Source: Lacibacter cauensis
GTDB lineage: Bacteria; Bacteroidota; Bacteroidia; Chitinophagales; Chitinophagaceae
Reading direction: 5' to 3'
Assembly (NCBI RefSeq): GCF_007830055.1
Contig: NZ_VLLE01000004.1
Span: 401,248 to 465,247 of the forward strand
DNA length: 64,000 bases
The stretch's first letter is position 1; each line of letters begins with the position of its first letter. The notes under the pieces are model-generated. The model was not told the origin of the DNA, did no database searches, and worked only from the letters and a program-made list of their open reading frames with translations. The position numbers were made by a program, and so were the translations under genes. Positions 1 to 64,000 of the stretch are shown piece after piece.

Positions 1-375
1 AACCATGTGCGTTCATCTGTGTGTATCTGTGAGCAACCAACTTGCCGGCAAAGCGCCGCAATCATTCGTGCCTATCCTGAGCTCTGAGCGAAGTCGAAGA
101 GTCGAATAGCGTGACTTTGTGGTTCAACCATTGCCAGCAAAGCGCCGCAACAATCTGCGTTCATCTGTGTGTATCTGTGAGCAACCAACTTGCCGGCAAA
201 GCGCAGCAACCGTTCGTGCCCATCCTGAGCTCTGAGCGAAGTCGAAGAGTCGAAGAGCGTGCCTTTGTGGTTCAACCATTGCCAGCGCAGCGTCGCAATC
301 AAATCTGTGCTCATCCTCCCAATCTGCGTTATCCGTGAATCTATCCATTGCAAGCGCAGCGCACAAGCAAATCAT
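1..375. repeat. Mosaic repeat region with 148-bp tandem duplication
   Basis: No gene is seen here. Two imperfect tandem copies (about 9-156 and 157-304, period 148 bp) each hold a GCGTTCATCTGTGTGTATCT phrase, two TTGCC...GCAA cores rich in AGCGC, a GAGCGAAGTCGAAGAG phrase (a dispersed motif common in Bacteroidota genomes) and a CTTTGTGGTTCAACC phrase. A further core lies near 349-371. The stretch is just downstream of the last visible gene of the polysaccharide operon. The short reading frames across it are repeat-encoded and are not taken as genes. Confidence 0.85.
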
Positions 376-403
376 AAATCCTACATCCTGTAGCAGACAT
401 CTC

Positions 404-1582
404 TCAACCCTCTTTTCCTTCTTCCACTCCTTTATCTCCTAACCTCTCCTCTATCGCTTCCGCCACCGCTTCCAGTGAAAATTCGGTGATGATCGCCAGT
501 GCTTTCCTTCCCATTTCAACAGTAGTTTGTTTATCGGCAAATGCTTGAAGTGAATGAAGCAACGACAGCTCATCTCCAGATCTGAACACATAACCATTTG
601 CTCCTGCCCGAATAAGATCAGGCGCACAACCGCAGCGGTCACTCACGATGGCAGCACGACCACATGCCATCGCTTCGTTTACCCCCAATCCCCATGTTTC
701 ACTGTTGCTTGGCAGGACAAACACATCACCCATCCGGTACACCCACGGCATTTCGCTCTGGTTACGGAACGGTTGAAACAGGATACGGTTGTCGCCCCTA
801 GCTGCTTGCTTTAAATCATTTTCCTGTTCGCCGTTGCCGGTTAAAAGTAACCGGTAGTGCGCACCTGGTAATTGCTGAAATGCACGAATCAGCAAGTCAA
901 GTTGCTTAAGTGCATAAAATTTACCTGCATATAAAAACACCACAGCGTCTTCGGGTATTGCAAGCCTTCTTCTTTCTTCCTTCGCTTGTTGTTCCATGCG
1001 CTCCGCATCAACCATAAACCGGTTGTTATCAACTGCATGATACGCAGGAATAAGTTGCTCCTCTTTTAATCCATAATGCTGCATGTACGCTTTATTATGG
1101 GTACCCACTACAAACGCAGCATCTACTTTCCGGTAAACAAATCGCAACAGCATATCTTTCAACATCCCTTTTACGCCCTTCCCTTGCTGCAGCAAATGCG
1201 AATCGCCCCGGAAAAAAAGGGCAGGCCGCTTCCCCAGCCGCTGCAACAATAAAAAATGACTCCACACACTCCAGCGATAAACCAACACAGCATCAAATTG
1301 CTCTTCTTTCAAGCGCTGGTACAAGCCTGGATTAACAATCCCCCAAAAACGATTCGAATCGGGCTTACGGGATGTGTTGTTCACAAACACACTTTCATAG
1401 CCTTCCAGCAACGGAATATCCCAGCTTCGTTCAATTCCGAACCGGGCATCATACACCGCCTCTTTCGACTGCTCCCAGGTATAAAACACCTTTACCGCAA
1501 TCCGCTTCCGTTCGCTCAGCAAACGAAACAACGGCGCATTGTACTGGATGGGATGGGTGGTTATGATAGCGAGCTTGTGCAT
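404..1582 (-). CDS. Glycosyltransferase family 4 protein
   Basis: A 392-residue GT-B (GT4-like) glycosyltransferase, expected to move a sugar from a nucleotide donor onto the growing polysaccharide in the cytosol. The N-terminal acceptor domain opens with IITTHPIQYNAPLFRLL. The C-terminal donor domain has a strand-helix start at VFLYAGKFYALKQLDLLI and the E-x7-E region in SETWGLGVNEAMACG, followed by a P-loop-like DRCGCAPDLI. Length is normal for the family and the ATG start fits. It is the most distal gene of the locus in this window, 7 bp after the acyltransferase gene upstream, so it is probably co-transcribed. The sugar and linkage cannot be read from sequence. Confidence 0.9.
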   Translation of the reverse strand: MHKLAIITTHPIQYNAPLFRLLSERKRIAVKVFYTWEQSKEAVYDARFGIERSWDIPLLEGYESVFVNNTSRKPDSNRFWGIVNPGLYQRLKEEQFDAVLVYRWSVWSHFLLLQRLGKRPALFFRGDSHLLQQGKGVKGMLKDMLLRFVYRKVDAAFVVGTHNKAYMQHYGLKEEQLIPAYHAVDNNRFMVDAERMEQQAKEERRRLAIPEDAVVFLYAGKFYALKQLDLLIRAFQQLPGAHYRLLLTGNGEQENDLKQAARGDNRILFQPFRNQSEMPWVYRMGDVFVLPSNSETWGLGVNEAMACGRAAIVSDRCGCAPDLIRAGANGYVFRSGDELSLLHSLQAFADKQTTVEMGRKALAIITEFSLEAVAEAIEERLGDKGVEEGKEG

Positions 1583-1589
1583 AGAACCG

Positions 1590-2684
1590 TTATCCGGCAG
1601 CTTTCACAGTGGAAGGCTGTTTGCCGGAAGAATAAGTGAAAAATTGTTTAAAATATAAAAACCGGTTTTCAAACCAATAGAAACTCATGCTGGCAATGAT
1701 CACCGTCACAACAAACGAGCCCGATGCAACAAAAAAAACGTTTTGAACAGGAACATAATGTTTAAAAAGAAGGAAAACCATTGGGTGATAAACATACAGA
1801 CCATAACTGATTCTTCCGAGGTAGGTCAATAAAGAAGTACGAAGAAAAATACTTAGGTACGAACCGGTTGCTGTCGTTAAAACAACACAAAGCAGAAAGA
1901 AATACAACAACGAAATAAAATTATACTTGGCTACCTGTAACCACGCATTACCGGATTTATTCGTGAGTACCCATAAAACAAGCAATAGCAAAGCAGACAG
2001 AACAAACAACAGGACATAACGTTTAAAATAGGCTGCCTTTAGTTTATTTCGGATTTCCAGTACAGCCACAAGAGCACCCATTGCCAGTTCATCCATTCGG
2101 GTAAATGTGAAATAAAATGTTTCAAATGACTGCTGTACAAAAATGATCCGCAAACAAAATGCAAGGGCAATAAGTAGCATAATAACCGACAGAAGATAAC
2201 GGGGTTGTATAAAATAGATCAACAGTGGCCAGAACAAATAAAAATGCTCTTCCACTCCCAGCGACCAAAAATGATCAGGCCCCGCATGCGCCCAATGAAA
2301 CGTCATCGGGAAACCCTGTAAATAAAACCAGTACCAAAACTGTTCACCCCAATTGATAAAATCCGTTTGTGTTAAAAACGGCACAACGAAATAAAAGAGT
2401 ACCAGGTAGAAATAGTACAACGGAAAGATCCGTACCAGCCGGCGTAGATAAAAAGCAGAAAAGAAGTTGGCAGATGCTCTGGTCGATAGTAAAATACGGG
2501 TAATCAGGAAACCTGATAAAACAAAAAACAACGAAACGCCGGTTTGTCCGAATACCGCAACCTTCGATATAAAATGAACAACCGCAGAACCATCAGTTGC
2601 AGTAATGAAAAAATGAAAAAATAGTACCATCAAAGCAGCAATTGCCCGGATACCATCTAACTCTTTCAGATAAGAAACGTTCAC
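1590..2684 (-). CDS. Acyltransferase 3 family membrane protein (OafA-like)
   Basis: A 364-residue multi-pass membrane protein of the acyltransferase-3 family, which typically moves acetyl groups from the cytosol onto surface glycans. The opening DGIRAIAALMVLFFHFF carries the conserved R and the putative catalytic His. About ten hydrophobic helices follow, and RISYGLYVYHP near the C terminus is characteristic. No periplasmic SGNH domain is fused, so it is a stand-alone transporter-transferase. The start is a GTG; no in-frame ATG lies before the first helix. One of three such genes in the locus. Target sugar unknown. Confidence 0.9.
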   Translation of the reverse strand: MNVSYLKELDGIRAIAALMVLFFHFFITATDGSAVVHFISKVAVFGQTGVSLFFVLSGFLITRILLSTRASANFFSAFYLRRLVRIFPLYYFYLVLFYFVVPFLTQTDFINWGEQFWYWFYLQGFPMTFHWAHAGPDHFWSLGVEEHFYLFWPLLIYFIQPRYLLSVIMLLIALAFCLRIIFVQQSFETFYFTFTRMDELAMGALVAVLEIRNKLKAAYFKRYVLLFVLSALLLLVLWVLTNKSGNAWLQVAKYNFISLLYFFLLCVVLTTATGSYLSIFLRTSLLTYLGRISYGLYVYHPMVFLLFKHYVPVQNVFFVASGSFVVTVIIASMSFYWFENRFLYFKQFFTYSSGKQPSTVKAAG

Positions 2685-2731
2685 AGGTAGATGAAACGGT
2701 TTAATAATTAAAAATAAGCATCTCCCAAAGC

Positions 2732-4000
2732 TTAAGCCATCGCCTTGTCCAGCAAACTGGCAAGTGTACGTGTTACTTCTTTGGCTGAATATTGTGCAAA
2801 TGTTTGCTGATCTACCTCCTCCGGCTTAAACGCATTTCGGAACAATTGAAAACGGGTAAACTGTTCAACAAACCCATGGCTGATCGCCGAAACCGCTGCT
2901 GCTCCATCAAAGGCGAGCACGACACCTGCACGGGATTGTTCAAGTACGGCCACAGCTGTGCTGGCACTGTGCAATACCGCCAGAATCGGCTTCTTACTCA
3001 ACACTCCCTGATAGGTTTTAGAGGGTGTATAATGCGGCTCGGTACTGCCCAATATAAACACAGCATCTGCAGCTTCTAAATGAATCAACACATCCAGGTA
3101 AGGAATCCGTTTCGGATACTCAAATACCACCGTTTGCCACAAGCCATAATGCTCGGCCAATGCCTTAATGTTATACCCCTGCGGATCATTCGGTGTTTTA
3201 CCCGTACCGATAAAATGAAACGCCACCTGCTCAAACAAGTCCCGATGGGCAGCAATGGCTTTGAAAATTTCTTCCAATGGTCCGTATGCCTTCGGCAACA
3301 TAGCACCGGCATACACAAATTGTAATTTGCTGTTGGCTTCAAACAAATAAGGCTTCAGCTGCAATTGCTTTAATCCGCTGTGATCAGCCGCTTCGCCGCC
3401 ATAAGGCATCGCACCGGTTACACAACGTTGTAAATGCGGATTCCGGTCAAGTACCCCTTTGTAATACCCTTCGGCCACACCGGTGATCAACGAAGCAGAC
3501 TTCACCGCTTTCGGCTCCAGCCATTTGGCCAGCTTGGTGCTGAACCAGTGACGGGAAAAAACCCGATCCGAGCCGGGAAACACATGCACCCACGGATCAA
3601 TATAATCAATACCATACCGCACCCCCGTTTTACGCTGCAGGTAAGGACCAATCAGCGATACATAAAATGAAGGAATAGGTATGTAAACAAAAGCGATTTT
3701 TTCTTTTTGCACAAGCGCCAAAGCCTTTTTCCGCAGCTGAAAAAAAGCACGCAAACCAATATCGCCAATCAGTCTTGGTCGGGTTACAGGATAAGCCCGC
3801 ACTTTTTCAATACGCTGCCCTGCCGGCAACAGCTTGTGCAGGTTCCAATCCAATTCCTCTTCGTAAAAATCTTCGTGTACGGTAAGGATGATTGGCTCCC
3901 AGCCAAACGCAGGCAAATGCTGCGCAAACAATCGGCTGCGATGCACCGCTGCCAGGTTGCTGGGCGGATAATGCGGTGTGATGATGAGAATTTTTTTCAC
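2732..4000 (-). CDS. Glycosyltransferase, GT4-like
   Basis: A 422-residue GT-B-type glycosyltransferase. The N terminus IITPHYPPSNLAAVHRSRLF matches the glycine-poor first loop of GT4 enzymes that read their acceptor there, and the C-terminal half has the strand LQFVYAGAMLPKAYGPLEEI that opens the donor domain. A classical E-x7-E is not obvious; the site may be the ILGSTEPHYTPSKTYQGVLS stretch, where Lys/Tyr precede a helix. The start is GTG (no ATG upstream in frame). It ends 47 bp before the acyltransferase gene and begins 6 bp after the next glycosyltransferase, consistent with one operon. Substrate unknown. Confidence 0.85.
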   Translation of the reverse strand: MKKILIITPHYPPSNLAAVHRSRLFAQHLPAFGWEPIILTVHEDFYEEELDWNLHKLLPAGQRIEKVRAYPVTRPRLIGDIGLRAFFQLRKKALALVQKEKIAFVYIPIPSFYVSLIGPYLQRKTGVRYGIDYIDPWVHVFPGSDRVFSRHWFSTKLAKWLEPKAVKSASLITGVAEGYYKGVLDRNPHLQRCVTGAMPYGGEAADHSGLKQLQLKPYLFEANSKLQFVYAGAMLPKAYGPLEEIFKAIAAHRDLFEQVAFHFIGTGKTPNDPQGYNIKALAEHYGLWQTVVFEYPKRIPYLDVLIHLEAADAVFILGSTEPHYTPSKTYQGVLSKKPILAVLHSASTAVAVLEQSRAGVVLAFDGAAAVSAISHGFVEQFTRFQLFRNAFKPEEVDQQTFAQYSAKEVTRTLASLLDKAMA

Positions 4001-4006
4001 AAAAAA

Positions 4007-5227
4007 CTATAAATCAGAAACCAGCTTCAGTAACTGTTGTTGCTCGGCCTCCCAGTTGAAAAATGTTTTACCTAATAATAAAGCTGTTGCCCGCTGTCTG
4101 TTTAAAAGTTGTCGGTCTTGTGCATATCGTTGCAGGATTACAGCAAGCTCCTCTGCATTATCATGCGGATAGATAGTGCCTGTTTCCGGATAGCTTTTAT
4201 AAAAAAGTGTTTGTGCTTCGGTATTTGAAAACAGAATGGCATTACCTGCCAATAAATACAAAAAGATTTTATTGGTTAAACAGATTTCACGGTTAACCAC
4301 ATGCGGTATCTCGCAGGCCAGGCCAAGATCATGTGCGGCTGCAATGGAAGGAATGGATTCTTCAGCGACTGCAGGCATAAATAAAAGTTGATCTTCGGCT
4401 AATCCTTTTTCGTTTGCAAAAGAAACAAAATAGGCTTTGATATCTTCGGAACAATTACCTAATAAAGTGAGAGAGATATTTTTCTGTCCGGTCTTTCCAA
4501 TCGCTTCAATAATTGTTTCAAGACCTCTTTTTTTCCCTACAAACTGCGAAAACCAAAATAGTTTTAATCGGGTAGTGTCATGCAAACGCAATGCGGATTG
4601 CAGGTAACGGATCGAAAAACAATTATTAATGGTTGTAAACTTCACTGAAGGATATAATTGAGCATAAGCTGCGGTAATAAGCGGGCTGGCAGTTGTTGCA
4701 TGATGAAGCAGGGAACTATATTGGTCTTCCACAATCTTCGTTTTGATCCAATGTAGTGAACCCTCCTGATCCTCCCCTCTGTGAAAATCCTCAAAATCAA
4801 ATATTGCAGGCACACGATGCATATGCGCTGCATCAACAACCGCCGGTAAAGCACTTAAATTGTGTCCGGCATAAACATCACCCTTGATACGCTTTGCAGC
4901 AGAAATTAATTCCTGTGTAAATAAAGACATGGAGCGTACTGCTGTAAATGCATTATGGATGCCTGCACGAAAAAGGTATTGATAAAATTTTTGACGCAAT
5001 CGTGCAAATACATACAAGGCTTTCTGTTCGGTGGAATGATACCCTGCACGAACCCATTTAATGGATGCGTATTTTTTAAATAAAGCCCTGTCATAAGCAT
5101 CAGCCCAAGGTGATAAAGGACAATAAACAACGGTTACGGCATACCCTGCCTCAGAATAAGTAACAGCCTCCTTCACCAAACGGGGATTGGCAGAAGGTTG
5201 ACCGGAAGAAACTAAAACAATATGCAT
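4007..5227 (-). CDS. Glycosyltransferase, GT4-like
   Basis: A 406-residue GT-B-like protein. The N-terminal VLVSSGQPSANPRLVKEAV is the nucleotide-sugar-transferase opening often seen in Bacteroidota polysaccharide loci. IFDFEDFHRGED, near residue 155, is a conserved segment of this subgroup, and the second domain begins at LKLFWFSQFVGKKRGLETII. The usual E-x7-E is weak (EIPHVVNREICLTNKIFLYL), so catalytic assignment rests on fold and context. ATG start, 6 bp from the neighbour downstream, 21 bp from the one upstream. Donor and acceptor unknown. Confidence 0.8.
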   Translation of the reverse strand: MHIVLVSSGQPSANPRLVKEAVTYSEAGYAVTVVYCPLSPWADAYDRALFKKYASIKWVRAGYHSTEQKALYVFARLRQKFYQYLFRAGIHNAFTAVRSMSLFTQELISAAKRIKGDVYAGHNLSALPAVVDAAHMHRVPAIFDFEDFHRGEDQEGSLHWIKTKIVEDQYSSLLHHATTASPLITAAYAQLYPSVKFTTINNCFSIRYLQSALRLHDTTRLKLFWFSQFVGKKRGLETIIEAIGKTGQKNISLTLLGNCSEDIKAYFVSFANEKGLAEDQLLFMPAVAEESIPSIAAAHDLGLACEIPHVVNREICLTNKIFLYLLAGNAILFSNTEAQTLFYKSYPETGTIYPHDNAEELAVILQRYAQDRQLLNRQRATALLLGKTFFNWEAEQQQLLKLVSDL

Positions 5228-5248
5228 GAAAAATAAACGACCCGGATA

Positions 5249-6013
5249 TTAAAACCGCTTACGAAAAGCCAGTTTGTTATAGAGTAATTCAACGTAAGGA
5301 ATAAACCGGCAGTTAATCAAATGGATGACATAAGCCTGTTGCATCCGCTTTCTGTTGCGATGAAAAGGAATCATCAGCGTAAAATAGTAGCGCAGTCGAT
5401 ACATTGTTGAACGTACCCATTTTTTTCGGTTTGCATTCAGCCAGTATTCCGGTACCAGTGAATAATTGTAACGGGTATCCAGTTCCTCGACAATACCCTT
5501 TGAAAAAGCAAGCTCATTAATAGCTCCCTGATCGAATGGTCCCCATACCTCGAAACCATCGGTTGTAAGATGAATTCCCTTTGCAACATGTTTTTCAAAA
5601 ACTTCTTCAAACAGAGAACAATGATTTTTACCAAAAAGTAAAAAGCCGGTATTGCCATTAAAGCGGATATAAGGAGCTGTGGTATGTCCCTGGTTTGCAT
5701 CCCTCGCCATAAAAAAACTGTCATCTGTTGTTGCAGGTAATGCAGGAGCAAATTTTGAAACAAGAATATCATCATCTGCGATGAGGTATGTATCGTAACC
5801 TGGAAAATATCTCGTCACTAAACATTTATTAAAATGTGGAGGACGTTCATACCCATACTTTTTCAAAAGATCTTCTTTCAATAGTACACACTTATATCCA
5901 TGCCGCTTGCACCAGTGTTCAAAACGGGGCCAGGTAATATCCGTAAGCCTGCTGCGTTCACCAACCGATACCATCACACATAGAGTATTTCTTATTGCAT
6001 TATTTTTCATCAT
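5249..6013 (-). CDS. Putative GT-A-fold glycosyltransferase
   Basis: About 254 residues. The sequence YLIADDDILVSKFAP near residue 80 has the hydrophobic strand followed by a DDD metal-binding motif expected of GT-A nucleotide-sugar transferases, and GNTGFLLFGKN plus DQGAINELAF further on resemble the second half of GT8/GT34-type folds. No membrane helix or signal peptide. The reading frame extends 9 bp further to a TTG, but the tandem ATG-ATG beginning MMKNNAIRN is the better start, leaving a 13-bp gap to the FkbM gene. Family not firmly recognised; function inferred from the DDD motif and the position between sugar-modifying genes. Confidence 0.65.
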   Translation of the reverse strand: MMKNNAIRNTLCVMVSVGERSRLTDITWPRFEHWCKRHGYKCVLLKEDLLKKYGYERPPHFNKCLVTRYFPGYDTYLIADDDILVSKFAPALPATTDDSFFMARDANQGHTTAPYIRFNGNTGFLLFGKNHCSLFEEVFEKHVAKGIHLTTDGFEVWGPFDQGAINELAFSKGIVEELDTRYNYSLVPEYWLNANRKKWVRSTMYRLRYYFTLMIPFHRNRKRMQQAYVIHLINCRFIPYVELLYNKLAFRKRF

Positions 6014-6026
6014 TGATGCCAATCAA

Positions 6027-6740
6027 TTAATCCCAATTCCTGTTTGTTACAAACTGTGAATCTTTTTTTGCAAATAATAGATCAATTTGATATAAAGCAT
6101 TGTCATAAGGCCGTCTCATCAGTTCGGCAATGTCATACGCCTGAAAATTATGTTTATCCATAAAAGTAAGTACCTCTAATAGGATCGGCTCATCAAACAG
6201 ATTTAAAACCGTAACTTCTAAAAGGCAAAACTCTGCATGTTTCAATGACTTTTCTGCACCGGCTAAAACCATCAACTCAAATCCTTGCACATCCAGTTTT
6301 ATAAAATCAGGAAAAGGCAATTGTTTTCTTTCCAGCAAAGCATCCAACGATTCGCTCACACGACCATTTTCACTGCTATCAGATGACAAAACAACATGAC
6401 TCGCTGTTTCGTTTTCAATGAAATTCAGCATTCTGCCGTCTTCATCCGATAACAAACAATGATGAAGTAAAACATCGGGATATTCTCTTGTAATAGCGGT
6501 AAGAACAGCAGATTTGGATTCCTGAGCTTCAATCATGATAATTTTTGCCGAAGGAAAAACTTCTTTAAAAGTAAGTGTCCACTTCCCTTCATAAGCACCG
6601 CCATCAATGACGAACGTTGGACGATACCCTCTTTGTTTCAACATCTGTAAACAACCATGCAGCCCCGGTACACCGAGCTTCTCTTTAATCGAACGCTTTC
6701 TTTTTGAGCTTAAGAAAAATTTCAGAATAGTGCTGATCAT
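6027..6740 (-). CDS. FkbM family methyltransferase
   Basis: A 237-residue SAM-dependent methyltransferase of the FkbM family, often acting on hydroxyls of sugars in polysaccharide loci. Motif I is FVIDGGAYEGKWTLTF (about residue 42), the acidic ribose-binding residue follows in IIMIEAQESK, and the family signature DFIKLDVQGFELMVLAGAEK sits near residue 142. Length is typical for a free-standing domain. ATG start; 13 bp after the GT4 gene upstream. It probably caps or decorates a sugar with an O-methyl group; the exact target is not deducible. Confidence 0.9.
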   Translation of the reverse strand: MISTILKFFLSSKRKRSIKEKLGVPGLHGCLQMLKQRGYRPTFVIDGGAYEGKWTLTFKEVFPSAKIIMIEAQESKSAVLTAITREYPDVLLHHCLLSDEDGRMLNFIENETASHVVLSSDSSENGRVSESLDALLERKQLPFPDFIKLDVQGFELMVLAGAEKSLKHAEFCLLEVTVLNLFDEPILLEVLTFMDKHNFQAYDIAELMRRPYDNALYQIDLLFAKKDSQFVTNRNWD

Positions 6741-6753
6741 ATGTTTCAGATGT

Positions 6754-7770
6754 TTATAACCTTAGATAATGCGCTGCCACCATCGGTACATCAAACTGTG
6801 CTTCTGCAACAGTCCTGCACCGCAGCCTGTTAATTGAACCAACTTTTTCAACAGCTGCAATCATCTCTTCTTTATTCTTAACAACAAATCCGGTTACGCC
6901 CTCCTGAACAACTTCGGGCACCGATCCGCTGCCAAACCCGATCACGGGTGTGCCGCAGGCCATGGCTTCGGTCATCACCATGCCAAATGGTTCGTTCCAT
7001 TCGATGGGAAACAGCAATGCTTTCGCCTGGCCTAAATAATGATTCTTCTGTTCATCATTCACCGCACCCACATATTGTATTTGTGCACCATCAATCAATG
7101 GCTCAATCTCCTGTTCAAAGTAAGCACGTTCATCAGCCAGCGGCGATACATTGCCGGCTAGGAGCAAACGATGCCCCGTTGCTTTCGCAACAGCAATGGC
7201 CGTATGCGCTCCTTTGATCCGTTCAATACGCCCCAAAAACATCAGCGGCGCATCAGCAGCTACGGTAGGCTGTACAGTATATTGCTGAAAGGGAATAGCA
7301 TTGTAAACGGCTTCCCAACGTCCGCCTGCATCAACACGGCTGATCAGATCTTTACTGCAACCGGTATACACCAGGTTCCGGTTGGGCAGCTTGTTGATGA
7401 GCTGAATATTACGGCTGCTGATCTCACGGCCGTAGGTCATGATCTTTTTGATCGGGTGATTCAGGAGCGGTAATAGGTAAGCCAAGCGGCCGAAATTATG
7501 CACCAGGTCAAACGTATTTCTGTTCTGCCATAAAAACTTCCAGGCAGTAGGTATGGCCATACGTGCATCCCATTTCTTTGGTGGAAATCCTTCTTTACCG
7601 AAAGGATGAACAGTACATCCTTCCACCACCGATCCGCTGGTAACAAGCAAATGCACTTCGTGCCCTAAACGGGCATACTCTTTCGCAAACATGTACACCA
7701 AACGTTCATGACCGCCATATCCTTTCGGAGGCACCAGAATACCCGGGTCCATTACAAGTAATATTCTCAT
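6754..7770 (-). CDS. Glycosyltransferase family 4 protein
   Basis: A 338-residue GT4 enzyme with all the hallmarks: a glycine-rich acceptor loop VPPKGYGGHERLVYMFAKE at residues 13-31, donor domain opening PLMFLGRIERIKGAHTAI, and the E-x7-E retaining-transferase site in EPFGMVMTEAMACGTPVIG, followed by GSGSVPEVVQEGVTGFVV. Slightly shorter than the usual 350-400 residues but complete. The ATG overlaps the stop of the upstream acyltransferase gene by 4 bp, which suggests translational coupling. Confidence 0.92.
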   Translation of the reverse strand: MRILLVMDPGILVPPKGYGGHERLVYMFAKEYARLGHEVHLLVTSGSVVEGCTVHPFGKEGFPPKKWDARMAIPTAWKFLWQNRNTFDLVHNFGRLAYLLPLLNHPIKKIMTYGREISSRNIQLINKLPNRNLVYTGCSKDLISRVDAGGRWEAVYNAIPFQQYTVQPTVAADAPLMFLGRIERIKGAHTAIAVAKATGHRLLLAGNVSPLADERAYFEQEIEPLIDGAQIQYVGAVNDEQKNHYLGQAKALLFPIEWNEPFGMVMTEAMACGTPVIGFGSGSVPEVVQEGVTGFVVKNKEEMIAAVEKVGSINRLRCRTVAEAQFDVPMVAAHYLRL

Positions 7771-8816
7771 ATACTTATTGACTTAGAAAAACGATTACGT
7801 AAAAAAATACGGCTGGGCTTCTCAATCAGCTCATAACAAACAGCCGATACCAGCAACAACACCAGTAAATAGAAATAAAAAAAACTCGTGGCAGATAAAC
7901 TGGCTTTCAATCCAAAAGTTTGCGTAAGCAACCGGTAAACAGGCACCTGCAGTATATAAAGTCCATAACTGATTTCCCCAAGATAAACAGGCACCCGTTT
8001 GCAAAATCCGTTAAACAATTGATGCCGGTTGAGTGACACAATAAAAATAAACAACAAAAAAACCGGTGCCGGCAACCCGTCATGATACACCTGGCTGAAA
8101 ACCACATTACCGGTAAACATCAAAAACAACAACAGCAAAGCGCTCACAAGAAAAATGCGTTCAAGCAAGGCTTGATGGGCCATCACCCATGCCTGTTTTT
8201 CTTTATACAGCATACCACCCAAAATACCCACTACAAACGTGCTTAAATGAAACAATGGATGATAGAGTACCCAGGCTTCTTTTTGTTGTGCAAACACAAT
8301 AAACAATGTTTGCATCACAACCCAGAACAAACCCACCACAAGAACCCGATGTTTAAAACGCAGCAACTGTAATCCTTTAAACAAAAAGGGAAACAACAGG
8401 TAGAAAAAGATTTCGACCGATAACGACCAGCCGGGATAATTATACACCAGTGCATATTTCTCCGTCCATGACTGCACTAAGAAAACGGAAAGTACTACCC
8501 GGTGAAAATCCAATTCAAACTCAAACGGTCGTAGACTGCGTATCAGAGCCAATGTAGCCAGCAGTGCAAACAAATACAGTGGATAGATGCGTGCAAAGCG
8601 GTTAAAATAAAACTGCTTCAGATCGATCTTATCTTTTGCATTGATGGCTAAAATAAAACCCGACAATACAAAGAAATAACTCACCAGCACATTCAGGAAA
8701 ACCGTAAACCGATCAATACCGGTTACAGTAAAAGGAAACACATCCTTGTTGAAATGAAAAACAACAATGGCGATCGCCGCCACAAACCGGGTAAACGTCA
8801 GCTGCTCAATCTTCAT
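7767..8816 (-). CDS. Acyltransferase 3 family membrane protein
   Basis: A 349-residue multi-pass O-acyltransferase of the acyltransferase-3 family. The start MKIEQLTFTRFVAAIAIVVF leads into the conserved His of FHFNKDVFPF. SYFFVLSGFILAI and YGLYILQVPVYRLL are family motifs, and around ten hydrophobic helices span the length. The frame opens with a TTG 3 bp upstream, but the adjacent ATG is preferred. It is the first gene after the repeat patch at 8.87-9.07 kb in transcription order, so it may begin a sub-block of the operon. Probably acetylates an exported glycan; target unknown. Confidence 0.9.
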   Translation of the reverse strand: MKIEQLTFTRFVAAIAIVVFHFNKDVFPFTVTGIDRFTVFLNVLVSYFFVLSGFILAINAKDKIDLKQFYFNRFARIYPLYLFALLATLALIRSLRPFEFELDFHRVVLSVFLVQSWTEKYALVYNYPGWSLSVEIFFYLLFPFLFKGLQLLRFKHRVLVVGLFWVVMQTLFIVFAQQKEAWVLYHPLFHLSTFVVGILGGMLYKEKQAWVMAHQALLERIFLVSALLLLFLMFTGNVVFSQVYHDGLPAPVFLLFIFIVSLNRHQLFNGFCKRVPVYLGEISYGLYILQVPVYRLLTQTFGLKASLSATSFFYFYLLVLLLVSAVCYELIEKPSRIFLRNRFSKSISI

Positions 8817-8865
8817 CAATCCTTCACCATCTTAAATTCCATCAAATCAAATGTATTCTAATCAA

Positions 8866-9070
8866 CCATTGCCAGCGCAGCGCCGCAATCCTCTTTTACT
8901 TCTTCTCCTTCTTTACTCCTATCAATTCTTCTTCATGAACCTCTGCGCCTTTGTGTCTCTGTGGTTCAATCATTGCAAGCGTAGCGCCGCAATCAAATCT
9001 GTGTTCATCCATCCCATCTGTGTCATCCGTGATTCTATTTCTTCATTGCCAGCGCAGCGCCGCAATCCTC
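8866..9070. repeat. Intergenic repeat patch, three TTGC-GCAA cores
   Basis: Cores of the TTGCCAGCGCAGCGCCGCAA type lie at 8869-8888, 8973-8992 and 9046-9065. The first and last are each followed by the same CTCTTTTACTTCTT phrase, so part of the patch is a direct duplication about 177 bp apart. Between them are CTTTGTGTCTCTGTGGTTCAA and ATCTGTGTTCATCC phrases, as elsewhere in the locus. No gene is seen. Confidence 0.85.
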
Positions 9071-9089
9071 TTTTACTTCTTTCCCTCCT

Positions 9090-10415
9090 TTATCTCTTAG
9101 CACAAACCTCCCCATACAACTCCACATACCTCCTCCCCACTTCCTCAAACCCCATCGGCCCCTTCACCCCATCCTGCAATCGCTCATACAATCCCTCCTC
9201 TTCAAGCAATCGGATCAATTGTGCTTGCAACGATGCCACATCATTAAACCGAAACAACAACCCGTTCACCCCATGCTGTAGCTGCTCTGCATTGCCATAC
9301 ACCTCACTCGCCAGCACGGGTATTCCTGCAGCAAACGCTTCCTGTATCACCAGCGGACTCATCTCCGAAAACGTAGAACACAAACACAACACATCATGCT
9401 GCTGCATCGTGGTTACCACTTCGGCCTGTTGCAGCTTTCCCTTCCAATAAATATTCGGCTGTTGAGCTGTGGAAGCTCGCAACGCATGTTCATACGCTTC
9501 ATCATCTGAGTTGCCATAAACAGAAAGCTCTATCAATGCAGAATCAATATGCGTTAATGCTTCCAGCAGCAAATGCAATCCCTTGAACTTGTTGATCCGT
9601 CCCAGGAAAAGTAACCGCAATGGTTGATGAGCAGATTTATTTTTTAAAGGCACTGCTGTTGTTGCCAACGGCAACCCCTGCAGGATAGTACTGATTTTTT
9701 TTTCTTCAACCCCGTTTGCCAACAACACACGCTTGTACCAGTTAGTGATCGTTACTACACGATCGCAGGAGTCAACAAGTTTATGCAGATCCGACTTTAG
9801 TTTTGCTATGATCGGCACTGTTCCCAACGCAGTTCCAAGCTTACTGTTCCACTTCGATGCATCGATGGTCAATTGATGCAATACTGCAGAAGCACCGGTT
9901 ATAAAAGGAGTTGCTGTGGCATAGCCTCTGTTATGCAGGTAACAGGTACTGCATTTCTGCAGATCAATCACGCCGTCACACAAACTTTCTCCTTTATAAA
10001 CCAAGGTTCCTGTTTTGCAGGAGTAACCCGCCAAATGAAATGTCATGATGACTTTGGCACCGCCTGCTTTGGCCGCCTGCACATGTTGCAACGTAATACC
10101 ATTACTGCCGGCCAGTTCATGAAAGTGAACAAGATCGGGTTGTTCCTTTTGCAAATACGCAACAAAATGTTTCAACCCATCCGGTGCACGAAAGCCCATG
10201 ATGAGCGAACGGTCTACAACCGACGGTTCGGCGTATTGATGCACTGCCAATCCATCATATACATAATCTGCATCAACTGTTTTTCCATAATGCGGAATCA
10301 GCACCTGCACATCTACACCCTGCTGCTGCAATTGCTTACTAAACGCCCACGTGTACACTTCGGTACCAGCTGTTTGCTGCGGAAGAAAATGATTAAGGAT
10401 CTCAATGACTTTCAT
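9090..10415 (-). CDS. Glycosyltransferase family 4 with Cys-rich insert
   Basis: A 441-residue GT4 enzyme. The acceptor loop is NHFLPQQTAGTEVYTWAFSK (residues 8-27) and the donor domain opens at PLRLLFLGRINKFKGLHLLL, with the E-x7-E region in STFSEMSPLVIQEAFAAGIP. A mid-protein stretch from FHLAGYSCKTGTLVYKGESL to KCSTCYLHNRG holds four cysteines spaced as C-x13-C-x7-C-x2-C, a pattern known in a GT4 subgroup and perhaps a metal site. The frame runs 12 bp further to a TTG, but the ATG beginning MKVIEILNHF is the natural start. It is followed upstream by a 293-bp AT-rich gap, so it could have its own promoter. Confidence 0.9.
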   Translation of the reverse strand: MKVIEILNHFLPQQTAGTEVYTWAFSKQLQQQGVDVQVLIPHYGKTVDADYVYDGLAVHQYAEPSVVDRSLIMGFRAPDGLKHFVAYLQKEQPDLVHFHELAGSNGITLQHVQAAKAGGAKVIMTFHLAGYSCKTGTLVYKGESLCDGVIDLQKCSTCYLHNRGYATATPFITGASAVLHQLTIDASKWNSKLGTALGTVPIIAKLKSDLHKLVDSCDRVVTITNWYKRVLLANGVEEKKISTILQGLPLATTAVPLKNKSAHQPLRLLFLGRINKFKGLHLLLEALTHIDSALIELSVYGNSDDEAYEHALRASTAQQPNIYWKGKLQQAEVVTTMQQHDVLCLCSTFSEMSPLVIQEAFAAGIPVLASEVYGNAEQLQHGVNGLLFRFNDVASLQAQLIRLLEEEGLYERLQDGVKGPMGFEEVGRRYVELYGEVCAKR

Positions 10416-10708
10416 CTGTAATGACAATCTTTAAAAACACTATCTCTATTAAGTAAGCTGATTCTCTTAAGCAAGCAAATCATTTGTTGGTTTTAAAAAA
10501 TATCAATTATGCAGGAAAAGAGTTTTCTGATTCGTAAATACAGTTAATATAATTTGGCTTTAAAGCAGTTCTGTTTTGTAATTTCTCGATCTGTGGAAAC
10601 TTTACCTTTTGTGATATTAATTTCAGAAAATGCAGAGTAACTATTTTGATTTACGGATATAATACCCAACTTTTTATGCTAAACGGAAATATGTTTTTAC
10701 AGTAAAAA
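10416..10708. other. AT-rich intergenic gap without recognised gene
   Basis: This 293-bp gap is strongly AT-rich and free of the repeat cores that fill the other large gaps of the locus. No reading frame with codon structure and no clean TAnnTTTG promoter on the minus strand was found. A small TTTTTA-CAG-TAAAAA hairpin lies near 10693-10707, just past the stop of the GT2 gene. It may hold an internal promoter for the genes to the left, but nothing decisive is visible. Confidence 0.5.
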
Positions 10709-11674
10709 TCAGCTGTCTTTTAAAACATGATGCTTAAAATGATACTTATTCATAAGTGGCTCTCCTAGTACCGGAGATGGTCTATAACTATAATCACCTT
10801 TTTTAAACAATAATGGCAAATCATTCCAGGACAACTCAATTTTTTTAGCTAGTACAAAAAAAGAATAAAAATGTCCTTTTAACATCGTGGAAGAAATAAA
10901 AATTTTAACAACCCCAATGCGAATATTTCTTACAATAACATCTTTCTCTTTGCCTGAAAGAGGAAAAGATAGATGATTGATTATTTCTTTATCAATTGAA
11001 ACTCTTTCAAAAAATCCATCCAGACCATTTGCGATTTTTTTTGAAGCCTGATAATCACTCTGCCGCCAGAATATTAATCCAATAGGTACAAATAAAACCG
11101 GAGTTATAATAGCTAGTTTCTTTTTAATATAGGTATCCCCAATTTTATACTTTTCACTCATACCACCGCAGCTTCGTAAAACTTCTGTTTTAAAAAGCAT
11201 TTCACCAAACCCGATTGTAGAAATCGGAATCATAGTTTGATAAATCAACTTAATAGATTCTTTAGGATGAACGAGGTAAGGAAATACATAAAAAGGAAAA
11301 AGTTGCGGATTTAAACCCCATAACATACCGGCTTCCGGAAAAGCCTGCACATATTCGGATAGATTGCGAAGTGAATCACGATATAAAATATCATCACCAT
11401 CTACAAAAAGAATATATTTTCCAGCAGCCGCCTCTAATACTTTATTCCGGTTCGGATATTCGCCTATGTTCTGTTCATTACGCCATGTCCGGATGCGTGG
11501 ATCCTTGTATCCTTGTATAATCGACCATGTATCATCGGTAGAACAATCATCAGAAATTAATAATTCAAAATCAGTAAACGAAGAACATAAAATACTTTCA
11601 ATAGCTTGGCTCACCCATTTGCCTGAATTATACGTAATGGTGGCTACTGTAAAAAGAGGTTGACCTGTACTCAT
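10709..11674 (-). CDS. Glycosyltransferase family 2 protein
   Basis: A 321-residue GT-A enzyme of family 2. The N-terminal TVATITYNSGKWVSQAIESI, the aspartate pair in LLISDDCSTDDTWSII and the DXD metal site in YILFVDGDDILYRDS are in the expected order within the first 100 residues. The C-terminal 120 residues are variable and probably recognise the acceptor. Its codon use and AT content look higher than its neighbours, as does the gap after it, which may indicate separate acquisition. ATG start, overlapping the upstream GT4 stop by 4 bp. Confidence 0.9.
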   Translation of the reverse strand: MSTGQPLFTVATITYNSGKWVSQAIESILCSSFTDFELLISDDCSTDDTWSIIQGYKDPRIRTWRNEQNIGEYPNRNKVLEAAAGKYILFVDGDDILYRDSLRNLSEYVQAFPEAGMLWGLNPQLFPFYVFPYLVHPKESIKLIYQTMIPISTIGFGEMLFKTEVLRSCGGMSEKYKIGDTYIKKKLAIITPVLFVPIGLIFWRQSDYQASKKIANGLDGFFERVSIDKEIINHLSFPLSGKEKDVIVRNIRIGVVKIFISSTMLKGHFYSFFVLAKKIELSWNDLPLLFKKGDYSYRPSPVLGEPLMNKYHFKHHVLKDS

Positions 11675-12795
11675 GCAATACTTGATAAGAGATGATGCAG
11701 TCGCTGCAATTCTGTTGCTTCGTTATAATTAAAGCGGATGCCCGTATTGGGCAGCATTGTTTTTCTACTGAAGATGGCACTTAATTCTCCTGTTGTTGTA
11801 TACAGCAAACCGTTTGTTTCATTCACCAACTCGGGCGCACCGCCGCTGTTTTTCACGACTACACGTAATCCTGCTTTGTTTGCTTCTACAATTACACGGC
11901 CAAATGCTTCTGAACGGGAAGCTATAAGCAACACCTTATACTTCGGCATCTCCTCTTCCTTTACAAAAAATCCTGTTTCAATTTTCACCTGTTCAGTTAA
12001 CCCATGCATGGCAATCAACTGATGTAAACGCTTTATGTAAACAGGGTCTTCACAAGGTCCTTTAATATGCAACTGAACCCGATGGCCCTCCTTTGCACTC
12101 AAAGCCATTGCCTCCAGTACCTCCGGGTGTCCTTTGGAAGCAACAATTTGTCCAAACATCAGGTACTCCGCTTCGGTGGCCGCATTCTGAAGCGCACGTA
12201 CCCGCCAACTCACCGGCTGGTAGATCCGCTCTACCTGAACAGCAGGCAATAACGTTCTGAATTTTTTCGTAACAGCATCGGAATTACAAATAATGAGTTT
12301 ACTCCATTGCTGCATGTTCGCATATGCATTTGAAGCATTGCCATTTCCAATGCTGAAACCAAAATCCTCTTCGCCGTACTCGTGTATCCACCATACATGC
12401 GGCAAACCCAGCTTGTACGCAGCTTTGGCAGCAACAAATGGCACAAGGGTATTGGTACAAACAAATGCAGCCTTTGCTTGCTGCAGCAATTCTTCAATCG
12501 CTTTTACAGCAATACGGGTGCGTATAAAACGCTTGATCCGTTTAACATAAGAACCTGCAGGAATTATTTCCGCCCAGCCATATTGCGGAATAATCGTTAC
12601 AGGTACATTACGTTCAGCAAGTGCTTTGCGCATACTTCCTTCGTGTGGCAAAATCACATGCGAACGATACGTTGCATGCAATGCATCTATATATTCCAGC
12701 ATGGCAATATTGGCACCACTCAGGTTTCCTTCGTGCGCTTGCCATACAATCAATGGCTTTTCCTGTTGTTCCTGTATGTGAACACGATTGTTCAT
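11671..12795 (-). CDS. Glycosyltransferase family 4 protein
   Basis: A 374-residue GT-B enzyme. The acceptor domain has WQAHEGNLSGANIAMLEYID (residues 19-38). The donor domain begins near AEYLMFGQIVASKGHPEVLE, and the retaining E-x7-E motif is in SRSEAFGRVIVEANKAGLRV. Length is typical. ATG start. It lies directly to the left of the repeat patch at 12.83-13.05 kb and its stop is coupled to the next gene by a 4-bp overlap. The linkage made is unknown. Confidence 0.9.
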   Translation of the reverse strand: MNNRVHIQEQQEKPLIVWQAHEGNLSGANIAMLEYIDALHATYRSHVILPHEGSMRKALAERNVPVTIIPQYGWAEIIPAGSYVKRIKRFIRTRIAVKAIEELLQQAKAAFVCTNTLVPFVAAKAAYKLGLPHVWWIHEYGEEDFGFSIGNGNASNAYANMQQWSKLIICNSDAVTKKFRTLLPAVQVERIYQPVSWRVRALQNAATEAEYLMFGQIVASKGHPEVLEAMALSAKEGHRVQLHIKGPCEDPVYIKRLHQLIAMHGLTEQVKIETGFFVKEEEMPKYKVLLIASRSEAFGRVIVEANKAGLRVVVKNSGGAPELVNETNGLLYTTTGELSAIFSRKTMLPNTGIRFNYNEATELQRLHHLLSSIA

Positions 12796-12834
12796 TCGTA
12801 TTTAAACCAACACAACCAAATTCATTGCAAGCAA

Positions 12835-13047
12835 AGCGCTGCAATCAAATCTGTGCTTATCCTTCCAATCAGTCTCATCCGTGAATCTATTTCTTTGTTG
12901 CAAGCGTAGCGCAGCAACCATTCGTGTCAATTAGTGTTCTTCGTGGTTAACAAATTGCAAGCACAGCGCCGCAATCAAATCTGCGCTAATCCTTTTAATC
13001 AGCGTCAACAGTGAATCTATTTCTTCCTTGCAAGCGTAGCGCCGCAA
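12835..13047. repeat. Intergenic repeat patch, four TTGC-GCAA cores
   Basis: Cores lie at 12835-12854, 12898-12917, 12955-12974 and 13028-13047, with spacings of 63, 57 and 73 bp. Between them are phrases such as ATTCGTGTCAATTAGTGTTC and ATCTGTGCTTATCC that recur in the other patches. The region is non-coding and separates two glycosyltransferase blocks of the same strand. Confidence 0.85.
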
Positions 13048-13051
13048 TCAC

Positions 13052-13951
13052 TTATATCTCCCTCCCCTCCCAAAACGCCTTCAATGCCCCTGCCGTTTGT
13101 CTCGTATAACCCACCCGTGGAAATGCACCGATTCGCTTTACAGTTGCAATAACCTTTTTCAAAAAAGACTGGTCTGTTTTCGAAACCTCCGACAAAAAAT
13201 CCGTCCACTTTGTCTTCTGTATTTTATAATCACAAACAGCATGGATATTTTTAAATGCCGGCAGTCTGTAAATTTTTTCAATGATCTTCCGCTCCTCAAC
13301 CGTAAACCGTTCGCTTAACGATTGTGTTTTCGAGTTTTCATGCAAACGAAAATGGACTAACAGATCATCCAGTTCTTTTACGTTGGGGAAACAATACAGG
13401 TAACGGATATACAGATCCCAGTCGAACGCATAATGAAACTGTTCATCAATACCACCGCATTGTTCAATCAACGCTCTCCGCATCCATACACCCGGCTGCA
13501 CAAATTTTACACCCGGCTCCCAACACATCAATCCTTTTGCAGAGAGTCGTTGATTGGGAATAATCTCTTCTTCAGTAGTTGAAAAATTCCGCACCTTGCC
13601 AGCCACCATCTGCACCTGTTCATCAGCAAAAGCTGCGGCAATTTTGTGCAATGCTCCGGATTCTAAATAATCATCGCTGTTGAGCCAGTTGAAAATTTCG
13701 CCTGTACACAACTGTAATCCCTTGTTAATGGCATTGGCCTGACCCTTATCTTTTTCACTCACCCAATACGTAAAATGCTGTTGGTATTTTTTGATGATGT
13801 CAACCGAGTTATCGGTACTGCCACCATCAATAATAATGTATTCGAGGTTGGGATAGTTTTGATAAAGAACACTCTGTATGGTCTCTTCAATAAACTGCCC
13901 CTGGTTATAAGATGCGGTTACAATGGATATTTTAGGAAAGTTATTTGCCAA
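13052..13951 (-). CDS. Glycosyltransferase family 2 protein
   Basis: A 299-residue GT2 enzyme. SIVTASYNQGQFIEETIQSV is the family opening, YIIIDGGSTDNSVDII carries the nucleotide-binding aspartates and FNWLNSDDYLESG the DXD-type metal site. QPGVWMRRALIEQCGGIDEQ matches the conserved acceptor-loop region of WcaA-like enzymes. The start is TTG (TTG-GCA-AAT), because no ATG exists upstream of the first core strand; it overlaps the stop of the preceding gene by 11 bp, consistent with coupled translation. Confidence 0.9.
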   Translation of the reverse strand: MANNFPKISIVTASYNQGQFIEETIQSVLYQNYPNLEYIIIDGGSTDNSVDIIKKYQQHFTYWVSEKDKGQANAINKGLQLCTGEIFNWLNSDDYLESGALHKIAAAFADEQVQMVAGKVRNFSTTEEEIIPNQRLSAKGLMCWEPGVKFVQPGVWMRRALIEQCGGIDEQFHYAFDWDLYIRYLYCFPNVKELDDLLVHFRLHENSKTQSLSERFTVEERKIIEKIYRLPAFKNIHAVCDYKIQKTKWTDFLSEVSKTDQSFLKKVIATVKRIGAFPRVGYTRQTAGALKAFWEGREI

Positions 13952-14840
13952 GGAATAATCGTTTAAGCTTTTTCATTATCCGTTGTTGCTGAAACTGAAC
14001 ATACCGCTTCATATCCTGCAATTCCAACAAAAGAATGCCCGATTTGCTGCGACCCATATTGCGGTAAAACCGAAGGATATCGTTTCGCAGCATTAACCGG
14101 AGCGATTTTGTTTCACTGCCCGCCCAATGCAAAACCGATGGATAACTGGCACCTGCACGCTGTAAATCAGCAAGTGTAATTTGATCAACTACCGGATATC
14201 GTATGCCAATTAAAAAATCGGCTTTGCCGATACTGATGCGCCCTGCTGCTTCCTGTTTAGGCAGCACATAATTTAAAATACCCTGGTCTACACAGGCAAA
14301 AATATCAGGCCGCTTAATTTCGGGGTATTCTTTCCAGTTAATTACATCTTCAAAATGCGCACGGGTTAACAAGCCCGTTGTTGCAATAAACTGACCTGTA
14401 TTAAACGAATAGCCGGGAAAAGAAAAACCGGCATCCTGTTGTTGCAACAATTTATAATTAAAATAGCACTCGTTCATCCATTGTGCATAAGGCTCCGAAT
14501 GAGGATCGGCCGAAACAACAAAATCCTGCGTAAATTTTTGCAGATAGTCGAGCACATAACCGGTAAATACTGTATCGGCATCTAATACCAGTACCCGTTC
14601 TTTTTTTTGTAAAAAAAAATATTCGATTTTTGAAAGCCCCCAGCCAAATTTTTTAATGGGCAAATCAATGATTTCAATCTGGTACTGCTTTTTTGCAAAC
14701 GAAAAATCGGCTTCTCCTTTTGAAAAATCAAACACAACCGCAATGGGTATCTGCGGGTAATAATAGCGCACACTGGCCATACAGATTTCAGCAAGCCAGA
14801 AATCATGCTTATAGGTTGCAATAACTATTTTATCAATCAT
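13941..14840 (-). CDS. Putative GT-A glycosyltransferase (GT8-like)
   Basis: A 299-residue soluble protein. KIVIATYKHDFWLAEICMAS is an opening strand-helix, and ERVLVLDADTVFTGYVLDYL near residue 80 has the DXD (DAD) motif that binds Mn and the nucleotide sugar in GT8-type enzymes. FNTGQFIATTGLLTR and ACVDQGILNYVLP resemble the later catalytic segments of that fold. Exact family not certain. The ATG overlaps the upstream gene by 4 bp and the stop overlaps the downstream gene by 11 bp, so it sits in a tightly coupled run of four genes. Confidence 0.7.
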   Translation of the reverse strand: MIDKIVIATYKHDFWLAEICMASVRYYYPQIPIAVVFDFSKGEADFSFAKKQYQIEIIDLPIKKFGWGLSKIEYFFLQKKERVLVLDADTVFTGYVLDYLQKFTQDFVVSADPHSEPYAQWMNECYFNYKLLQQQDAGFSFPGYSFNTGQFIATTGLLTRAHFEDVINWKEYPEIKRPDIFACVDQGILNYVLPKQEAAGRISIGKADFLIGIRYPVVDQITLADLQRAGASYPSVLHWAGSETKSLRLMLRNDILRFYRNMGRSKSGILLLELQDMKRYVQFQQQRIMKKLKRLFLGK

Positions 14841-15793
14841 GCTTGGTGCTTTTTAAAAAACAAATAGCGGCTTATAAACTGCTTGATATAAAAAATGGCT
14901 GGCAGGCGTTTGTGGTAACACCACACCCATTTTACATACTGCTCTTCGTACACATAATCGGGCTTCATTTGTGCAGGGTGTTGCAGGGGCATGGACATTG
15001 CGGCTGTCGGTATATTCGCAGCAGGGTTTTCTGCTTCATGCGTATGTGTAGCATCAGCATCAAAGCCGATATTACTGACAAGGTTAACAGTCGGCACAAT
15101 GGATAATTTGCGTTGTGTAAGCTGATGATAGATCCATTGCCAGTCCCACCACGTAATCGTTTCTTTCGTTACCGTTAAATCGAATTTATGCTGCCAGTAC
15201 TTATACCAGTTAATATCGGTATCGAACAAAGCCTGGCGCATGTGTTGATATAAAAACCAAAGAGGCTGTTTTACCTGCTTCCATTCGCTTAAGGAATAAT
15301 CAATGGACTGTGCACGATCGGCCCAGGTAGCCCAGCCCCACATATTCATAAACCGGCTGCAGGTATAACTGTTTCCATTGCTCAGTTGATACCCCAGATT
15401 TGAACCATTGATCGAAAGAATGCGTTGATCGTTGCGGTAACGTTCCAGCATAGCTTGCGCAAAACTGAAAAAATCAGGATGGGGCACACAATCATCTTCC
15501 AGAATAATGCCTTCGGGCTCCTGCGAAAAAAACCAGCTGAATGCAGTACGTGGACCTAAGCTGCAGCCCAGGTTCTGTTCCTGATACAACCGCTTTACGT
15601 CACAAGGCCAGTCAATGGTTTCGGTAACTGCTCTTGTTGCACGGCATTTCACTTCGTCGGTACTGTTACCCGGCCTTGCTGCATCGGCTGCAATGTACAA
15701 CCTGGTAGGCTGAGCACGCCGTATAGCCTCAAATACTTTTTGTGTAGTCAAAGGCCTGTTGAAAATAATCAATAAAACGGCTGAAGTATTCAT
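14837..15793 (-). CDS. Glycosyltransferase (GNT-I-like nucleotide-sugar transferase)
   Basis: A 318-residue GT-A-like protein. Its opening, SAVLLIIFNRPLTTQKVFEA, with YQEQNLGCSLGPRTAF and GIILEDDCVPHPDFFSFAQA (EDD metal site), matches a family of bacterial transferases similar to N-acetylglucosaminyltransferase I. CSRFMNMWGWATWADRAQ is a strongly conserved signature of the group. ATG start; the coding end overlaps the next gene by 4 bp and its start abuts the acyltransferase stop. Donor unknown. Confidence 0.8.
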   Translation of the reverse strand: MNTSAVLLIIFNRPLTTQKVFEAIRRAQPTRLYIAADAARPGNSTDEVKCRATRAVTETIDWPCDVKRLYQEQNLGCSLGPRTAFSWFFSQEPEGIILEDDCVPHPDFFSFAQAMLERYRNDQRILSINGSNLGYQLSNGNSYTCSRFMNMWGWATWADRAQSIDYSLSEWKQVKQPLWFLYQHMRQALFDTDINWYKYWQHKFDLTVTKETITWWDWQWIYHQLTQRKLSIVPTVNLVSNIGFDADATHTHEAENPAANIPTAAMSMPLQHPAQMKPDYVYEEQYVKWVWCYHKRLPAIFYIKQFISRYLFFKKHQA

Positions 15794-16938
15794 TACACTA
15801 ATACAGAAAGCGAATGCTCCTCTTTAGTTTTAACCTGTGAAGGGAAGTACCTGTCTCGTAAATAGATAAATGGCATTTCAATAAGTTTAGAAAATGCAAT
15901 CCCACAAACAATTGATAATAAAATATAAAGCACTTGTTGGTTTGACCATTTTAGATTTATTCCAACATAATCAAGTGTTTGCTTGCTTACGACCCACTCC
16001 TTTACAACGATATGCCACAGATAAATAGAATAAGAATATTTACCAGTTACAATTATTGGGCGCATAAAACGACTGGTTCCCCAGTTAAAATGAATCGCCG
16101 TAATAAGCAAATAACCAAAAGCCCACGAATTAGTTAACAAAAGAAAAACCACACCCCATTTTGTCGAACGCCCGAAATATATAGATAGTATAAGTAAGAA
16201 AAAAAACAATGGAAGTAAAATCGCCTTATACGATACAAAACGCTTTATTACCGCTGGTTTATACATCGAAACATAAGAAAGAAGTACGCCGAAAAATAAG
16301 GCATCGATCCGTAAATGAGTCATTGCAGAATTAAGTTCGTATTCGCTATCATACGCTATGAAATTATAATAGAACCTAAAAAATAAACAAACCAGCAAAA
16401 GCAATAGATATGCGAAAGCAATTACTTTAAAATTCAGCTTGTAGTACTTTGTAGTTATATACAAAAACCCTGCAAATAACAGATAAAAATGTTCTTCGAT
16501 AGCAAGCGACCAGGTATGCCCCCAAACGCCATTATAATAATTTTGTATAAACAACAGTTCATATAGATAATTAGTACCAGTTACAACCACTGCACCGTCT
16601 GAGTGTAAATTTAAAAACGTCTTTGCCAGGCAAGTAACAATAAGCAGAAACCAGAAAGCCGGATAAATTTTAAAGCCGCGGCGTATCAAAAACATTTTAG
16701 TACTAATAGCACCAGTACGTCTATATTCTGTAAATAATAACGAAGAAATCAAATAACCACTCAAGACATAAAACAAATCCACCCCCATCCAACCACCCAA
16801 ATTGAGCGGATAAAATATTTGGCCTAAAAGCTTGGAAGGCAACCAATTTATATGCGTAATAATTACTAATAAGATAGCAATTCCTCTTAAGAAATCAATA
16901 CTTGCATTTCGATTAGTTATAGACTGAATTGGCCTCAT
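15793..16938 (-). CDS. Acyltransferase 3 family membrane protein
   Basis: A 381-residue OafA/YrhL-type O-acyltransferase. ASIDFLRGIAILLVIITHIN has the conserved Arg and His; GGWMGVDLFYVLSGYLISSL is the second signature; GHTWSLAIEEHFYLLFAGFL is the third, typical of sugar O-acetyltransferases. About ten helices. This is the third such gene in the locus and is the most canonical. ATG start. It is AT-richer than its neighbours downstream. It should deliver acetyl or another short acyl to the glycan on the periplasmic side. Confidence 0.92.
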   Translation of the reverse strand: MRPIQSITNRNASIDFLRGIAILLVIITHINWLPSKLLGQIFYPLNLGGWMGVDLFYVLSGYLISSLLFTEYRRTGAISTKMFLIRRGFKIYPAFWFLLIVTCLAKTFLNLHSDGAVVVTGTNYLYELLFIQNYYNGVWGHTWSLAIEEHFYLLFAGFLYITTKYYKLNFKVIAFAYLLLLLVCLFFRFYYNFIAYDSEYELNSAMTHLRIDALFFGVLLSYVSMYKPAVIKRFVSYKAILLPLFFFLLILSIYFGRSTKWGVVFLLLTNSWAFGYLLITAIHFNWGTSRFMRPIIVTGKYSYSIYLWHIVVKEWVVSKQTLDYVGINLKWSNQQVLYILLSIVCGIAFSKLIEMPFIYLRDRYFPSQVKTKEEHSLSVLV

Positions 16939-16973
16939 TATTGAAAACTTAAAAATGCTTTTTATTCTTTATT

Positions 16974-17948
16974 CTACCAATAACAACCACCTTCTACTTT
17001 CTTTGCCTCCGGCACCAGTTCTGAAACATCAGGTCGTATCCAATAATCATTATATAATGGCGCAATGGCTGGGTGGTCATCCCAACGTTTCCCTTTTATT
17101 CCAAACAATATCTGTGTTGCGCCGCCAATATGAATAGCTATTTTCCCTTTCTCCTTTACATAAGCCGATAATGGTAATCCATAGGAGCCTGCCCCGACAA
17201 TAGCAACGTCAAAATCTGTTGCGTCTATTTGATCTTGCATAGAAGCAAGTGCATCAAACCAATTGGAAAATTCTGTTTTAGTACCTGCTATTGATTGCAC
17301 AGCCGTAATGGTTTTAAGCTCAAATGCAGGTAAAACAGATTTGTCATTAAACAAATGTTCCCTATTTGCAAATTGATTAATAATTGATTTAGTAAAAGGA
17401 TGAATTACAAGTACCTTTTTCCCTTCTAATGCTCTCGACCACGGGTTAGTGAAAAAATAAGGTTCAAGCGCCTGCGGATCATAAGCTGCAGCATTGGCAC
17501 AATATTTTTTTATCAGGAAGGTTTCGCCAGGCACAAAACCCCAAATACCAATAGCATCAATTTTTTTTACCTGTTCAATATAAAATGCAGCAAAGCGTTC
17601 AAGCATTTCATCTGTTGTTGGAAAAAAACCAACAAGATCCTGAAGGTCAGTTTTTACGTCTGTACGCCAGGTAGATACAGAACCGGTAAACTTAGCATGC
17701 AGCGTAGGGAGTACCCCTTTCTTTCTTGAATCCTGCAGTTCTAAGTAATTTAAAAGACATTTTGATTCAGGAGTGCCAAACCTGCTTACCATTGCCGGTT
17801 TACCTGCCAGAATAAGATCATAAATCATTCGATTGCTGCTTTCTGCATTCTGCACAACATCTGTATATACCGCATGCACTCTTTGATTCGCAGAAATACC
17901 AAAGCGACGATACAAAAATCGACCACCCTTATAAAATAAATTGCTCAT
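16974..17948 (-). CDS. GT-D fold glycosyltransferase-like protein
   Basis: A 324-residue protein resembling the GT-D glycosyltransferase fold (DUF1792-type). AMVSRFGTPESKCLLNYL near residue 53 corresponds to the RFGDGE-type nucleotide-sugar site, although the acidic residue is shifted (GTPES). IDAIGIWGFVPGETFLIKKY and DVAIVGAGSYGLPLSAYVKE with IHIGGATQILFGIKGKRWD are characteristic of the C-terminal half of this fold. No signal peptide. The ATG overlaps the upstream GT2 stop by 4 bp. Known relatives add glucose in glycoprotein or polysaccharide assembly; the sugar here is unknown. Confidence 0.75.
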   Translation of the reverse strand: MSNLFYKGGRFLYRRFGISANQRVHAVYTDVVQNAESSNRMIYDLILAGKPAMVSRFGTPESKCLLNYLELQDSRKKGVLPTLHAKFTGSVSTWRTDVKTDLQDLVGFFPTTDEMLERFAAFYIEQVKKIDAIGIWGFVPGETFLIKKYCANAAAYDPQALEPYFFTNPWSRALEGKKVLVIHPFTKSIINQFANREHLFNDKSVLPAFELKTITAVQSIAGTKTEFSNWFDALASMQDQIDATDFDVAIVGAGSYGLPLSAYVKEKGKIAIHIGGATQILFGIKGKRWDDHPAIAPLYNDYWIRPDVSELVPEAKKVEGGCYW

Positions 17949-18940
17949 CGGTGATTAATTAGTTTTTCAAAAAGACGAAGCAAAGATGGTTTATGAAAAC
18001 CACCTGCTAAAACCCTCGCATTATACATACCCACTGTTGCTGCAAATTCGAGTAGAGAATTCTTTAAAGGGAGTATGTTTTTTATTCTCAGGTGTGAATA
18101 TATTGCAACTAATAATTCCTTATTAGTAACTGGCTTTACAGGTATTGCAGCATCAGAAAAAATCTCATTAAAAGCCTTAATCTGGCAACTGCTTAATGCA
18201 TATCTCAGTCTCAGCAAATATGAAAGCTTGGTCTTTGTATTACTTATTACATGTTCCAGATTCAAATTTTCTGAACATCCAACTGAATGCCCAAATTTTA
18301 AACAACAGTATATAATTTGTACATCTCCTGCACTATTTAAACTATACCCGGTTCGGTCGCTTGAAGTAATAGTTCCCTCATTTATTAATTCTAAATATTG
18401 TCCAAATGCATTTTTTTCAATGCACATACTTGATCCGGGTGGATAAAACTCTTCGCCTTTGATATTACAACTGTAATTGACTCCACTAAAATTACGTTCC
18501 TGAAACAATGGCCTAAGACTATGTAAAAAGCGTGTTTCCTTTTGGTTTTTAAAAACAACCTGAATTTTCCCAGCTCCCCAACACTTGACTCTTGGATACT
18601 TCACAGAAAGTATTGCTAATTCATTCAAATAATCATTCCCAGGTAAATTGTCATCATCAACAAAAATCAACCAACTATACTTAGCTTTTTGGTAGCCTGC
18701 TATTCGTGCAAAAGTTAAACCGGGTTTATTTTCCCGTACAAGTTGAAGGCTTTTATTAGTGATTACAATTTCATTCAAAAATTCATTCTGTTGAAGTTTA
18801 GGAGTTGAATTATTGTCAACAATAATCAATTCCGATTCAACATTACTGTGCTGCATAATTGATAGCAGGTTTGTAACCACATCTCTAAACATTGTCTGAT
18901 CAGGATTGTGGGTGCAAACAATAAAAGAAAAACCTTGCAT
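17945..18940 (-). CDS. Glycosyltransferase family 2 protein
   Basis: A 331-residue GT2 enzyme. FSFIVCTHNPDQTMFRDVVT is the N-terminal strand-loop, ELIIVDNNSTPKLQQNEF the aspartate-bearing second strand, and WLIFVDDDNLPGNDYLNEL the DXD site. YPPGSSMCIEKNAFGQYLEL is the acceptor region. The gene is notably AT-rich, like the two genes upstream. ATG start, 5 bp after the GT32-like gene. Confidence 0.88.
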   Translation of the reverse strand: MQGFSFIVCTHNPDQTMFRDVVTNLLSIMQHSNVESELIIVDNNSTPKLQQNEFLNEIVITNKSLQLVRENKPGLTFARIAGYQKAKYSWLIFVDDDNLPGNDYLNELAILSVKYPRVKCWGAGKIQVVFKNQKETRFLHSLRPLFQERNFSGVNYSCNIKGEEFYPPGSSMCIEKNAFGQYLELINEGTITSSDRTGYSLNSAGDVQIIYCCLKFGHSVGCSENLNLEHVISNTKTKLSYLLRLRYALSSCQIKAFNEIFSDAAIPVKPVTNKELLVAIYSHLRIKNILPLKNSLLEFAATVGMYNARVLAGGFHKPSLLRLFEKLINHR

Positions 18941-18945
18941 ATGTT

Positions 18946-19776
18946 TTACAGATACTTCCGGGCTAAGAGATTATAGGTTGTGTTCTTTGTACGAACAACT
19001 TCAATATTCAAATGCTTAAGATATTTATCCCATGAAGCAGACTCCCATAAGTGATGGACATATGCATTGCGGAAAACAGTTGATTTTTCGAATAGCAGCT
19101 GAAGACCGGTTGCATTGTGAATTGGATAATGAAATGCAAACGGACTGATTTTATGTACTATTTCAGGATGTTCTTTGCTAAGCCTGTAAGGAACTAATAC
19201 CGAATGTTCTCCCCAGTAATGATCATTCCCGTTAGAACGGAATGTTTTATACGATTCGAGCCAATGCTCAATGAAAGGAGCCCCCGGTTCAGCAAGCATT
19301 ACTGCATTACAAAGTCCTGCTATATTTACACGAAAAGGTCTTAAAGTAGCATGTCTGATCATTTTTTTCACCTTCTCCTTAAGCGTATACTCAACTGGCT
19401 GTTCAAGCTCCTGTCCAATAGCAAAACTATGTTGTCTAAAGATGTCTAACGGTTTAATACTTATGGTATCTACATCCAGATAAATTCCCCCTGTCTTATA
19501 CAAAGCCTGCAGGCGTATGATGTCTGCTTTATGTGCTACATGAAAAAGCTTATTTCCATGAATTTCAGACGGAGCTTCTACCTTATTAAGCGTCATCTGT
19601 CCTTTAATCATATCCCAGTATTCGCCGGATGGTTCATACTGATAATGAAAAATTACATCATCAGGTTTATTCACAATAATTGCTGAACGGATTGCCATGT
19701 AATGGGAGAAAGAGAAAGGCTTTCCTCCGAAGTTTTCACTTAGGCCAAAAATAAAATGCAAAACATTAGGAACCAT
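18946..19776 (-). CDS. Glycosyltransferase family 32-like protein
   Basis: About 276 residues. PNVLHFIFGLSENFGGKPFS and HVAHKADIIRLQALYKTGGI followed by YLDVDTISIKPLD (DXD metal site near residue 108) are the defining pattern of the Gly_transf_sug/GT32 family (capsular polysaccharide enzymes, OCH1-like fold). LCNAVMLAEPGAPFIEHWL is the conserved helix beyond. The frame reaches a TTG 12 bp upstream, but the ATG of MVPNVLHF avoids overlap with the preceding methyltransferase gene and is preferred. Confidence 0.88.
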   Translation of the reverse strand: MVPNVLHFIFGLSENFGGKPFSFSHYMAIRSAIIVNKPDDVIFHYQYEPSGEYWDMIKGQMTLNKVEAPSEIHGNKLFHVAHKADIIRLQALYKTGGIYLDVDTISIKPLDIFRQHSFAIGQELEQPVEYTLKEKVKKMIRHATLRPFRVNIAGLCNAVMLAEPGAPFIEHWLESYKTFRSNGNDHYWGEHSVLVPYRLSKEHPEIVHKISPFAFHYPIHNATGLQLLFEKSTVFRNAYVHHLWESASWDKYLKHLNIEVVRTKNTTYNLLARKYL

Positions 19777-19777
19777 T

Positions 19778-20491
19778 CTAATTCTCAATTAATGATGTTC
19801 GTATAAATGAATTAGAAAACCCTTCATGTGAAGGATCGATTTCAAGAAGAACCGATGCTTTATAGTTAAAGGGAGCTTTATCAACGTAAACTCCGGAGTT
19901 TTGAATTAACCGGATATCCCAATTCGAATTCATATCAATATTCGGTTCTACAGTCTTATCTGCTGGTATGTGTTCAGAAACAATAACATACTTATACTGC
20001 TTACACTTTTCTAAAATAATTTTTATATTATCATTAGAGAGATGTTGTAATACTTGTCTGATTAGACATAACTCAGCAGAAGGCAGGGCATCATCAACAG
20101 CATTAATACATAGAAACTTTACGTTTTTTGCACCGAAGGCTTTATTGTTTCTTTCTATTAAAGCAGGTACAATATCAACACCAACATAATCAATGCTAGT
20201 TTTATCAATTAAATTTCCAACTCTAAAATCTCCACAACCTAAATCTACAACTGACTTAATTCCTTTTTCTTTAATAAAACCATTAATCAATTCAATATAT
20301 GGCGCTGTAACATTCTCGTCGCTGCCAGGTCCAGAATAAAACTCTCCCTTATCACCTCCCCATACATTATCGGAATACACGTAACTGAATATTTTTTTTA
20401 AATCCCCTGTCGACTTTACAATTTCTCCTTTGGGGATCTTTCGAATTTCGTAACCGAATGACTTGAAAACTTTCTTAATTAGTTGCTTCAT
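19778..20491 (-). CDS. Class I SAM-dependent methyltransferase
   Basis: A 237-residue methyltransferase. Motif I is SVVDLGCGDFRVGNLIDK near residue 97, with VGVDIVPALIERN as the acidic ribose-binding strand and ALPSAELCLIRQVLQHLSND as motif II to the post-II helix (QHL replacing the usual EHL). A 95-residue N-terminal lead (MKQLIKKVFKSFGYEIRKIP and onwards) is shared with polysaccharide-locus methyltransferases. ATG start. It likely methylates a sugar or a terminal group of the glycan; the target is not deducible. Confidence 0.85.
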   Translation of the reverse strand: MKQLIKKVFKSFGYEIRKIPKGEIVKSTGDLKKIFSYVYSDNVWGGDKGEFYSGPGSDENVTAPYIELINGFIKEKGIKSVVDLGCGDFRVGNLIDKTSIDYVGVDIVPALIERNNKAFGAKNVKFLCINAVDDALPSAELCLIRQVLQHLSNDNIKIILEKCKQYKYVIVSEHIPADKTVEPNIDMNSNWDIRLIQNSGVYVDKAPFNYKASVLLEIDPSHEGFSNSFIRTSLIEN

Positions 20492-20513
20492 GAATTCTTA
20501 ATCTTTAAAAAAC

Positions 20514-21347
20514 TTATTTTTTTAATGCCCTGTAAACATTAAAATATCTTCTGCCCAATTCTCTCTGTCCTGCTGCATTAAAATGAATGTCGTCAACTGT
20601 ATTATCGGGTTTTGTAATAATAAACGGTTCCCTTGCACTGGCATACCCCGTACGGGAAACTCTTTCGGGCGTTTCACTTATTACAGAATCAGTAATTTTT
20701 CGGTCGTTACGTTGGCTTACCCAATAAGAAACCAGCCCTCCCAGAATAAACGGAATAGAATCTCCTGTACTACCTGCTACATCTCTCCGCATATTTACAA
20801 TCATGCGATCTAACATACCTGCGTAATCCCGGCCCCAGTACACATCACTTTCACCTTGATGCCATAAAAAAGCACGCACTTTACTGCCGGGGTACTTTTC
20901 TAGCACATATTTAATACGTCGTACAATATCGTTATACAAGGTATCGCCTTTATTCCATTCACGGTTTCGGAACGAACTGCCGTCTTTTGCACCCGGTATC
21001 AAAAGCACTTGTCTGTTGCCCTCCCAGTAATATTGTAAATACTTCAATGCAAAAGTCATTGCAAACCCGTTTCGTCCATTGGCTAAAGTGTGGTGCTCCA
21101 GCGGATCTCTCGCAGCAATAATTTTGTAATTATTGCTGTCAAAACGTCCAAGTTGTTGAATGCGGGGGTCCGTTACATCAATTTCATAATCCAATCCAAA
21201 ACCGTTGTAAGCATTCGATTGACCGATTACGGGAAAAATATCGTACGCAATTACAGGATTATTTTCAAGACTGTTTTCTGTACGCTGGCAACCTGCAACC
21301 AGCAGGATGCAGAAAAGTAAACAGTTCAGGTGAGTCAAACGTTTCAT
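20514..21347 (-). CDS. Secreted sialate O-acetylesterase-like SGNH lipoprotein
   Basis: A 277-residue exported esterase-like protein. The signal ends in a lipobox, LLVAGCQ, so it should be lipid-anchored after processing at Cys20. The SGNH/SASA-type blocks are in order: FPVIGQSNAYNG (nucleophile Ser), LIPGAKDGSSF, FLWHQGESDVYWG and DDIHFNAAGQRELG (catalytic Asp-His). Members remove O-acetyl from sugars. It lies among three O-acyltransferase genes, so it may trim acetylation of the same glycan. ATG start, 22 bp after the methyltransferase stop in map order. Confidence 0.85.
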   Translation of the reverse strand: MKRLTHLNCLLFCILLVAGCQRTENSLENNPVIAYDIFPVIGQSNAYNGFGLDYEIDVTDPRIQQLGRFDSNNYKIIAARDPLEHHTLANGRNGFAMTFALKYLQYYWEGNRQVLLIPGAKDGSSFRNREWNKGDTLYNDIVRRIKYVLEKYPGSKVRAFLWHQGESDVYWGRDYAGMLDRMIVNMRRDVAGSTGDSIPFILGGLVSYWVSQRNDRKITDSVISETPERVSRTGYASAREPFIITKPDNTVDDIHFNAAGQRELGRRYFNVYRALKK

Positions 21348-21399
21348 GCGGTTGGTATTAGTTCAATGGATATAGATAAGTTGCTTAGAGCTTTAGCTG

Positions 21400-21960
21400 T
21401 CAGCGTTGTTTGATAATTTTTGCAGGAGATCCAACTGCTATACTGTAAGGAGGTAAATCGGTCGTAACTACACTGCCCGCACCAACAATACAACCATCGC
21501 CAATGGTTACACCTGCTAACACTTTCACATCGGCACCCAGCCAAACATCGTTGCCAATAACTATTGGCTTTGCAATATCCGGCTGCAGTCGTATTAACGC
21601 ATCAGGCGCTGCAATCGTATGATTAGCTGCAATTATTTTACAGCCCATCGCTATGAGGCAGTCATTACCAATCGAAATATTACCATGCCCGTATAACACA
21701 CAATAAGGACCCAGAAAAACATTGGCACCAATGCTGATTTCACCACCAAAACAATCCAGCACACATCCCTTGCTTAATTTAGCACCGCTTAACAGGGCAA
21801 TTTTGCCGGGCTTTATGCCAAAAAAAGTGGGTGTTAATCGTAACGCCACATCTTCTTCAAATAAACAATCCGCAGCTATACGGATACCCTGTAATTTCCA
21901 CAAACGTATTTGCCTTTTGTGCAGGTATTGTTTGAATGTATGGATAATAAGATGTAGCAT
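21400..21960 (-). CDS. Hexapeptide-repeat acetyltransferase (WcaF/LbH family)
   Basis: A 186-residue left-handed beta-helix acetyltransferase. Imperfect hexapeptide turns run from [20 protein letters not shown] through [20 protein letters not shown] to [20 protein letters not shown] and [20 protein letters not shown]. The AANHT segment supplies the catalytic His. The length and LbH_MAT-like end fit acetyl-CoA-dependent transferases that acetylate a sugar before or after assembly. ATG start. It lies between a secreted esterase and a CgeB-like glycosyltransferase. Confidence 0.88.
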
Positions 21961-21983
21961 AAATAAACCGAAGTAAATGCTTT

Positions 21984-23150
21984 TCAGGAACGTTTTTTCA
22001 GCAGGGCTGCCGCAATCTCCTTTATCATAGGCCCGAGCATGCGTTTGCTGCTAAAATGCTCGCTGGCAAAAACATACCCGTTGCGGGCAATGGCTTCCCG
22101 TTCTTCTTCATGCAGAAGATAATGGGTAATCATGGTAGAACAATCCGCTTCTGTTGTGAAAGTTTTAAGCGTATTGGCCTCTTCCAGGAAACGGATATTC
22201 TCAGCAAACCTTGTTAACAAAAAACTGCCGGCACCCATCACTTCTTTAATTCGCATATTCAACGCCTTGTTATTGGCGGTATCTACATAATCGTTAACGA
22301 CAATTTTCGATCGCCGGTACACCTCGTACATTTCTTTGCCTGCTACAATACCCTGCCAGCTTTTCACCAAATGAGGAAACGAATCGAGTAATGGGCCCTT
22401 GGGTCCCCACCATTGAAAAGGATGTTGGGCAGCAATCGCTTCCATCAGCAATGTTTTCTGCATTTGTTCCTTTGTACCCAGTAAACCAACAAAGCTTACC
22501 CCAATATCTTTGGCCACCGATTTATGGGCTTCTTCAATAATACCGTATTCAAAGAGCGAAGAAGCAATCCCGTTGATACGGAAAAAGGCATCATACTCAG
22601 GTATGATCGTATAGATTAGATCGGAATGCAGCGGACTCCAGTTTACCGGGTGAGCAATATTGCAACCAATTAATGTAACAACAAGGTGGTTTTTCTTTAA
22701 TTCACGAAACAAAACATTGTTAACCTGTGCGGGCTCACGCAGAAAAATCACATCGGGTTTATAGTACGCAACCGCTTCTTGTATCAGCACATCGTTAAGA
22801 ATCTGTGCACGCACTTCCTTTCGTGTTACAGCCGCCACCAAATCCTGTAAGGGCACATGATAAAACATCCTGCGCTTTGCAGAAGACAGCAACTGAAAAA
22901 ACGAAGGCTTGATCCCTGTTTCGGCCTGCAGCTTTTGCCTGTACAGCAAATCCTGATTGTAAAAATCAATGACCTCCCAGCCTGCCTTTTCAAATGCTTC
23001 ACTGATGACTTCACCGTAAGCAATCTGCTGCGAATGGATCCATTGTACATATTGTTCCAGCGAACAGCCTTGAATATAAGCACTGTCTCTTTCCTGTATT
23101 TGCCGGAAATAAGCATCGGGGTAAAGCAGGTCAAATTTTAATATCCGCAT
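21984..23150 (-). CDS. CgeB-like glycosyltransferase family protein
   Basis: A 388-residue protein. The N-terminal half ([39 protein letters not shown]) and the C-terminal [20 protein letters not shown] followed by [20 protein letters not shown] and [17 protein letters not shown] match the DUF3880/Glyco_trans_1_4 (CgeB) family of GT-B enzymes. The conserved glutamate is in RIKEVMGAG. Length is typical. It ends 24 bp before the acetyltransferase and starts 1 bp from the aminotransferase stop. Substrate unknown. Confidence 0.85.
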
Positions 23151-23151
23151 A

Positions 23152-24261
23152 TCAGCCGGTAACTTGTTTTACAGCCGCACTCACATACGCAATAGCTGCT
23201 TCCGTTAATTCTGCAAACATGGGCAGCGAAATAATTTTTTCTTGAAACGAAGCCGCTACCGGAAAATCGGCAGGAGTATACCCGTTTTTGGCATAACAGG
23301 GTAAAAACGGCAAAGCCCTGGGGTAATGGATAGCTGTTTCAATACCTTGCTCTTTCAGCCGGGCCGATAATTCAGTGCGGTTGGCAACCTGTATTACATA
23401 CAGGTGAAATACATGTTGCGATTGAGGCCTTACCTGTGCCGTTACAACCGCACTGTTTTGAAACAAGCTGTCATACTGCGATGCGTGAGCAATACGCTGC
23501 AGGGTCCAGCCCGGTAAAAAGGGAAGCTTTGCAGAAAGCACTGCTGCCTGCAATCCATCCATACGGCTGTTACGGCCTTCAATCACATGGTTATGTTTGC
23601 CTTGTTGCCCATGATTGGCAATCATGCGGCAAATTGTTGCAATCTGTACATCATTGGTCGCTATTCCACCCGCATCGCCATACGCTCCCAGATTTTTCCC
23701 GGGGTAAAAACTGAACGAAGAAGCGTGGCCGATCGTTCCTGCCATCCGGCCCTTATACAGGGCTCCATGTGCCTGCGCACAATCTTCAATTACCCACAAA
23801 TCATAACGTTTGGATAGCTCCATCACAGGATCCATGTCAACTACCTGCCCGTATAAATGAACAGGAATAATAGCCTTTGTTTTGGCCGTAATCGCTGCTT
23901 CAATTTTCGAGGGGTCGATGGTATAATACACAGGATCAATATCAACAAATACAGGCTTGGCCCCCACTGCAGAAACGACTTCCGAAGTAGAAATCCAACT
24001 CATGGCAGGCACAATTACCTCGTCATCCGGACCTACTCCATAGGCTTTTAAAAGAATCTCAAGCGAATCGGTTCCGTTTGCACAGCTGACCACCGTTTGT
24101 ACCCCAAGATAGGCTGCAAACGCTTTTTCAAATTCCTGAACAAAAGGATTATTGCCGCCGATAAATGCAGTTTGCTCCATTACAGCCTGCATCGCTGTGT
24201 CAATTTGCGGGCGGATGCTTTGATATTGGGCGCTTAAATCAACAAAGGGTATTTTTTTCAT
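23152..24261 (-). CDS. DegT/DnrJ/EryC1 sugar aminotransferase (WbpE/WlbC-like)
   Basis: A 369-residue PLP-dependent aminotransferase. Cofactor residues are seen in SCANGTDSLEILLKAYG, VIEDCAQAHGALYKGRMAG (Asp for the pyridine N) and SFSFYPGKNLGAYGDAG (Schiff-base Lys). The opening IPFVDLSAQYQSIRPQID matches enzymes such as WbpE that aminate UDP-3-keto-GlcNAc-uronic acid. The WbpB-like dehydrogenase and WbpD-like acetyltransferase are the next genes upstream, which supports a role in making UDP-GlcNAc3NAcA. ATG start; a 97-bp gap separates it from the acetyltransferase. Confidence 0.9.
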   Translation of the reverse strand: MKKIPFVDLSAQYQSIRPQIDTAMQAVMEQTAFIGGNNPFVQEFEKAFAAYLGVQTVVSCANGTDSLEILLKAYGVGPDDEVIVPAMSWISTSEVVSAVGAKPVFVDIDPVYYTIDPSKIEAAITAKTKAIIPVHLYGQVVDMDPVMELSKRYDLWVIEDCAQAHGALYKGRMAGTIGHASSFSFYPGKNLGAYGDAGGIATNDVQIATICRMIANHGQQGKHNHVIEGRNSRMDGLQAAVLSAKLPFLPGWTLQRIAHASQYDSLFQNSAVVTAQVRPQSQHVFHLYVIQVANRTELSARLKEQGIETAIHYPRALPFLPCYAKNGYTPADFPVAASFQEKIISLPMFAELTEAAIAYVSAAVKQVTG

Positions 24262-24358
24262 GCGCTAAGTATTATTTGATTTTGGCCGCATGTTATTCGC
24301 CACAATAAAATTTTCATTTCCGGTTGGTAAGAAAATGAATAGTTTATTATGCCTCATT

Positions 24359-24841
24359 TCATGAAAGACTTCTTATTTTTTTTGCCGGGTTACCGGCATA
24401 GATACCGGGTTCGTTTATATCCTTGGTAACAACTGCTCCCGCACCAATAACAACTCCATCGCAGATGGTTACTGGCAAAATTGTGGCATTACTGCCAATG
24501 GAAACATGGTGGCCGATATGGGTTGCTTTCCATTGCGAGGCATCACCACCCGCAGGTTTACCGGTTTGAAAAAGATCATTGACAAACATGACACCGTGAC
24601 CAATAAAACAATGATCACCAATGGTTACCAACTCGCAAATAAAACTATGCGATTGGATTTTACAATAGGCGCCAATGAGTACGTTCTTCTGTATTTCAGT
24701 AAAGGGTCCAACAAAGCTATGGTCGCCAATACTGCAACCATAAATATTTACAGGCTCTACAACTGTAACCTGTTCGCCAAACCGCACATTCACGATGCCG
24801 GCCTGCTTTAACTTCGGGCTGTCAGAGATTGGCTGCTGCAT
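24359..24841 (-). CDS. N-acetyltransferase, WbpD/WlbB-like (LbH)
   Basis: A 160-residue left-handed beta-helix acetyltransferase. VVEPVNIYGCSIGDHSFVGP, ICELVTIGDHCFIGHGVMFV and ATILPVTICDGVVIGAGAVV give the hexapeptide turns. GHGVMFVNDLFQ is the conserved segment of WbpD-type enzymes that N-acetylate UDP-3-amino-GlcNAc-uronic acid. The frame opens at a TTG 21 bp upstream, but the ATG of MQQPISDS is preferred; it overlaps the stop of the dehydrogenase gene by 20 bp. Its neighbours are the other enzymes of the same inferred pathway. Confidence 0.9.
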   Translation of the reverse strand: MQQPISDSPKLKQAGIVNVRFGEQVTVVEPVNIYGCSIGDHSFVGPFTEIQKNVLIGAYCKIQSHSFICELVTIGDHCFIGHGVMFVNDLFQTGKPAGGDASQWKATHIGHHVSIGSNATILPVTICDGVVIGAGAVVTKDINEPGIYAGNPAKKIRSLS

Positions 24842-25835
24842 ATATTTTTTGAATAATTTCAACGGTTTTCAAGCCCTCAAATGCACTGGTGGTAATACTC
24901 CCGCCTTTTTCCAATACTTCAATCACATTATCGTAAACAAGGTCATGATTACTCATCGACCCTACATACGTGCCGTAATTATTCGGCTTATTCCCCTCGG
25001 GCAGATCTTTAATTGTATATCCCTCAATTTGTTGATACTCGAGCTCGTTCAGGTATTGACCGCCGATTTTTACAGTCCCTTTTTCGCCGAAAATCGTAAG
25101 CGAACCTTCCATGTTTTTTTCAAAACTGTTCACGGTATAATGAACAGTGCCCAGTGCTCCATTACTGAAACGTAGCAACACAACACCGGTATCTTCAAAC
25201 TCAATGATGTTAGTATGATGATAATTCTGCATCATGGCTTTCACTTCATCAATATCCCCGATCATCCAGTACAACAGGTCAATAAAATGACTGAACTGGG
25301 TATATAAAGTTCCCCCATCCAGCTTCTTTGTTCCTTTCCATGAATTAGCGTAGTACGCTTCATTCCGGTTCCAGAAACAATTGAGTTGTACACTGTAAAT
25401 TTTCCCGAGCTTTCCTTCTTCAATGATTTTTTTTACAGCTGCTACCGGTGGATTATACCTGTTTTGTTTAATGGCAAAAAGCCGGCGGTTGTTTTTTTCA
25501 GCAGCCTGCAGCATATTGCCGCAATCGGCAACGGTAAGGGCCATTGGTTTTTCGCATAACACATGTACGCCTGCATGTAACGCTTTTATGGAATGTTCAG
25601 CATGTAAACCATTCGGTGAACAAACAGACAATACATCAAAGGAAGCACTTTCCTTCAACAGGTCGTCAATAGAATAAAATGCTTTGGCACCATACGCTGC
25701 TGCAAGTGCATCAGCACGCTCAGGCACAAGATCACATACAGCGGTTAAACGGGCCTTCTTGCCAATATGTTCTGCATGACGTTGGGCAATACGACCACAG
25801 CCGACAATTGCAAACCGCAATTGAGATACATTCAT
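24822..25835 (-). CDS. Gfo/Idh/MocA oxidoreductase (WbpB/WlbA-like)
   Basis: A 337-residue NAD-dependent sugar dehydrogenase. The Rossmann start RFAIVGCGRIAQRHAEHI, the VLCEKPMALTVADCGNML catalytic loop (EKP) and KLDGGTLYTQFSHFIDLLYW (conserved Gly-Gly and His) place it with WbpB/WlbA, which oxidises UDP-GlcNAcA at C3. The adjacent acetyltransferase and aminotransferase complete the steps to UDP-GlcNAc3NAcA. Length is typical. ATG start abutting the amidotransferase stop. The UDP-GlcNAc 6-dehydrogenase (WbpA) that would supply substrate is not in this window. Confidence 0.9.
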   Translation of the reverse strand: MNVSQLRFAIVGCGRIAQRHAEHIGKKARLTAVCDLVPERADALAAAYGAKAFYSIDDLLKESASFDVLSVCSPNGLHAEHSIKALHAGVHVLCEKPMALTVADCGNMLQAAEKNNRRLFAIKQNRYNPPVAAVKKIIEEGKLGKIYSVQLNCFWNRNEAYYANSWKGTKKLDGGTLYTQFSHFIDLLYWMIGDIDEVKAMMQNYHHTNIIEFEDTGVVLLRFSNGALGTVHYTVNSFEKNMEGSLTIFGEKGTVKIGGQYLNELEYQQIEGYTIKDLPEGNKPNNYGTYVGSMSNHDLVYDNVIEVLEKGGSITTSAFEGLKTVEIIQKIYAAANL

Positions 25836-27758
25836 TTAGGTTGATTTATAATTGAATAAAATATGGGCGTTAATAAATGGCCATACTCGGAAACACTCTG
25901 GCTCTGTCCAGTTGTTTTGTTTGTACTTTTTCTCAGCAAAGTCGAGAATATTTTTACCATTCCAGTAAGGACTGTTTCTAAAGGCTGCAGAGTGGAGCTC
26001 ATCACGAATGAATTGCTTTAAATCCCCTTTATACCAGCTTAACAAAGGCGCATTAAACCCTGTTTTTAACTTCCTTGTTCTGATCTCTTCGGGCAATACA
26101 TCCTTCATGGCATCTCGTAAAATGCGTTTCGTAAAGCCATTGCCCAGTTTACTTTTCATAGGTAGTGAAAAAACATAACTCACCAGGCGGTAATCCAGAA
26201 AAGGCATACGTACTTCAATCCCGTTCCGCATAGCCCCCAAATCAAAATTGCGGAGAATGGTCGGGAGAGCAGTGTAATGGAAGGCTTGATACAGTCCGGC
26301 TTCCGAACCCTTGAATGAAGAAGGAATCTGAAAAGGAATTGAAGAAAATTCCTGCAAAAGTGCAGGATCAACCCACCACTCCGATTGTGCAGCCGCTTGC
26401 AGTTTGCGACGTACCCGCTTTATCTGCCTGGTTAAAAACGACTCGTCAGGACTGCGAAATTCTTTTTCTTTTTGCAAACGTTGAGGCTCGGGCAGCATAC
26501 GCATATACGTATCTAAAAGATCTGCGGCATAAACTTCATCTTTTTCCTGCCTGGCATATTGAAATGCTTCGTATACATTGTATGAATAACCATACAGCAT
26601 CTCGTCCACACCATGCCCATCCATTGAAACAGTTACGCCGTTTGCCTTCATGGTACCATAAACACCATCCAGGATCATTAACGGTGTTGAATAAACAACA
26701 TCATAGTCTTGCACCGATTGAATGAGCCGGTCTGTTAAACCATGCGGCGTATCCATCATATCAAAGAAAACGCCTGTTCCGCCTGTATGCGCCAAAACTT
26801 TTTCAGCATACACCCGCTCATCTTGCTCGGTACCCGGAAATACAGCCACAAAAGCTCTTTGCCAATCGGCCGGCAAACGGTAGGTATCCTGTTGGCCCCG
26901 CATCAGTTTATGAATCGTTGTATACACGGCCGACGAATCAAGGCCGCCGCTTAAAGCCGAACCGATACTAACATCACTGCGCAGTCGTAAACGTACGGCA
27001 TCTTCAAATAATTCTCTGAACTCACGAACCTGTTCTTCGTAATCTTCCGGTACTGTTGTTAAGTGTGCAGATGTATCCCACCACTGTGTTTCATTAACCT
27101 CGCCGTTTGACCGGATACTTAAAAAATGACCCGGTCGAACTTGCAGAATATCTGAATAAATAGTTTTGCCGGTTCCTTCCAGCATCCATGGATTTTGTAT
27201 GGCAACACTCAAACAGGCAGTATCTGCTTGTCGTTCGAATCCCTGCAGATATTTAAATTGAATTGTTTCAGAGCCAAATACAAATTGTCTGTCCTTTTCA
27301 TGATAAAAATACAAGGGCTTTATCCCGAAACGGTCCCGTGCAATCCATAATTCACCAATACGTTCATCCCACAAAGCAAAGGCCCAAAAACCATTAAATC
27401 GGTTCAAACAGTCTTTACCCCACGCATGATAAGCAGCCAGCAACACCTCAGTATCCGAATCAGATTGAAAGAAGTAACCTTTTAGTTTTAATTCCTCTCT
27501 TAACTCAGCAAAGTTGAAAATCTCACCGTTGAACACAACAGTCAACAACCCATCTGCATAATGCATCGGTTGTGCACCTTGCGCAGATAAATCAAGAATG
27601 GATAATCTTCGGTGACCTAACCCGATGTGGCCATCCTGGTGAATCCAACAGCCTTCACCGTTAGGCCCGCGATGGGCAATTGCATCGGTTAAATGCTTTA
27701 TCTCAGAACGCTCAACTTTTTTTGTACCAAATCGGATAATACCTGCTATTCCGCACAT
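25836..27758 (-). CDS. Asparagine synthase-like glutamine amidotransferase
   Basis: A 640-residue AsnB-type enzyme. The class II glutaminase domain starts MCGIAGIIRFGTKK with the nucleophilic Cys2, followed by HRGPNGEGCW and VFNGEIFNFAELR. The ATP-pyrophosphatase loop is SIGSALSGGLDSSAVY near residue 265. The C-terminal domain has the LPMKSKLGNGFTKRILRDAM stretch of long AsnB proteins. In polysaccharide loci such enzymes amidate uronic acids (WbpS-type); the neighbouring diacetamido-uronic acid genes make this the favoured role. Its 3' neighbour starts right after its stop and its start overlaps the upstream GT by 13 bp. Confidence 0.9.
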   Translation of the reverse strand: MCGIAGIIRFGTKKVERSEIKHLTDAIAHRGPNGEGCWIHQDGHIGLGHRRLSILDLSAQGAQPMHYADGLLTVVFNGEIFNFAELREELKLKGYFFQSDSDTEVLLAAYHAWGKDCLNRFNGFWAFALWDERIGELWIARDRFGIKPLYFYHEKDRQFVFGSETIQFKYLQGFERQADTACLSVAIQNPWMLEGTGKTIYSDILQVRPGHFLSIRSNGEVNETQWWDTSAHLTTVPEDYEEQVREFRELFEDAVRLRLRSDVSIGSALSGGLDSSAVYTTIHKLMRGQQDTYRLPADWQRAFVAVFPGTEQDERVYAEKVLAHTGGTGVFFDMMDTPHGLTDRLIQSVQDYDVVYSTPLMILDGVYGTMKANGVTVSMDGHGVDEMLYGYSYNVYEAFQYARQEKDEVYAADLLDTYMRMLPEPQRLQKEKEFRSPDESFLTRQIKRVRRKLQAAAQSEWWVDPALLQEFSSIPFQIPSSFKGSEAGLYQAFHYTALPTILRNFDLGAMRNGIEVRMPFLDYRLVSYVFSLPMKSKLGNGFTKRILRDAMKDVLPEEIRTRKLKTGFNAPLLSWYKGDLKQFIRDELHSAAFRNSPYWNGKNILDFAEKKYKQNNWTEPECFRVWPFINAHILFNYKST

Positions 27759-28831
27759 AAGTTTATTCCGGCTTTTAAAAAATCCTGATCAATGGCCCTA
27801 TACTGCGACTCCCACGTAAATACATCCGGAGAAATAGCCGCAAGTTGTTGCCTGATTAGAGTGTAATGCTTTGTTACATCCTTTGCCTTTTCAAAGCAAT
27901 CATGCCAGTTACCTGCTTCAAAAAGGGTGATAATACCCGGGTAACGCTCACTTAATTCTACAAGGTAAGGTAATCGTGCAGCTAAAACAGGCTTGCCATT
28001 TGCCAGGTAGTCAAATATCTTCAAGGGAGCGCAAAGCTCATCATTTACTGTAGTCGGAAAATACCAGGCCAAACCGATATGGATATGTTCAATAAAAGAA
28101 CAATATTGTTCAGGTGGAATGTTACCGACATAAGTAAGAGCCTCTTCTTTTAACATCGCATCTAAATATTCATTACGTCCGCCGCTTAATACAAAATCAA
28201 TTTGTTCCGCCTGAAGTGCTTTTCCAAGAACAGGGAACTCTTCTTGCTTACGGCCATACCAGAACGACCCGCCATAAAACAAACGATAACGGCCGTCTTG
28301 AAGCTGCTCCACAAAAGAACTGCTGACCGTTTTGTTGTACCCTGCCAGCGATTTGTTTTCGATGAGCGAATACAGAACCTTGTCCAGGTTTCTATGAAAC
28401 TGTTGAAAGAATTGAATGCGTTGGGCATTTGGCACAATCACCAGATCTGCAGCCGTAAGAATTGCCTTTTCTGCTTCGGCCTTTTGCTGCCGGTAGAAGG
28501 GTTCCTCAGAAGCTGCCGGTATTTCATGCGAAAAAATCTCATGTGCATCATACACAAACCGGATGAAAGTGTATTTTTTCAGAAAAACCGCTGCCATCCC
28601 GGATGCCAGGTCATTGGCATGAATAAAAAATATACCGTTTCGTAAAAGGAACGACACTAACGAAACAAATTCCTTGAGCTTTCGCTTTCTGTCGGCATAA
28701 TAAATATTCCAGTTTACATGCAATGAAAAAAACTTTATACCACGGTTTTCATAGTAATGCTTCCAGCGCAATTGCATCGGGTGATCGGCTGGCCAGTTCG
28801 AAGTAAGAAACAAAACCCGTTTATGCCTCAT
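27746..28831 (-). CDS. Glycosyltransferase, GT4-like
   Basis: A 361-residue GT-B protein. VLFLTSNWPADHPMQLRWKH is the N-terminal strand and acceptor loop. FVYDAHEIFSHEIPAASEEP is the conserved mid-segment of a GT4 subgroup, and the donor domain starts near YRLFYGGSFWYGRKQEEFPV. LCAPLKIFDYLANGKPVLAA provides the K-x-x-(D/E) site that replaces the classical E-x7-E in this subgroup. ATG start, overlapping the epimerase stop by 11 bp and the amidotransferase start by 13 bp. Sugar unknown. Confidence 0.85.
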   Translation of the reverse strand: MRHKRVLFLTSNWPADHPMQLRWKHYYENRGIKFFSLHVNWNIYYADRKRKLKEFVSLVSFLLRNGIFFIHANDLASGMAAVFLKKYTFIRFVYDAHEIFSHEIPAASEEPFYRQQKAEAEKAILTAADLVIVPNAQRIQFFQQFHRNLDKVLYSLIENKSLAGYNKTVSSSFVEQLQDGRYRLFYGGSFWYGRKQEEFPVLGKALQAEQIDFVLSGGRNEYLDAMLKEEALTYVGNIPPEQYCSFIEHIHIGLAWYFPTTVNDELCAPLKIFDYLANGKPVLAARLPYLVELSERYPGIITLFEAGNWHDCFEKAKDVTKHYTLIRQQLAAISPDVFTWESQYRAIDQDFLKAGINLCAE

Positions 28832-29954
28832 GTGTAAAATAACGGGTTAATAAATCGGCAATTTGTTCCGAAGCTGTGCCATCCCCGTATGGGTTAACAC
28901 TTTTCGACATGCGTTCATAACTGTCAGCATCTTCCAGTAAACGGGAGGTTTGTTCAATGATCATTTCAGAGGATGTTCCTACCAGCTTGGCTGTTCCCGC
29001 AAGTATACCTTCTTCACGCTCAGTTACATCCCGCATCACCAATACAGGTTTGCCCAGAGAAGGCGCCTCTTCCTGCACACCTCCCGAATCCGTCAGCACG
29101 AGGTAGCTTTGTTGTAACAACCAGATCATTTGCTCATAACTCACAGGTGGAATCAGGTGTACATTTTTAATTGATCCGAGCATCCGGTAGACAGGTTCCT
29201 GTACATTCGGATTTAGGTGTACAGGATACACAATCTGAACAGCAGGGAAGCGATGTGCCAGGTAGGTGATCGCTTTACAGATATTATCGAAACCATCACC
29301 AAACGATTCCCGCCGGTGGCCGGTTACTAGAACAACCCGTTCGCCGGATTTACAAAAAGAAAACGCATCACGAAAATCCAGTGCCCGCTCTTCAATAATT
29401 TTTAACCCCATAAAAAGTGCATCTACAACTGTATTACCTGTGAGGTATACATGTTGCGCAATACCCTCTGCCTGAAGATTTGTTCTGGCCCGGTCAGTTG
29501 GTACAAAGTGTAAGGCAGCTATGGTGCCGATCAGTTTACGGTTAATCTCTTCCGGAAAAGGAGAGTAGATATTATTACTGCGTAGACCTGCTTCCAGGTG
29601 TGCTACTGGAACTTTTTGATAAAAGGCAGCCAAAGCACCCGCAAAGGCCGTAGTGGTATCACCTTGTACAATAACCAGATCAGGTTTTTTTTCTGCAATA
29701 ACAGGCGATAATTTCGAAAGTATAACAGATGTAAGTGTACTGAGATTCTGATTCGGCTGCATCACATCTAAATCCACATCAGCACGGATTGCAAAAAAAG
29801 AAAGTACTTGTTGAAGCATCTCCTTATGTTGCGATGTTATACAAACCGTAAGATCAAACATCGGATCTTGTTGCAGCCTCTTGATCAGTGGTGCAAACTT
29901 GATAGCTTCTGGCCTTGTACCAAAAACAACCAGAATTTTTTTTGTTAATGCCAT
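28821..29954 (-). CDS. wecB: UDP-N-acetylglucosamine 2-epimerase (non-hydrolysing)
   Basis: A 377-residue GT-B-fold epimerase. ILVVFGTRPEAIKFAPLIKR, VIVQGDTTTAFAGALAAFY, HLEAGLRSNNIYSPFPEEIN, LVTGHRRESFGDGFDNIC and VLTDSGGVQEEAPSLGKPVL are the complete set of family motifs, including the active-site Asp, Glu and His residues. It converts UDP-GlcNAc to UDP-ManNAc (WecB), or the 2,3-diacetamido-uronic acid analogue (WbpI). The WbpB/D/E-like genes nearby make the WbpI role possible; sequence alone does not separate them. ATG start 23 bp after the ABC ATPase stop. Confidence 0.92.
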   Translation of the reverse strand: MALTKKILVVFGTRPEAIKFAPLIKRLQQDPMFDLTVCITSQHKEMLQQVLSFFAIRADVDLDVMQPNQNLSTLTSVILSKLSPVIAEKKPDLVIVQGDTTTAFAGALAAFYQKVPVAHLEAGLRSNNIYSPFPEEINRKLIGTIAALHFVPTDRARTNLQAEGIAQHVYLTGNTVVDALFMGLKIIEERALDFRDAFSFCKSGERVVLVTGHRRESFGDGFDNICKAITYLAHRFPAVQIVYPVHLNPNVQEPVYRMLGSIKNVHLIPPVSYEQMIWLLQQSYLVLTDSGGVQEEAPSLGKPVLVMRDVTEREEGILAGTAKLVGTSSEMIIEQTSRLLEDADSYERMSKSVNPYGDGTASEQIADLLTRYFTHEA

Positions 29955-29977
29955 AGTGGAAACGCTTGAGTTAAATC

Positions 29978-31261
29978 TTAAATACGCTCGTAATCACTCC
30001 AGGGTAAACCTAATCGCAGTACACCCGGCCAGGGCCCCTTATATAAACCTCTTACTGTATCCTCATTATCCGAATCAACAGCCTCAAAAAACAAGGTTTC
30101 CTTCTCAACTACACTTGCTATAAGTGGGTCGAAAAAAGTAAGATGAACTAAAACACTGAACTTCCCTTCAGCCAATGTCTGTGCAGGTATAAGCAGTTTC
30201 TTTTTGTATAACCCCTTTAAAAGTTTGTTAGGTCTCCAATCACATCGATCAAATAAACATAACTCTTCCAGGTTATAGACATTGATGCCGGGAATAAGAT
30301 TTTCTACATCTTCAAGTAATCGGAAGGTTACTTCAATTTCACAACCTTGGTTAATGTCTACCACATTTACACTTTCTCCCCCCTGCAAAATCCTGCAGGC
30401 TAAAAGTCGTACAAGATGATCGCCGGGCGACTGCTCTTCGCTCCATACCCGCTCTCCCAGATGCGAATCATGGCCTTCAAGATATTGTTTAATAACTGCG
30501 TCGGGAGTTCCGGTTGTTTCTACACTTCCTTTACTAAGTAAAACAGCTGAGTTACACAATTGTGTAACAGCAGCCATATTATGACTTACAAAAAGTACAG
30601 TTCTGCCTTCCTTTACACTCACATCCTTCATCTTCCCCAGGCATTTTTTTTGGAACTCAGCATCACCTACGGCCAGCACTTCATCTACAATCAAGATCTC
30701 CGGCTCAAGGTGAGCAGCTACAGCAAAAGCCAAACGCACATACATGCCGCTGCTGTAACGTTTCACAGGTGTATCAATATAGCGTTCCACACCGGCAAAG
30801 GCAACAATCTCATCAAACTTGCGGGTAATCTCCTGTCGGGTCATACCCAGGATCGCACCGTTCAGGTAAATATTCTCCCTCCCGCTCAGTTCGGGATGGA
30901 AACCGGTACCCACTTCCAGCAAACTGGCCACCCGTCCTTTGATTTTAATACTGCCCGTAGTGGGTGCCGTAGTGCGGCTCAGCAATTTCAGCAGGGTACT
31001 TTTACCTGCACCGTTACGGCCGATAATGCCCAATACCTCACCTTGCTTTACTTCAAAGTTAACATCCCGCAAGGCCCATACATATTCACTGTTACCGCTG
31101 GTAGTGCGGTCGTTGGTTTCACCTATTTTCAAATACGGATCTTCCTTGCCACGCACTTTATGCCACCAGCGGTTCACATCATGGCTGAGGGTACCCGTAC
31201 TCACCTGCCCCAAACGGTATTGCTTGCTCAGGTTGTCTACTTTAATAACTGTATTGCTCAT
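29978..31261 (-). CDS. ABC exporter ATP-binding protein with Wzt C-terminal domain
   Basis: A 427-residue ATPase of the polysaccharide ABC exporter. Walker A is GIIGRNGAGKSTLLKLL, signature YSSGMYVRLAFAVA, Walker B EILIVDEVLAVGD and the H-loop VLFVSHNMAAV. Beyond residue 270 is a Wzt-type beta-sandwich (from HLVRLLACRILQGGESVNVV to GLYKGPWPGVLRLGLPWSDY), which in O9a-type systems binds the modified non-reducing end before export. The permease gene lies 4.6 kb upstream, with a five-gene module between. ATG start. The presence of the C-terminal domain points to termination-coupled export of a chain with a capping residue. Confidence 0.93.
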   Translation of the reverse strand: MSNTVIKVDNLSKQYRLGQVSTGTLSHDVNRWWHKVRGKEDPYLKIGETNDRTTSGNSEYVWALRDVNFEVKQGEVLGIIGRNGAGKSTLLKLLSRTTAPTTGSIKIKGRVASLLEVGTGFHPELSGRENIYLNGAILGMTRQEITRKFDEIVAFAGVERYIDTPVKRYSSGMYVRLAFAVAAHLEPEILIVDEVLAVGDAEFQKKCLGKMKDVSVKEGRTVLFVSHNMAAVTQLCNSAVLLSKGSVETTGTPDAVIKQYLEGHDSHLGERVWSEEQSPGDHLVRLLACRILQGGESVNVVDINQGCEIEVTFRLLEDVENLIPGINVYNLEELCLFDRCDWRPNKLLKGLYKKKLLIPAQTLAEGKFSVLVHLTFFDPLIASVVEKETLFFEAVDSDNEDTVRGLYKGPWPGVLRLGLPWSDYERI

Positions 31262-31272
31262 ATGTAGAAACT

Positions 31273-31300
31273 CGTCGGTACGGGCGTTGCCCGTCAGACG
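31273..31300. other. Hairpin in the leader before the ABC ATPase gene
   Basis: ACGGGC-GTT-GCCCGT forms a 6-bp perfect stem, extended by outer CGTC/GACG pairing across a small internal loop. It lies 12-39 bp upstream of the ATPase start codon on the minus-strand transcript. It has no U-tract right after it, so it is more likely a spacer or mRNA-stability structure than a terminator. Confidence 0.4.
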
Positions 31301-31364
31301 GATAGTTTTAAATAGTCATTAAAAAAAGATCGCACAAGCTACAGCCCTGCTGCCGGCATTTTGC

Positions 31365-32321
31365 TCAACTGCTGCGTTGATACAACAGCTTCCTGTTCCA
31401 GAAATCAATAAAAAATTTCCAGTCGCCCGATTGTTGTACATAGCCTGTAACCATTCTGATACAGCTCAACAAATACCGGATATTAAAATGCCGCAGGTTG
31501 TATTTAACGTTAACACGGCTGGCAATAAGGATGCGTTTACGGGTTGTTTGCACACAATTACCTCTTAACACGTTGTATAATAAAAGGGCATTGATTAATG
31601 TTGTGCGATGAAAGCGCCGTATACTTTTTTCACTCCGCATGTTGGCTCCATGAAAACGGTAACCCACCGGCAATGTTGGCACATAGCCCATGTAACTGTT
31701 GCAGCTTAAGGTGGCCATTAAAAACAAATCGAGTGCCGGCGCCTGCCAGATAGCGGGTTGCTGCAAAAGATCAGCAATGGCCGCATACTCAAACATCAGC
31801 GAACTGGTAACAGGACAGTTAAAGATCAAATCATCGGGGTTCAGATTCCGGCGGATTGCACTGGTAACATCATGCAAAAATGCTCTGTTCGCATCTACAT
31901 CATGCGCATCGGTAAAAATAATTTTACAATCCGGGTTGGCGTTAAAAAACTGTTTTGCCTTTTGCAGTTGTTGCACATCGGTATAATAATCATCTCCATC
32001 CAGCCAGGCAATATACTGTCCGCCTGCCGTCTTAAACGTTTCAACAAGGTTGTACCGGTTAACATTCACATCGGCTGAAAGTATAGGCCTGTTTTTGCGG
32101 CTGCGATAATAGTAACGGATGCGGTGAGGGTGTGCCGCTGCATACTGTTGGCAGATAGCACTGGTTCCGTCGGTCGACCCGTCATCACCAATAACCAGCT
32201 CCCAATCAAAATCAGTTTGCTGCATCAGTACACTTTCGATGCACTGTGCAATATAGTTGGCCTGGTTGTACGTAACCGTACAAACAGAAATAAGGGGCCG
32301 TATATCAGTAACGTTCTCCAA
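31365..32321 (-). CDS. Glycosyltransferase family 2 protein
   Basis: A 318-residue GT2 enzyme. LISVCTVTYNQANYIAQCIE, WELVIGDDGSTDGTSAICQQ and YIAWLDGDDYYTDVQQL are the usual sequence of N-terminal strand, aspartate pair and DXD site. The start is TTG (TTG-GAG-AAC), since no ATG precedes the core; it overlaps the aminotransferase stop by 17 bp, indicating coupled translation. It may attach the amino sugar made by the WecE-like enzyme just upstream. Confidence 0.88.
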   Translation of the reverse strand: MENVTDIRPLISVCTVTYNQANYIAQCIESVLMQQTDFDWELVIGDDGSTDGTSAICQQYAAAHPHRIRYYYRSRKNRPILSADVNVNRYNLVETFKTAGGQYIAWLDGDDYYTDVQQLQKAKQFFNANPDCKIIFTDAHDVDANRAFLHDVTSAIRRNLNPDDLIFNCPVTSSLMFEYAAIADLLQQPAIWQAPALDLFLMATLSCNSYMGYVPTLPVGYRFHGANMRSEKSIRRFHRTTLINALLLYNVLRGNCVQTTRKRILIASRVNVKYNLRHFNIRYLLSCIRMVTGYVQQSGDWKFFIDFWNRKLLYQRSS

Positions 32322-33435
32322 AAAAAGAATAAATGGCTGTAATCACCTGTTGCTGTTCTTCGCTGCTCAATTGTGTATGCAGGGGCAGACGAACAAGTCG
32401 TTGTTCAAACGCATCGGCATGGGGCAAACAAACAGCAGAATATCGCTTATGGGCAAAAGGCGATTGGTGCAGAGCCGGGTAATGAAACATTGCCTGTATC
32501 TGTTGTTGTTGTAAAAATGCAATCATCCGGCTTTGTTGTTCCTTGTCGGCAGTCAGCACATAAAAAATATGTGCGTTGTGCCTGGCATAAGCAGGTATAA
32601 CCGGTAGTTGAAGCAGGCCTTTTTCGGCCAATGGCTGTAAGGCGTGGAAATAGTGTTCCCAGAGCCGTAAACGTTGTTCGTTAATACTGTCTGCCCGCTG
32701 CAACTGACTGTACAGCAGCGCTGCCCCGATTTCAGAAGGAAGATAATTTCCTCCCTGCCCGGTCCAGGAAAACGAAGATGTTTCCCGCCTTAAAAAAGCT
32801 GCTTTATTGGTGCCGTTGTAACGCACAATTTCGGCCGCAGTTGTCAGCTCCTGCCGGTTAATAAACAAAGCACCGCCTTGTAAACAGCTGATATTTTTCT
32901 GGCTCCCGAACGAGAGGGTTCCAAGATCGCCCAATGTACCGAGGTACCGGCTTTTGTATTGGGCACCGATGCAATGAGCCGCATCCTCTATAACAGGAAT
33001 GCCTGTTTCCGTAGCAAGTGGAAGAAGGGCGTCCATATCACAGGCCACACCGCCATAATGCACAACTACAATGGCCTTTGTCCGGGCTGTGATTTTTTGC
33101 CGGATGCTGTCAATAGCCACATTCGGATGGGTGGCAGTACTGTCGGCAAACCGAAGAGTGGCACCGGCTTTTGCAAAGGGTGTTACCGTTCCCACATACG
33201 TGTATGACGGAACAATCACTTCATCGCCCGGTTGCAGCTGCAGGATAAGTGCAGCCATTTCAAGCGCAGCTGTACAGCTGGGGGTAAGAAAAACGTTGCT
33301 TTGATACCTTTTATTGAACCAGTTTTCGCAGGCAATAACAGCCTCGTTGAACCGGCCTTGCTGTAGCTGCTGCAACGCTTCTTGGATGTATTGTTCATCG
33401 CCTGCTGTAAAAGCGGGTTTAGACAACAAGATCAT
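32305..33435 (-). CDS. DegT-family aminotransferase, WecE/RffA-like
   Basis: A 376-residue PLP enzyme. FLTPSCTAALEMAALILQLQ, VIEDAAHCIGAQYKSRYLG (pyridine-binding Asp) and LSFGSQKNISCLQGGALFIN (Schiff-base Lys) are the cofactor motifs. The opening SKPAFTAGDEQYIQEALQQ and the overall order best fit WecE, which converts dTDP-4-keto-6-deoxy-glucose to dTDP-4-amino-4,6-dideoxy-galactose, though here the usual H-E-T-K-N loop is GSQKN. Its partner acyltransferase gene is immediately upstream, overlapping by 17 bp. ATG start. Confidence 0.85.
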   Translation of the reverse strand: MILLSKPAFTAGDEQYIQEALQQLQQGRFNEAVIACENWFNKRYQSNVFLTPSCTAALEMAALILQLQPGDEVIVPSYTYVGTVTPFAKAGATLRFADSTATHPNVAIDSIRQKITARTKAIVVVHYGGVACDMDALLPLATETGIPVIEDAAHCIGAQYKSRYLGTLGDLGTLSFGSQKNISCLQGGALFINRQELTTAAEIVRYNGTNKAAFLRRETSSFSWTGQGGNYLPSEIGAALLYSQLQRADSINEQRLRLWEHYFHALQPLAEKGLLQLPVIPAYARHNAHIFYVLTADKEQQSRMIAFLQQQQIQAMFHYPALHQSPFAHKRYSAVCLPHADAFEQRLVRLPLHTQLSSEEQQQVITAIYSFFGERY

Positions 33436-34081
33436 CTGCTGATAGCTCTTTTACGGGTTTACAGGGGTTGCCAAAAGCAACAACACCCTCTGGAATATCT
33501 CTGGTAACAACACTGCCGCCGCCGATGATACAGTTACGGCCGATCTTTACCCCGTCGAATACCACCGTCCCCATACCAAGCATAGTTCCGGCACCGATTG
33601 TACAAAAGCCGGCGATATGTGTTCCCGGCATAATGCTGCAAAATGGCTCAATAGTAGTATGATGGCCAACACTGGATTGCCGGTTGAGAAAAACAAAATC
33701 ACCCAGTTGGCTATGAGCCGATACGACCACACCGGGCTCAATATAAATGCCCTTACCCATGTTTGCCGTTGAAGCAATGCTTGCGTTGGCCGAAACAAGA
33801 TTCACCCACGCATCGCTTTCCCGTAACTGCGGAAGAAAATGAGCAACAATCTTTTTTCTGGTTTTGGGCTTGCCTGCTCCCAATACCAGTTGCGCAGGTG
33901 CCTGGCGTTGGGCAAATCCTACTTCATCCGTTTCATTTAATTCCACCAATGCATTTTGATAAGGATACTGGGACGGTACAGTTTGATTGTTGACAAGCAC
34001 GGCGGTTGTAAACCCCAGCTGTCCGATGGTTTCCAGTAAAAAAGACAGGTAGCCTTCGCTTTTACCGAGTATGTAAAACAT
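33419..34081 (-). CDS. NeuD/PglD-like sugar O/N-acyltransferase
   Basis: About 220 residues. An N-terminal Rossmann-like part (FYILGKSEGYLSFLLETIGQ) precedes a left-handed beta-helix with turns such as ANMGKGIYIEPGVVVSAHSQ, VGHHTTIEPFCSIMPGTHIA and VKIGRNCIIGGGSVVTRDIP. This is the PglD/NeuD arrangement, in which a catalytic His (VGHH) transfers an acyl group from CoA to an amine or hydroxyl of a nucleotide sugar. The frame opens 30 bp upstream at a GTG, but the ATG at MFYILGKSEG fits the family. It overlaps the BKACE gene stop by 20 bp. It likely acylates the 4-amino sugar. Confidence 0.85.
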   Translation of the reverse strand: MFYILGKSEGYLSFLLETIGQLGFTTAVLVNNQTVPSQYPYQNALVELNETDEVGFAQRQAPAQLVLGAGKPKTRKKIVAHFLPQLRESDAWVNLVSANASIASTANMGKGIYIEPGVVVSAHSQLGDFVFLNRQSSVGHHTTIEPFCSIMPGTHIAGFCTIGAGTMLGMGTVVFDGVKIGRNCIIGGGSVVTRDIPEGVVAFGNPCKPVKELSADDLVV

Positions 34082-34937
34082 GATTATAAAAACCTTTTTC
34101 GCCCAATACACGGGAGGGCATTACCTTCCGCTCATGCAGCCCCAACAGTTGATGGATGCGCTGCAACAATGCAAGATTACTGGCAGAGATACTGCGGTCT
34201 CTGTCGAACCAGGTATTATCTTCCAGTCCAACCCGTACGCCGTAACCCGCTGCAATGGCAATAGCATTAACACGGAGCTGGTTGGCACCGATGCCTCCTA
34301 ATGCGATAAAATGCGGTACAGCAGAGTGGCTGTTAATTTCACGGATGGCATTCCCCATCTGTGTTAGCTCGGCCTGCATTCCGGCAATATTGCCAAACAA
34401 CAAGTTCCAGTAAAAAGGTCCTTGTATCAATTTCTTGTCAATCAGGTATTTTCCGTAATTGATCATACCCATATCAAAACATTCCAGCTCGGGATGCACC
34501 CCGTACTTCACCATCTTCTCGGCCAGTGCCTGGATCATATCAGGCGCATTCACAGAGGCCTGCTGTAAAAAATTAAGCGAGCTGAGTGTCAGCGAACACA
34601 GATCGGGTTGCAGTTCAATCACAGCCGAACGTTCTTCAAATGTTTTGGCATTACGGCCCGAAGTAGTCAGGCAAAGCAACAGATCAGGACAATGCTTCCG
34701 GATGCCTTCCATAATAGCTCGGTAGACCTCCGGATTGCTGGTCGGGCTTTCATCAGCATTGCGGGCATGCAAATGAGCGATAGTAATACCAACCTCATAA
34801 GCAGCATGCACCTCCTCCACAATTTGATGTACCTGTACGGGCACATGTGGCGTTTCACGGCTGGTAGGCACCATACCGGTAGGACAAAAATTTACTATAC
34901 AATCAGGCACAAAAGAATTATAGGTTTGCAGCAGCAA
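34062..34937 (-). CDS. BKACE / DUF849 (3-keto-5-aminohexanoate cleavage-like) enzyme
   Basis: A TIM-barrel enzyme of the beta-keto acid cleavage family, about 291 residues. CIVNFCPTGMVPTSRETPHV, GITIAHLHARNADESPTSNP (zinc-binding His pair), LLCLTTSGRN, HPELECFDMGMINYGKYLI, FIALGGIGANQLRVNAIAIA and YGVRVGLEDNTWFD (conserved Glu-Asp) are family motifs. Known members condense a beta-keto acid with acetyl-CoA to acetoacetate and a new acyl-CoA. No ATG start exists: the frame runs to a TTG at 35012, which overlaps the upstream gene by 95 bp; TTG at 34937 (20-bp overlap) gives the right N-terminal length and is preferred. Unusual for a polysaccharide locus. Confidence 0.85.
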   Translation of the reverse strand: MLLQTYNSFVPDCIVNFCPTGMVPTSRETPHVPVQVHQIVEEVHAAYEVGITIAHLHARNADESPTSNPEVYRAIMEGIRKHCPDLLLCLTTSGRNAKTFEERSAVIELQPDLCSLTLSSLNFLQQASVNAPDMIQALAEKMVKYGVHPELECFDMGMINYGKYLIDKKLIQGPFYWNLLFGNIAGMQAELTQMGNAIREINSHSAVPHFIALGGIGANQLRVNAIAIAAGYGVRVGLEDNTWFDRDRSISASNLALLQRIHQLLGLHERKVMPSRVLGEKGFYNHVLHTR

Positions 34938-35781
34938 ATCTGCTTCTGCGGATAACACTTTGCTTTGAAAATCGCCTGTAACTGAATACACAAAATACAC
35001 AGTAAGCAACAATCATCAGCTTAAACCAGGCAGCATACATATTCAGCAGATAAGGTCGTATACTCACGCCATGGGCTCTTTCTTCGCCTAAAAGCAAAGC
35101 CAGGCTGCGGTACATCAGCTTGCCGGCCACCGGAATTTTCTCCCAGTTGGCATAACGGATATCCTCATAATTAAAAGCACTGTTGTAATCAGCTGGTACA
35201 AGCTGGCTGTAAGCCGGCCATTGTTGTTTGATCTCAGCAAAATCGGCCCAGCCTCCGTCTTTCTTACTGGGGAAGGTTAACAGAAACAAGGGATCAATAA
35301 CAGCCCAACGTTCCTGTTCCGGTAAAAAAACTTCTACAATAATATGCCCGCCATACAATCCGTTCACTTTCATCTGACCGATCCGCACCTTGTAACCCGA
35401 CAGTTGCAGCGAACGGCTCAGCACTTTCGAAAAGCCGCCGCAGGCCCCATGCCCGTACATCAGGTCTACCCCAACCGAATTAAACAGCTTGTTTTTAAAA
35501 CTCAGTTGCTCGCTATTGTTAAAGATCGCCAACCGGTCATACATCATGGTATGAATCGTCTGCATCAGATGACGGATATAAACGGTGTCGTTGGGTACTT
35601 GCGGCTGATTGGCCCGGGTAGCCCGGATAATATTAAAATAGATCGTATCCTCATGCTGGCGCTCCAGGTATAAAAACCCGATGGTAAGCAGAAACAAAAC
35701 ATGCAGCAGTAAGTGCCTTGGACTGTGATAAATGCCGGTAAAATAAGCAACGATTTTTTTCATGCGGTTTATTCGACTCAT
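34918..35781 (-). CDS. Membrane-anchored transglutaminase-like protein
   Basis: A 287-residue protein with a helix near residues 22-39 (LLLHVLFLLTIGFLYL) and another near 255-270 (WFKLMIVAYCVFCVFSY). Between them lies a transglutaminase-like papain-fold domain: HGACGGFSKVLSRSLQLSG has the Cys (about residue 113), YGGHIIVEVFL the His, and WAVIDPLF the Asp of a C-H-D triad. The domain is probably on the outer face of the inner membrane. Role in glycan assembly unknown; it could be a peptidase or acyl/aminoacyl transferase. ATG start (a second ATG lies 18 bp on). It sits next to the ABC permease gene. Confidence 0.75.
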   Translation of the reverse strand: MSRINRMKKIVAYFTGIYHSPRHLLLHVLFLLTIGFLYLERQHEDTIYFNIIRATRANQPQVPNDTVYIRHLMQTIHTMMYDRLAIFNNSEQLSFKNKLFNSVGVDLMYGHGACGGFSKVLSRSLQLSGYKVRIGQMKVNGLYGGHIIVEVFLPEQERWAVIDPLFLLTFPSKKDGGWADFAEIKQQWPAYSQLVPADYNSAFNYEDIRYANWEKIPVAGKLMYRSLALLLGEERAHGVSIRPYLLNMYAAWFKLMIVAYCVFCVFSYRRFSKQSVIRRSRFAAANL

Positions 35782-35825
35782 ACTTCCTCGTAAGGTTAAA
35801 TGAGCGGATCAACAACAGGCAAAAA

Positions 35826-36692
35826 TCAGACCGTATCCATAAACGTCCGTTCTACCTTGCTGAACAGGAATGCACCGATGACAAGTACCACCAGCATAAA
35901 CAACGCACTGTAACCTAACGACGGCAAGTTAAAGCTGCCCGTGTGAAATAATGCGTAACGGAAGCCTTCAACTACAGCACTTAAGGGGTTCCATATAACA
36001 AATCCTCCGTATTTACTCGCAGTTAAAAACGATAAAGGATAGGCAACTGGGGTGGCATACATCAGCAGCTGTACCGCAAAACTGATCAGCACGGTAAAAT
36101 CCCGGTACTTGGTGGTAAGCGATGAAATGATAATACCCAACCCTAACCCGATCCCCGCCATCAGCACCACAATAACCGGTATAAGTAAGCTGTGCCAGCC
36201 GAACTGCAGCGGTTCGTTTTTAAACATGGCAAACCATAGCATGGCCACAACCAGTAAGCCGAACTGAATACCCAGCTTCACGATGTTCGACAGTACCACA
36301 CTCAACGGCAACACCAGCCTCGGAAAATAAACCTTTCCGAAAATATGGGCGTTGGCCACAAACGTATTGGAAGTAGCAGTTAAACACGATGCAAAATAGT
36401 TCCAGATGGTAATGCCGCTCATATAGAACAAAATGGGTTCAATGCCATCGGTTTTGATACCTGCAATGGAATGAAACACCAGCAAAAACGTAAGCGTGGT
36501 TAATACCGGCTGAATGATATGCCATACCGGCCCCAGCACCGTTTGCTTGTACTGCGCCACAAAATCCCTGCGCACAAACAGCACCAGCAGATCTCTGTAC
36601 CGCCACACCTCTTTCAGATTCAGATCAAACAAACCCGCCTGCGGCTTGATCTCTAAATCCCAATGTTCTGTTGTATCGTTCAAATGACTCAT
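35826..36692 (-). CDS. ABC-2 type polysaccharide export permease (Wzm/TagG-like)
   Basis: A 288-residue inner-membrane permease with six hydrophobic helices. NLKEVWRYRDLLVLFVRRDF followed by VAQYKQTVLGPVWHIIQPVL is the highly conserved amphipathic N-terminal signature of Wzm/TagG/KpsM proteins. KYRDFTVLISFAVQLLMYAT is the matching loop after helix four. With the Wzt-like ATPase downstream it should move the finished glycan across the inner membrane. ATG start; 44 bp from the transglutaminase-like gene. Confidence 0.93.
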   Translation of the reverse strand: MSHLNDTTEHWDLEIKPQAGLFDLNLKEVWRYRDLLVLFVRRDFVAQYKQTVLGPVWHIIQPVLTTLTFLLVFHSIAGIKTDGIEPILFYMSGITIWNYFASCLTATSNTFVANAHIFGKVYFPRLVLPLSVVLSNIVKLGIQFGLLVVAMLWFAMFKNEPLQFGWHSLLIPVIVVLMAGIGLGLGIIISSLTTKYRDFTVLISFAVQLLMYATPVAYPLSFLTASKYGGFVIWNPLSAVVEGFRYALFHTGSFNLPSLGYSALFMLVVLVIGAFLFSKVERTFMDTV

Positions 36693-36734
36693 AAGTAATT
36701 AATAGCTGTTATAAGAATGGCTCGCCCCCAAACC

Positions 36735-36780
36735 TCATTGCGAGGAACGCCTGCCCGGTTTCGACGGGAAGCAATTTCTC
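36735..36780. repeat. CATTGCGAGGAACG-type dispersed repeat
   Basis: A single copy of a motif (CATTGCGAGGAACGCCTG ... GACGGGAAGCAATTTCTC) with weakly complementary ends, of the kind dispersed in many Bacteroidota and other genomes. It fills the 121-bp gap between the ABC permease gene and the next glycosyltransferase gene and belongs to a family unlike the TTGC-GCAA cores elsewhere in the locus. Confidence 0.55.
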
Positions 36781-36813
36781 TTTCGAAGCATTCGTTCCTA
36801 TCTTTCTTACATA

Positions 36814-37923
36814 CTACAACGCACACAACACTTGCCCCAAACGCTTCTTAAACTGCTCAAACGAAAAATAATCCAGCATCTCCCGCTGCACCTTCGCCGG
36901 ATCCGTTTCCTGTTGCAAAACATGCAGCAACGCAGCAATCAGTTCATCCGCACTATCCGGATCAACCAAGGTCCCCAGTTTGCCAAACTGCAACGCCTCG
37001 GTACTGCCGTCTTTATTACCGGCAAGCACAGCCAGCCCGCAAGCCATGGCCTCAATATACACGATGCCAAAACCTTCTCCCTTGCTGGGCATGGCAAACA
37101 CATCGGCCAGCAGGTAATGGTCAACTACTTCTTCATCCGCAACAAACCCGGCAAGTACAACATGCTCCTCCAGTCGCAGTTCCGCAATCAAGGCCTGGAT
37201 GCGGGCCTGCTCAACAGCATCGGCCTTGCCTGCAAGAATATATTTGAAACGAACGCTCTGTTGCAAAAGCTTGGGTAAGACAGTAATTAGTGTATCGTAA
37301 CCTTTATACCCTTCCTTACTGTTTAAACGGGTAAGGGTAAAAAGCACTTTTTCATCTTCAGCTATGCCATACCGTTGTTGCAGGTAAGCAGGTTTGCCGA
37401 AAGCTGCCGGCAGTTGAAAACAAGGATCGATGGTATTGGGGAACACGGTGATTTTTTCTGCGGGTAACTGCTGCTGCTTAATCAACTGATCTTTGGTATA
37501 GGTACTCACGGCAAGAATACGATCTGCTTGTTGCAGCACTTTCTTCTTAAGTCCGCTTACAGGACGAAACACTTCAATACCATGACAGATTACTACCAGT
37601 TTTTTCTTTGGCGCAAACAGCTTGATCAACACACCGATCAAGGCAAGATGCAGATGTCCGAGGATGATCACATCCTGCTGCAACCCTTTTACAAAAGCAG
37701 ACAACACAAACGAAAGACGATGACCCTTGCTGCCGCTGAAAGCTTGCTGCCCGATGTAGGGTTGATCGGCTCTAGCATCATAGAGCGATGCTACGGAACT
37801 GCGGAGATGAAGCGTCTCATGCAAATCTCCCAGCGCTTTAATAAAAGCACGGTTGAATTTTTCAATGCCTCCCGTTTGAGAAAATGCAGTTAACAGCAAC
37901 AGTAAAACTTTTCGTTCCTTCAC
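36814..37923 (-). CDS. Glycosyltransferase family 4 protein
   Basis: A 369-residue GT4 enzyme. TAFSQTGGIEKFNRAFIKAL gives the glycine-containing acceptor loop, EDEKVLFTLTRLNSKEGYKG opens the donor domain, and MPSKGEGFGIVYIEAMACGL holds the E-x7-E site. The start is GTG, directly after the stop of the amidotransferase gene (no intergenic base), and there is no ATG upstream in frame. Complete and of normal length. Substrate unknown. Confidence 0.92.
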   Translation of the reverse strand: MKERKVLLLLLTAFSQTGGIEKFNRAFIKALGDLHETLHLRSSVASLYDARADQPYIGQQAFSGSKGHRLSFVLSAFVKGLQQDVIILGHLHLALIGVLIKLFAPKKKLVVICHGIEVFRPVSGLKKKVLQQADRILAVSTYTKDQLIKQQQLPAEKITVFPNTIDPCFQLPAAFGKPAYLQQRYGIAEDEKVLFTLTRLNSKEGYKGYDTLITVLPKLLQQSVRFKYILAGKADAVEQARIQALIAELRLEEHVVLAGFVADEEVVDHYLLADVFAMPSKGEGFGIVYIEAMACGLAVLAGNKDGSTEALQFGKLGTLVDPDSADELIAALLHVLQQETDPAKVQREMLDYFSFEQFKKRLGQVLCAL

Positions 37924-39699
37924 TTAAATACGTTCCTCAAATCGGTTCATTAAAAGCGCACACCAATACCTGCCCCACGATAATTTTTTTTGTTGAAAAA
38001 GTCTGTACAGCTTTTCTTCCGCTCCATTCGACGGACGGATGTATTCATTCTCTTTCAGCCAGCCTTCAAACGGAAACGTAAACCCTTGCTTCTTCCGTTT
38101 CCAGATCGCCTCCGGCAACGCATGTTCAAATGCTTTCACCAACGGGTATTTTGGAGGCACTTTTTTAAACTTAATGGCAGGGTCAATGGCAGCAGCCATC
38201 AGCATCACTTCCTTATCTAAAAATGGAACACGTATTTCCAATCCGTGCCACATGCTCATAAAATCAGAATCTTTCAGCAATTGATTCTGCATATAAAAAT
38301 TCGTTTCCAGCCAGCTGATCCTGTTGCCGTTTTTCAAATCCTTTACAGGATAATACGCACTCAGCTCCGCAAGGTCATCCTTGATTTCCGCTTCACTGGC
38401 GTCGAGCAGCGATGCCACAGAAACAGGAGTAAAAATCCCCCTGTAACTCAAATACTCTGCAGCACTGTTCTGCATTCCGATATAGCTGAGCTTACGCACC
38501 CGGTGATCGGGGAAATGCTGCAAGCCTCTTAACAAACGCTCGGGCATTTTCTCCACCAGCTCCATCTTTTTCTGTTGCTGAAAGGAGGGATATCCACCGA
38601 ATAATTCATCCGCACCCAAACCCGAAAGCACCGCTTTTAACCCGTAGGCCTTGGCATACATCGAAATAAAATACGTATTGATACCATCCAGTGTCGGTTG
38701 ATCCATCGCCTGCATGGCATCGGCCAGCTGTTGGTTAAAAATATCTTTGGTAACAAGAAAGGATTGATGTTTCGCTCCTGTTTTTTCAATGATGAGACGT
38801 TGGTATTTTTCTTCGGAAAATGCTTGCTCATTAAAAACAATGGAAAGAGTATGTAGGTTGTCTTTGCGTGTATGACTGGCAATCAGTGTTAATAAACTGG
38901 AATCGATGCCACCACTCAGGAACAAACCGATCGGCGCATCGGCAACAAGATGACGGGCAACAGCCTCCTCCAATGTTTCACGCAGCAGCTTGATAGCTTC
39001 CTCTTCCTGTTTCAATTTGGCATTGAACGTCCATTCAAAAAAGCGATGCTCCTGCACGTGCAGCGTTGGCAGATCGATAAGCAATGCTGTTCCTTTTTGC
39101 AGCGGAACAACATCTTTCAATGTAGTGATCGGCTCGGGCAAATGGCCAAACGTCAGAAACGCCGAACGCCACTTGCTGTTTTCTGCAAAGTTTTTACCCG
39201 AATGGGCAAAAGCCCTTATTTCAGAAGCAAAGTACAGGCTCTTCCCATCAATGTAATAATACAAAGGCTTAATGCCTGCATGATCCCTTGCAAGGAGCAG
39301 TTGCTGACGGCCTTCATCCCAGATGGCCAGCGCAAACATACCGTTGAAATACTCAAAGGCGTCCACACCCCACTGGCGGTAAGCTTTCAGAATGACCTCG
39401 GTATCACTTTCTGTGCGAAATGTATGACCGTAATGTTGGAGGGTGGCACGAAGCTCTTTGTAGTTATAGATCTCACCGTTGAAAACGATTGTCAGCTCTG
39501 CATCGATCATCGGTTGGTGACCGGCTTCAGTGAGATCAATCAACGACAACCGTCGGTGCCCCAGCGCAAGCGGCAATTGTGGGTGCACAAAAACACCCGA
39601 CGAATCAGGTCCGCCCCGGTACATCGTATCCCGCATCGCAACAATACGTTCCCCTAAATATTGTTCTTCCGGATTAAAGATCCCCGCAATGCGGCACAT
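37924..39699 (-). CDS. Asparagine synthase-like glutamine amidotransferase
   Basis: A 591-residue AsnB-type enzyme, the second in the locus. MCRIAGIFNPEEQYLGERIV starts with the class II Cys2 nucleophile; MYRGGPDSSGVF and VFNGEIYNYKELRA complete the glutaminase domain; PIGLFLSGGIDSSLLTLI is the PPi-loop. The C-terminal KYPLVKAFEHALPEAIWKRK matches AsnB synthases. About 50 residues shorter than its paralogue at 25.8-27.8 kb and clearly divergent, so they are not a recent duplication. In this context it probably amidates a uronic acid, or makes amide decorations elsewhere on the glycan. ATG start. Confidence 0.9.
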   Translation of the reverse strand: MCRIAGIFNPEEQYLGERIVAMRDTMYRGGPDSSGVFVHPQLPLALGHRRLSLIDLTEAGHQPMIDAELTIVFNGEIYNYKELRATLQHYGHTFRTESDTEVILKAYRQWGVDAFEYFNGMFALAIWDEGRQQLLLARDHAGIKPLYYYIDGKSLYFASEIRAFAHSGKNFAENSKWRSAFLTFGHLPEPITTLKDVVPLQKGTALLIDLPTLHVQEHRFFEWTFNAKLKQEEEAIKLLRETLEEAVARHLVADAPIGLFLSGGIDSSLLTLIASHTRKDNLHTLSIVFNEQAFSEEKYQRLIIEKTGAKHQSFLVTKDIFNQQLADAMQAMDQPTLDGINTYFISMYAKAYGLKAVLSGLGADELFGGYPSFQQQKKMELVEKMPERLLRGLQHFPDHRVRKLSYIGMQNSAAEYLSYRGIFTPVSVASLLDASEAEIKDDLAELSAYYPVKDLKNGNRISWLETNFYMQNQLLKDSDFMSMWHGLEIRVPFLDKEVMLMAAAIDPAIKFKKVPPKYPLVKAFEHALPEAIWKRKKQGFTFPFEGWLKENEYIRPSNGAEEKLYRLFQQKKLSWGRYWCALLMNRFEERI

Positions 39700-39785
39700 A
39701 AAAAAAGGTATAAGAAATCAAAAATCTAAAATGAAAGCGAATGCAGTAAGCAAGCAGCAAACCCGTCTAAGGCATGCTGTGAGCA

Positions 39786-40048
39786 ACCTTGCAAGCGCAG
39801 AGCCACAATTTTCGTGTCAATTCGTGCACTTAGTGGCCACCCCTTTTCGTGTCAATTCGTGTACTTCGTGGCCGCAACTTTTCGTATCAATTCGTGGCCA
39901 CCCCTTTTCGTGTGAATTCGTGTCCTTCGTGGCATCCTGAGCAACGCCGAAGGGCATCTGCGTCCATCCGTGTCAATCTGTGGCGGCTAAACCTTCGTGT
40001 TAATTCGTGTCCTTCGTGGCCACCCCTTGCAAGCGTAGCGCCGCATCT
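39786..40048. repeat. Intergenic repeat patch of TTCGTG phrases bounded by cores
   Basis: No gene is seen between the amidotransferase start and the autokinase stop (355 bp). A degenerate core (TTGCAAGCGCAGAGCCACAA) at 39788 and a standard one at 40026 flank a run of TTCGTGTCAATTCGTGTACT-type phrases in which TTCGTG or TTAGTG recurs every 9-11 bp (about 13 times). GAGCAACGCCGAAGGGCATC is a separate dispersed motif near 39949. Confidence 0.8.
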
Positions 40049-40054
40049 TTAACC

Positions 40055-42445
40055 CTACTTGATCCCCACAAACTCCAGCACCTTATTATACCACTTATTC
40101 TTCTTCGGATCATTATCGTAATAGCCATACCCATAGCCATAACCATAACCATAGCCGTACCCGTAACCGCCATACCCGTAATAGCTGTTATAACCTTCCA
40201 CTTTAATATCATTCACCACCACACTGGTAGCAGGGAATTTCTTCTGCTGGTACAATTCCTCCAGCATTTGCAGTTGTTTTTTGAACGTATATCGTTGGCG
40301 GATCACAAACAGGCTGGCATCCGCAAACTGTGCCAACGTCATCGCATCACTCACCAGGCCAACCGGGGCCGTATCGATGATCACCGCATCAAAATGGTCT
40401 CTGCAAAATTCAAACAACTCTTTGATCTTCGGATCAAGCAGCATTTCCGAAGGATTCGGAGGCGTCGGTCCGCAGGCAATAACAAACAGGTTCTCCGTGT
40501 CCGGAACCTTGATCGGCAATTCCTGCAGATCAATCTTACCGATCACAAAATGCGTAATACCAAAAGCACGCTGCAAACCCAGACCACTCACCACTTTCGG
40601 CTTACGTAAATCGAATTCCAGGATAACGGTCCGCTTACCGGTTAAAGCAATCGAAGCAGCCAGGTTGGTCGCCGCAAACGATTTACCCTCACCACTGAAA
40701 GAAGATGTAACCAGGATAACGGGAGTGCGTTCCCTCTTCAGTACCGGCTGCAGGTTGGTGCGGATGATCCGGAACTGCTCAGCCAGGATTGTACGGCTGT
40801 TCTTTACAACAACCAGCGTTTCCGCCTTATCATTATGACCAAGCTCCCCGATAACAGGAATATGAGTGTACTTCACAATATCGGCTTTGGTCGTCACCCG
40901 GTCATTCATCAGGTCACGGATCAGGATAATCAGTACCGGGATCAGGATACCAAAGAAAATAGCCAGCATATACGCATTTCTGCGTTTCGGAAAAATAGGT
41001 ACACTGCTGCCTTCCGCTTCCGCAAAAATCTTCGAGTTCGAAACCAGTGAGGCTAACTGAATACCGGTCTCCTCCCGCTTCTGCAACAGGAACGTGTACA
41101 GTTCGTTCTTGATCAGCTGCTGCCGCTTGATTTCCCGGATCTGGCTTTCCTTTTCCGGCAAAGCAAACATTTCACCTCTGACCTTATTGGCCCTTCGCTC
41201 CAGCTCGTTCCGGTTCAACACATACGAACTGCGGATATTCCGCAGGTTTTCCTGCATCGAAGTCCGGGTCTTTTCAATAGCCGCTTCAATTTCCTGCACA
41301 GCCGGACTGTTGGGCTTGCTGTAACGTAATTCATTTTCACGCTTAAGAATAAGCTGATTATAATCTGCTACTAAAGCCGACAATGTTCCATCTGCAATGC
41401 CCAACGTTGTCGGAGTAATATTATAAGCGTTCTGTTTGTCGCCAATATACTTGGCCAGCAGATCCAGTACCCTGATCTGCATTTCCTGGGTAATCAGCTC
41501 CTGCTCCGATTTGCTGATTTCATCCATAAACATTTCCGATTGTCCTTCCATGTCCAGGAACTGGTTATCCTTCCGGAACTTCTGGATATTCGATTCCACC
41601 GTACCAAGATCGCCTTCCACCTCAGATAAACGGTCAACAATAAACTTCAAAGAATTCGCCGAAATCCGGCTCTTGTCTTCCACGTTGTAACGGCCATACT
41701 CGGCCATCACCTGGTTCAGGATGGCAATCCCCTTATCACTATTCTCAGTGGTAAAACTCAGGTTCAATACACTGGAATTTCGGCTTTTTGCCGAAATTCC
41801 AAGGGAACCACTGATACCCCCCGCCACATCCTTCGAAGGTTGCCATTTGTACGTAAACCGACGGCCTGCAGCAGTTGCAATACCCGGTTTTGGAATCACC
41901 CGGAAAACAGAACCATTAACATCGATATTACTATAGAACTGCTTTACGTTTTGCTCCTTGTTAAACTTAAACCGTTTCCCGTCCACCAGTACAACATCAA
42001 AACCATAATAGGCATTACTGTCAGCAATTTGTACCACCTCCACTATAAAAGGGGCATTTAGATACACATCACTGCTCCGCACTTTTCCATGCTCAATATA
42101 TTGGTTGTTCAGGTGCAGACTGTCCACCACCCGTTTCAAAAACTCTTTGGAACGCATCAGGTCAATCTCATCTTCCGTATTGATCTTGTCCACCGGGTTA
42201 AATACACTCGCAAACTTATCGTTGCTCTTGATATTGGTGGCATTCTCCACCTTCACGATCATACTGCTGTACACCGTGTACAAAGGAGTACTCCAGCGCA
42301 GGTAAGCCCACGCCACAATCAGGGCAATACCCAGCGAAAAGAAAAACAACGGCAGGTTAGAGATGTATTTGAACAGGATTTCCTTTAAACTCAGCAGCTT
42401 ATTATCCTGTTCGCTGGATTGAAGATGCGCAAATTCGTTTGACAT
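40055..42445 (-). CDS. Polysaccharide co-polymerase/tyrosine autokinase (Wzc-like)
   Basis: A 796-residue inner-membrane protein. Helix one (LPLFFFSLGIALIVAWAYL, about 33-51) and helix two (AYMLAIFFGILIPVLIILI, about 490-508) bracket a periplasmic Wzz domain with coiled-coil parts around residues 270-430. The cytoplasmic BY-kinase domain has Walker A SSFSGEGKSFAATNLAAS, Walker A-prime VILEFDLRKPK and Walker B AVIIDTAPVGLVSDA. The C-terminal tail is extremely Tyr-rich, with a run of about eight GY dipeptides near residue 770, the expected autophosphorylation cluster. It normally controls chain length and export through the Wza channel. ATG start, 9 bp from the Wza-like gene. Confidence 0.93.
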   Translation of the reverse strand: MSNEFAHLQSSEQDNKLLSLKEILFKYISNLPLFFFSLGIALIVAWAYLRWSTPLYTVYSSMIVKVENATNIKSNDKFASVFNPVDKINTEDEIDLMRSKEFLKRVVDSLHLNNQYIEHGKVRSSDVYLNAPFIVEVVQIADSNAYYGFDVVLVDGKRFKFNKEQNVKQFYSNIDVNGSVFRVIPKPGIATAAGRRFTYKWQPSKDVAGGISGSLGISAKSRNSSVLNLSFTTENSDKGIAILNQVMAEYGRYNVEDKSRISANSLKFIVDRLSEVEGDLGTVESNIQKFRKDNQFLDMEGQSEMFMDEISKSEQELITQEMQIRVLDLLAKYIGDKQNAYNITPTTLGIADGTLSALVADYNQLILKRENELRYSKPNSPAVQEIEAAIEKTRTSMQENLRNIRSSYVLNRNELERRANKVRGEMFALPEKESQIREIKRQQLIKNELYTFLLQKREETGIQLASLVSNSKIFAEAEGSSVPIFPKRRNAYMLAIFFGILIPVLIILIRDLMNDRVTTKADIVKYTHIPVIGELGHNDKAETLVVVKNSRTILAEQFRIIRTNLQPVLKRERTPVILVTSSFSGEGKSFAATNLAASIALTGKRTVILEFDLRKPKVVSGLGLQRAFGITHFVIGKIDLQELPIKVPDTENLFVIACGPTPPNPSEMLLDPKIKELFEFCRDHFDAVIIDTAPVGLVSDAMTLAQFADASLFVIRQRYTFKKQLQMLEELYQQKKFPATSVVVNDIKVEGYNSYYGYGGYGYGYGYGYGYGYGYYDNDPKKNKWYNKVLEFVGIK

Positions 42446-42454
42446 GCCTTGATT

Positions 42455-43273
42455 TTAACGGAATAAAGTAGATAGGATGACAATAAGGTTAACAATACTC
42501 AAACCAAAGGACACATATTGAAATGTCCGTTGCGTAGTTTGATCGGTTGACTGTAGGTAACGTTTAGTGGGCTGTACGTACACAATATCATTCTGCTTCA
42601 GGTAATAATTCGGCGATTGAAAAAAATCACCACGTGTAAGATCCACCGTATGCATGGTACGCTTCCCGTTCTGTTCACGGATGATAAGGATATTTTTTAA
42701 ATCACCCCCTTTTTCAATACCACCAGCCTCTGCTAAAGCATCCAGGAAAGTCAGGCGTTCCGAAGTAGAAAGAACCGGGCCCGGAGAACCTACTTGGCCA
42801 TGAAAAGTGACCCGGAAATTTTTATACCGGATATTCACAATCGGGTCTTCTTTCAGGTATTCACTTGCTCTTTTGATGATCTCTTGCTCAAGTGCTGGCT
42901 TGGTCATACCATCCGCATGGATGATGCCCAGTAACGGAAGCTTGATTTCTCCGCTTGTGATATCAACCAGGTAATCATTACCCCCTGCCGAAGCTCCTGC
43001 ACTGCTGGCTGCTCCGCCACCGGTAGGTCCACTCGTATAATTCTGACTGAACAGTTGGTTCGCAGAAGAACTTCTCGACGAAATACTGATCTGCAACAAA
43101 TCCCCTTTCTGGATCACCGGCTCCACCAGCTGGTACGTATTCAGTTGGGCGGTATCCAGGCCTTCATTGAAATAAACCGTTTCCTTGCGCAGCTGCTCAG
43201 GCGAAACACAGGAATTCAACAGCAACAGAAAAACGATTGCCGGTAGTATATGTGTGCGTATCATGTTTATCAT
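42455..43273 (-). CDS. Polysaccharide export outer-membrane lipoprotein (Wza-like)
   Basis: A 272-residue lipoprotein; the signal ends VFLLLLNSCVSPEQLRK, so Cys22 is lipidated. The Poly_export domain (VEPVIQKGDLLQISISSRSS to GEIKLPLLGIIHADGMTKP and SEYLKEDPIVNIRYKNFRV) and an SLBB domain (GQVGSPGPVLSTSERLTFLD) follow. It ends in a hydrophobic helix, FGLSIVNLIVILSTLFR, as in Bacteroidota Wza proteins. With the Wzc-like autokinase next to it, it should form the outer-membrane exit channel. ATG start (another ATG 9 bp on). First structural gene after the 890-bp repeat gap. Confidence 0.93.
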   Translation of the reverse strand: MINMIRTHILPAIVFLLLLNSCVSPEQLRKETVYFNEGLDTAQLNTYQLVEPVIQKGDLLQISISSRSSSANQLFSQNYTSGPTGGGAASSAGASAGGNDYLVDITSGEIKLPLLGIIHADGMTKPALEQEIIKRASEYLKEDPIVNIRYKNFRVTFHGQVGSPGPVLSTSERLTFLDALAEAGGIEKGGDLKNILIIREQNGKRTMHTVDLTRGDFFQSPNYYLKQNDIVYVQPTKRYLQSTDQTTQRTFQYVSFGLSIVNLIVILSTLFR

Positions 43274-43446
43274 TTGGATGACTGAAAAATTAGTTCAAAA
43301 ACGTCGACTTTGCTGTTTTATTGGTTGGCACTCTTGCTCCTTCGATTCAGCGAGGTTGCTTCTGAACACTTCGTGTATCGCTTTGCCTTTCTTCTATGCA
43401 ATCTGCGTTCATCAGTACCCATCTGTGCAATCTGTGAGGCCTCTTT

Positions 43447-44148
43447 TTGCAAGCCCAGCGCAGCAAACTGCGTGTCAATTTGTACCTCGTCCTCCGAAGT
43501 TTGAACGCAAGATGGACCTTCGTGGTCAACCAAATTGCAAGCGAAGCGCAGCAAATTTCGTGTTAATTCGTGGCCTGACACTTGCAAGCGAAGCGCAGCA
43601 ACAATCTGCGTTTATCAGCGTCTATCTGTGGCCAACCCTCGCAAGCGAAGCGCAGCAATATATCTGTGCCATCTGCGAAATCCGTGAGCCAACCTTGACA
43701 AGCGCAGCGCAGTAAATTTCGTGTTAATTCGTGTCCTTCGTGACCTAACCCTTGCAAGCGCAGCAACAATCTGCGTTCATCAGTGTCCATCCGTGGCCAA
43801 CCTTTGCAAGCGCAGCGCAGCAAATTTCGTGTTAATTCGTGTCCTTCGTGGCCAACCTTTGCAAGCGAAGCGCAGCAATATATCTGTGCCATCTGCGAAA
43901 TCCGTGAGCCAACCTTGGCAAGCGCAGCGTAGCAACTTTCGTGTTAATTCGTGCCCTTCGTGGCCTGACACTTGCAAGCAAAGCACAGCAACAATCTGCG
44001 TTTATCAGCGTCCATCCGTGGCCAACCCTCGCAAGCGCAGCGCAGCAACCTTTGTGTTAGTTCGTGTCTTTCGTGCTGCAACAAACAACGCTGCGTTCTC
44101 CTTCCCTCCTCTTCTCTGCGGTGAACCATTGTAAGCGCAGCGAACAAT
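43447..44148. repeat. Periodic array of 20-bp TTGC-GCAA cores (about 57-bp period)
   Basis: Cores close to TTGCAAGCGCAGCGCAGCAA begin at 43447, 43535, 43582, 43639, 43695, 43752 (shortened by 5 bp), 43804, 43859, 43915, 43972, 44029 and, degenerate, 44129. Most spacings are 52-57 bp. The 27-37-bp intervals come from only three phrase types: TTCGTGTTAATTCGTGTCCT, ATCTGCGTTTATCAGCGTCT and ATATCTGTGCCATCTGCGAA. The array fills the gap between upxY and the wza-like gene, so it would be part of the minus-strand transcript. No gene is supported within it. The spacers repeat, so it is not a CRISPR array. Confidence 0.9.
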
Positions 44149-44161
44149 CCTTTATCTTATG

Positions 44162-44677
44162 CTACTCCTTCCCTCTTAACTCCACCGGCTCCAGGTTCCC
44201 TTTCTCAAACTGCGCACTCAACTCATAACCCAGACTTTCCAGTAACACATACGCCTTATTGTTCGTCACTTTAATCACAATCCCTTCCGTATCCATCAAC
44301 AGCCCCGATTTAACCCGCACTTTCTGTCCTTCTGCCAATTGAATCGGCCTTGCTTCCACATCTTTATACTCGTTCAGAAACTTGCGGATCATCGCAATCT
44401 CCGCTTCCTTGATTACCGCCGGCTTCCCGTTCCAGTAAAGAAAATTAACCACACCATCTGTAAGCCGAATCCTCGGCTTTTCTGCCTCGTTTACATGCAC
44501 GAACACATACGACTTAAACAAAGGCTCTTCGATAACCTTATAGCGGTCGCTCCATTTCCGCCGCACCTTGGTCATCGGGCAATAATACACAAGCCCCTTC
44601 CGCTCCAGTTGCTGGCAGATCTTCTTTTCCCAACGGGGTTTTGTATACACTGCATACCAATACCGCTCTACCTTCAT
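44162..44677 (-). CDS. UpxY-family transcription antiterminator (NusG paralogue)
   Basis: A 171-residue NusG/RfaH-like protein. RYWYAVYTKPRWEKKICQQL is the NGN-domain opening, EEPLFKSYVFVHVNEAEK its RNA-polymerase-facing strand, and GQKVRVKSGLLMDTEGIVIK the C-terminal KOW motif. In Bacteroides, UpxY proteins are the first gene of capsule operons and let RNA polymerase read through the leader. Here it is also the first gene of the minus-strand locus, preceded by a leader with hairpins. No partner UpxZ is seen. ATG start. Confidence 0.93.
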   Translation of the reverse strand: MKVERYWYAVYTKPRWEKKICQQLERKGLVYYCPMTKVRRKWSDRYKVIEEPLFKSYVFVHVNEAEKPRIRLTDGVVNFLYWNGKPAVIKEAEIAMIRKFLNEYKDVEARPIQLAEGQKVRVKSGLLMDTEGIVIKVTNNKAYVLLESLGYELSAQFEKGNLEPVELRGKE

Positions 44678-44769
44678 ACCGGAGTTTGCTTATTAATTGT
44701 TTGCTGCTATAGATCCTCATGACAGGCAACAAGCTGCGTTCATTTGCGTCTATCTGTGGCCGAACCACA

Positions 44770-44905
44770 TTGCAAGCGCAGCGCAGCAATTTTCGAGTCA
44801 ATCGGTGCCATTTGTGGCCAACCACATTGCAAGCGCAGCGCAGCAATTCATCCATCCTATCTGCGAAATCTGTGAGACCTTTCTGCTTGCAAGCGCCGCA
44901 ACCTC
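44770..44905. repeat. TTGC-GCAA cores upstream of upxY
   Basis: Three cores: 44770-44789 and 44827-44846 (exactly 57 bp apart, each preceded by the same CAAACCACA-like/AACCACA text) and a shortened one at 44887-44901. The interval phrases are TTTTCGAGTCAATCGGTGCC and ATCCTATCTGCGAAATCTGT. They continue the array found on the other side of upxY. Confidence 0.85.
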
Positions 44906-44964
44906 CTTTATTTCTTCACTCTTTTTCTCTTACCCCCACACAATTTACCCCAAAGCTTCGCCTC

Positions 44965-44995
44965 CTCAGTCACATCCTTCAAAAAAAAGACTGAG
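44965..44995 (-). other. Leader hairpin with A/T-rich loop
   Basis: CTCAGTC and GACTGAG form a 7-bp perfect stem around a 17-nt loop containing eight consecutive T on the minus strand. It lies between the terminator-like hairpin and upxY in the leader transcript. Role unknown; it could be an anti-pausing or RNA-stability element. Confidence 0.4.
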
Positions 44996-45020
44996 CTACA
45001 AAAATTGCCTGTAAGCTATA

Positions 45021-45061
45021 TAAGACAAAAGGGCAAACAAACCCATAAGGCTCGTTTACCC
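45021..45061 (-). terminator. Terminator-like hairpin in the polysaccharide-operon leader
   Basis: On the minus strand GGGTAAACGAGCC pairs with GGGTTTGTTTGCCC (G-U pairs included) around a TTAT loop, followed by TTTTGTCTTA. It stands about 350 bp upstream of the upxY start codon and about 100 bp downstream of the best promoter candidate, the layout expected for a leader attenuator that an UpxY-type antiterminator would overcome. Confidence 0.55.
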
Positions 45062-45161
45062 TCCATCTCTTAAATTATGTTGAACTGCAATGCAGTTGTA
45101 CTTGTTGGTTGTTCGGTTTCACAATACAATTCCCTGTGCCGGAGCACCGTTTTCATAGATG

Positions 45162-45197
45162 CAAATATATGTCGTTTAAAGACTTATCATCCCCAAA
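45162..45197 (-). promoter_or_regulatory. Putative Bacteroidota-type promoter for the polysaccharide operon
   Basis: On the minus strand TATATTTG (45169-45162) matches the Bacteroidota -7 consensus TAnnTTTG, and TTTG lies 24 bp upstream (45197-45194), slightly longer than the usual 19-23 bp. Downstream are the terminator-like hairpin and upxY. No better match was found between upxY and the repeat-rich region on the right. Prediction only. Confidence 0.35.
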
Positions 45198-46038
45198 ACC
45201 CTATCCCTTCACACGACAAATTTTCCCCATGTGTTAATGCCCTGCAAGTTAATGGTTGAGTACCAATCTCGAAAAAATAATATTTTACACTTAGTCGCCC
45301 GAAGATGGTCATATCCATGGCTCGTCCTCCATGCAGGATACTCCCACCATCCTTTCAGCCTCCGTTCATGCTTCGCTGCTGAAGCCACTATCAAGGCAGG
45401 ATCAAGCATAGATCAAGCGTATATAGAGCATGAAACACCTAAAAATCCGACACACTTGTAGCACATAACCCTTAACCCGTAACGCTTAAACCTTAACCAC
45501 TAACAACCTCTGCGTAAAAAACTCTTTTTCTCCCTCCTTTGCGCCAACCCTGTAACCTGCAATTTGCGACCTTCGCACCCGTAACGCATAACGCTTAACT
45601 TACAACCTGCAACCACACCACCCTTAACCCATCACTCCTAACCCGTAACGTCCGGGATACTCCCACCATCCTTCGTTCATCCTTCGTCTTTTAAGCCACT
45701 TTACTCCCATGCAACTCCCGTCTTACTCCCACCCAAAGCCCACTCAAAGGCCACATAGCCCGAAAATTACGACACACCCCTAACCCTTATCCGCAACCTT
45801 TCCCTCCAACAACCTCTGCATTACAACTCCTTTTCTCTCCCGATAGCTATCGGGATCTCTGCGCCAAACCCGTAACCTTTAACCTGTAACCAGCCCACCC
45901 ATAACTCCTAACCTGCAACCAGAAACCTGCAACCCTTAACCCTTAACCCGCAGCTACGAACAACCCTCTGCGTTACAACTCCCTTTCTCCCTTCTCTGCG
46001 CCAAAACTGCAACTCGCCCACCCATAACCCATAACTCC
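45198..46038. other. Gene-free region with AACC-type repeats and a duplicated segment
   Basis: No coding signal is seen. GGATACTCCCACCATCCTT occurs at 45336-45354 and again at 45655-45673, each followed by a TTCATnCTTCG stretch, a CCACT end and then a GACACAC motif, so about 120 bp is an imperfect direct duplication with a period near 319 bp. Between and after them are loose AACC-NNN runs such as CTTAACCCGTAAC. CCCGATAGCTATCGGG at 45839-45854 is a perfect 16-bp palindrome of a kind dispersed in Bacteroidota. Confidence 0.7.
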
Positions 46039-46113
46039 TAACCGGTAACCAGAAACCTGCAACCAGAAACCTGTAACCCACAACCGGAAACTTGCAACCA
46101 AAAACCAGAAACC
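46039..46113. repeat. Heptad (nAACCnn) array before the NagX-like gene
   Basis: Almost eleven consecutive 7-bp units of the form nAACCnn (TAACCGG, TAACCAG, AAACCTG, CAACCAG and so on) keep phase for 75 bp and stop 26 bp before the likely start codon of the next gene. One unit has AACTT instead of AACCT. The array would occupy the 5' untranslated region or promoter of that gene. Confidence 0.8.
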
Positions 46114-46139
46114 TTCTTACTTTCAACAAAACAATTGCT

Positions 46140-47291
46140 TTGAACCAGCGCTTTTACTCCCTCGATGTATTCCGTGGTGCCACCGTTGCCCTCATGATCC
46201 TCGTTAACAACCCCGGCTCCTGGTCGCATATTTATGCCCCGCTCGAACATGCTGCCTGGCATGGTTGCACACCCACCGACTTGGTGTTCCCGTTCTTCCT
46301 CTTTGCCGTGGGCAATGCCATGTCTTTTGTGATGCCCAGACTGGAACAGGCAGGCGATGCCGTTTTCTGGAAAAAAGTCATCAAACGCACACTGCTGATT
46401 TTCCTTATCGGTCTTCTCCTTAACTGGAGCCCGTTTATCAAATGGGAAGCTGATCAAATCGTATTCAAACCCTTCAGCAACCTGCGCATCATGGGCGTAT
46501 TGCAACGTATTGCATTGAGTTACTTTTTTGCATCGGTTGCAGTGTACTATTTTAAACAAAGAGGAGCTTTCGTGCTGGGAGCTGTACTCTTATTATTTTA
46601 TTGGATACTCTGCTTACAGGCCGGTACACCCGGCGATCCTTACAGTTTAAACGGATGGTTTGGCAATAACATTGATAAAGACATTTTTGGCGAAGCGCAT
46701 TTATACAAAGGCGAAGGCGTGCCTTTCGATCCCGAAGGATTGATGAGCACTTTCGCCGCCATTGTACAGGTAATCTTTGGTTACTTAGTTGGTGATTATA
46801 TACAGAAGAAAGGCAAATCGTTTGAAATGGTAAGTGCCTTGTTTGTTACAGCAACTATCCTTACAATAAGCGGACTCGCATGGGGCATGGCCTTCCCTAT
46901 CAATAAAAAAATATGGACCAGCTCTTACACCCTCTATACAACCGGCCTTGCTATCTATACCATTGCCACCATGATTTATTTCATTGAGTTTAAACAGGCC
47001 AAAGGATTCCTGCTGAAGTTCTTTGATGTGTTTGGCAAAAACCCCTTGTTCATTTTTGTATTGAGTGGCATCTTACCACGACTGCTCGGCTTGATCCGCA
47101 TCCCCAACGGATTAACGGATGAAGGCGTTCAGAAATACCTCAGCCCTTTTGGTTGGTTCTACGAAAAAATCTGCAAACAAATACCGGGCCTCCCCGAAAA
47201 CGGCTCACTTGTGTACGCCATTTCGATGATCATGATGTATTGGGCCATTTGTTATTGGTTAGACAGAAAGAAGATTTACATCAAAGTATAG
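46140..47291 (+). CDS. NagX/HGSNAT-like membrane acyltransferase (DUF5009 type)
   Basis: A 383-residue multi-pass protein. YSLDVFRGATVALMILVNNP and HAAWHGCTPTDLVFPFFLFA, with its conserved His, are signatures of the heparan-alpha-glucosaminide N-acetyltransferase/NagX family, which acetylates amino sugars using cytosolic acetyl-CoA. FGKNPLFIFVLSGILPRLLG is the C-terminal signature. About ten helices. The frame extends 48 bp upstream to another TTG, but that part is repeat-encoded; the TTG at 46140 (TTG-AAC-CAG) fits family alignments. It is next to MurU- and AmgK-like genes, so a role in amino-sugar recycling is plausible. Confidence 0.88.
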   Translation: MNQRFYSLDVFRGATVALMILVNNPGSWSHIYAPLEHAAWHGCTPTDLVFPFFLFAVGNAMSFVMPRLEQAGDAVFWKKVIKRTLLIFLIGLLLNWSPFIKWEADQIVFKPFSNLRIMGVLQRIALSYFFASVAVYYFKQRGAFVLGAVLLLFYWILCLQAGTPGDPYSLNGWFGNNIDKDIFGEAHLYKGEGVPFDPEGLMSTFAAIVQVIFGYLVGDYIQKKGKSFEMVSALFVTATILTISGLAWGMAFPINKKIWTSSYTLYTTGLAIYTIATMIYFIEFKQAKGFLLKFFDVFGKNPLFIFVLSGILPRLLGLIRIPNGLTDEGVQKYLSPFGWFYEKICKQIPGLPENGSLVYAISMIMMYWAICYWLDRKKIYIKV

Positions 47292-47403
47292 TATTCTGAA
47301 ATAAGATGTGGCAATAATCAAACACAACCTGTGTCACATCGGATGATCGTGCAACCACAACTGCTTTTCACTACAGTAGTACAACTGCTAAATCAAGGCT
47401 GAT

Positions 47404-47471
47404 GCAGGGAATTTGGGGTAATAATTCCCTGCTTGACTTTTTGGTTCTTTTTTGTCAAGACAAAAGAACGA
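47404..47471. terminator. Convergent terminator region
   Basis: GCAGGGAATT (47404) pairs with AATTCCCTGC (47423-47432) around a 9-nt loop and is followed by TTGACTTTTT, a terminator for the plus-strand gene ending at 47291. A second hairpin, GTTCTTTTTTGTC/GACAAAAGAAC, follows at 47446-47471 and can serve the minus-strand gene that ends at 47529. The 237-bp gap holds no gene. Confidence 0.65.
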
Positions 47472-47528
47472 GCAGAATAATTGCATTAAAACAACTAACC
47501 AAAACATCTGAATGATCAAATAGAAGCG

Positions 47529-48263
47529 CTAATCAAAGTACGCTTCCGCCACCGCCACACTCTCCGGCTTTCCCACATCCACCAATACATCCCCACTATG
47601 GTCATACCCAAGAATGGTATGCGTTGCAGCAAGATCTAAATACGGCTCCGTTAACGAGAACTTACCCGTTTGTTTCACCAGGGAGAAGAAGCGTTGTTCA
47701 AACACCACCACACAACTGTAGGCTTTAGCAACGAGTTGACTTTTTTCATCTGCTGTATAGGTAAGCACCGGACCTTTTTCTTCACCGGTAGTAAGGTTGC
47801 GCCAACCACACAGTTGATCGTTTGCATTAAATAAAAAGTTACGTGCAGTTTTTCGGTTAGTTACACCAAACGAAACAAGTGGTTTGTGTTGCTGATGATA
47901 CGCTAACAATTGATGCAGGTTAAGATTGGTAAGAATATCCACATTGATGGTCACAAACGGTTCATCATCTTCCAGCAAAGGTCTTGCTTTTAATAACCCA
48001 CCGCCCGTCTCCAGCACAGCATCCCGTTCATCGCTGATAAGAATGTTACTGCCCCATCCTTTATTCACTTCAACCGCTTCAATAATCTGATCGGGGAAAT
48101 GATGCACATTCACCACCACATCGGTAATGCCATATTGCTGCAGGTATTCAATATTGCGTTGCAGCAAACTCTTTCCATTAACCAACGCCAACGCTTTGGG
48201 ATGATGTTCCGTCCACGGCTTAAACCGTGTACCCAAACCCGCTGCAAAAATCATTGCTTTCAT
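47529..48263 (-). CDS. Sugar-1-phosphate nucleotidyltransferase, MurU-like
   Basis: A 244-residue nucleotidyltransferase. AMIFAAGLGTRFKPWTEHHP is the G-x-G-T-R-x6-P signature, LLQRNIEYLQQYGITDVVVN and EPFVTINVDILTNLNL (metal-binding Asp) follow. In Pseudomonas the MurU enzyme makes UDP-MurNAc from MurNAc-1-P and its partner kinase AmgK is adjacent; here the kinase-like gene is next upstream, separated by a repeat patch. The related gene pair suggests the same route, but other sugar-1-phosphates cannot be excluded. ATG start. Confidence 0.85.
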   Translation of the reverse strand: MKAMIFAAGLGTRFKPWTEHHPKALALVNGKSLLQRNIEYLQQYGITDVVVNVHHFPDQIIEAVEVNKGWGSNILISDERDAVLETGGGLLKARPLLEDDEPFVTINVDILTNLNLHQLLAYHQQHKPLVSFGVTNRKTARNFLFNANDQLCGWRNLTTGEEKGPVLTYTADEKSQLVAKAYSCVVVFEQRFFSLVKQTGKFSLTEPYLDLAATHTILGYDHSGDVLVDVGKPESVAVAEAYFD

Positions 48264-48370
48264 ATACGCTGTACTTAATCAATTTTAGTATTACCTGCAT
48301 TCACTCAGCAGATCCTTCCTTACGTCGGTATGACAGCAAAACTGTTCGCCACATAAACCTTCATCACACC

Positions 48371-48620
48371 CGTAACTTCTTCTCTGCGTTCAACTCCTTA
48401 TCTCCTTTCTCTGCGCCAACGCATCTTAACCTCAACCTTAACCTCAACCTCAGCCTTACGCCTTCCACCTTCAGCACCCGTAACCCATAACCCTTAACCC
48501 GTAACTTTTTCTCTGCGTTTAACTCCTTTTCTCCTTTCTCTGCGGTAAAGCATCTTAACCTTAACCTCAACCTCAACCTTACCCTTCGGCAACCGTAACC
48601 CACAACCCTTAACCCGTAAC
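48371..48620. repeat. Duplicated hexamer (TTAACC/TCAACC) repeat patch
   Basis: The 364-bp gap holds no gene. A 129-bp direct duplication (CTCTGCGTT phrases at 48382 and 48511) carries five perfect hexamers in each copy: TTAACC, TCAACC, TTAACC, TCAACC, TCAGCC at 48426-48455 and a matching run at 48555-48584. Around them are CCCGTAAC/CCCATAAC phrases, as in the 45.5-46.1 kb region. Confidence 0.85.
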
Positions 48621-48627
48621 TTCTTTC

Positions 48628-50082
48628 TCAATACGTTTCATTCACCCAGTTCTTCGCTTCCTGCACAATATGTTTTACATCAATCTTCACCCCGTATTTA
48701 TTTTTTAAATGACGGGCCAGTGCATCAGCAGCATACACACTCCGGTGCTGACCACCTGTGCAGCCAAAGCTCACCTGCAGATCGGAAAAACCACGCTGCA
48801 TATAATCTTCCACTGCAATATCAATAAGATTATACACGCTGTTTAAAAACTGCGGCATCTTGGTTTGTTGTTCCAAAAAATCTTTCACCCCCTTATCCCT
48901 GCCTGTTTGTGTTTTGAACTCTTGTATTCGACCCGGATTTAAAATACCCCTGCAATCAAATACAAAACCACCACCGTTATCGGTTTCATCTTTCGGTATA
49001 CCCGTAAGCTTATACGAGAAACTGTTGATGCGTACCACCAACGGTGTTTCGTCTGTTGCCTTCGGTGGTTCAAACCGGTGAATGATGTCATCTTCCACCA
49101 TCAACCCCAGCAAACGTTCAAACTCAGGTAATACAATACCTACATGCTTGTTCTTTAAAAACCAACGCAGGTTACGTAAGGCTATGGGAATACTCGTTAA
49201 GAAATGCGCCTTCCGTTCAAACAAACCACGGAAACCATATGCACCCAATACCTGTAACAAACGAATGAGCACATAACCATTATACTGACTGACAAAACGT
49301 GTACGATCGATCTCTTGCTGCAACACCTGCTCTACACAATCCATATAAAATTCCAGCAGACTGTTCTTCCATTCGTCAGGCAGTTCGGCTTTCGCCTGCC
49401 ATAACAACGAAGCCACATCATACTGAACCGCACCCTTCATCCCTCCCTGGTAATCGATGAAATGCACTTGCCCGTCTTTCACCTGTATATTCCGGCTTTG
49501 AAAATCACGGAACATAAAATACTTATGATCCACACGTGTGAGATAAATACTCAGGTCTTCAAAATCTTCAATCAGTTTTTCTTTATCGTAAGGAATCTTC
49601 AACGTATCCAGGAAATAATAACGGAAGTACAGCAGGTCAGAAACAATAGCCTGCCGTCCGAATTCTTTCGAAGTAATACACCAGTCGTAATTAAAATCAA
49701 CATGCCCTTTGATCTGCATATGCGCCAGCTTCTGCAGACTTTGCTGAAACAATCCATACACATGTTCATTGTAACCATGCTGCTCCAGTTCATTCAGCAA
49801 CGACACATCACCAAAATCTTCCTGCAGATAAATGGTTTCATCATCCGATACTTTATAGATCGTTGGTACAGGACAACCACTTTTCTTAAAGTGATTACTG
49901 AACTTTAAAAACGTTTGATTCTCCTTGATATTCTTACTGGCCGTAGCAATACAGGTAGGTTCACCGGTAACACGATAATACACACGATCACTTCCGCTCT
50001 GCGGCACTTTTTCAATAGACAAGGGCGCAGCTCCAAACGCTTCCCGGTATAAACTGCTGATCTGTTCGATAGATTGTAACAT
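48628..50082 (-). CDS. AmgK-like sugar kinase fused to RapZ C-terminal domain
   Basis: About 484 residues in two domains. Residues 1-340 are an aminoglycoside-phosphotransferase (APH) fold: IYLQEDFGDVSLLNELEQHG, FMFRDFQSRNIQVKDGQ (catalytic Asp; the usual His before it is Phe) and VHFIDYQGGMKGAVQYDVAS (metal-binding Asp), as in AmgK, the MurNAc/GlcNAc anomeric kinase. Residues 355-484 match the RapZ C-terminal domain, with VFDCRGILNPGR and VSFGCTGGQHRSVYAADALA. The longer frame adds 30 residues of Cys-rich sequence; ATG at MLQSIEQISS is preferred. The gene faces away from the TonB receptor gene. Confidence 0.88.
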   Translation of the reverse strand: MLQSIEQISSLYREAFGAAPLSIEKVPQSGSDRVYYRVTGEPTCIATASKNIKENQTFLKFSNHFKKSGCPVPTIYKVSDDETIYLQEDFGDVSLLNELEQHGYNEHVYGLFQQSLQKLAHMQIKGHVDFNYDWCITSKEFGRQAIVSDLLYFRYYFLDTLKIPYDKEKLIEDFEDLSIYLTRVDHKYFMFRDFQSRNIQVKDGQVHFIDYQGGMKGAVQYDVASLLWQAKAELPDEWKNSLLEFYMDCVEQVLQQEIDRTRFVSQYNGYVLIRLLQVLGAYGFRGLFERKAHFLTSIPIALRNLRWFLKNKHVGIVLPEFERLLGLMVEDDIIHRFEPPKATDETPLVVRINSFSYKLTGIPKDETDNGGGFVFDCRGILNPGRIQEFKTQTGRDKGVKDFLEQQTKMPQFLNSVYNLIDIAVEDYMQRGFSDLQVSFGCTGGQHRSVYAADALARHLKNKYGVKIDVKHIVQEAKNWVNETY

Positions 50083-50182
50083 ATAGGCTCTGATGTAAGG
50101 ATGCGAAGGTAAGAAAGTGAAGCACTTGAATGTGCATCTGCCACAGCTCAACAGAAATTGTATACTGTTCACCCATGCAGGT

Positions 50183-50214
50183 TTTGCAAAGCCTTTATTT
50201 TTTAACTAATTTCA
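50183..50214 (+). promoter_or_regulatory. Putative promoter of the TonB-receptor gene
   Basis: TTTG at 50183-50186 and TAATTTCA at 50207-50214 are 20 bp apart, the correct spacing for a Bacteroidota promoter (TTTG and TAnnTTTG), although the -7 box has two mismatches at its end. The start codon follows 26 bp downstream. Prediction only. Confidence 0.3.
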
Positions 50215-50239
50215 GGGAACACAACCAAACTAACTACAG

Positions 50240-53020
50240 ATGATCAAACTGAAACTGCTTTTTTCAGCAATGCTTTTATTGCTGCTCCTTCCGGCATTTG
50301 CACAAAAACAAACCATTCGTGGTAAAGTAACCGATAAAAGCGGCTCACCGCTGGCAGATGTATCGGTCTTATTAAAGTCAACAAAAAAAGGTACTTCAAC
50401 AGACAAAGATGGCAACTTCAGCATTGAAGCCGCATCAACGGATGTACTCGTTTTTAGCATTGTGGGTTACAAAACAGTAGAACAGTCAGTGGGCTCCTCC
50501 ACCTCCTTCAGCATCAGTCTCGAACCGGGTTCAACCGATCTTGGAGAAGTGGTATTGGTAGGCTCTCGCAGAATTGGGCGTGTAAAAACAGAAACCGCAG
50601 TGCCGGTTGATGTGGTGAACATTGGCCAGGCGGCACTGCCAACTGCAAGAATGGATGTAACCTCTATCCTCAATTATGCAGCACCTTCTTTCAACTTCAA
50701 CAAACAAAGCGGCAGTGATGGTGCCGATCATATTGATCTGGCAACATTACGTGGCTTAGGTCCCGATCAAACATTGGTACTCATCAATGGTAAACGTCGT
50801 CATCAAACAGCATTCGTTGCAGTGTTTGGCACAAGAGGCCGTGGCAACTCCGGTACAGACCTTAGTGCGATTCCTGTTGGTGCAATCGACAGAGTGGAAG
50901 TATTGCGTGATGGTGCTTCGGCTCAATACGGTTCCGATGCCATTGCAGGTGTAATCAACATTGTATTAAAAGAAACAGTAAATAAGTTGAATGCAAACAT
51001 TGGCTATAGTGGCTACTACGATAAACGTTACAATCCACACTTTAAGAAAGAACAAAACCTGTATGTACATGATGGCGCTGTAGATGGTAATGCGTTTACG
51101 GCAAACATGAACTATGGTTTTAAAATTGCAGAAAAAGGCTTTATGAACCTCACGGGTAATTTCTTAAGCCAGGGAAAAACATATCGCCAGGCATTAGATA
51201 CCGATCCAAACAGTCCCGACTTTATGTACACCAATATCTACCGCCGTGCACATGGCGATGGATCCTTAACAGCAGGTGGCTTATTTATGAATGCTGAAAT
51301 TCCAATACAGGGTTCAACAAAGTTTTATGCATTTGGCGGTTACAATGCCAAGAGCTCCGATGCCTATGCGTTTACCCGTAACTGGAGCGCAAGACCCGAA
51401 CGCTTTCCGACTGATAATAACTGGAAGCTCATCTATGTTCCGTCAATCATGAAAGTAATGGCCGATGACACAACGTACAGTCCGCACATTCAAACCAAGG
51501 TGAACGACTTTTCATTGGCAGCAGGTATAAAAGGAGTAGGAAGCAAAGGATGGAATTGGGATTTCAGTAATACAATCGGCCGTAACAATTTCCATTTCTA
51601 TGGCGATAAAACATTCAATGCTTCACTCGGACCCAACCAAACACATTTCGATGATGGTGGTTTCAACTTCCTGCAAAACACACTCAATGCAAACCTTAGC
51701 AAAGAGTTGACTTCCAAAATAAACTTTGCATACGGCGCCGAATACCGTTTTGAACGTTACAGTTTATATGCAGGAGAAGAAGCTTCCTACAAAAACTTTA
51801 ATGCAAATAAATACAGTGCGTTCTACGATAAATATGTAGCTGGCGGCGCACAAGGTTTCCCCGGCTATCAGCCTGCCGATGAAGTAACAGATACACGGCA
51901 TGTTTTTGGAGCGTATGCCGATGCAGAGTTTGATATAACAAAAGATTTCCTGGTGAATGTTGCTGCACGTTTCGAAAACTACAGCGACTTTGGTTTTACA
52001 CACAATTACAAAATTGCTGCACGTTTAAAACTGGCACCAACATTTAACCTGCGTGGATCATTCAGTACAGGTTTCCGTGCTCCATCGTTGCAACAGATTA
52101 ATTTCAGTTCCACATTCACTACTGTACAGGGTGGTAATATTGCCGAAGTAAAAATTGCACCGAATTACAGCGAGCTTACACGACTTGCAGGCATACCCGA
52201 ACTTACACAGGAAAAAAGCACCAACCTGAGCCTTGGTTTTACCTTTAAACCGGTAAGCGAATTCAGCATCACCATTGATGGTTATTTGGTGAAAGTAAAA
52301 GACCGTGTTGTGTTAAGCGGACAGTTTGATGCAGCTGACCCTAACCTCGATCCTGCATTGGCTAATCGTTTACAGGCATTGAATGTGAGCTATGCACAGT
52401 TCTTTGCAAATGCGGTGAATACAACCAACAAAGGTATTGATGTTGTTTTGGACTATAATAAACGTTGGGGCAAACAAAATATCCGTGCTTTGTTTACCGG
52501 CAACTTTCAAAACATGACCATCGATAAAATAAATGTTCCTTCAAACTTGAGTGGTTCGGCATTTTTACGTTCAACATTCTTAAGCGAACGTGAACAGAAA
52601 TTTATTCTTGCATCTGCACCCAAAACAAAATTTGCTTTCAACATCGAATATGGATGCAACAAATTAACAGTAGGAACAAGATTAACTTACTTCGGCAAAA
52701 TTGATCTGCTGGGTTATGGCGAAGATGGTTTAGGCATTAATCCGCAAGTGCCATTAGATGCAGATCCTTCGAAATATGTTCCTGATCAGTATATCTACAA
52801 TGGAAAAATGGTAACTGATTTATACCTGGGTTATAAAATCAATAGTAAAATTTCATTGTTTGCTGGTGTAGATAATCTGCTCAACGTACATCCTGATTTG
52901 GGTGTTGCACCCGGTGCAAAAGGTTGGGCTTTTAACAACGAAACCGGAGGTCCTTGGGATGCTGTGCAAATGGGTGGCAATGGTATGCGCTTCTTTGTAC
53001 GTCTCGGATTACAACTCTAA
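50240..53020 (+). CDS. TonB-dependent receptor with CarboxypepD-reg-like domain
   Basis: A 926-residue outer-membrane transporter. The signal peptide ends LLLLLLPAFAQKQ (about residue 22). A CarboxypepD-reg-like domain occupies 23-105 (TIRGKVTDKSGSPLADVSVL). The plug has LRGLGPDQTLVLINGKRRH and IDRVEVLRDGASAQYGSDAI, and the barrel ends GMRFFVRLGLQL with a C-terminal hydrophobic residue. No SusD gene follows and no TonB-box-like SusC signature is seen, so it is not a SusCD pair; the ligand is unknown (siderophore, nucleobase or sugar are possible). ATG start; a strong terminator follows. Confidence 0.92.
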   Translation: MIKLKLLFSAMLLLLLLPAFAQKQTIRGKVTDKSGSPLADVSVLLKSTKKGTSTDKDGNFSIEAASTDVLVFSIVGYKTVEQSVGSSTSFSISLEPGSTDLGEVVLVGSRRIGRVKTETAVPVDVVNIGQAALPTARMDVTSILNYAAPSFNFNKQSGSDGADHIDLATLRGLGPDQTLVLINGKRRHQTAFVAVFGTRGRGNSGTDLSAIPVGAIDRVEVLRDGASAQYGSDAIAGVINIVLKETVNKLNANIGYSGYYDKRYNPHFKKEQNLYVHDGAVDGNAFTANMNYGFKIAEKGFMNLTGNFLSQGKTYRQALDTDPNSPDFMYTNIYRRAHGDGSLTAGGLFMNAEIPIQGSTKFYAFGGYNAKSSDAYAFTRNWSARPERFPTDNNWKLIYVPSIMKVMADDTTYSPHIQTKVNDFSLAAGIKGVGSKGWNWDFSNTIGRNNFHFYGDKTFNASLGPNQTHFDDGGFNFLQNTLNANLSKELTSKINFAYGAEYRFERYSLYAGEEASYKNFNANKYSAFYDKYVAGGAQGFPGYQPADEVTDTRHVFGAYADAEFDITKDFLVNVAARFENYSDFGFTHNYKIAARLKLAPTFNLRGSFSTGFRAPSLQQINFSSTFTTVQGGNIAEVKIAPNYSELTRLAGIPELTQEKSTNLSLGFTFKPVSEFSITIDGYLVKVKDRVVLSGQFDAADPNLDPALANRLQALNVSYAQFFANAVNTTNKGIDVVLDYNKRWGKQNIRALFTGNFQNMTIDKINVPSNLSGSAFLRSTFLSEREQKFILASAPKTKFAFNIEYGCNKLTVGTRLTYFGKIDLLGYGEDGLGINPQVPLDADPSKYVPDQYIYNGKMVTDLYLGYKINSKISLFAGVDNLLNVHPDLGVAPGAKGWAFNNETGGPWDAVQMGGNGMRFFVRLGLQL

Positions 53021-53036
53021 CAGTAATTAATTATCT

Positions 53037-53070
53037 AAAAAAGCTGATGCAGAACTGCATCAGCTTTTTT
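53037..53070. terminator. Rho-independent terminator (bidirectional)
   Basis: A 16-bp perfect inverted repeat, AAAAAAGCTGATGCAG and its complement, separated by only two bases, with six T after the stem on the plus strand and six A before it, so it can stop transcription both ways. It lies 17 bp after the TonB-receptor stop codon. Confidence 0.9.
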
Positions 53071-53101
53071 ATTAGTTGTAGGTGAATGCTTAATTTTAAA
53101 C

Positions 53102-54190
53102 ATGCGTCGTTTTTTACAGCGGCTTTTAACAAAGCCTGTTCTTCGTTTAGCCGATCGTTTTTCGAGCAGACCCGATGAGCAACGTGTGCACGATGCATTA
53201 AGCAAACTCTATGCACATACCAAAGAACATCCCGGTAAAAAAGGATTGCTGATTGAAGCAGATGCAACCACTGCCCGTTTCATCATTTTCAGCGATCAGC
53301 ACAAAGGCGCAAAAGATGGACGTGATGATTTTATGCAGGCCGAACCGAATTATCTCGCTGCATTGGAGCATTATTTCTACGAAGGCTTTCACTTGATTGC
53401 ATTGGGCGATAGTGAAGAGTTATGGGAGAACACAGTGGGACCTGTAAAAGCAAACAACAAATTAAGTACAGCAGCAGAGAAAAAATTTCTCGATCATCAA
53501 CGCTTCACCAAAGTGTTCGGCAATCATGATCTGTTCTGGAATAACGATCCGTTTGCAGGATTACAATTGCTGAGTATGTACAGAGATACGGTACGCATTT
53601 ATGAAGCGGTGATACTGCAAATGAAATTATCCGAAAAACAGTTTGACATTTTTCTTACGCATGGCCATCAGGGTGATGGACAAAGTGATGGCAATCCGTT
53701 TAGTGCATGGTTTGTATCGAGAGTGTGGGGACCGTTGCAAAGCTATCTCAATATCAATCCCAATACTCCTGCTGCCAGTAAAGAATTAAAAACAGTACAC
53801 AACCGTTTTATGTACGAATGGAGTAAGCAGGAACAAAATCCTGTGCTCATCACCGGCCATACACATCAACCCGTATTTGCATCGCTTACACACCTGGAAC
53901 GTTTGTACAAACAACTCATCGAAGCCAAGCAGCAAAACAACGAGGTCGTCATTGAAAAACTCAACAAAGAAATTCAATTCCGGCAGGAAGAATATGATTT
54001 TGTAAACAGCAACTATGCCAATATGCGTCCGTATTATTTCAATACCGGTTGTTGCTGTTACAGTGATGGTGATATTACCGGTATTGAAATAGCCGAGGGT
54101 ATGATCCGTTTAATAAAATGGAAAAAGAACGGAGCGATTTCGGCACGAGAAGTATTGGAAGAAATGAAACTCAGCGATCTGCCTGTTTAG
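53102..54190 (+). CDS. Metallophosphoesterase
   Basis: A 362-residue calcineurin-like phosphoesterase. The dinuclear metal motifs are in order: FIIFSDQHKGAKDG (D-x-H), HLIALGDSEELWE (GD), FGNHDLFW (GNHD), FLTHGHQGDGQ (H) and LITGHTHQPVF (GHTH). No signal peptide is present, so a cytosolic role is likely. Residues 265-300 form a charged helix (KLNKEIQFRQEEYDFVNS). Its substrate is not clear; UDP-diacylglucosamine hydrolases share the motifs but are shorter. ATG start 30 bp after the terminator. It is followed 23 bp later by the DUF2490 gene, likely as one transcript. Confidence 0.88.
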   Translation: MRRFLQRLLTKPVLRLADRFSSRPDEQRVHDALSKLYAHTKEHPGKKGLLIEADATTARFIIFSDQHKGAKDGRDDFMQAEPNYLAALEHYFYEGFHLIALGDSEELWENTVGPVKANNKLSTAAEKKFLDHQRFTKVFGNHDLFWNNDPFAGLQLLSMYRDTVRIYEAVILQMKLSEKQFDIFLTHGHQGDGQSDGNPFSAWFVSRVWGPLQSYLNINPNTPAASKELKTVHNRFMYEWSKQEQNPVLITGHTHQPVFASLTHLERLYKQLIEAKQQNNEVVIEKLNKEIQFRQEEYDFVNSNYANMRPYYFNTGCCCYSDGDITGIEIAEGMIRLIKWKKNGAISAREVLEEMKLSDLPV

Positions 54191-54213
54191 TGTTTTGCAC
54201 CTACTTTTGCGGC

Positions 54214-54984
54214 ATGAAATGGAATCAAATCAGTTGTCTGCTTGTTTGTGCACTATTTTTAACAAACATAAGTTTTGCACAAAACACCCGCATTATTGAT
54301 TACAACAAAATCGGTTGGTACGCAGCAACCGGTACGTTTAGTTTTAACAGCAAATGGAGTGCACATCTCGAATACCAATGGCGCAGGGAAGATTATGGAA
54401 AGACCTGGCAACAGAGTTTATTGCGCACCGGCATTAACTATCACGCCAACAACAGTACCACCTTACGTATTGGTTATGCATGGGCCGAAACATATCCGTA
54501 TGGCGATTATCCCATCAATGGCTTTGGTAAACAATTTACCGAACACCGCATGTACGAAGTAGCTACCTTGGCGCAACGTAGCGGTACAGTTGATATCAGT
54601 CACCGCATCATGCTGGAGCAACGTTGGTTACCACGCTATGCATCGGCTGCATCGGTTAAACCCGACGATTGGTTATTCATGAACCGTGCCCGTTACATGC
54701 TGCGTTTACAACATGCCTTAAAAGGCAAAACACTGGAAGATAAAGAACCCTACATTGCTGCTTACGATGAAATACTGATTAGCTTTGGCAAAAATGTAAA
54801 CGAAAATATTTTCGATCAGAACCGGTTGGGTGTTTTAGTCGGCTATCGTTTTTCAAAAAGCTTTCGTTTAGAAGCAGGCTATCTTGGACAGGTTGTGCAA
54901 TTAGGCAGAGAAATCGGCGGACGAAATGTATTTCAACACAACAACGGAGTGATTGTTTCTTCGATTGTGAATGTGAATTTATAA
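54214..54984 (+). CDS. DUF2490 outer-membrane-like protein
   Basis: A 256-residue exported protein. The signal is MKWNQISCLLVCALF...ISFAQ (cleaved near residue 22). The mature part is rich in alternating hydrophobic strands ending in aromatic residues (WSAHLEYQWRREDYGKTWQQ, LGVLVGYRFSKSFRLEAGYL, HNNGVIVSSIVNVNL), the DUF2490 pattern of a small beta-barrel. A longer frame reaches back inside the phosphoesterase gene, but the ATG after its stop and the signal peptide fix this start. Function unknown. Confidence 0.88.
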   Translation: MKWNQISCLLVCALFLTNISFAQNTRIIDYNKIGWYAATGTFSFNSKWSAHLEYQWRREDYGKTWQQSLLRTGINYHANNSTTLRIGYAWAETYPYGDYPINGFGKQFTEHRMYEVATLAQRSGTVDISHRIMLEQRWLPRYASAASVKPDDWLFMNRARYMLRLQHALKGKTLEDKEPYIAAYDEILISFGKNVNENIFDQNRLGVLVGYRFSKSFRLEAGYLGQVVQLGREIGGRNVFQHNNGVIVSSIVNVNL

Positions 54985-54992
54985 ACGCTACT

Positions 54993-55406
54993 TTCATCCC
55001 GAGGTACGAGGGATCTCTTAAACTTCAAGATGTTTAATCATTTGAATGGTTTCACAACTTTCAGAGTTTTCTCGTTCCTCGGCAGACGAATACAAACGTC
55101 ATCTCGACGAAGGAGAGATCTCTTAAACTTTAGCGTCCTTACAATTAACACAAGCGTGTTCAAATTTCAGCGATGCCTCGTACCTCGACATGACGAACTC
55201 GACCTTCATCCCGACGGAAGAGGGATCCCTTAAACTTCAAGATGTTTAATCATTTGCATGGTTTCACAACTTTCAGAGTTTTCTCGTTCCTCGGCAGACG
55301 AATACAAACGTCATCTCAACGAAGGAGAGATCTCTTAAATTTTAGCATCCTTAAAATTAACACAGGCGTGTTCAAATTTCAGCGATGTCTCGTGCCTCGA
55401 CATGAC
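54993..55406. repeat. Palindromic 97-bp repeat array, left part (B-A-B-A)
   Basis: Units at 55098-55194 and 55310-55406 are each exactly 97 bp (type A, starting GTCATCTCGACGAAGGAGAG and ending CTCGACATGAC). Their first and last 23 bases are inverted copies with about 18 matches. A diverged relative of about 95 bp (type B, TCATCCCGA ... CCTCGGCAGAC) precedes each, at 54993 and 55205. Every unit is separated from the next by about 10 bp, often GAATACAAAC. No gene is seen in this part. Confidence 0.9.
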
Positions 55407-55500
55407 GGATTGGAGGTGTTAATCAATTTACATCAACCAATCGTCACATCTTTTCGCTGAAAGGTATAGATATGCCTGTAATAATTATTCAAAAAGGAAA

Positions 55501-55800
55501 CTACCATTTTTCAATCTCAGTCCACAAATCAATCCACTGAGAATTAAATAGAGTAATTAGTTCATTCTTCTTGGTCCGGTTCCACTTTTTTAACTCCTTC
55601 TCTCTTGCAATGGCTTCTTCAATTCGACTGAAGTTTTCATAATAAACACAAATAGTACAATTGTATTTATCAGTAAAGCTTCCTTTGAAATAATGTTCAC
55701 GATGTTGTAAGATTCTGGTTCGAAGTTCAGAAGTTACACCAATGTAAACTACGGTACGGAGAATATTAGTCATAATATAAACAGATCCGCCATGAGCCAT
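55501..55800 (-). CDS. GIY-YIG nuclease family protein
   Basis: A 99-residue small protein made only of a GIY-YIG domain. VYIMTNILRTVVYIGVTSEL contains the two signature strands (V-Y-I and V-Y-I-G), LRTRILQHREH supplies the conserved Arg, and RIEEAIAREKELKKWNRTKK the Glu and following basic helix. Many Bacteroidota genomes carry multiple such stand-alone genes of unknown role; they may be repair or homing-type nucleases. It sits within, and interrupts, an array of 97-bp palindromic repeats. ATG start; no clear promoter. Confidence 0.9.
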   Translation of the reverse strand: MAHGGSVYIMTNILRTVVYIGVTSELRTRILQHREHYFKGSFTDKYNCTICVYYENFSRIEEAIAREKELKKWNRTKKNELITLFNSQWIDLWTEIEKW

Positions 55801-55898
55801 ACGATTGTAAACGGTTTAGCAATTGTAAAATAGAACTTGTGATTTACATTACATAATCTCTGTCTAGGTTCAAACAAGTATCCGCATTTATCCAAACC

Positions 55899-56209
55899 GT
55901 CATCTCGATAAAGAAGAGATCTCTTAAATTTTAGTGTGCTTACAATTAAAGCAAGCATGTTCAACTTTTAGTGATGTCTCGTGCGTCGACATGACGGCGA
56001 TTTTCGTCATCTCGACGCAGGAGAGATCTCTTAAATTTCAATATGCTTGAAATTAAAACAGGCGTGTTCAAATTTCAGCGATGTCTTGTACCTCGAAATG
56101 ACCAATACAACCATCATCGCAACGAAGTAGAGTTCTCTTAAATATTAGTGTGCTTACAATTAAAGCAAACGTGTTGAACTTTTAGGGATGTCTCGTGCCT
56201 CGACATGAC
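55899..56209. repeat. Palindromic 97-bp repeat array, right part (A-A-A)
   Basis: Three type A units at 55899-55995, 56006-56102 and 56113-56209, all 97 bp and each 107 bp from the next (10-bp spacers GGCGATTTTC and CAATACAACC). Consensus ends are GTCATCTCGA and TCGACATGAC. The AGAGATCTCT palindrome near the left end is kept in most copies, and the third copy is the most diverged (ATCATCGCAACG start). Confidence 0.92.
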
Positions 56210-56230
56210 CTACAAAATCATCGGGATGGC

Positions 56231-56271
56231 AATAAAATAAGAGGGCCGCTTTGCGGCCCTCTTATTTTATT
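56231..56271. terminator. Bidirectional terminator, GC-rich stem
   Basis: GAGGGCCGC-TTT-GCGGCCCTC with an A/T extension gives a 19-bp stem (56231-56249 and 56253-56271). It overlaps the stop codon of the M1 peptidase gene, and with T-rich flanks it can end transcription from both sides. Confidence 0.92.
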
Positions 56272-58210
56272 GTTTATTCCAGATGTTATTGCTGAAGTTC
56301 ATATCAGGTAATCGCTTCTCCGGATCAACCACTACTTCTTTTACATCAGCTTTGGTTTCTACCGCTATATTCCAGGTATCACCACGCTGCCAAACTTCTA
56401 CCGGCAATTTAATCAGTTGTGTTTCACCGTTCACATCTACAACTTTCACAGTAACAGGCATCGGCATTTTTTCCAGCAACTGGATAGTGATCATGGTACC
56501 GCTCTTCCCATTCGACTTCAATGGTTTTACTTCCTTCACTGCTACATCAAACTTCCAGGTGTTCAATGCCCAGCCACGCCAGAACCAGTTCAGGTCTTCA
56601 CCTGCAACATTCTCAATCGTATGAAAGAAATCCCAAGGTGTGGGATGTTTGAATGCCCAGCGACGCACATATTCCTTCAACGCACGGTCGAAACGTTCTG
56701 CCCCCAATACTTCGTTACGCAAAACATACAACATCATACCGGGTTTAAAGTAAGCTGCCACACCCAGATTTTGTTGTTGCACCACATCTGCACCATTCAA
56801 CATACCATCCATCTTATCGCCAAAAACATAATTGGCCATACCGCTTACACTCGGTACTTCTTTATACTCTCCGTTGTTAAACGCTTCACTTGAAAGAATA
56901 TTGATGAACGTATTAAAGCCTTCATCCATCCATGCAAATTTGCGTTCGTTACTGCCCACAATCATCGGGAACCAGCCATGACCAAACTCATGATCGGTTA
57001 CACCAAACAAACCCGCTTCTGTTGCACCTGCACTGCAAAACACAATGCCGGGATATTCCATACCACCAACAATACCTGCAACGTTGGTTGCTACAGGATA
57101 AGGAAACTCAAACAAATACTTGCTGTAAAATTCAATGCTTGCTTTCGTATATTCGGTTGAACGGCGCCAGTCGTTCGCATCTTTTTTTGATGCACTTTCT
57201 TTCGGATACACACTCACCGCCATTGCTTTTTTTCCGCTGGGTAAATTGATGCGAGCTGCATCCATGATAAACGCAGTACTTGCTGCCCAGGCAACATCAC
57301 GTGTATTCTCACATTTGAATTTCCAGGTGGTGAACGGATTACCCGGACGTGAAGAAGCTTTACCCACTTCATCAGCCGAACGGATCACCACTGTTTTATC
57401 GCTGTTCATCGCTTCGCCCCAACGTTTGATCTGCTCTGCTGTAAAACAATCCTGCGCATTCTGCAAACCACCACTGCCCACAACAATCATGTTTGATGGA
57501 GCTGTAATGCTGTAATCGATTGTACCATATTCTAAATAAAACTCACCTGCACCGAGATAAGGATTGACATTCCATCCATTGATATCATCGTACACACATG
57601 CACGTGGAAACCATTGCGCCACTTCATAAATCCAACCATCTTTTTGTTTTAAACGGCCCATCCGGTCGGTTCCATACTCCGGAATGGTAAAGCCATATTC
57701 AATGATCACTTTCACCGAACCGCCTGTTGCTTTCACCGCTGCTGGTAACCACACCTGCATACGTGTATCAATCACTTCGTATTGCGCATCAGTTGTTTTG
57801 CCATCCTGCTCAATCTTTACTGCTTTAATGCCGTATCCATCGGTAAACTCGCCATTGGCCCAACGACCACCTAATGCTGTTGTTGTAGCCGATGCCCTTG
57901 AATCTTTGCGATAGATATTCTGGTCTAACTGCAGCCACAGAAAACGCAATGCATCCGGACTATTATTGGTGTAGTGCAATGCAACTTTTCCTTTTACCGT
58001 ATGCTCGGCAGGATCGAGTGTGGCCTCAATTTTATAATCGGCTTTGTTCTGCCAATACTTTGGTCCGGGTTCGCCGCTGGCACTTCTGTACTCGGTACCG
58101 AAGTTGGGATAAAAGAACGGGTGAAAGGCTTCCCGATGATCGTACTTGCTTTGTCCGAAACCTGCAAACGCAATGCAGATACTGACAATCGCTAAACTGA
58201 TTTGCTTCAT
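56267..58210 (-). CDS. M1 family aminopeptidase-like metallopeptidase
   Basis: A 647-residue exported zinc peptidase. The signal [20 protein letters not shown] is cleaved near residue 20. The zinc motif is in [13 protein letters not shown] (H-E-F-G-H) with the third ligand Glu in [11 protein letters not shown] 18 residues on. [14 protein letters not shown] is the substrate-binding G-x-M-E-x motif, and [15 protein letters not shown] is the N-terminal domain typical of Bacteroidota homologues. Probably a periplasmic peptidase in nutrient use. ATG start. Confidence 0.92.
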
Positions 58211-58293
58211 AATAGATATATAATAGTGGCTTTAAAGAAACGAAGCTTTGCCAACATGGGAAAAAGAAAAATGTTAAAAGGCAGAATGCTTAT

Positions 58294-58309
58294 CCCCTCC
58301 CGGGAGGGG
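58294..58309. repeat. CCCCTCCC/GGGAGGGG palindrome
   Basis: A perfect 16-bp palindrome, CCCCTCCCGGGAGGGG, in the 157-bp gap between two minus-strand genes. With the AAAAGGGGTGGGTTTT tract about 30 bp later it resembles a repeat dispersed in Bacteroidota. It may also act as a weak terminator for the permease gene. Confidence 0.6.
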
Positions 58310-58367
58310 CTGCAACAGCTCACACATCCAACACAATCAAAAGGGGTGGGTTTTGTATTCGTAAAAT

Positions 58368-59792
58368 CTACTGCTGCACTTTTCTTTTTCTCTTCGACAA
58401 CAAATAAACAGGAACGCCCGCCGCAACTATCAGCAATCCAAACAAGGAGTTGATAACCGCTGAAGTGCCGCTGCTATAATTCAGCACATCGTTGTACACT
58501 GTGCTCACCAAAAAGAAGGCTGTAAACAAGACAAATATAGCCGGCACAAACGGATAGCCCCATACTTTGTACGGACGATCAACTTCTTTCATTTTATAAC
58601 GAAGTATGAATACACCCAAGGCACTCATGCCGTAAAATAACCAGCTCACAAAAATGAGCATGTCTGTTAACATATCAAACGATCCACTGAAGATGAGGAG
58701 GATGGTCCACACAGCATTAAAGAGCAACGCATTGGCAGGTGTTTGAAATTTCGGATGCACTTTTTGTGCGGCTTTGAACCACCTGCTTTCTTCGCCCATA
58801 ACAAACGTTACCCGTGCCGTGGCCAATACATTGGAGTTGGTGGTGCCAAGCGTTGATGCAACAACCAGCAGCACAATCAATGCTGCACCGGTTGGTCCCC
58901 AAATAGCAGAGGCTGCATCAGCAGCAATAAAATTAGAGGCAGCAATCGCATCAGCAGGCAACACATAAATAAATGCCAGATTGATGAGTACATAGGTAAC
59001 AATACAAACGATTAACCCAAACAATAAACTCTTCGGAATAATTTGTTGCGGCTGTTTAATTTCTCCTGCAATAAAGCCAATGTTGTTCCAGCCATCGTAG
59101 GCCCAGAATGCACCGGCCGTTGCGGCCATAAAAGCCATCACAAAAGCCCATCCTGTTGGGGCATTGGGTAAGGATGTAAATAAATGATCGGGTTCAATTT
59201 TACCCGAAGTAAACACACCCAGTATCAATAAAAAGATCGCAACAATTTTTAATGCCGTAAGCAAACGTTGAATACCTGCGCCGAGTTGCACACTCCGCAT
59301 ATTGATGAAGGTGAAGATGCAGATGAGCAGCACCGTTAAGAGTTTTACACCCAGGTCGTGCAAAGGATAAATGGTGCCGATAAACGGAATATGCAATTTT
59401 ATACTGAGCTCTGTTTGCAAATCCACTTTAGGCAGATGCAGAAAATAATCGGCATAGGTACTGCACACATACGCAATGGATGCATTGCCCGCCGTGTTAA
59501 ATACAGCAAAGGCCGACCATCCATATAAAAAGGCAAATGCATTGCCATACATTTTTTGAAAGAACACATACTGTCCGCCGGTTTCGGGAAACATGGTAGC
59601 AGCTTCAGCATTGGTTAATGCACCGCACAACACAATCAATCCTGCAACAATCCATACTGTAATCAATAATAATGGAGAACCCAGCTGCGCCATCATTACC
59701 GCCGGTTTCATAAAAATACCGGAGCCGATTACCCCGCCAATTACAATGGCAATTACAGATGAAAGAGTAAGCGTTCGCTGGAGTTGGGGCAT
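58368..59792 (-). CDS. Amino-acid permease (APC superfamily)
   Basis: A 474-residue inner-membrane transporter with twelve predicted helices. SVIAIVIGGVIGSGIFMKPA is the unwound helix-one signature (GSGIF) that binds the amino-acid backbone, and AFWAYDGWNNIGFIAGEIKQ matches helix six. Resembles LAT/BAT-type exchangers and yfnA-like permeases. Specificity not readable. ATG start; 32 bp after the small membrane protein gene, so the two are likely co-transcribed. Confidence 0.92.
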   Translation of the reverse strand: MPQLQRTLTLSSVIAIVIGGVIGSGIFMKPAVMMAQLGSPLLLITVWIVAGLIVLCGALTNAEAATMFPETGGQYVFFQKMYGNAFAFLYGWSAFAVFNTAGNASIAYVCSTYADYFLHLPKVDLQTELSIKLHIPFIGTIYPLHDLGVKLLTVLLICIFTFINMRSVQLGAGIQRLLTALKIVAIFLLILGVFTSGKIEPDHLFTSLPNAPTGWAFVMAFMAATAGAFWAYDGWNNIGFIAGEIKQPQQIIPKSLLFGLIVCIVTYVLINLAFIYVLPADAIAASNFIAADAASAIWGPTGAALIVLLVVASTLGTTNSNVLATARVTFVMGEESRWFKAAQKVHPKFQTPANALLFNAVWTILLIFSGSFDMLTDMLIFVSWLFYGMSALGVFILRYKMKEVDRPYKVWGYPFVPAIFVLFTAFFLVSTVYNDVLNYSSGTSAVINSLFGLLIVAAGVPVYLLSKRKRKVQQ

Positions 59793-59824
59793 TGCTTAAA
59801 GATAAATGAAAGAACAACAGCCTG

Positions 59825-60433
59825 CTAATCTGCAGGTACAGCCTGCAAAGCTTTACAGCGAAAATATTCCAAGGCCGCAGTAATTACTTCCGGGTCTTCA
59901 TTAATAGAATTGAGTGCTATGATTTCTTCGAAAAAAGTATCTGTACCAGCATCGTAATAATGTACATGCAGATAGTTTTTTGCATCTTCGCCCTGCTCCT
60001 CCTCCATGTACATAGCGATTACGGAAGACCAGCTACAATAAAATCCATTGCGCAAATACCTAAATCCCTCCTCATCCACTTTTAATACAGGCTTTTGCAA
60101 CTGCATACTTATGTTTAGCAGGATCAATACTATAATAACAGCAGCCAACAATACAATCGGCCACATATCCTTTGCAAATAACTGCTCGTAATACCAGCTT
60201 GATATGAAAATACCGGCAAAACCTACAAAGGCCCATATACCCCACGGGTAAGCAGCTATAAATACAGCCATTGGACGATCGGTTGTTACCGGGTATTCTT
60301 TCAACAGTTCATTGCTCGCAAAAAACTTCGATCCTGATGTTTGCCACCAACTTTTTTCTACAGGTGCATAACGTTCTTCCAAAGCCTGCAACAGCTGTTT
60401 CTTTCGTTCGTTAAATGATGTACTACTGTTCAT
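59825..60433 (-). CDS. Conserved-looking protein with two membrane helices
   Basis: A 202-residue protein not recognised as a known family. Two adjacent helices (about residues 61-80, PWGIWAFVGFAGIFISSWYY, and 91-108, PIVLLAAVIIVLILLNIS) are followed by a soluble C-terminal part (LKVDEEGFRYLRNGFYCSWS) that resembles PH-like domains of bacterial membrane proteins. No signal peptide. ATG start, 25 bp from the larger fusion gene upstream, so it is probably in one operon with the permease. Confidence 0.75.
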   Translation of the reverse strand: MNSSTSFNERKKQLLQALEERYAPVEKSWWQTSGSKFFASNELLKEYPVTTDRPMAVFIAAYPWGIWAFVGFAGIFISSWYYEQLFAKDMWPIVLLAAVIIVLILLNISMQLQKPVLKVDEEGFRYLRNGFYCSWSSVIAMYMEEEQGEDAKNYLHVHYYDAGTDTFFEEIIALNSINEDPEVITAALEYFRCKALQAVPAD

Positions 60434-60458
60434 TCAAAATTTAAATTACAGAAAAACA

Positions 60459-63400
60459 TCAGTCATTACCAACAGCTGCTATTTCAATTTCGCCATACTG
60501 GTTATCCATCGCAATCGTTTCAACCTGTATCGATTGATCGGGTTTTCCAAAATTGCGGAACACACAAAGCCGGATATAGGAAGGTGAAGTGCTGTTATAA
60601 CTCCGGCCAGCATAATAATTCACCGTTACTTTATACTTTCCTTTCGATGCAGTTTTAATCGTGTAGGTTTCAATTCCGCTGGCAGAACCATAAACATACG
60701 CACTGTTTTTTTCGGTTGCTACAAAGCCGCCGTTCTTTGAAGGATGACCGTACAGCACCATCGATTGCACACCCGGTTCATTGATCTGCAGGTTTAGCCT
60801 GCTGCGTTCATTATCTTCTGCAACAATCAGCAGATCTGCAGATAGTGCTTTGATCAGTGTAGGATTGATGGCAGACAGATCAAGTTTTGCACGATGCAGC
60901 TCAATCATGGCATTCATATCATTCAGTAATACTGCTTTCAACCCGGCTTGTCTTCCTTCATCTGATCCAAAATTGACATTGATGCCTTGGTATAACAGAT
61001 CAACTGACTGTTGGTATTTCTGCTGTTGATAATACACCCATGCAAGATCACGATAGAGATATAATTCCGCTGCATGCACACTCAACAGATCGGTCAATAA
61101 TTCTTCTGCTTCGCTGTACTGCTTCCAGCGTTCCAAAATAAATACAGCAGTGCGATGCATATAAAAATCGTTGGGCACAAGTTCCATTGCTGTCATCAAC
61201 GCAGCCAGCGCATTGCTGTTAAATCCGCAGGAAAATAAATGTTCAGCCATATCTACATGAAACGCCGCAGATTGACCATATTCCATTTTCAACGCTTGAT
61301 ACATGGCAATCTTCTCAGACAATGCAACCGACTTCATTTCCTGCAAATACTCTACATCTTCCTGTTCACTCATTTTATACTTACGATAACGGTAATAGTA
61401 ATGCGTATAGTTCTTGCCCTTTTTTAACTGAATGACGATGGCCCCATTCGCAGCTCTTGACCCATACAATGCTGTAGCCGATGCATCTTTTAATACAGTG
61501 ATGGATTCAATATCGTTCATGTTCAATGATTGAAAAACAGTTTCGGCCTTCACCGGCATACCATCAATTACATACAGCGGTTGCGCCGATGCACCTAACG
61601 ATACAGCGCCTCGTATGCGTATATCGGGTATTGCACCCGGCACACCGGAATTGCCCGTTACCTGCATACCGGCTACTCTCCCCGCTAACACTTCACCAAT
61701 ATTTGTGTATCCCTGGAAAACATCACGCTGCTGTACGTACGCAACAGATCCTGTCATCTCTCTTTTTTTTGCAGAACTATAACCAACCACAACTACTTCA
61801 CTCAACTCATTGTTTCTTTCAATGGAAATGCCGGCTGCATGTCCCTGCAGTGCAGTTTGTACAGAGGAAGTTTCACCAATCTGTTGTTGCATTTCGTTTC
61901 GTACAGGTGCCGGACCAACAACAACAGGCTTCGCTCCGGGTTTGTATTGTAATAAGGTTGCCGATGCATCCCAGTTTTTGATCCGTTGATTATACAACTC
62001 AACAACACTGTTAAGATTCGTTTCTGTTGGTTGCTTGTCCATTGCACGGCGTTGCATACGTGTGTCTTTCTTTACATAATTCAATCTTCTGCACTCCTCT
62101 TCCAGGTCTTTGGGCGGCGCAATATTAAAGCGGATATAATCTTCTACACGTTCCAGCACAAGAAACGCTGTTCGTTGTGTGACCACCCGTTCATCCAAAC
62201 CAAAATCGAGTACATCATTCCAATCGTTGCTAGTTGTTGCCTCCCTGTAACGCATCAACATCTTCAAACGATCGATACCCGATGATACCTGCGTTGATGC
62301 AGTTGATAACGGAATCACTTCCACATTACTTGCTAACTGATTGTTGCCATAATAAAAACGAAGCGTATCTGTTGGCACATGCATGCTGCCATAGATCAAA
62401 ATGGGTTGATCGATCTTTACAGGCAACGCCGATTCGATGATCGTTTTTCCGTTCACCGATTCTACAGCCATCAGCATCCGCTCGGCCTGCGATGTCTTTT
62501 CAATGGCTTCATCAATAGTCAAACGCCTGAGATCAACAACTGCACCACCACTGCCTGCAACAGCTTTTAAATAAACACTGTCGGCCGGTGCAGAATGTAA
62601 TGCATAAAGTAATGTATTGCCCTGTGTTGGCATCCGTTTGCCAAAGCTGTTATAGCCATCAGAAAAAAGAAAGGTCACAGTAGAGCTAACAGTTGCAAAA
62701 TTTAACCGGCCGATGCCTGTTGCACCTTCGTAGGTCAATGCAGTTAAATACTGTTCCAGCTGACGAATAGTTTTGCTGTTGATGTTGTACACAACTGTAT
62801 CGAATGGTTTATGCCGGAATGGAATAACTGTAACTGTTTTTGTTTGATGATAAAGCAGGTATTGTTTTAAAAAGCTGATCTCTTTCTTAGTATCCCGTTT
62901 TGCAGAAGAAGCAGAAGCATCCCAAAAAACGGTTACTGTTTTTGGACTGATGGCATAATAACTCGACAACTCTTTATGGAGTTGCAAGGCAAAATAAAAT
63001 TTACTTGCAGCAGGTTTTGTAACCAGTATCTGAGTTGCAGTTAATGGAAGTACAACATCAACAGCTTTGTTTAACACAACCGAATGCATTTCGGCTGTTG
63101 ACAGAAATCCATTGGGGATAGCTGTAAATTCTGCTCCGCTGCCGGGCAACGAGCGAAAAAATGGTTTTGCTGTTTGAATGATCGCTTCAAACCGGAAAGA
63201 GAACGCAGTTGTGACATCATTATTATCAAAAGGAAGCAGATAGGTTTTCTCGTTTGCAACAATGGGCAATACTTCGTGCAAGGCGATGGTTACCTTTCTG
63301 CTTTTCATTGCAGGCACAGGATAAATACGCAGACTATAAGTGTTATCATATTCTTTTACAAGTAACGCAGGGTCGATGCGTTTACCCACAATAGTATTGT

Positions 63401-63731
63401 ATGCATTCGTCGCCTTCCATCGCTCTTCAATAGAACCTTCCCTGTATTGACCATTGAGCTCCAATTGAAAATCGGTAACAACCTGTCCCTTTCGTAAATT
63501 AAACCGATACAACCCTTCTATTTCTGTATCCCGGTTGTTATAAAACTCCAGCTCTATAAATGTTACAGCTGTAATACCATCGGTTTTTACTGCTACCGAA
63601 CAACGTTGCAGGATCATCTTTCCATCAAACACCCTCGGCTGAACCGTCGTTTTTACAGGCAGCGAGGGTTTAACCTGGGCAGTTAACAACAAACAAGTGC
63701 TGAGCAGAAAAACAGTAAAGAGCAGGCGCAT
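60459..63731 (-). CDS. VIT-vWA-TonB plug-TPR fusion protein
   Basis: About 1090 residues, secreted (signal MRLLFTVFLLSTCLLLTAQ). Domain order: a VIT (inter-alpha-trypsin) domain about 30-160 (GLYRFNLRKGQVVTDFQLEL), a vWA-like domain about 265-395 (VTVFWDASASSAKRD in place of the usual D-x-S-x-S), a TonB-receptor plug about 640-770 (EVVVVGYSSAKKREMTGSVA, VLKDASATALYGSRAANGAI), then helical TPR-like repeats about 795-950 and a C-terminal beta domain. No beta-barrel follows the plug. A frame extension adds 13 residues; ATG before the signal is preferred. Function unknown. Confidence 0.85.
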   Translation of the reverse strand: MRLLFTVFLLSTCLLLTAQVKPSLPVKTTVQPRVFDGKMILQRCSVAVKTDGITAVTFIELEFYNNRDTEIEGLYRFNLRKGQVVTDFQLELNGQYREGSIEERWKATNAYNTIVGKRIDPALLVKEYDNTYSLRIYPVPAMKSRKVTIALHEVLPIVANEKTYLLPFDNNDVTTAFSFRFEAIIQTAKPFFRSLPGSGAEFTAIPNGFLSTAEMHSVVLNKAVDVVLPLTATQILVTKPAASKFYFALQLHKELSSYYAISPKTVTVFWDASASSAKRDTKKEISFLKQYLLYHQTKTVTVIPFRHKPFDTVVYNINSKTIRQLEQYLTALTYEGATGIGRLNFATVSSTVTFLFSDGYNSFGKRMPTQGNTLLYALHSAPADSVYLKAVAGSGGAVVDLRRLTIDEAIEKTSQAERMLMAVESVNGKTIIESALPVKIDQPILIYGSMHVPTDTLRFYYGNNQLASNVEVIPLSTASTQVSSGIDRLKMLMRYREATTSNDWNDVLDFGLDERVVTQRTAFLVLERVEDYIRFNIAPPKDLEEECRRLNYVKKDTRMQRRAMDKQPTETNLNSVVELYNQRIKNWDASATLLQYKPGAKPVVVGPAPVRNEMQQQIGETSSVQTALQGHAAGISIERNNELSEVVVVGYSSAKKREMTGSVAYVQQRDVFQGYTNIGEVLAGRVAGMQVTGNSGVPGAIPDIRIRGAVSLGASAQPLYVIDGMPVKAETVFQSLNMNDIESITVLKDASATALYGSRAANGAIVIQLKKGKNYTHYYYRYRKYKMSEQEDVEYLQEMKSVALSEKIAMYQALKMEYGQSAAFHVDMAEHLFSCGFNSNALAALMTAMELVPNDFYMHRTAVFILERWKQYSEAEELLTDLLSVHAAELYLYRDLAWVYYQQQKYQQSVDLLYQGINVNFGSDEGRQAGLKAVLLNDMNAMIELHRAKLDLSAINPTLIKALSADLLIVAEDNERSRLNLQINEPGVQSMVLYGHPSKNGGFVATEKNSAYVYGSASGIETYTIKTASKGKYKVTVNYYAGRSYNSTSPSYIRLCVFRNFGKPDQSIQVETIAMDNQYGEIEIAAVGND

Positions 63732-63850
63732 AAGACAGAGTTTGCCTGATGGATGCAGCCTGTTTTCCAATTACACAAAATATTTTTTCTTTTTTCTGTA
63801 ATAATTCTTCCGCACCTGCATCCAATAAACAGAAACAAACAACAGACAAT

Positions 63851-64000
63851 ATGAAAAAGCTTATCAGTTTCCTTATCATCAGCCTTATCTTCTTTCAGTC
63901 TAACGCTCAAATAAACGCCTTTAAAGTTGAAGTAACCGGTAAGGGCAAACCCGTTATTCTGATACCCGGCTACAGTTGCAGCGGCGAAGTGTGGAACGAA
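63851..64000 (+). CDS. Secreted alpha/beta hydrolase (partial, cut by window end)
   Basis: Only the first 50 residues are visible. A signal peptide (MKKLISFLIISLIFFQSNAQ) is followed by VTGKGKPVILIPGYSCSGEV, the oxyanion-loop opening of alpha/beta hydrolases. The catalytic triad lies beyond the window. It diverges from the VIT fusion gene; 119 bp separate the two start codons. Confidence 0.8.
   Translation, partial: MKKLISFLIISLIFFQSNAQINAFKVEVTGKGKPVILIPGYSCSGEVWNE

Follow-up and report, generated by a model that had tools for sequence, protein, structure and literature searches.

A clade of lone GIY-YIG nucleases as a candidate partner of CGTC-type palindromic repeats

Short palindromic repeats occur widely among bacteria, and for the GTAG half of these the enzyme is known. 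For the CGTC super-family, which occurs in Bacteroidetes and Proteobacteria and includes Neisseria dRS3 and Rickettsia RPE-4/RPE-6, the parts of Di Nocera, De Gregorio, and Rocco (2013; PMC3733652) drawn on here describe REPs apparently without a dedicated transposase and suggest that CGTC REPtrons may have vanished early. In a stretch of Lacibacter cauensis DNA (64,000 nucleotides, in the following "the window"), an array of CGTC-tagged repeats is split by the gene of a stand-alone GIY-YIG nuclease. The question raised by this locus is whether the nuclease is the missing gene partner of these repeats or is their neighbor for another reason. As discussed below, the nuclease belongs to a clade whose genes lie beside or between CGTC-type hairpins. 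We regard this GIY-YIG clade as a strong candidate for the partner of CGTC REPs, the activities that we infer for it being cleavage and copying of the repeats. With a conserved nuclease clade placed beside or between CGTC repeats, the question of the missing transposase becomes a simple biochemical test.

The array and its hairpins

The array (Table 1) sits between two convergent ORFs, which end at 54984 and 56267, in a genome of 4.95 Mb (10 contigs). The bordering genes, 54118-54984 and 56267-58210, converge on the array, and their products are presumably an outer-membrane beta-barrel-like protein and an M1-type peptidase-like protein, respectively. The perfect inverted repeat beyond the array is probably the terminator of the latter gene. 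An earlier note, made from the sequence alone, had described five A units of exactly 97 bp with 10-bp spacers, B units alternating with A to the left of the insert, and a 492-bp insert with a stand-alone GIY-YIG gene that splits the array between A2 and A3. The coordinates agree with this layout, including the B starts at 54993 and 55205 (the B units are about 95 bp long), and the gene in the insert matches PF01541 (E=1.5e-14). The motif search located four A starts and four of the five right ends, while the start of A5 and the right end of A3 deviate from the motifs used. An Rfam search of the region gave no match at the curated threshold and 12 weak matches.

Table 1. Features of the array and its surroundings, in positions of the window
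Feature	Position	Strand	Basis or remark
Whole array, REPIN-like units B1-A1-B2-A2-[GIY-YIG block]-A3-A4-A5	54993..56209	.	sequence
Unit B1, B kin of A, right hairpin degenerate	54993..55087	+	right edge read from sequence
Unit A1, 97 bp, two facing hairpins: GTCATCTCGACGAAGGAGAGATC + reverse GTCATGTCGAGGTACGAGGCATC	55098..55194	+	motif search
Unit B2	55205..55299	+	right edge read from sequence
Unit A2, 97 bp	55310..55406	+	motif search
492-bp block with nuclease gene, A2/A3 interval	55407..55898	.	sequence
Stand-alone GIY-YIG nuclease gene, 99 aa, in repeat-linked clade	55501..55800	-	ORF + PF01541
Unit A3, 97 bp	55899..55995	+	start = motif, right end read from sequence
Unit A4, 97 bp	56006..56102	+	motif search
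Unit A5, 97 bp, left tag mutated (ATCATC)	56113..56209	+	start read from sequence, right end = motif
Perfect inverted repeat, 20 bp, 3-bp loop, outside array	56230..56272	.	adjoins end of gene 56267-58210

The note had also proposed that each unit could fold into one long hairpin, like a REPIN or MITE. The units are indeed REPIN-like, but two short facing hairpins fit better than one 97-bp palindrome; the 23-nt imperfect inverted ends are present, with 17 of 23 positions matching (A1, A2, and A4) instead of the 18 counted before. Each A unit consists of two facing hairpins that read inwards from a (C)GTC tag, in the form GTCAT-NN-C-9 nt-G-N'N'-ATC, and the stem of the window hairpins is 5 bp and the loop 9 nt long, with CTC as the tail. 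The left hairpins of A1-A4 carry the tag CGTCAT and that of A5 is mutated; the right ends have CGTC in A1-A3 and GGTC in A4-A5. In the left hairpins of A1-A4, which read GTC-AT...AT-C, the complementary AT provides the first two stem pairs, a feature of which the genome-wide patterns are no test because they fix the AT letters.

Genome-wide, the host has 67 sites of GTCATNNCGASGNASGAGNNATC (with up to two mismatches) versus two for the backwards pattern, and 41 exact sites of GTCATNNCGANGNANGAGNNATC. The exact sites comprise eight NN types, and NN and N'N' are complementary in 37 of the 41. Counting exact-pattern partners only, 11 neighboring pairs (22 of the 41 exact sites) face each other, with a total length of 73-112 bp. 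Exact copies were found in seven of the 20 genomes searched (host included), all seven of the same genus, and the backwards control gave none.

Linkage of the nuclease clade to CGTC hairpins

In the seven genus genomes, an exact site is found no more than 300 bp away from six of the 42 small GIY-YIG genes (0.11 expected), and none of the 15 large GIY-YIG genes (UvrC and similar) has one within 2 kb. Most repeats of the host genome are far from any GIY gene, and strict hairpins are missing from the surroundings of its two further stand-alone GIY genes, as non-autonomous copies and other GIY subfamilies would give. According to the earlier note, the association would be chance if the units lay mostly far from GIY-YIG genes, or if the nuclease gene was usually outside such arrays. 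The former is what the host genome shows; the clade gene, however, is usually inside or beside repeats. The pairing that the note suspected far exceeds chance in the genus and, as described below, in 37 related loci and in Pseudomonadota. With a generic covarying motif, 63 small GIY matches in 20 relatives gave 355 sites/Mb within 1 kb versus 15 sites/Mb beyond, nine of the 63 having a site at the nearer distance. Not included are six small GIY matches that are weak or broken (G002:C42, G009:C153:46389, G010:C4:1330560, G013:C114, G014:C1:521677, and G018:C123).

Relatives of the window protein were found at 37 loci, by title mostly of Bacteroidota and also of Methylomonas, Rhodocyclaceae, and a Falkowbacterium. 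A strict hairpin lies within 1 kb in 30 of the 37, with 1094 sites/Mb near and 71 far. The loop sequence varies between taxa and the GTCAT...ATC frame, which the motif fixes, is constant. Local-repeat coverage exceeds 10% in 13 of 27 loci of this set and in no more than these because many loci carry one or two hairpins; moreover, many Bacteroidota loci have hairpins on one side only. A strict hairpin or inverted flanks were present in 25 of the 30 full-length loci compared with 7 of 174 random positions, seven truncated loci (L136-L142) being left out of this test and of the tree described next.

A tree of 85 small GIY-YIG proteins, based on a short alignment with a quick method and a midpoint root, contains one clade of 46 rows (SH-aLRT 92), of which 34 have a strict hairpin within 600 bp compared with none of the 39 rows outside it. 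The tree omits eight short or doubtful rows, one of which (L232) is a fragment belonging to the clade. Among the 12 clade rows without a strict hairpin, 10 have hairpins with other stems by eye, while L220 and L116 have none. The strict-or-inverted test was positive for 10 of 17 clade genes of the relatives versus 1 of 102 random positions; by eye, five of the seven failing genes have other-stem hairpins, L220 has none, and L232 is doubtful. In one genus member (G007), the clade gene (L205) is not beside the 13 exact sites of its genome, and other hairpins are seen there by eye. At another locus (L189, G014:C7), a REPIN array with a period of about 175 bp and other hairpins is likewise split by a clade nuclease gene.

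In the same genomes, none of 46 other small GIY-YIG genes, which are comparable in length, has a strict CGTC hairpin within 300 bp, and inverted flanks were seen at 7 of the 46 versus 2 of 270 random positions. A motif-free test found local repeats at 12 of 37 of them, without strict CGTC hairpins. Among the sampled proteins, the pairing with CGTC hairpins is restricted to the one clade. At three loci (L216, L217, and L222), non-clade small GIY-YIG genes are present as tandem duplicates, with starts 440, 352, and 403 bp apart.

A profile of 16 aligned clade members was run against a draw of 200 genomes belonging to the same phylum as the Rhodocyclaceae locus (by title, Pseudomonadota). At E<=1e-20, 37 of the 200 genomes gave 63 matches; the center of the draw, G021, was chosen for carrying the gene and is counted both here and in the Fisher table below. 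We examined 61 of the 63 matches with flanks of up to 5 kb (G021 itself and G177:C28 were left out), and these are spread over 36 genomes, not every one being independent of the rest. A strict hairpin is present within 300 bp in 32 of the 61, on both sides in 18, and the site density is 695/Mb near versus 127/Mb far. A strict hairpin or inverted flanks characterize 54 of the 61 matches versus 22 of 366 random positions, with seven failing, in a test in which nearly all matches were given standard extents of 261-267 bp from the profile match instead of the gene start and stop. A motif-free comparison of the upstream 200 bp with the reverse complement of the downstream 200 bp detected inverted flanks in 41 of 59 genes and in none of 354 random positions; with swapped flanks, 13 of 295 pairs reached the threshold, probably because some genomes give several genes with one repeat. 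A relaxed "GTC + 7-bp stem" detector was dropped as unspecific, since 46 of 366 controls were positive.

The hairpins are also oriented. Upstream of the Pseudomonadota matches, 22 are forward and 7 reverse, and downstream 33 are reverse and 12 forward; 16 of the 22 and 17 of the 33 in the favored orientations lie within 60 bp of the profile match. These counts indicate that in Pseudomonadota the gene is typically sandwiched in a facing hairpin pair with the tags outward.

Starting from the repeats, 25 of the 200 Pseudomonadota genomes have at least six exact copies of one CGTC-1-like form, and such repeat-rich genomes make up 13 of the 37 gene-positive versus 12 of the 163 gene-negative ones (Fisher p=4e-5, phylogeny ignored). 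The 12 repeat-rich genomes that are gene-negative at E<=1e-20 include those with 711, 152, 113, and 63 copies. In a new search at E<=1e-5, nine of the 12 were still without a match, the 152-, 113-, and 63-copy genomes among them, and two had weak matches without strict hairpins. Repeat-rich genomes without a detectable clade gene suggest that the repeats outlive the gene or that other movers exist. The 711-copy genome carries a broken clade match (E=1e-16) in a 3.2-kb locus that also holds eight strict hairpins (L389, G114:C87).

In a plasmid collection, 33 records match the clade, mainly from Rhizobium (9), Sphingobium (7), Sinorhizobium (4), and Shinella (4), and the matching proteins are annotated, if at all, as GIY-YIG family, hypothetical, or excinuclease proteins. 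On plasmid p1 of Planktothrix agardhii (L380), a related GIY-YIG gene, 53% identical to the Rhodocyclaceae one, is accompanied by GTCATTCTGAG-type repeats; its neighbors are a type IIL restriction-modification gene on one side and the DISARM gene drmA on the other. Across several phyla, clade nucleases are paired with differing hairpins.

The nuclease protein and its cassettes

PF01541 is the sole Pfam family matched by the window protein, and the HUH Y1 transposase family (PF01797) is not among its matches. No NCBIfam family was matched by the window protein, and PADLOC gave no family for three clade proteins. Residues Y8, Y19, R29, and E67, among others, are invariant in the clade alignment (16 members) and present in the window protein; we take the invariant tyrosines, R29, and E67 to be the GIY-YIG active site. 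The AlphaFold2 model has a pLDDT of 95.9. Its closest solved folds in the PDB are UPF0213 and Slx1 (best E=2.9e-3, none at E<=0.001), and the titles of the Slx1 entries refer to cleavage of branched DNA. The 99-aa protein is without an extra DNA-binding domain. It has a weak match to the phage homing-endonuclease family phrog_5123 (E=7e-4), and two other clade proteins have no match to such families. The clade gene is under purifying selection: the comparison of the window gene with L207 gives dN 0.217, dS 1.84, and dN/dS of about 0.12, dS of the genus pairs being near saturation and in one case not computable, and two Sphingobium copies give dN 0.017, dS 0.098, and dN/dS 0.17.

No neighboring genes are common to the window gene and its three relatives of 65-80% identity, and of the 17 loci compared, only L212/L213 and L185/L205 were clearly syntenic. 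In A. lipoferum 4B, a REPIN-gene-REPIN block lies between sufB and sufC. The 11 other Azospirillum records among the matches listed align to both flanks, and their interval is about 0.5 kb shorter (nearest 96.9% identity); the four relatives aligned have no such repeat at the sufB-sufC site. The simplest reading of these alignments is a gain in the A. lipoferum line. In Sphingobium, the interval from fnrL to a response regulator holds a hairpin-gene-hairpin cassette in seven plasmids and lacks it in five records. An alignment of two of the seven filled and three of the five empty sites revealed a single palindrome at two empty sites and unrelated sequence at one. The palindrome of TomTYG64 equals the outer halves of the TomMM15 filled site exactly, and that of TomTYG74 does so with small differences; the single palindrome may be either a target or a deletion product. 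Collectively, cassettes are present in some lines and absent from others at the same site, a pattern that appears to reflect movement.

A dispersed element is found in the Bacteroidales MAG Fux382_bin47 (G020), which has 22 clade-profile matches. A 26-bp terminal inverted repeat occurs in 110 copies (with up to three mismatches) across 2.2 Mb, compared with 0 for the control. Of 40 distinct repeat ends, 18 read into a nuclease gene, 21 into a hairpin array, and one elsewhere. The sole complete gene-bearing unit seen is 539 bp long and bounded by the 26-bp repeats, and its gene has an in-frame stop; hairpin-only units measure 192, 285, and 286 bp. The nuclease is the only gene seen in this inverted-repeat element of about 0.5 kb, although the assembly breaks at the repeats and may hide a partner. 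Terminal inverted repeats that bound a moved unit, as in IS elements, are present in this genome and absent from the window. Possible target-site duplications comprise 8 bp at L156 and 5 bp at L165, with none at L125 and L140, and none is consistent. In the same MAG, a 195-aa ORF (L124:9734-10321) consists of an N-terminal part ending in MPNHIHGIIIIN, which we take to belong to a RAYT-like family, fused in frame to the clade nuclease; the left terminal repeat of this copy is missing.

A proposed REPtron-like element, its rivals and known systems

The explanation that we find fairly probable is a REPtron-like element in which a GIY-YIG nuclease is the enzyme instead of the RAYT tyrosine transposase. 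The non-autonomous form would be the short CGTC-tagged hairpins (REPs), whether they stand alone, face each other in pairs (REPINs), or make up arrays, and the autonomous form would be a nuclease gene between or beside such hairpins. The 99-aa nuclease would recognize the folded repeat, as hairpin or cruciform, near the GTC tag and cut there. Repair or replication would then copy the hairpin pair, with or without the gene, to another intergenic place. That the nuclease moves CGTC-type repeats is a likely inference. A wider proposal, to which we give somewhat less than even chances, is that these loci represent a new class of minimal transposable elements in bacteria, mobilized by a single GIY-YIG nuclease of about 100 aa that recognizes CGTC hairpins. 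This class could be the origin of the CGTC REP super-family (dRS3, RPE-4/6, and the Bacteroidota GTCAT repeats) in at least three phyla, parallel but unrelated to RAYT/GTAG.

The nuclease gene might instead be selfish on its own, a homing parasite that cuts existing CGTC repeats and copies itself in while the repeats spread otherwise. We consider this unlikely. The two Sphingobium plasmids that have a single palindrome where seven relatives (two of them aligned) have hairpin-gene-hairpin are consistent with homing, as is the weak phrog_5123 match of the window protein. However, such a palindrome could also be produced by deletion between short direct repeats, the A. lipoferum block stands at a site that lacks the repeat in the four aligned relatives, and no other repeat partner was found near the exact sites, given that 0 of 28 Y1_Tnp genes lie within 2 kb of one in the seven genus genomes. 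A structure-specific housekeeping nuclease, which resolves hairpins or cruciforms of the repeats, does not move them, and is kept in their vicinity by dosage or selection, would agree with the branched-DNA nuclease Slx1 among the closest folds and with purifying selection on the gene. This role is improbable in view of the patchy occurrence (37 of 200 Pseudomonadota genomes at E<=1e-20), the differing neighbors in close relatives, the position inside sufB-sufC of one species only (among the records listed), and the 22 matches in one genome.

Yet another mover, a RAYT or other transposase, would make the nuclease gene a passenger between two repeats. RAYT genes are expected to have local repeats, Y1_Tnp genes occur in 16 of the 20 relatives, and the motif-free test detected local repeats at 8 of 19 weak Y1_Tnp genes. 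For the weak Y1_Tnp loci, a strict hairpin or inverted flanks were found in 5 of 20 versus 0 of 120 random positions; moreover, the L124 copy of the nuclease is fused to a RAYT-like fragment. Nevertheless, a strict hairpin within 1 kb is present at just 1 of the 20 weak Y1_Tnp loci, and G007 (same genus, 3 contigs, 100% complete) retains 13 exact hairpins, including three facing pairs, and has no Y1_Tnp match at E<=0.001. The host genome has only one IS200-like match and one RAYT-like gene, which is split, apparently by a frameshift, into two overlapping ORFs of 94 and 110 aa (L233:3697-4282) and has no strict hairpin in the 4 kb around it. In addition, one nuclease clade across several phyla is not expected of a passenger, and in the species named in the parts of Di Nocera et al. 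used here, no tyrosine transposase gene is flanked by CGTC repeats (PMC3733652). We therefore hold a passenger role to be very improbable. Coincidence, in which the repeats act as terminators and small genes land beside them, draws on the intergenic location of both; it is already contradicted by the 46 non-clade small GIY-YIG genes of these genomes, none of which has a strict hairpin within 300 bp, by the large ones (0 of 15), and by the far lower values for random positions in the same loci, and it retains hardly any weight.

If the REPtron-like reading holds, proteins annotated only as "GIY-YIG nuclease family" or hypothetical would acquire a role, and a new chemistry would be added to bacterial DNA mobility. 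Among known GIY-YIG proteins, the free-standing homing endonucleases of the I-TevI/Seg type combine the catalytic GIY-YIG fold with a mobile gene; here, in contrast, there is no intron and no separate DNA-binding domain in the 99 aa, and multicopy hairpins flank the gene. The small UPF0213-type GIY-YIG proteins and Slx1, the nearest PDB folds to the window protein, are to our knowledge not repeat-linked.

The CGTC super-family is described, in the parts of the 2013 paper considered here, by a terminal CGTC (or TGTC/CCTC) tag, an 8-9 bp stem, a 4-5 nt loop, a mostly CCA tail, and a predominance of inverted dimers (PMC3733652). The present repeats share the C/GTC tag, the complementary AT at the stem base, the occurrence of inverted dimers, and the intergenic location. 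The window hairpins differ in stem (5 bp), loop (9 nt), and tail (CTC), lie outside the four published families and, being unlike CGTC-1 to -4, are classed as CGTC-tagged and related only. Several Pseudomonadota cassettes (e.g., L287, L289, L290, and L301) have hairpins such as GTCATTCCCGCGAAGGCGGGAATC, with an 8-bp stem and a 4-nt loop, which would fit the published family CGTC-1. While that paper reports no dedicated transposase, the GIY-YIG partner is the addition made here. The term "GIY-YIG" is absent from the portions of the 2018 HuH survey and the 2025 RepRanger paper that were covered, and no report of a GIY-YIG/REP pairing was found among the matches listed in the PMC literature, a scope outside which subscription papers and preprints fall.

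The closest parallel is the REPtron with its RAYT (TnpA-REP). In both systems, REPs flank the enzyme gene, dispersed REPINs are non-autonomous copies, and the repeat sequence differs between genomes. They differ in that an HUH Y1 transposase is combined with a GTAG tag there and a GIY-YIG nuclease with a GTC tag here. Moreover, REPtrons do not apparently transpose as a unit, according to the part of the source used (PMC6006769), whereas presence and absence of whole cassettes is seen here. Within the reach of the present searches, no gene partner had been consistently associated with palindromic repeats of the CGTC type before this clade of lone GIY-YIG nucleases.
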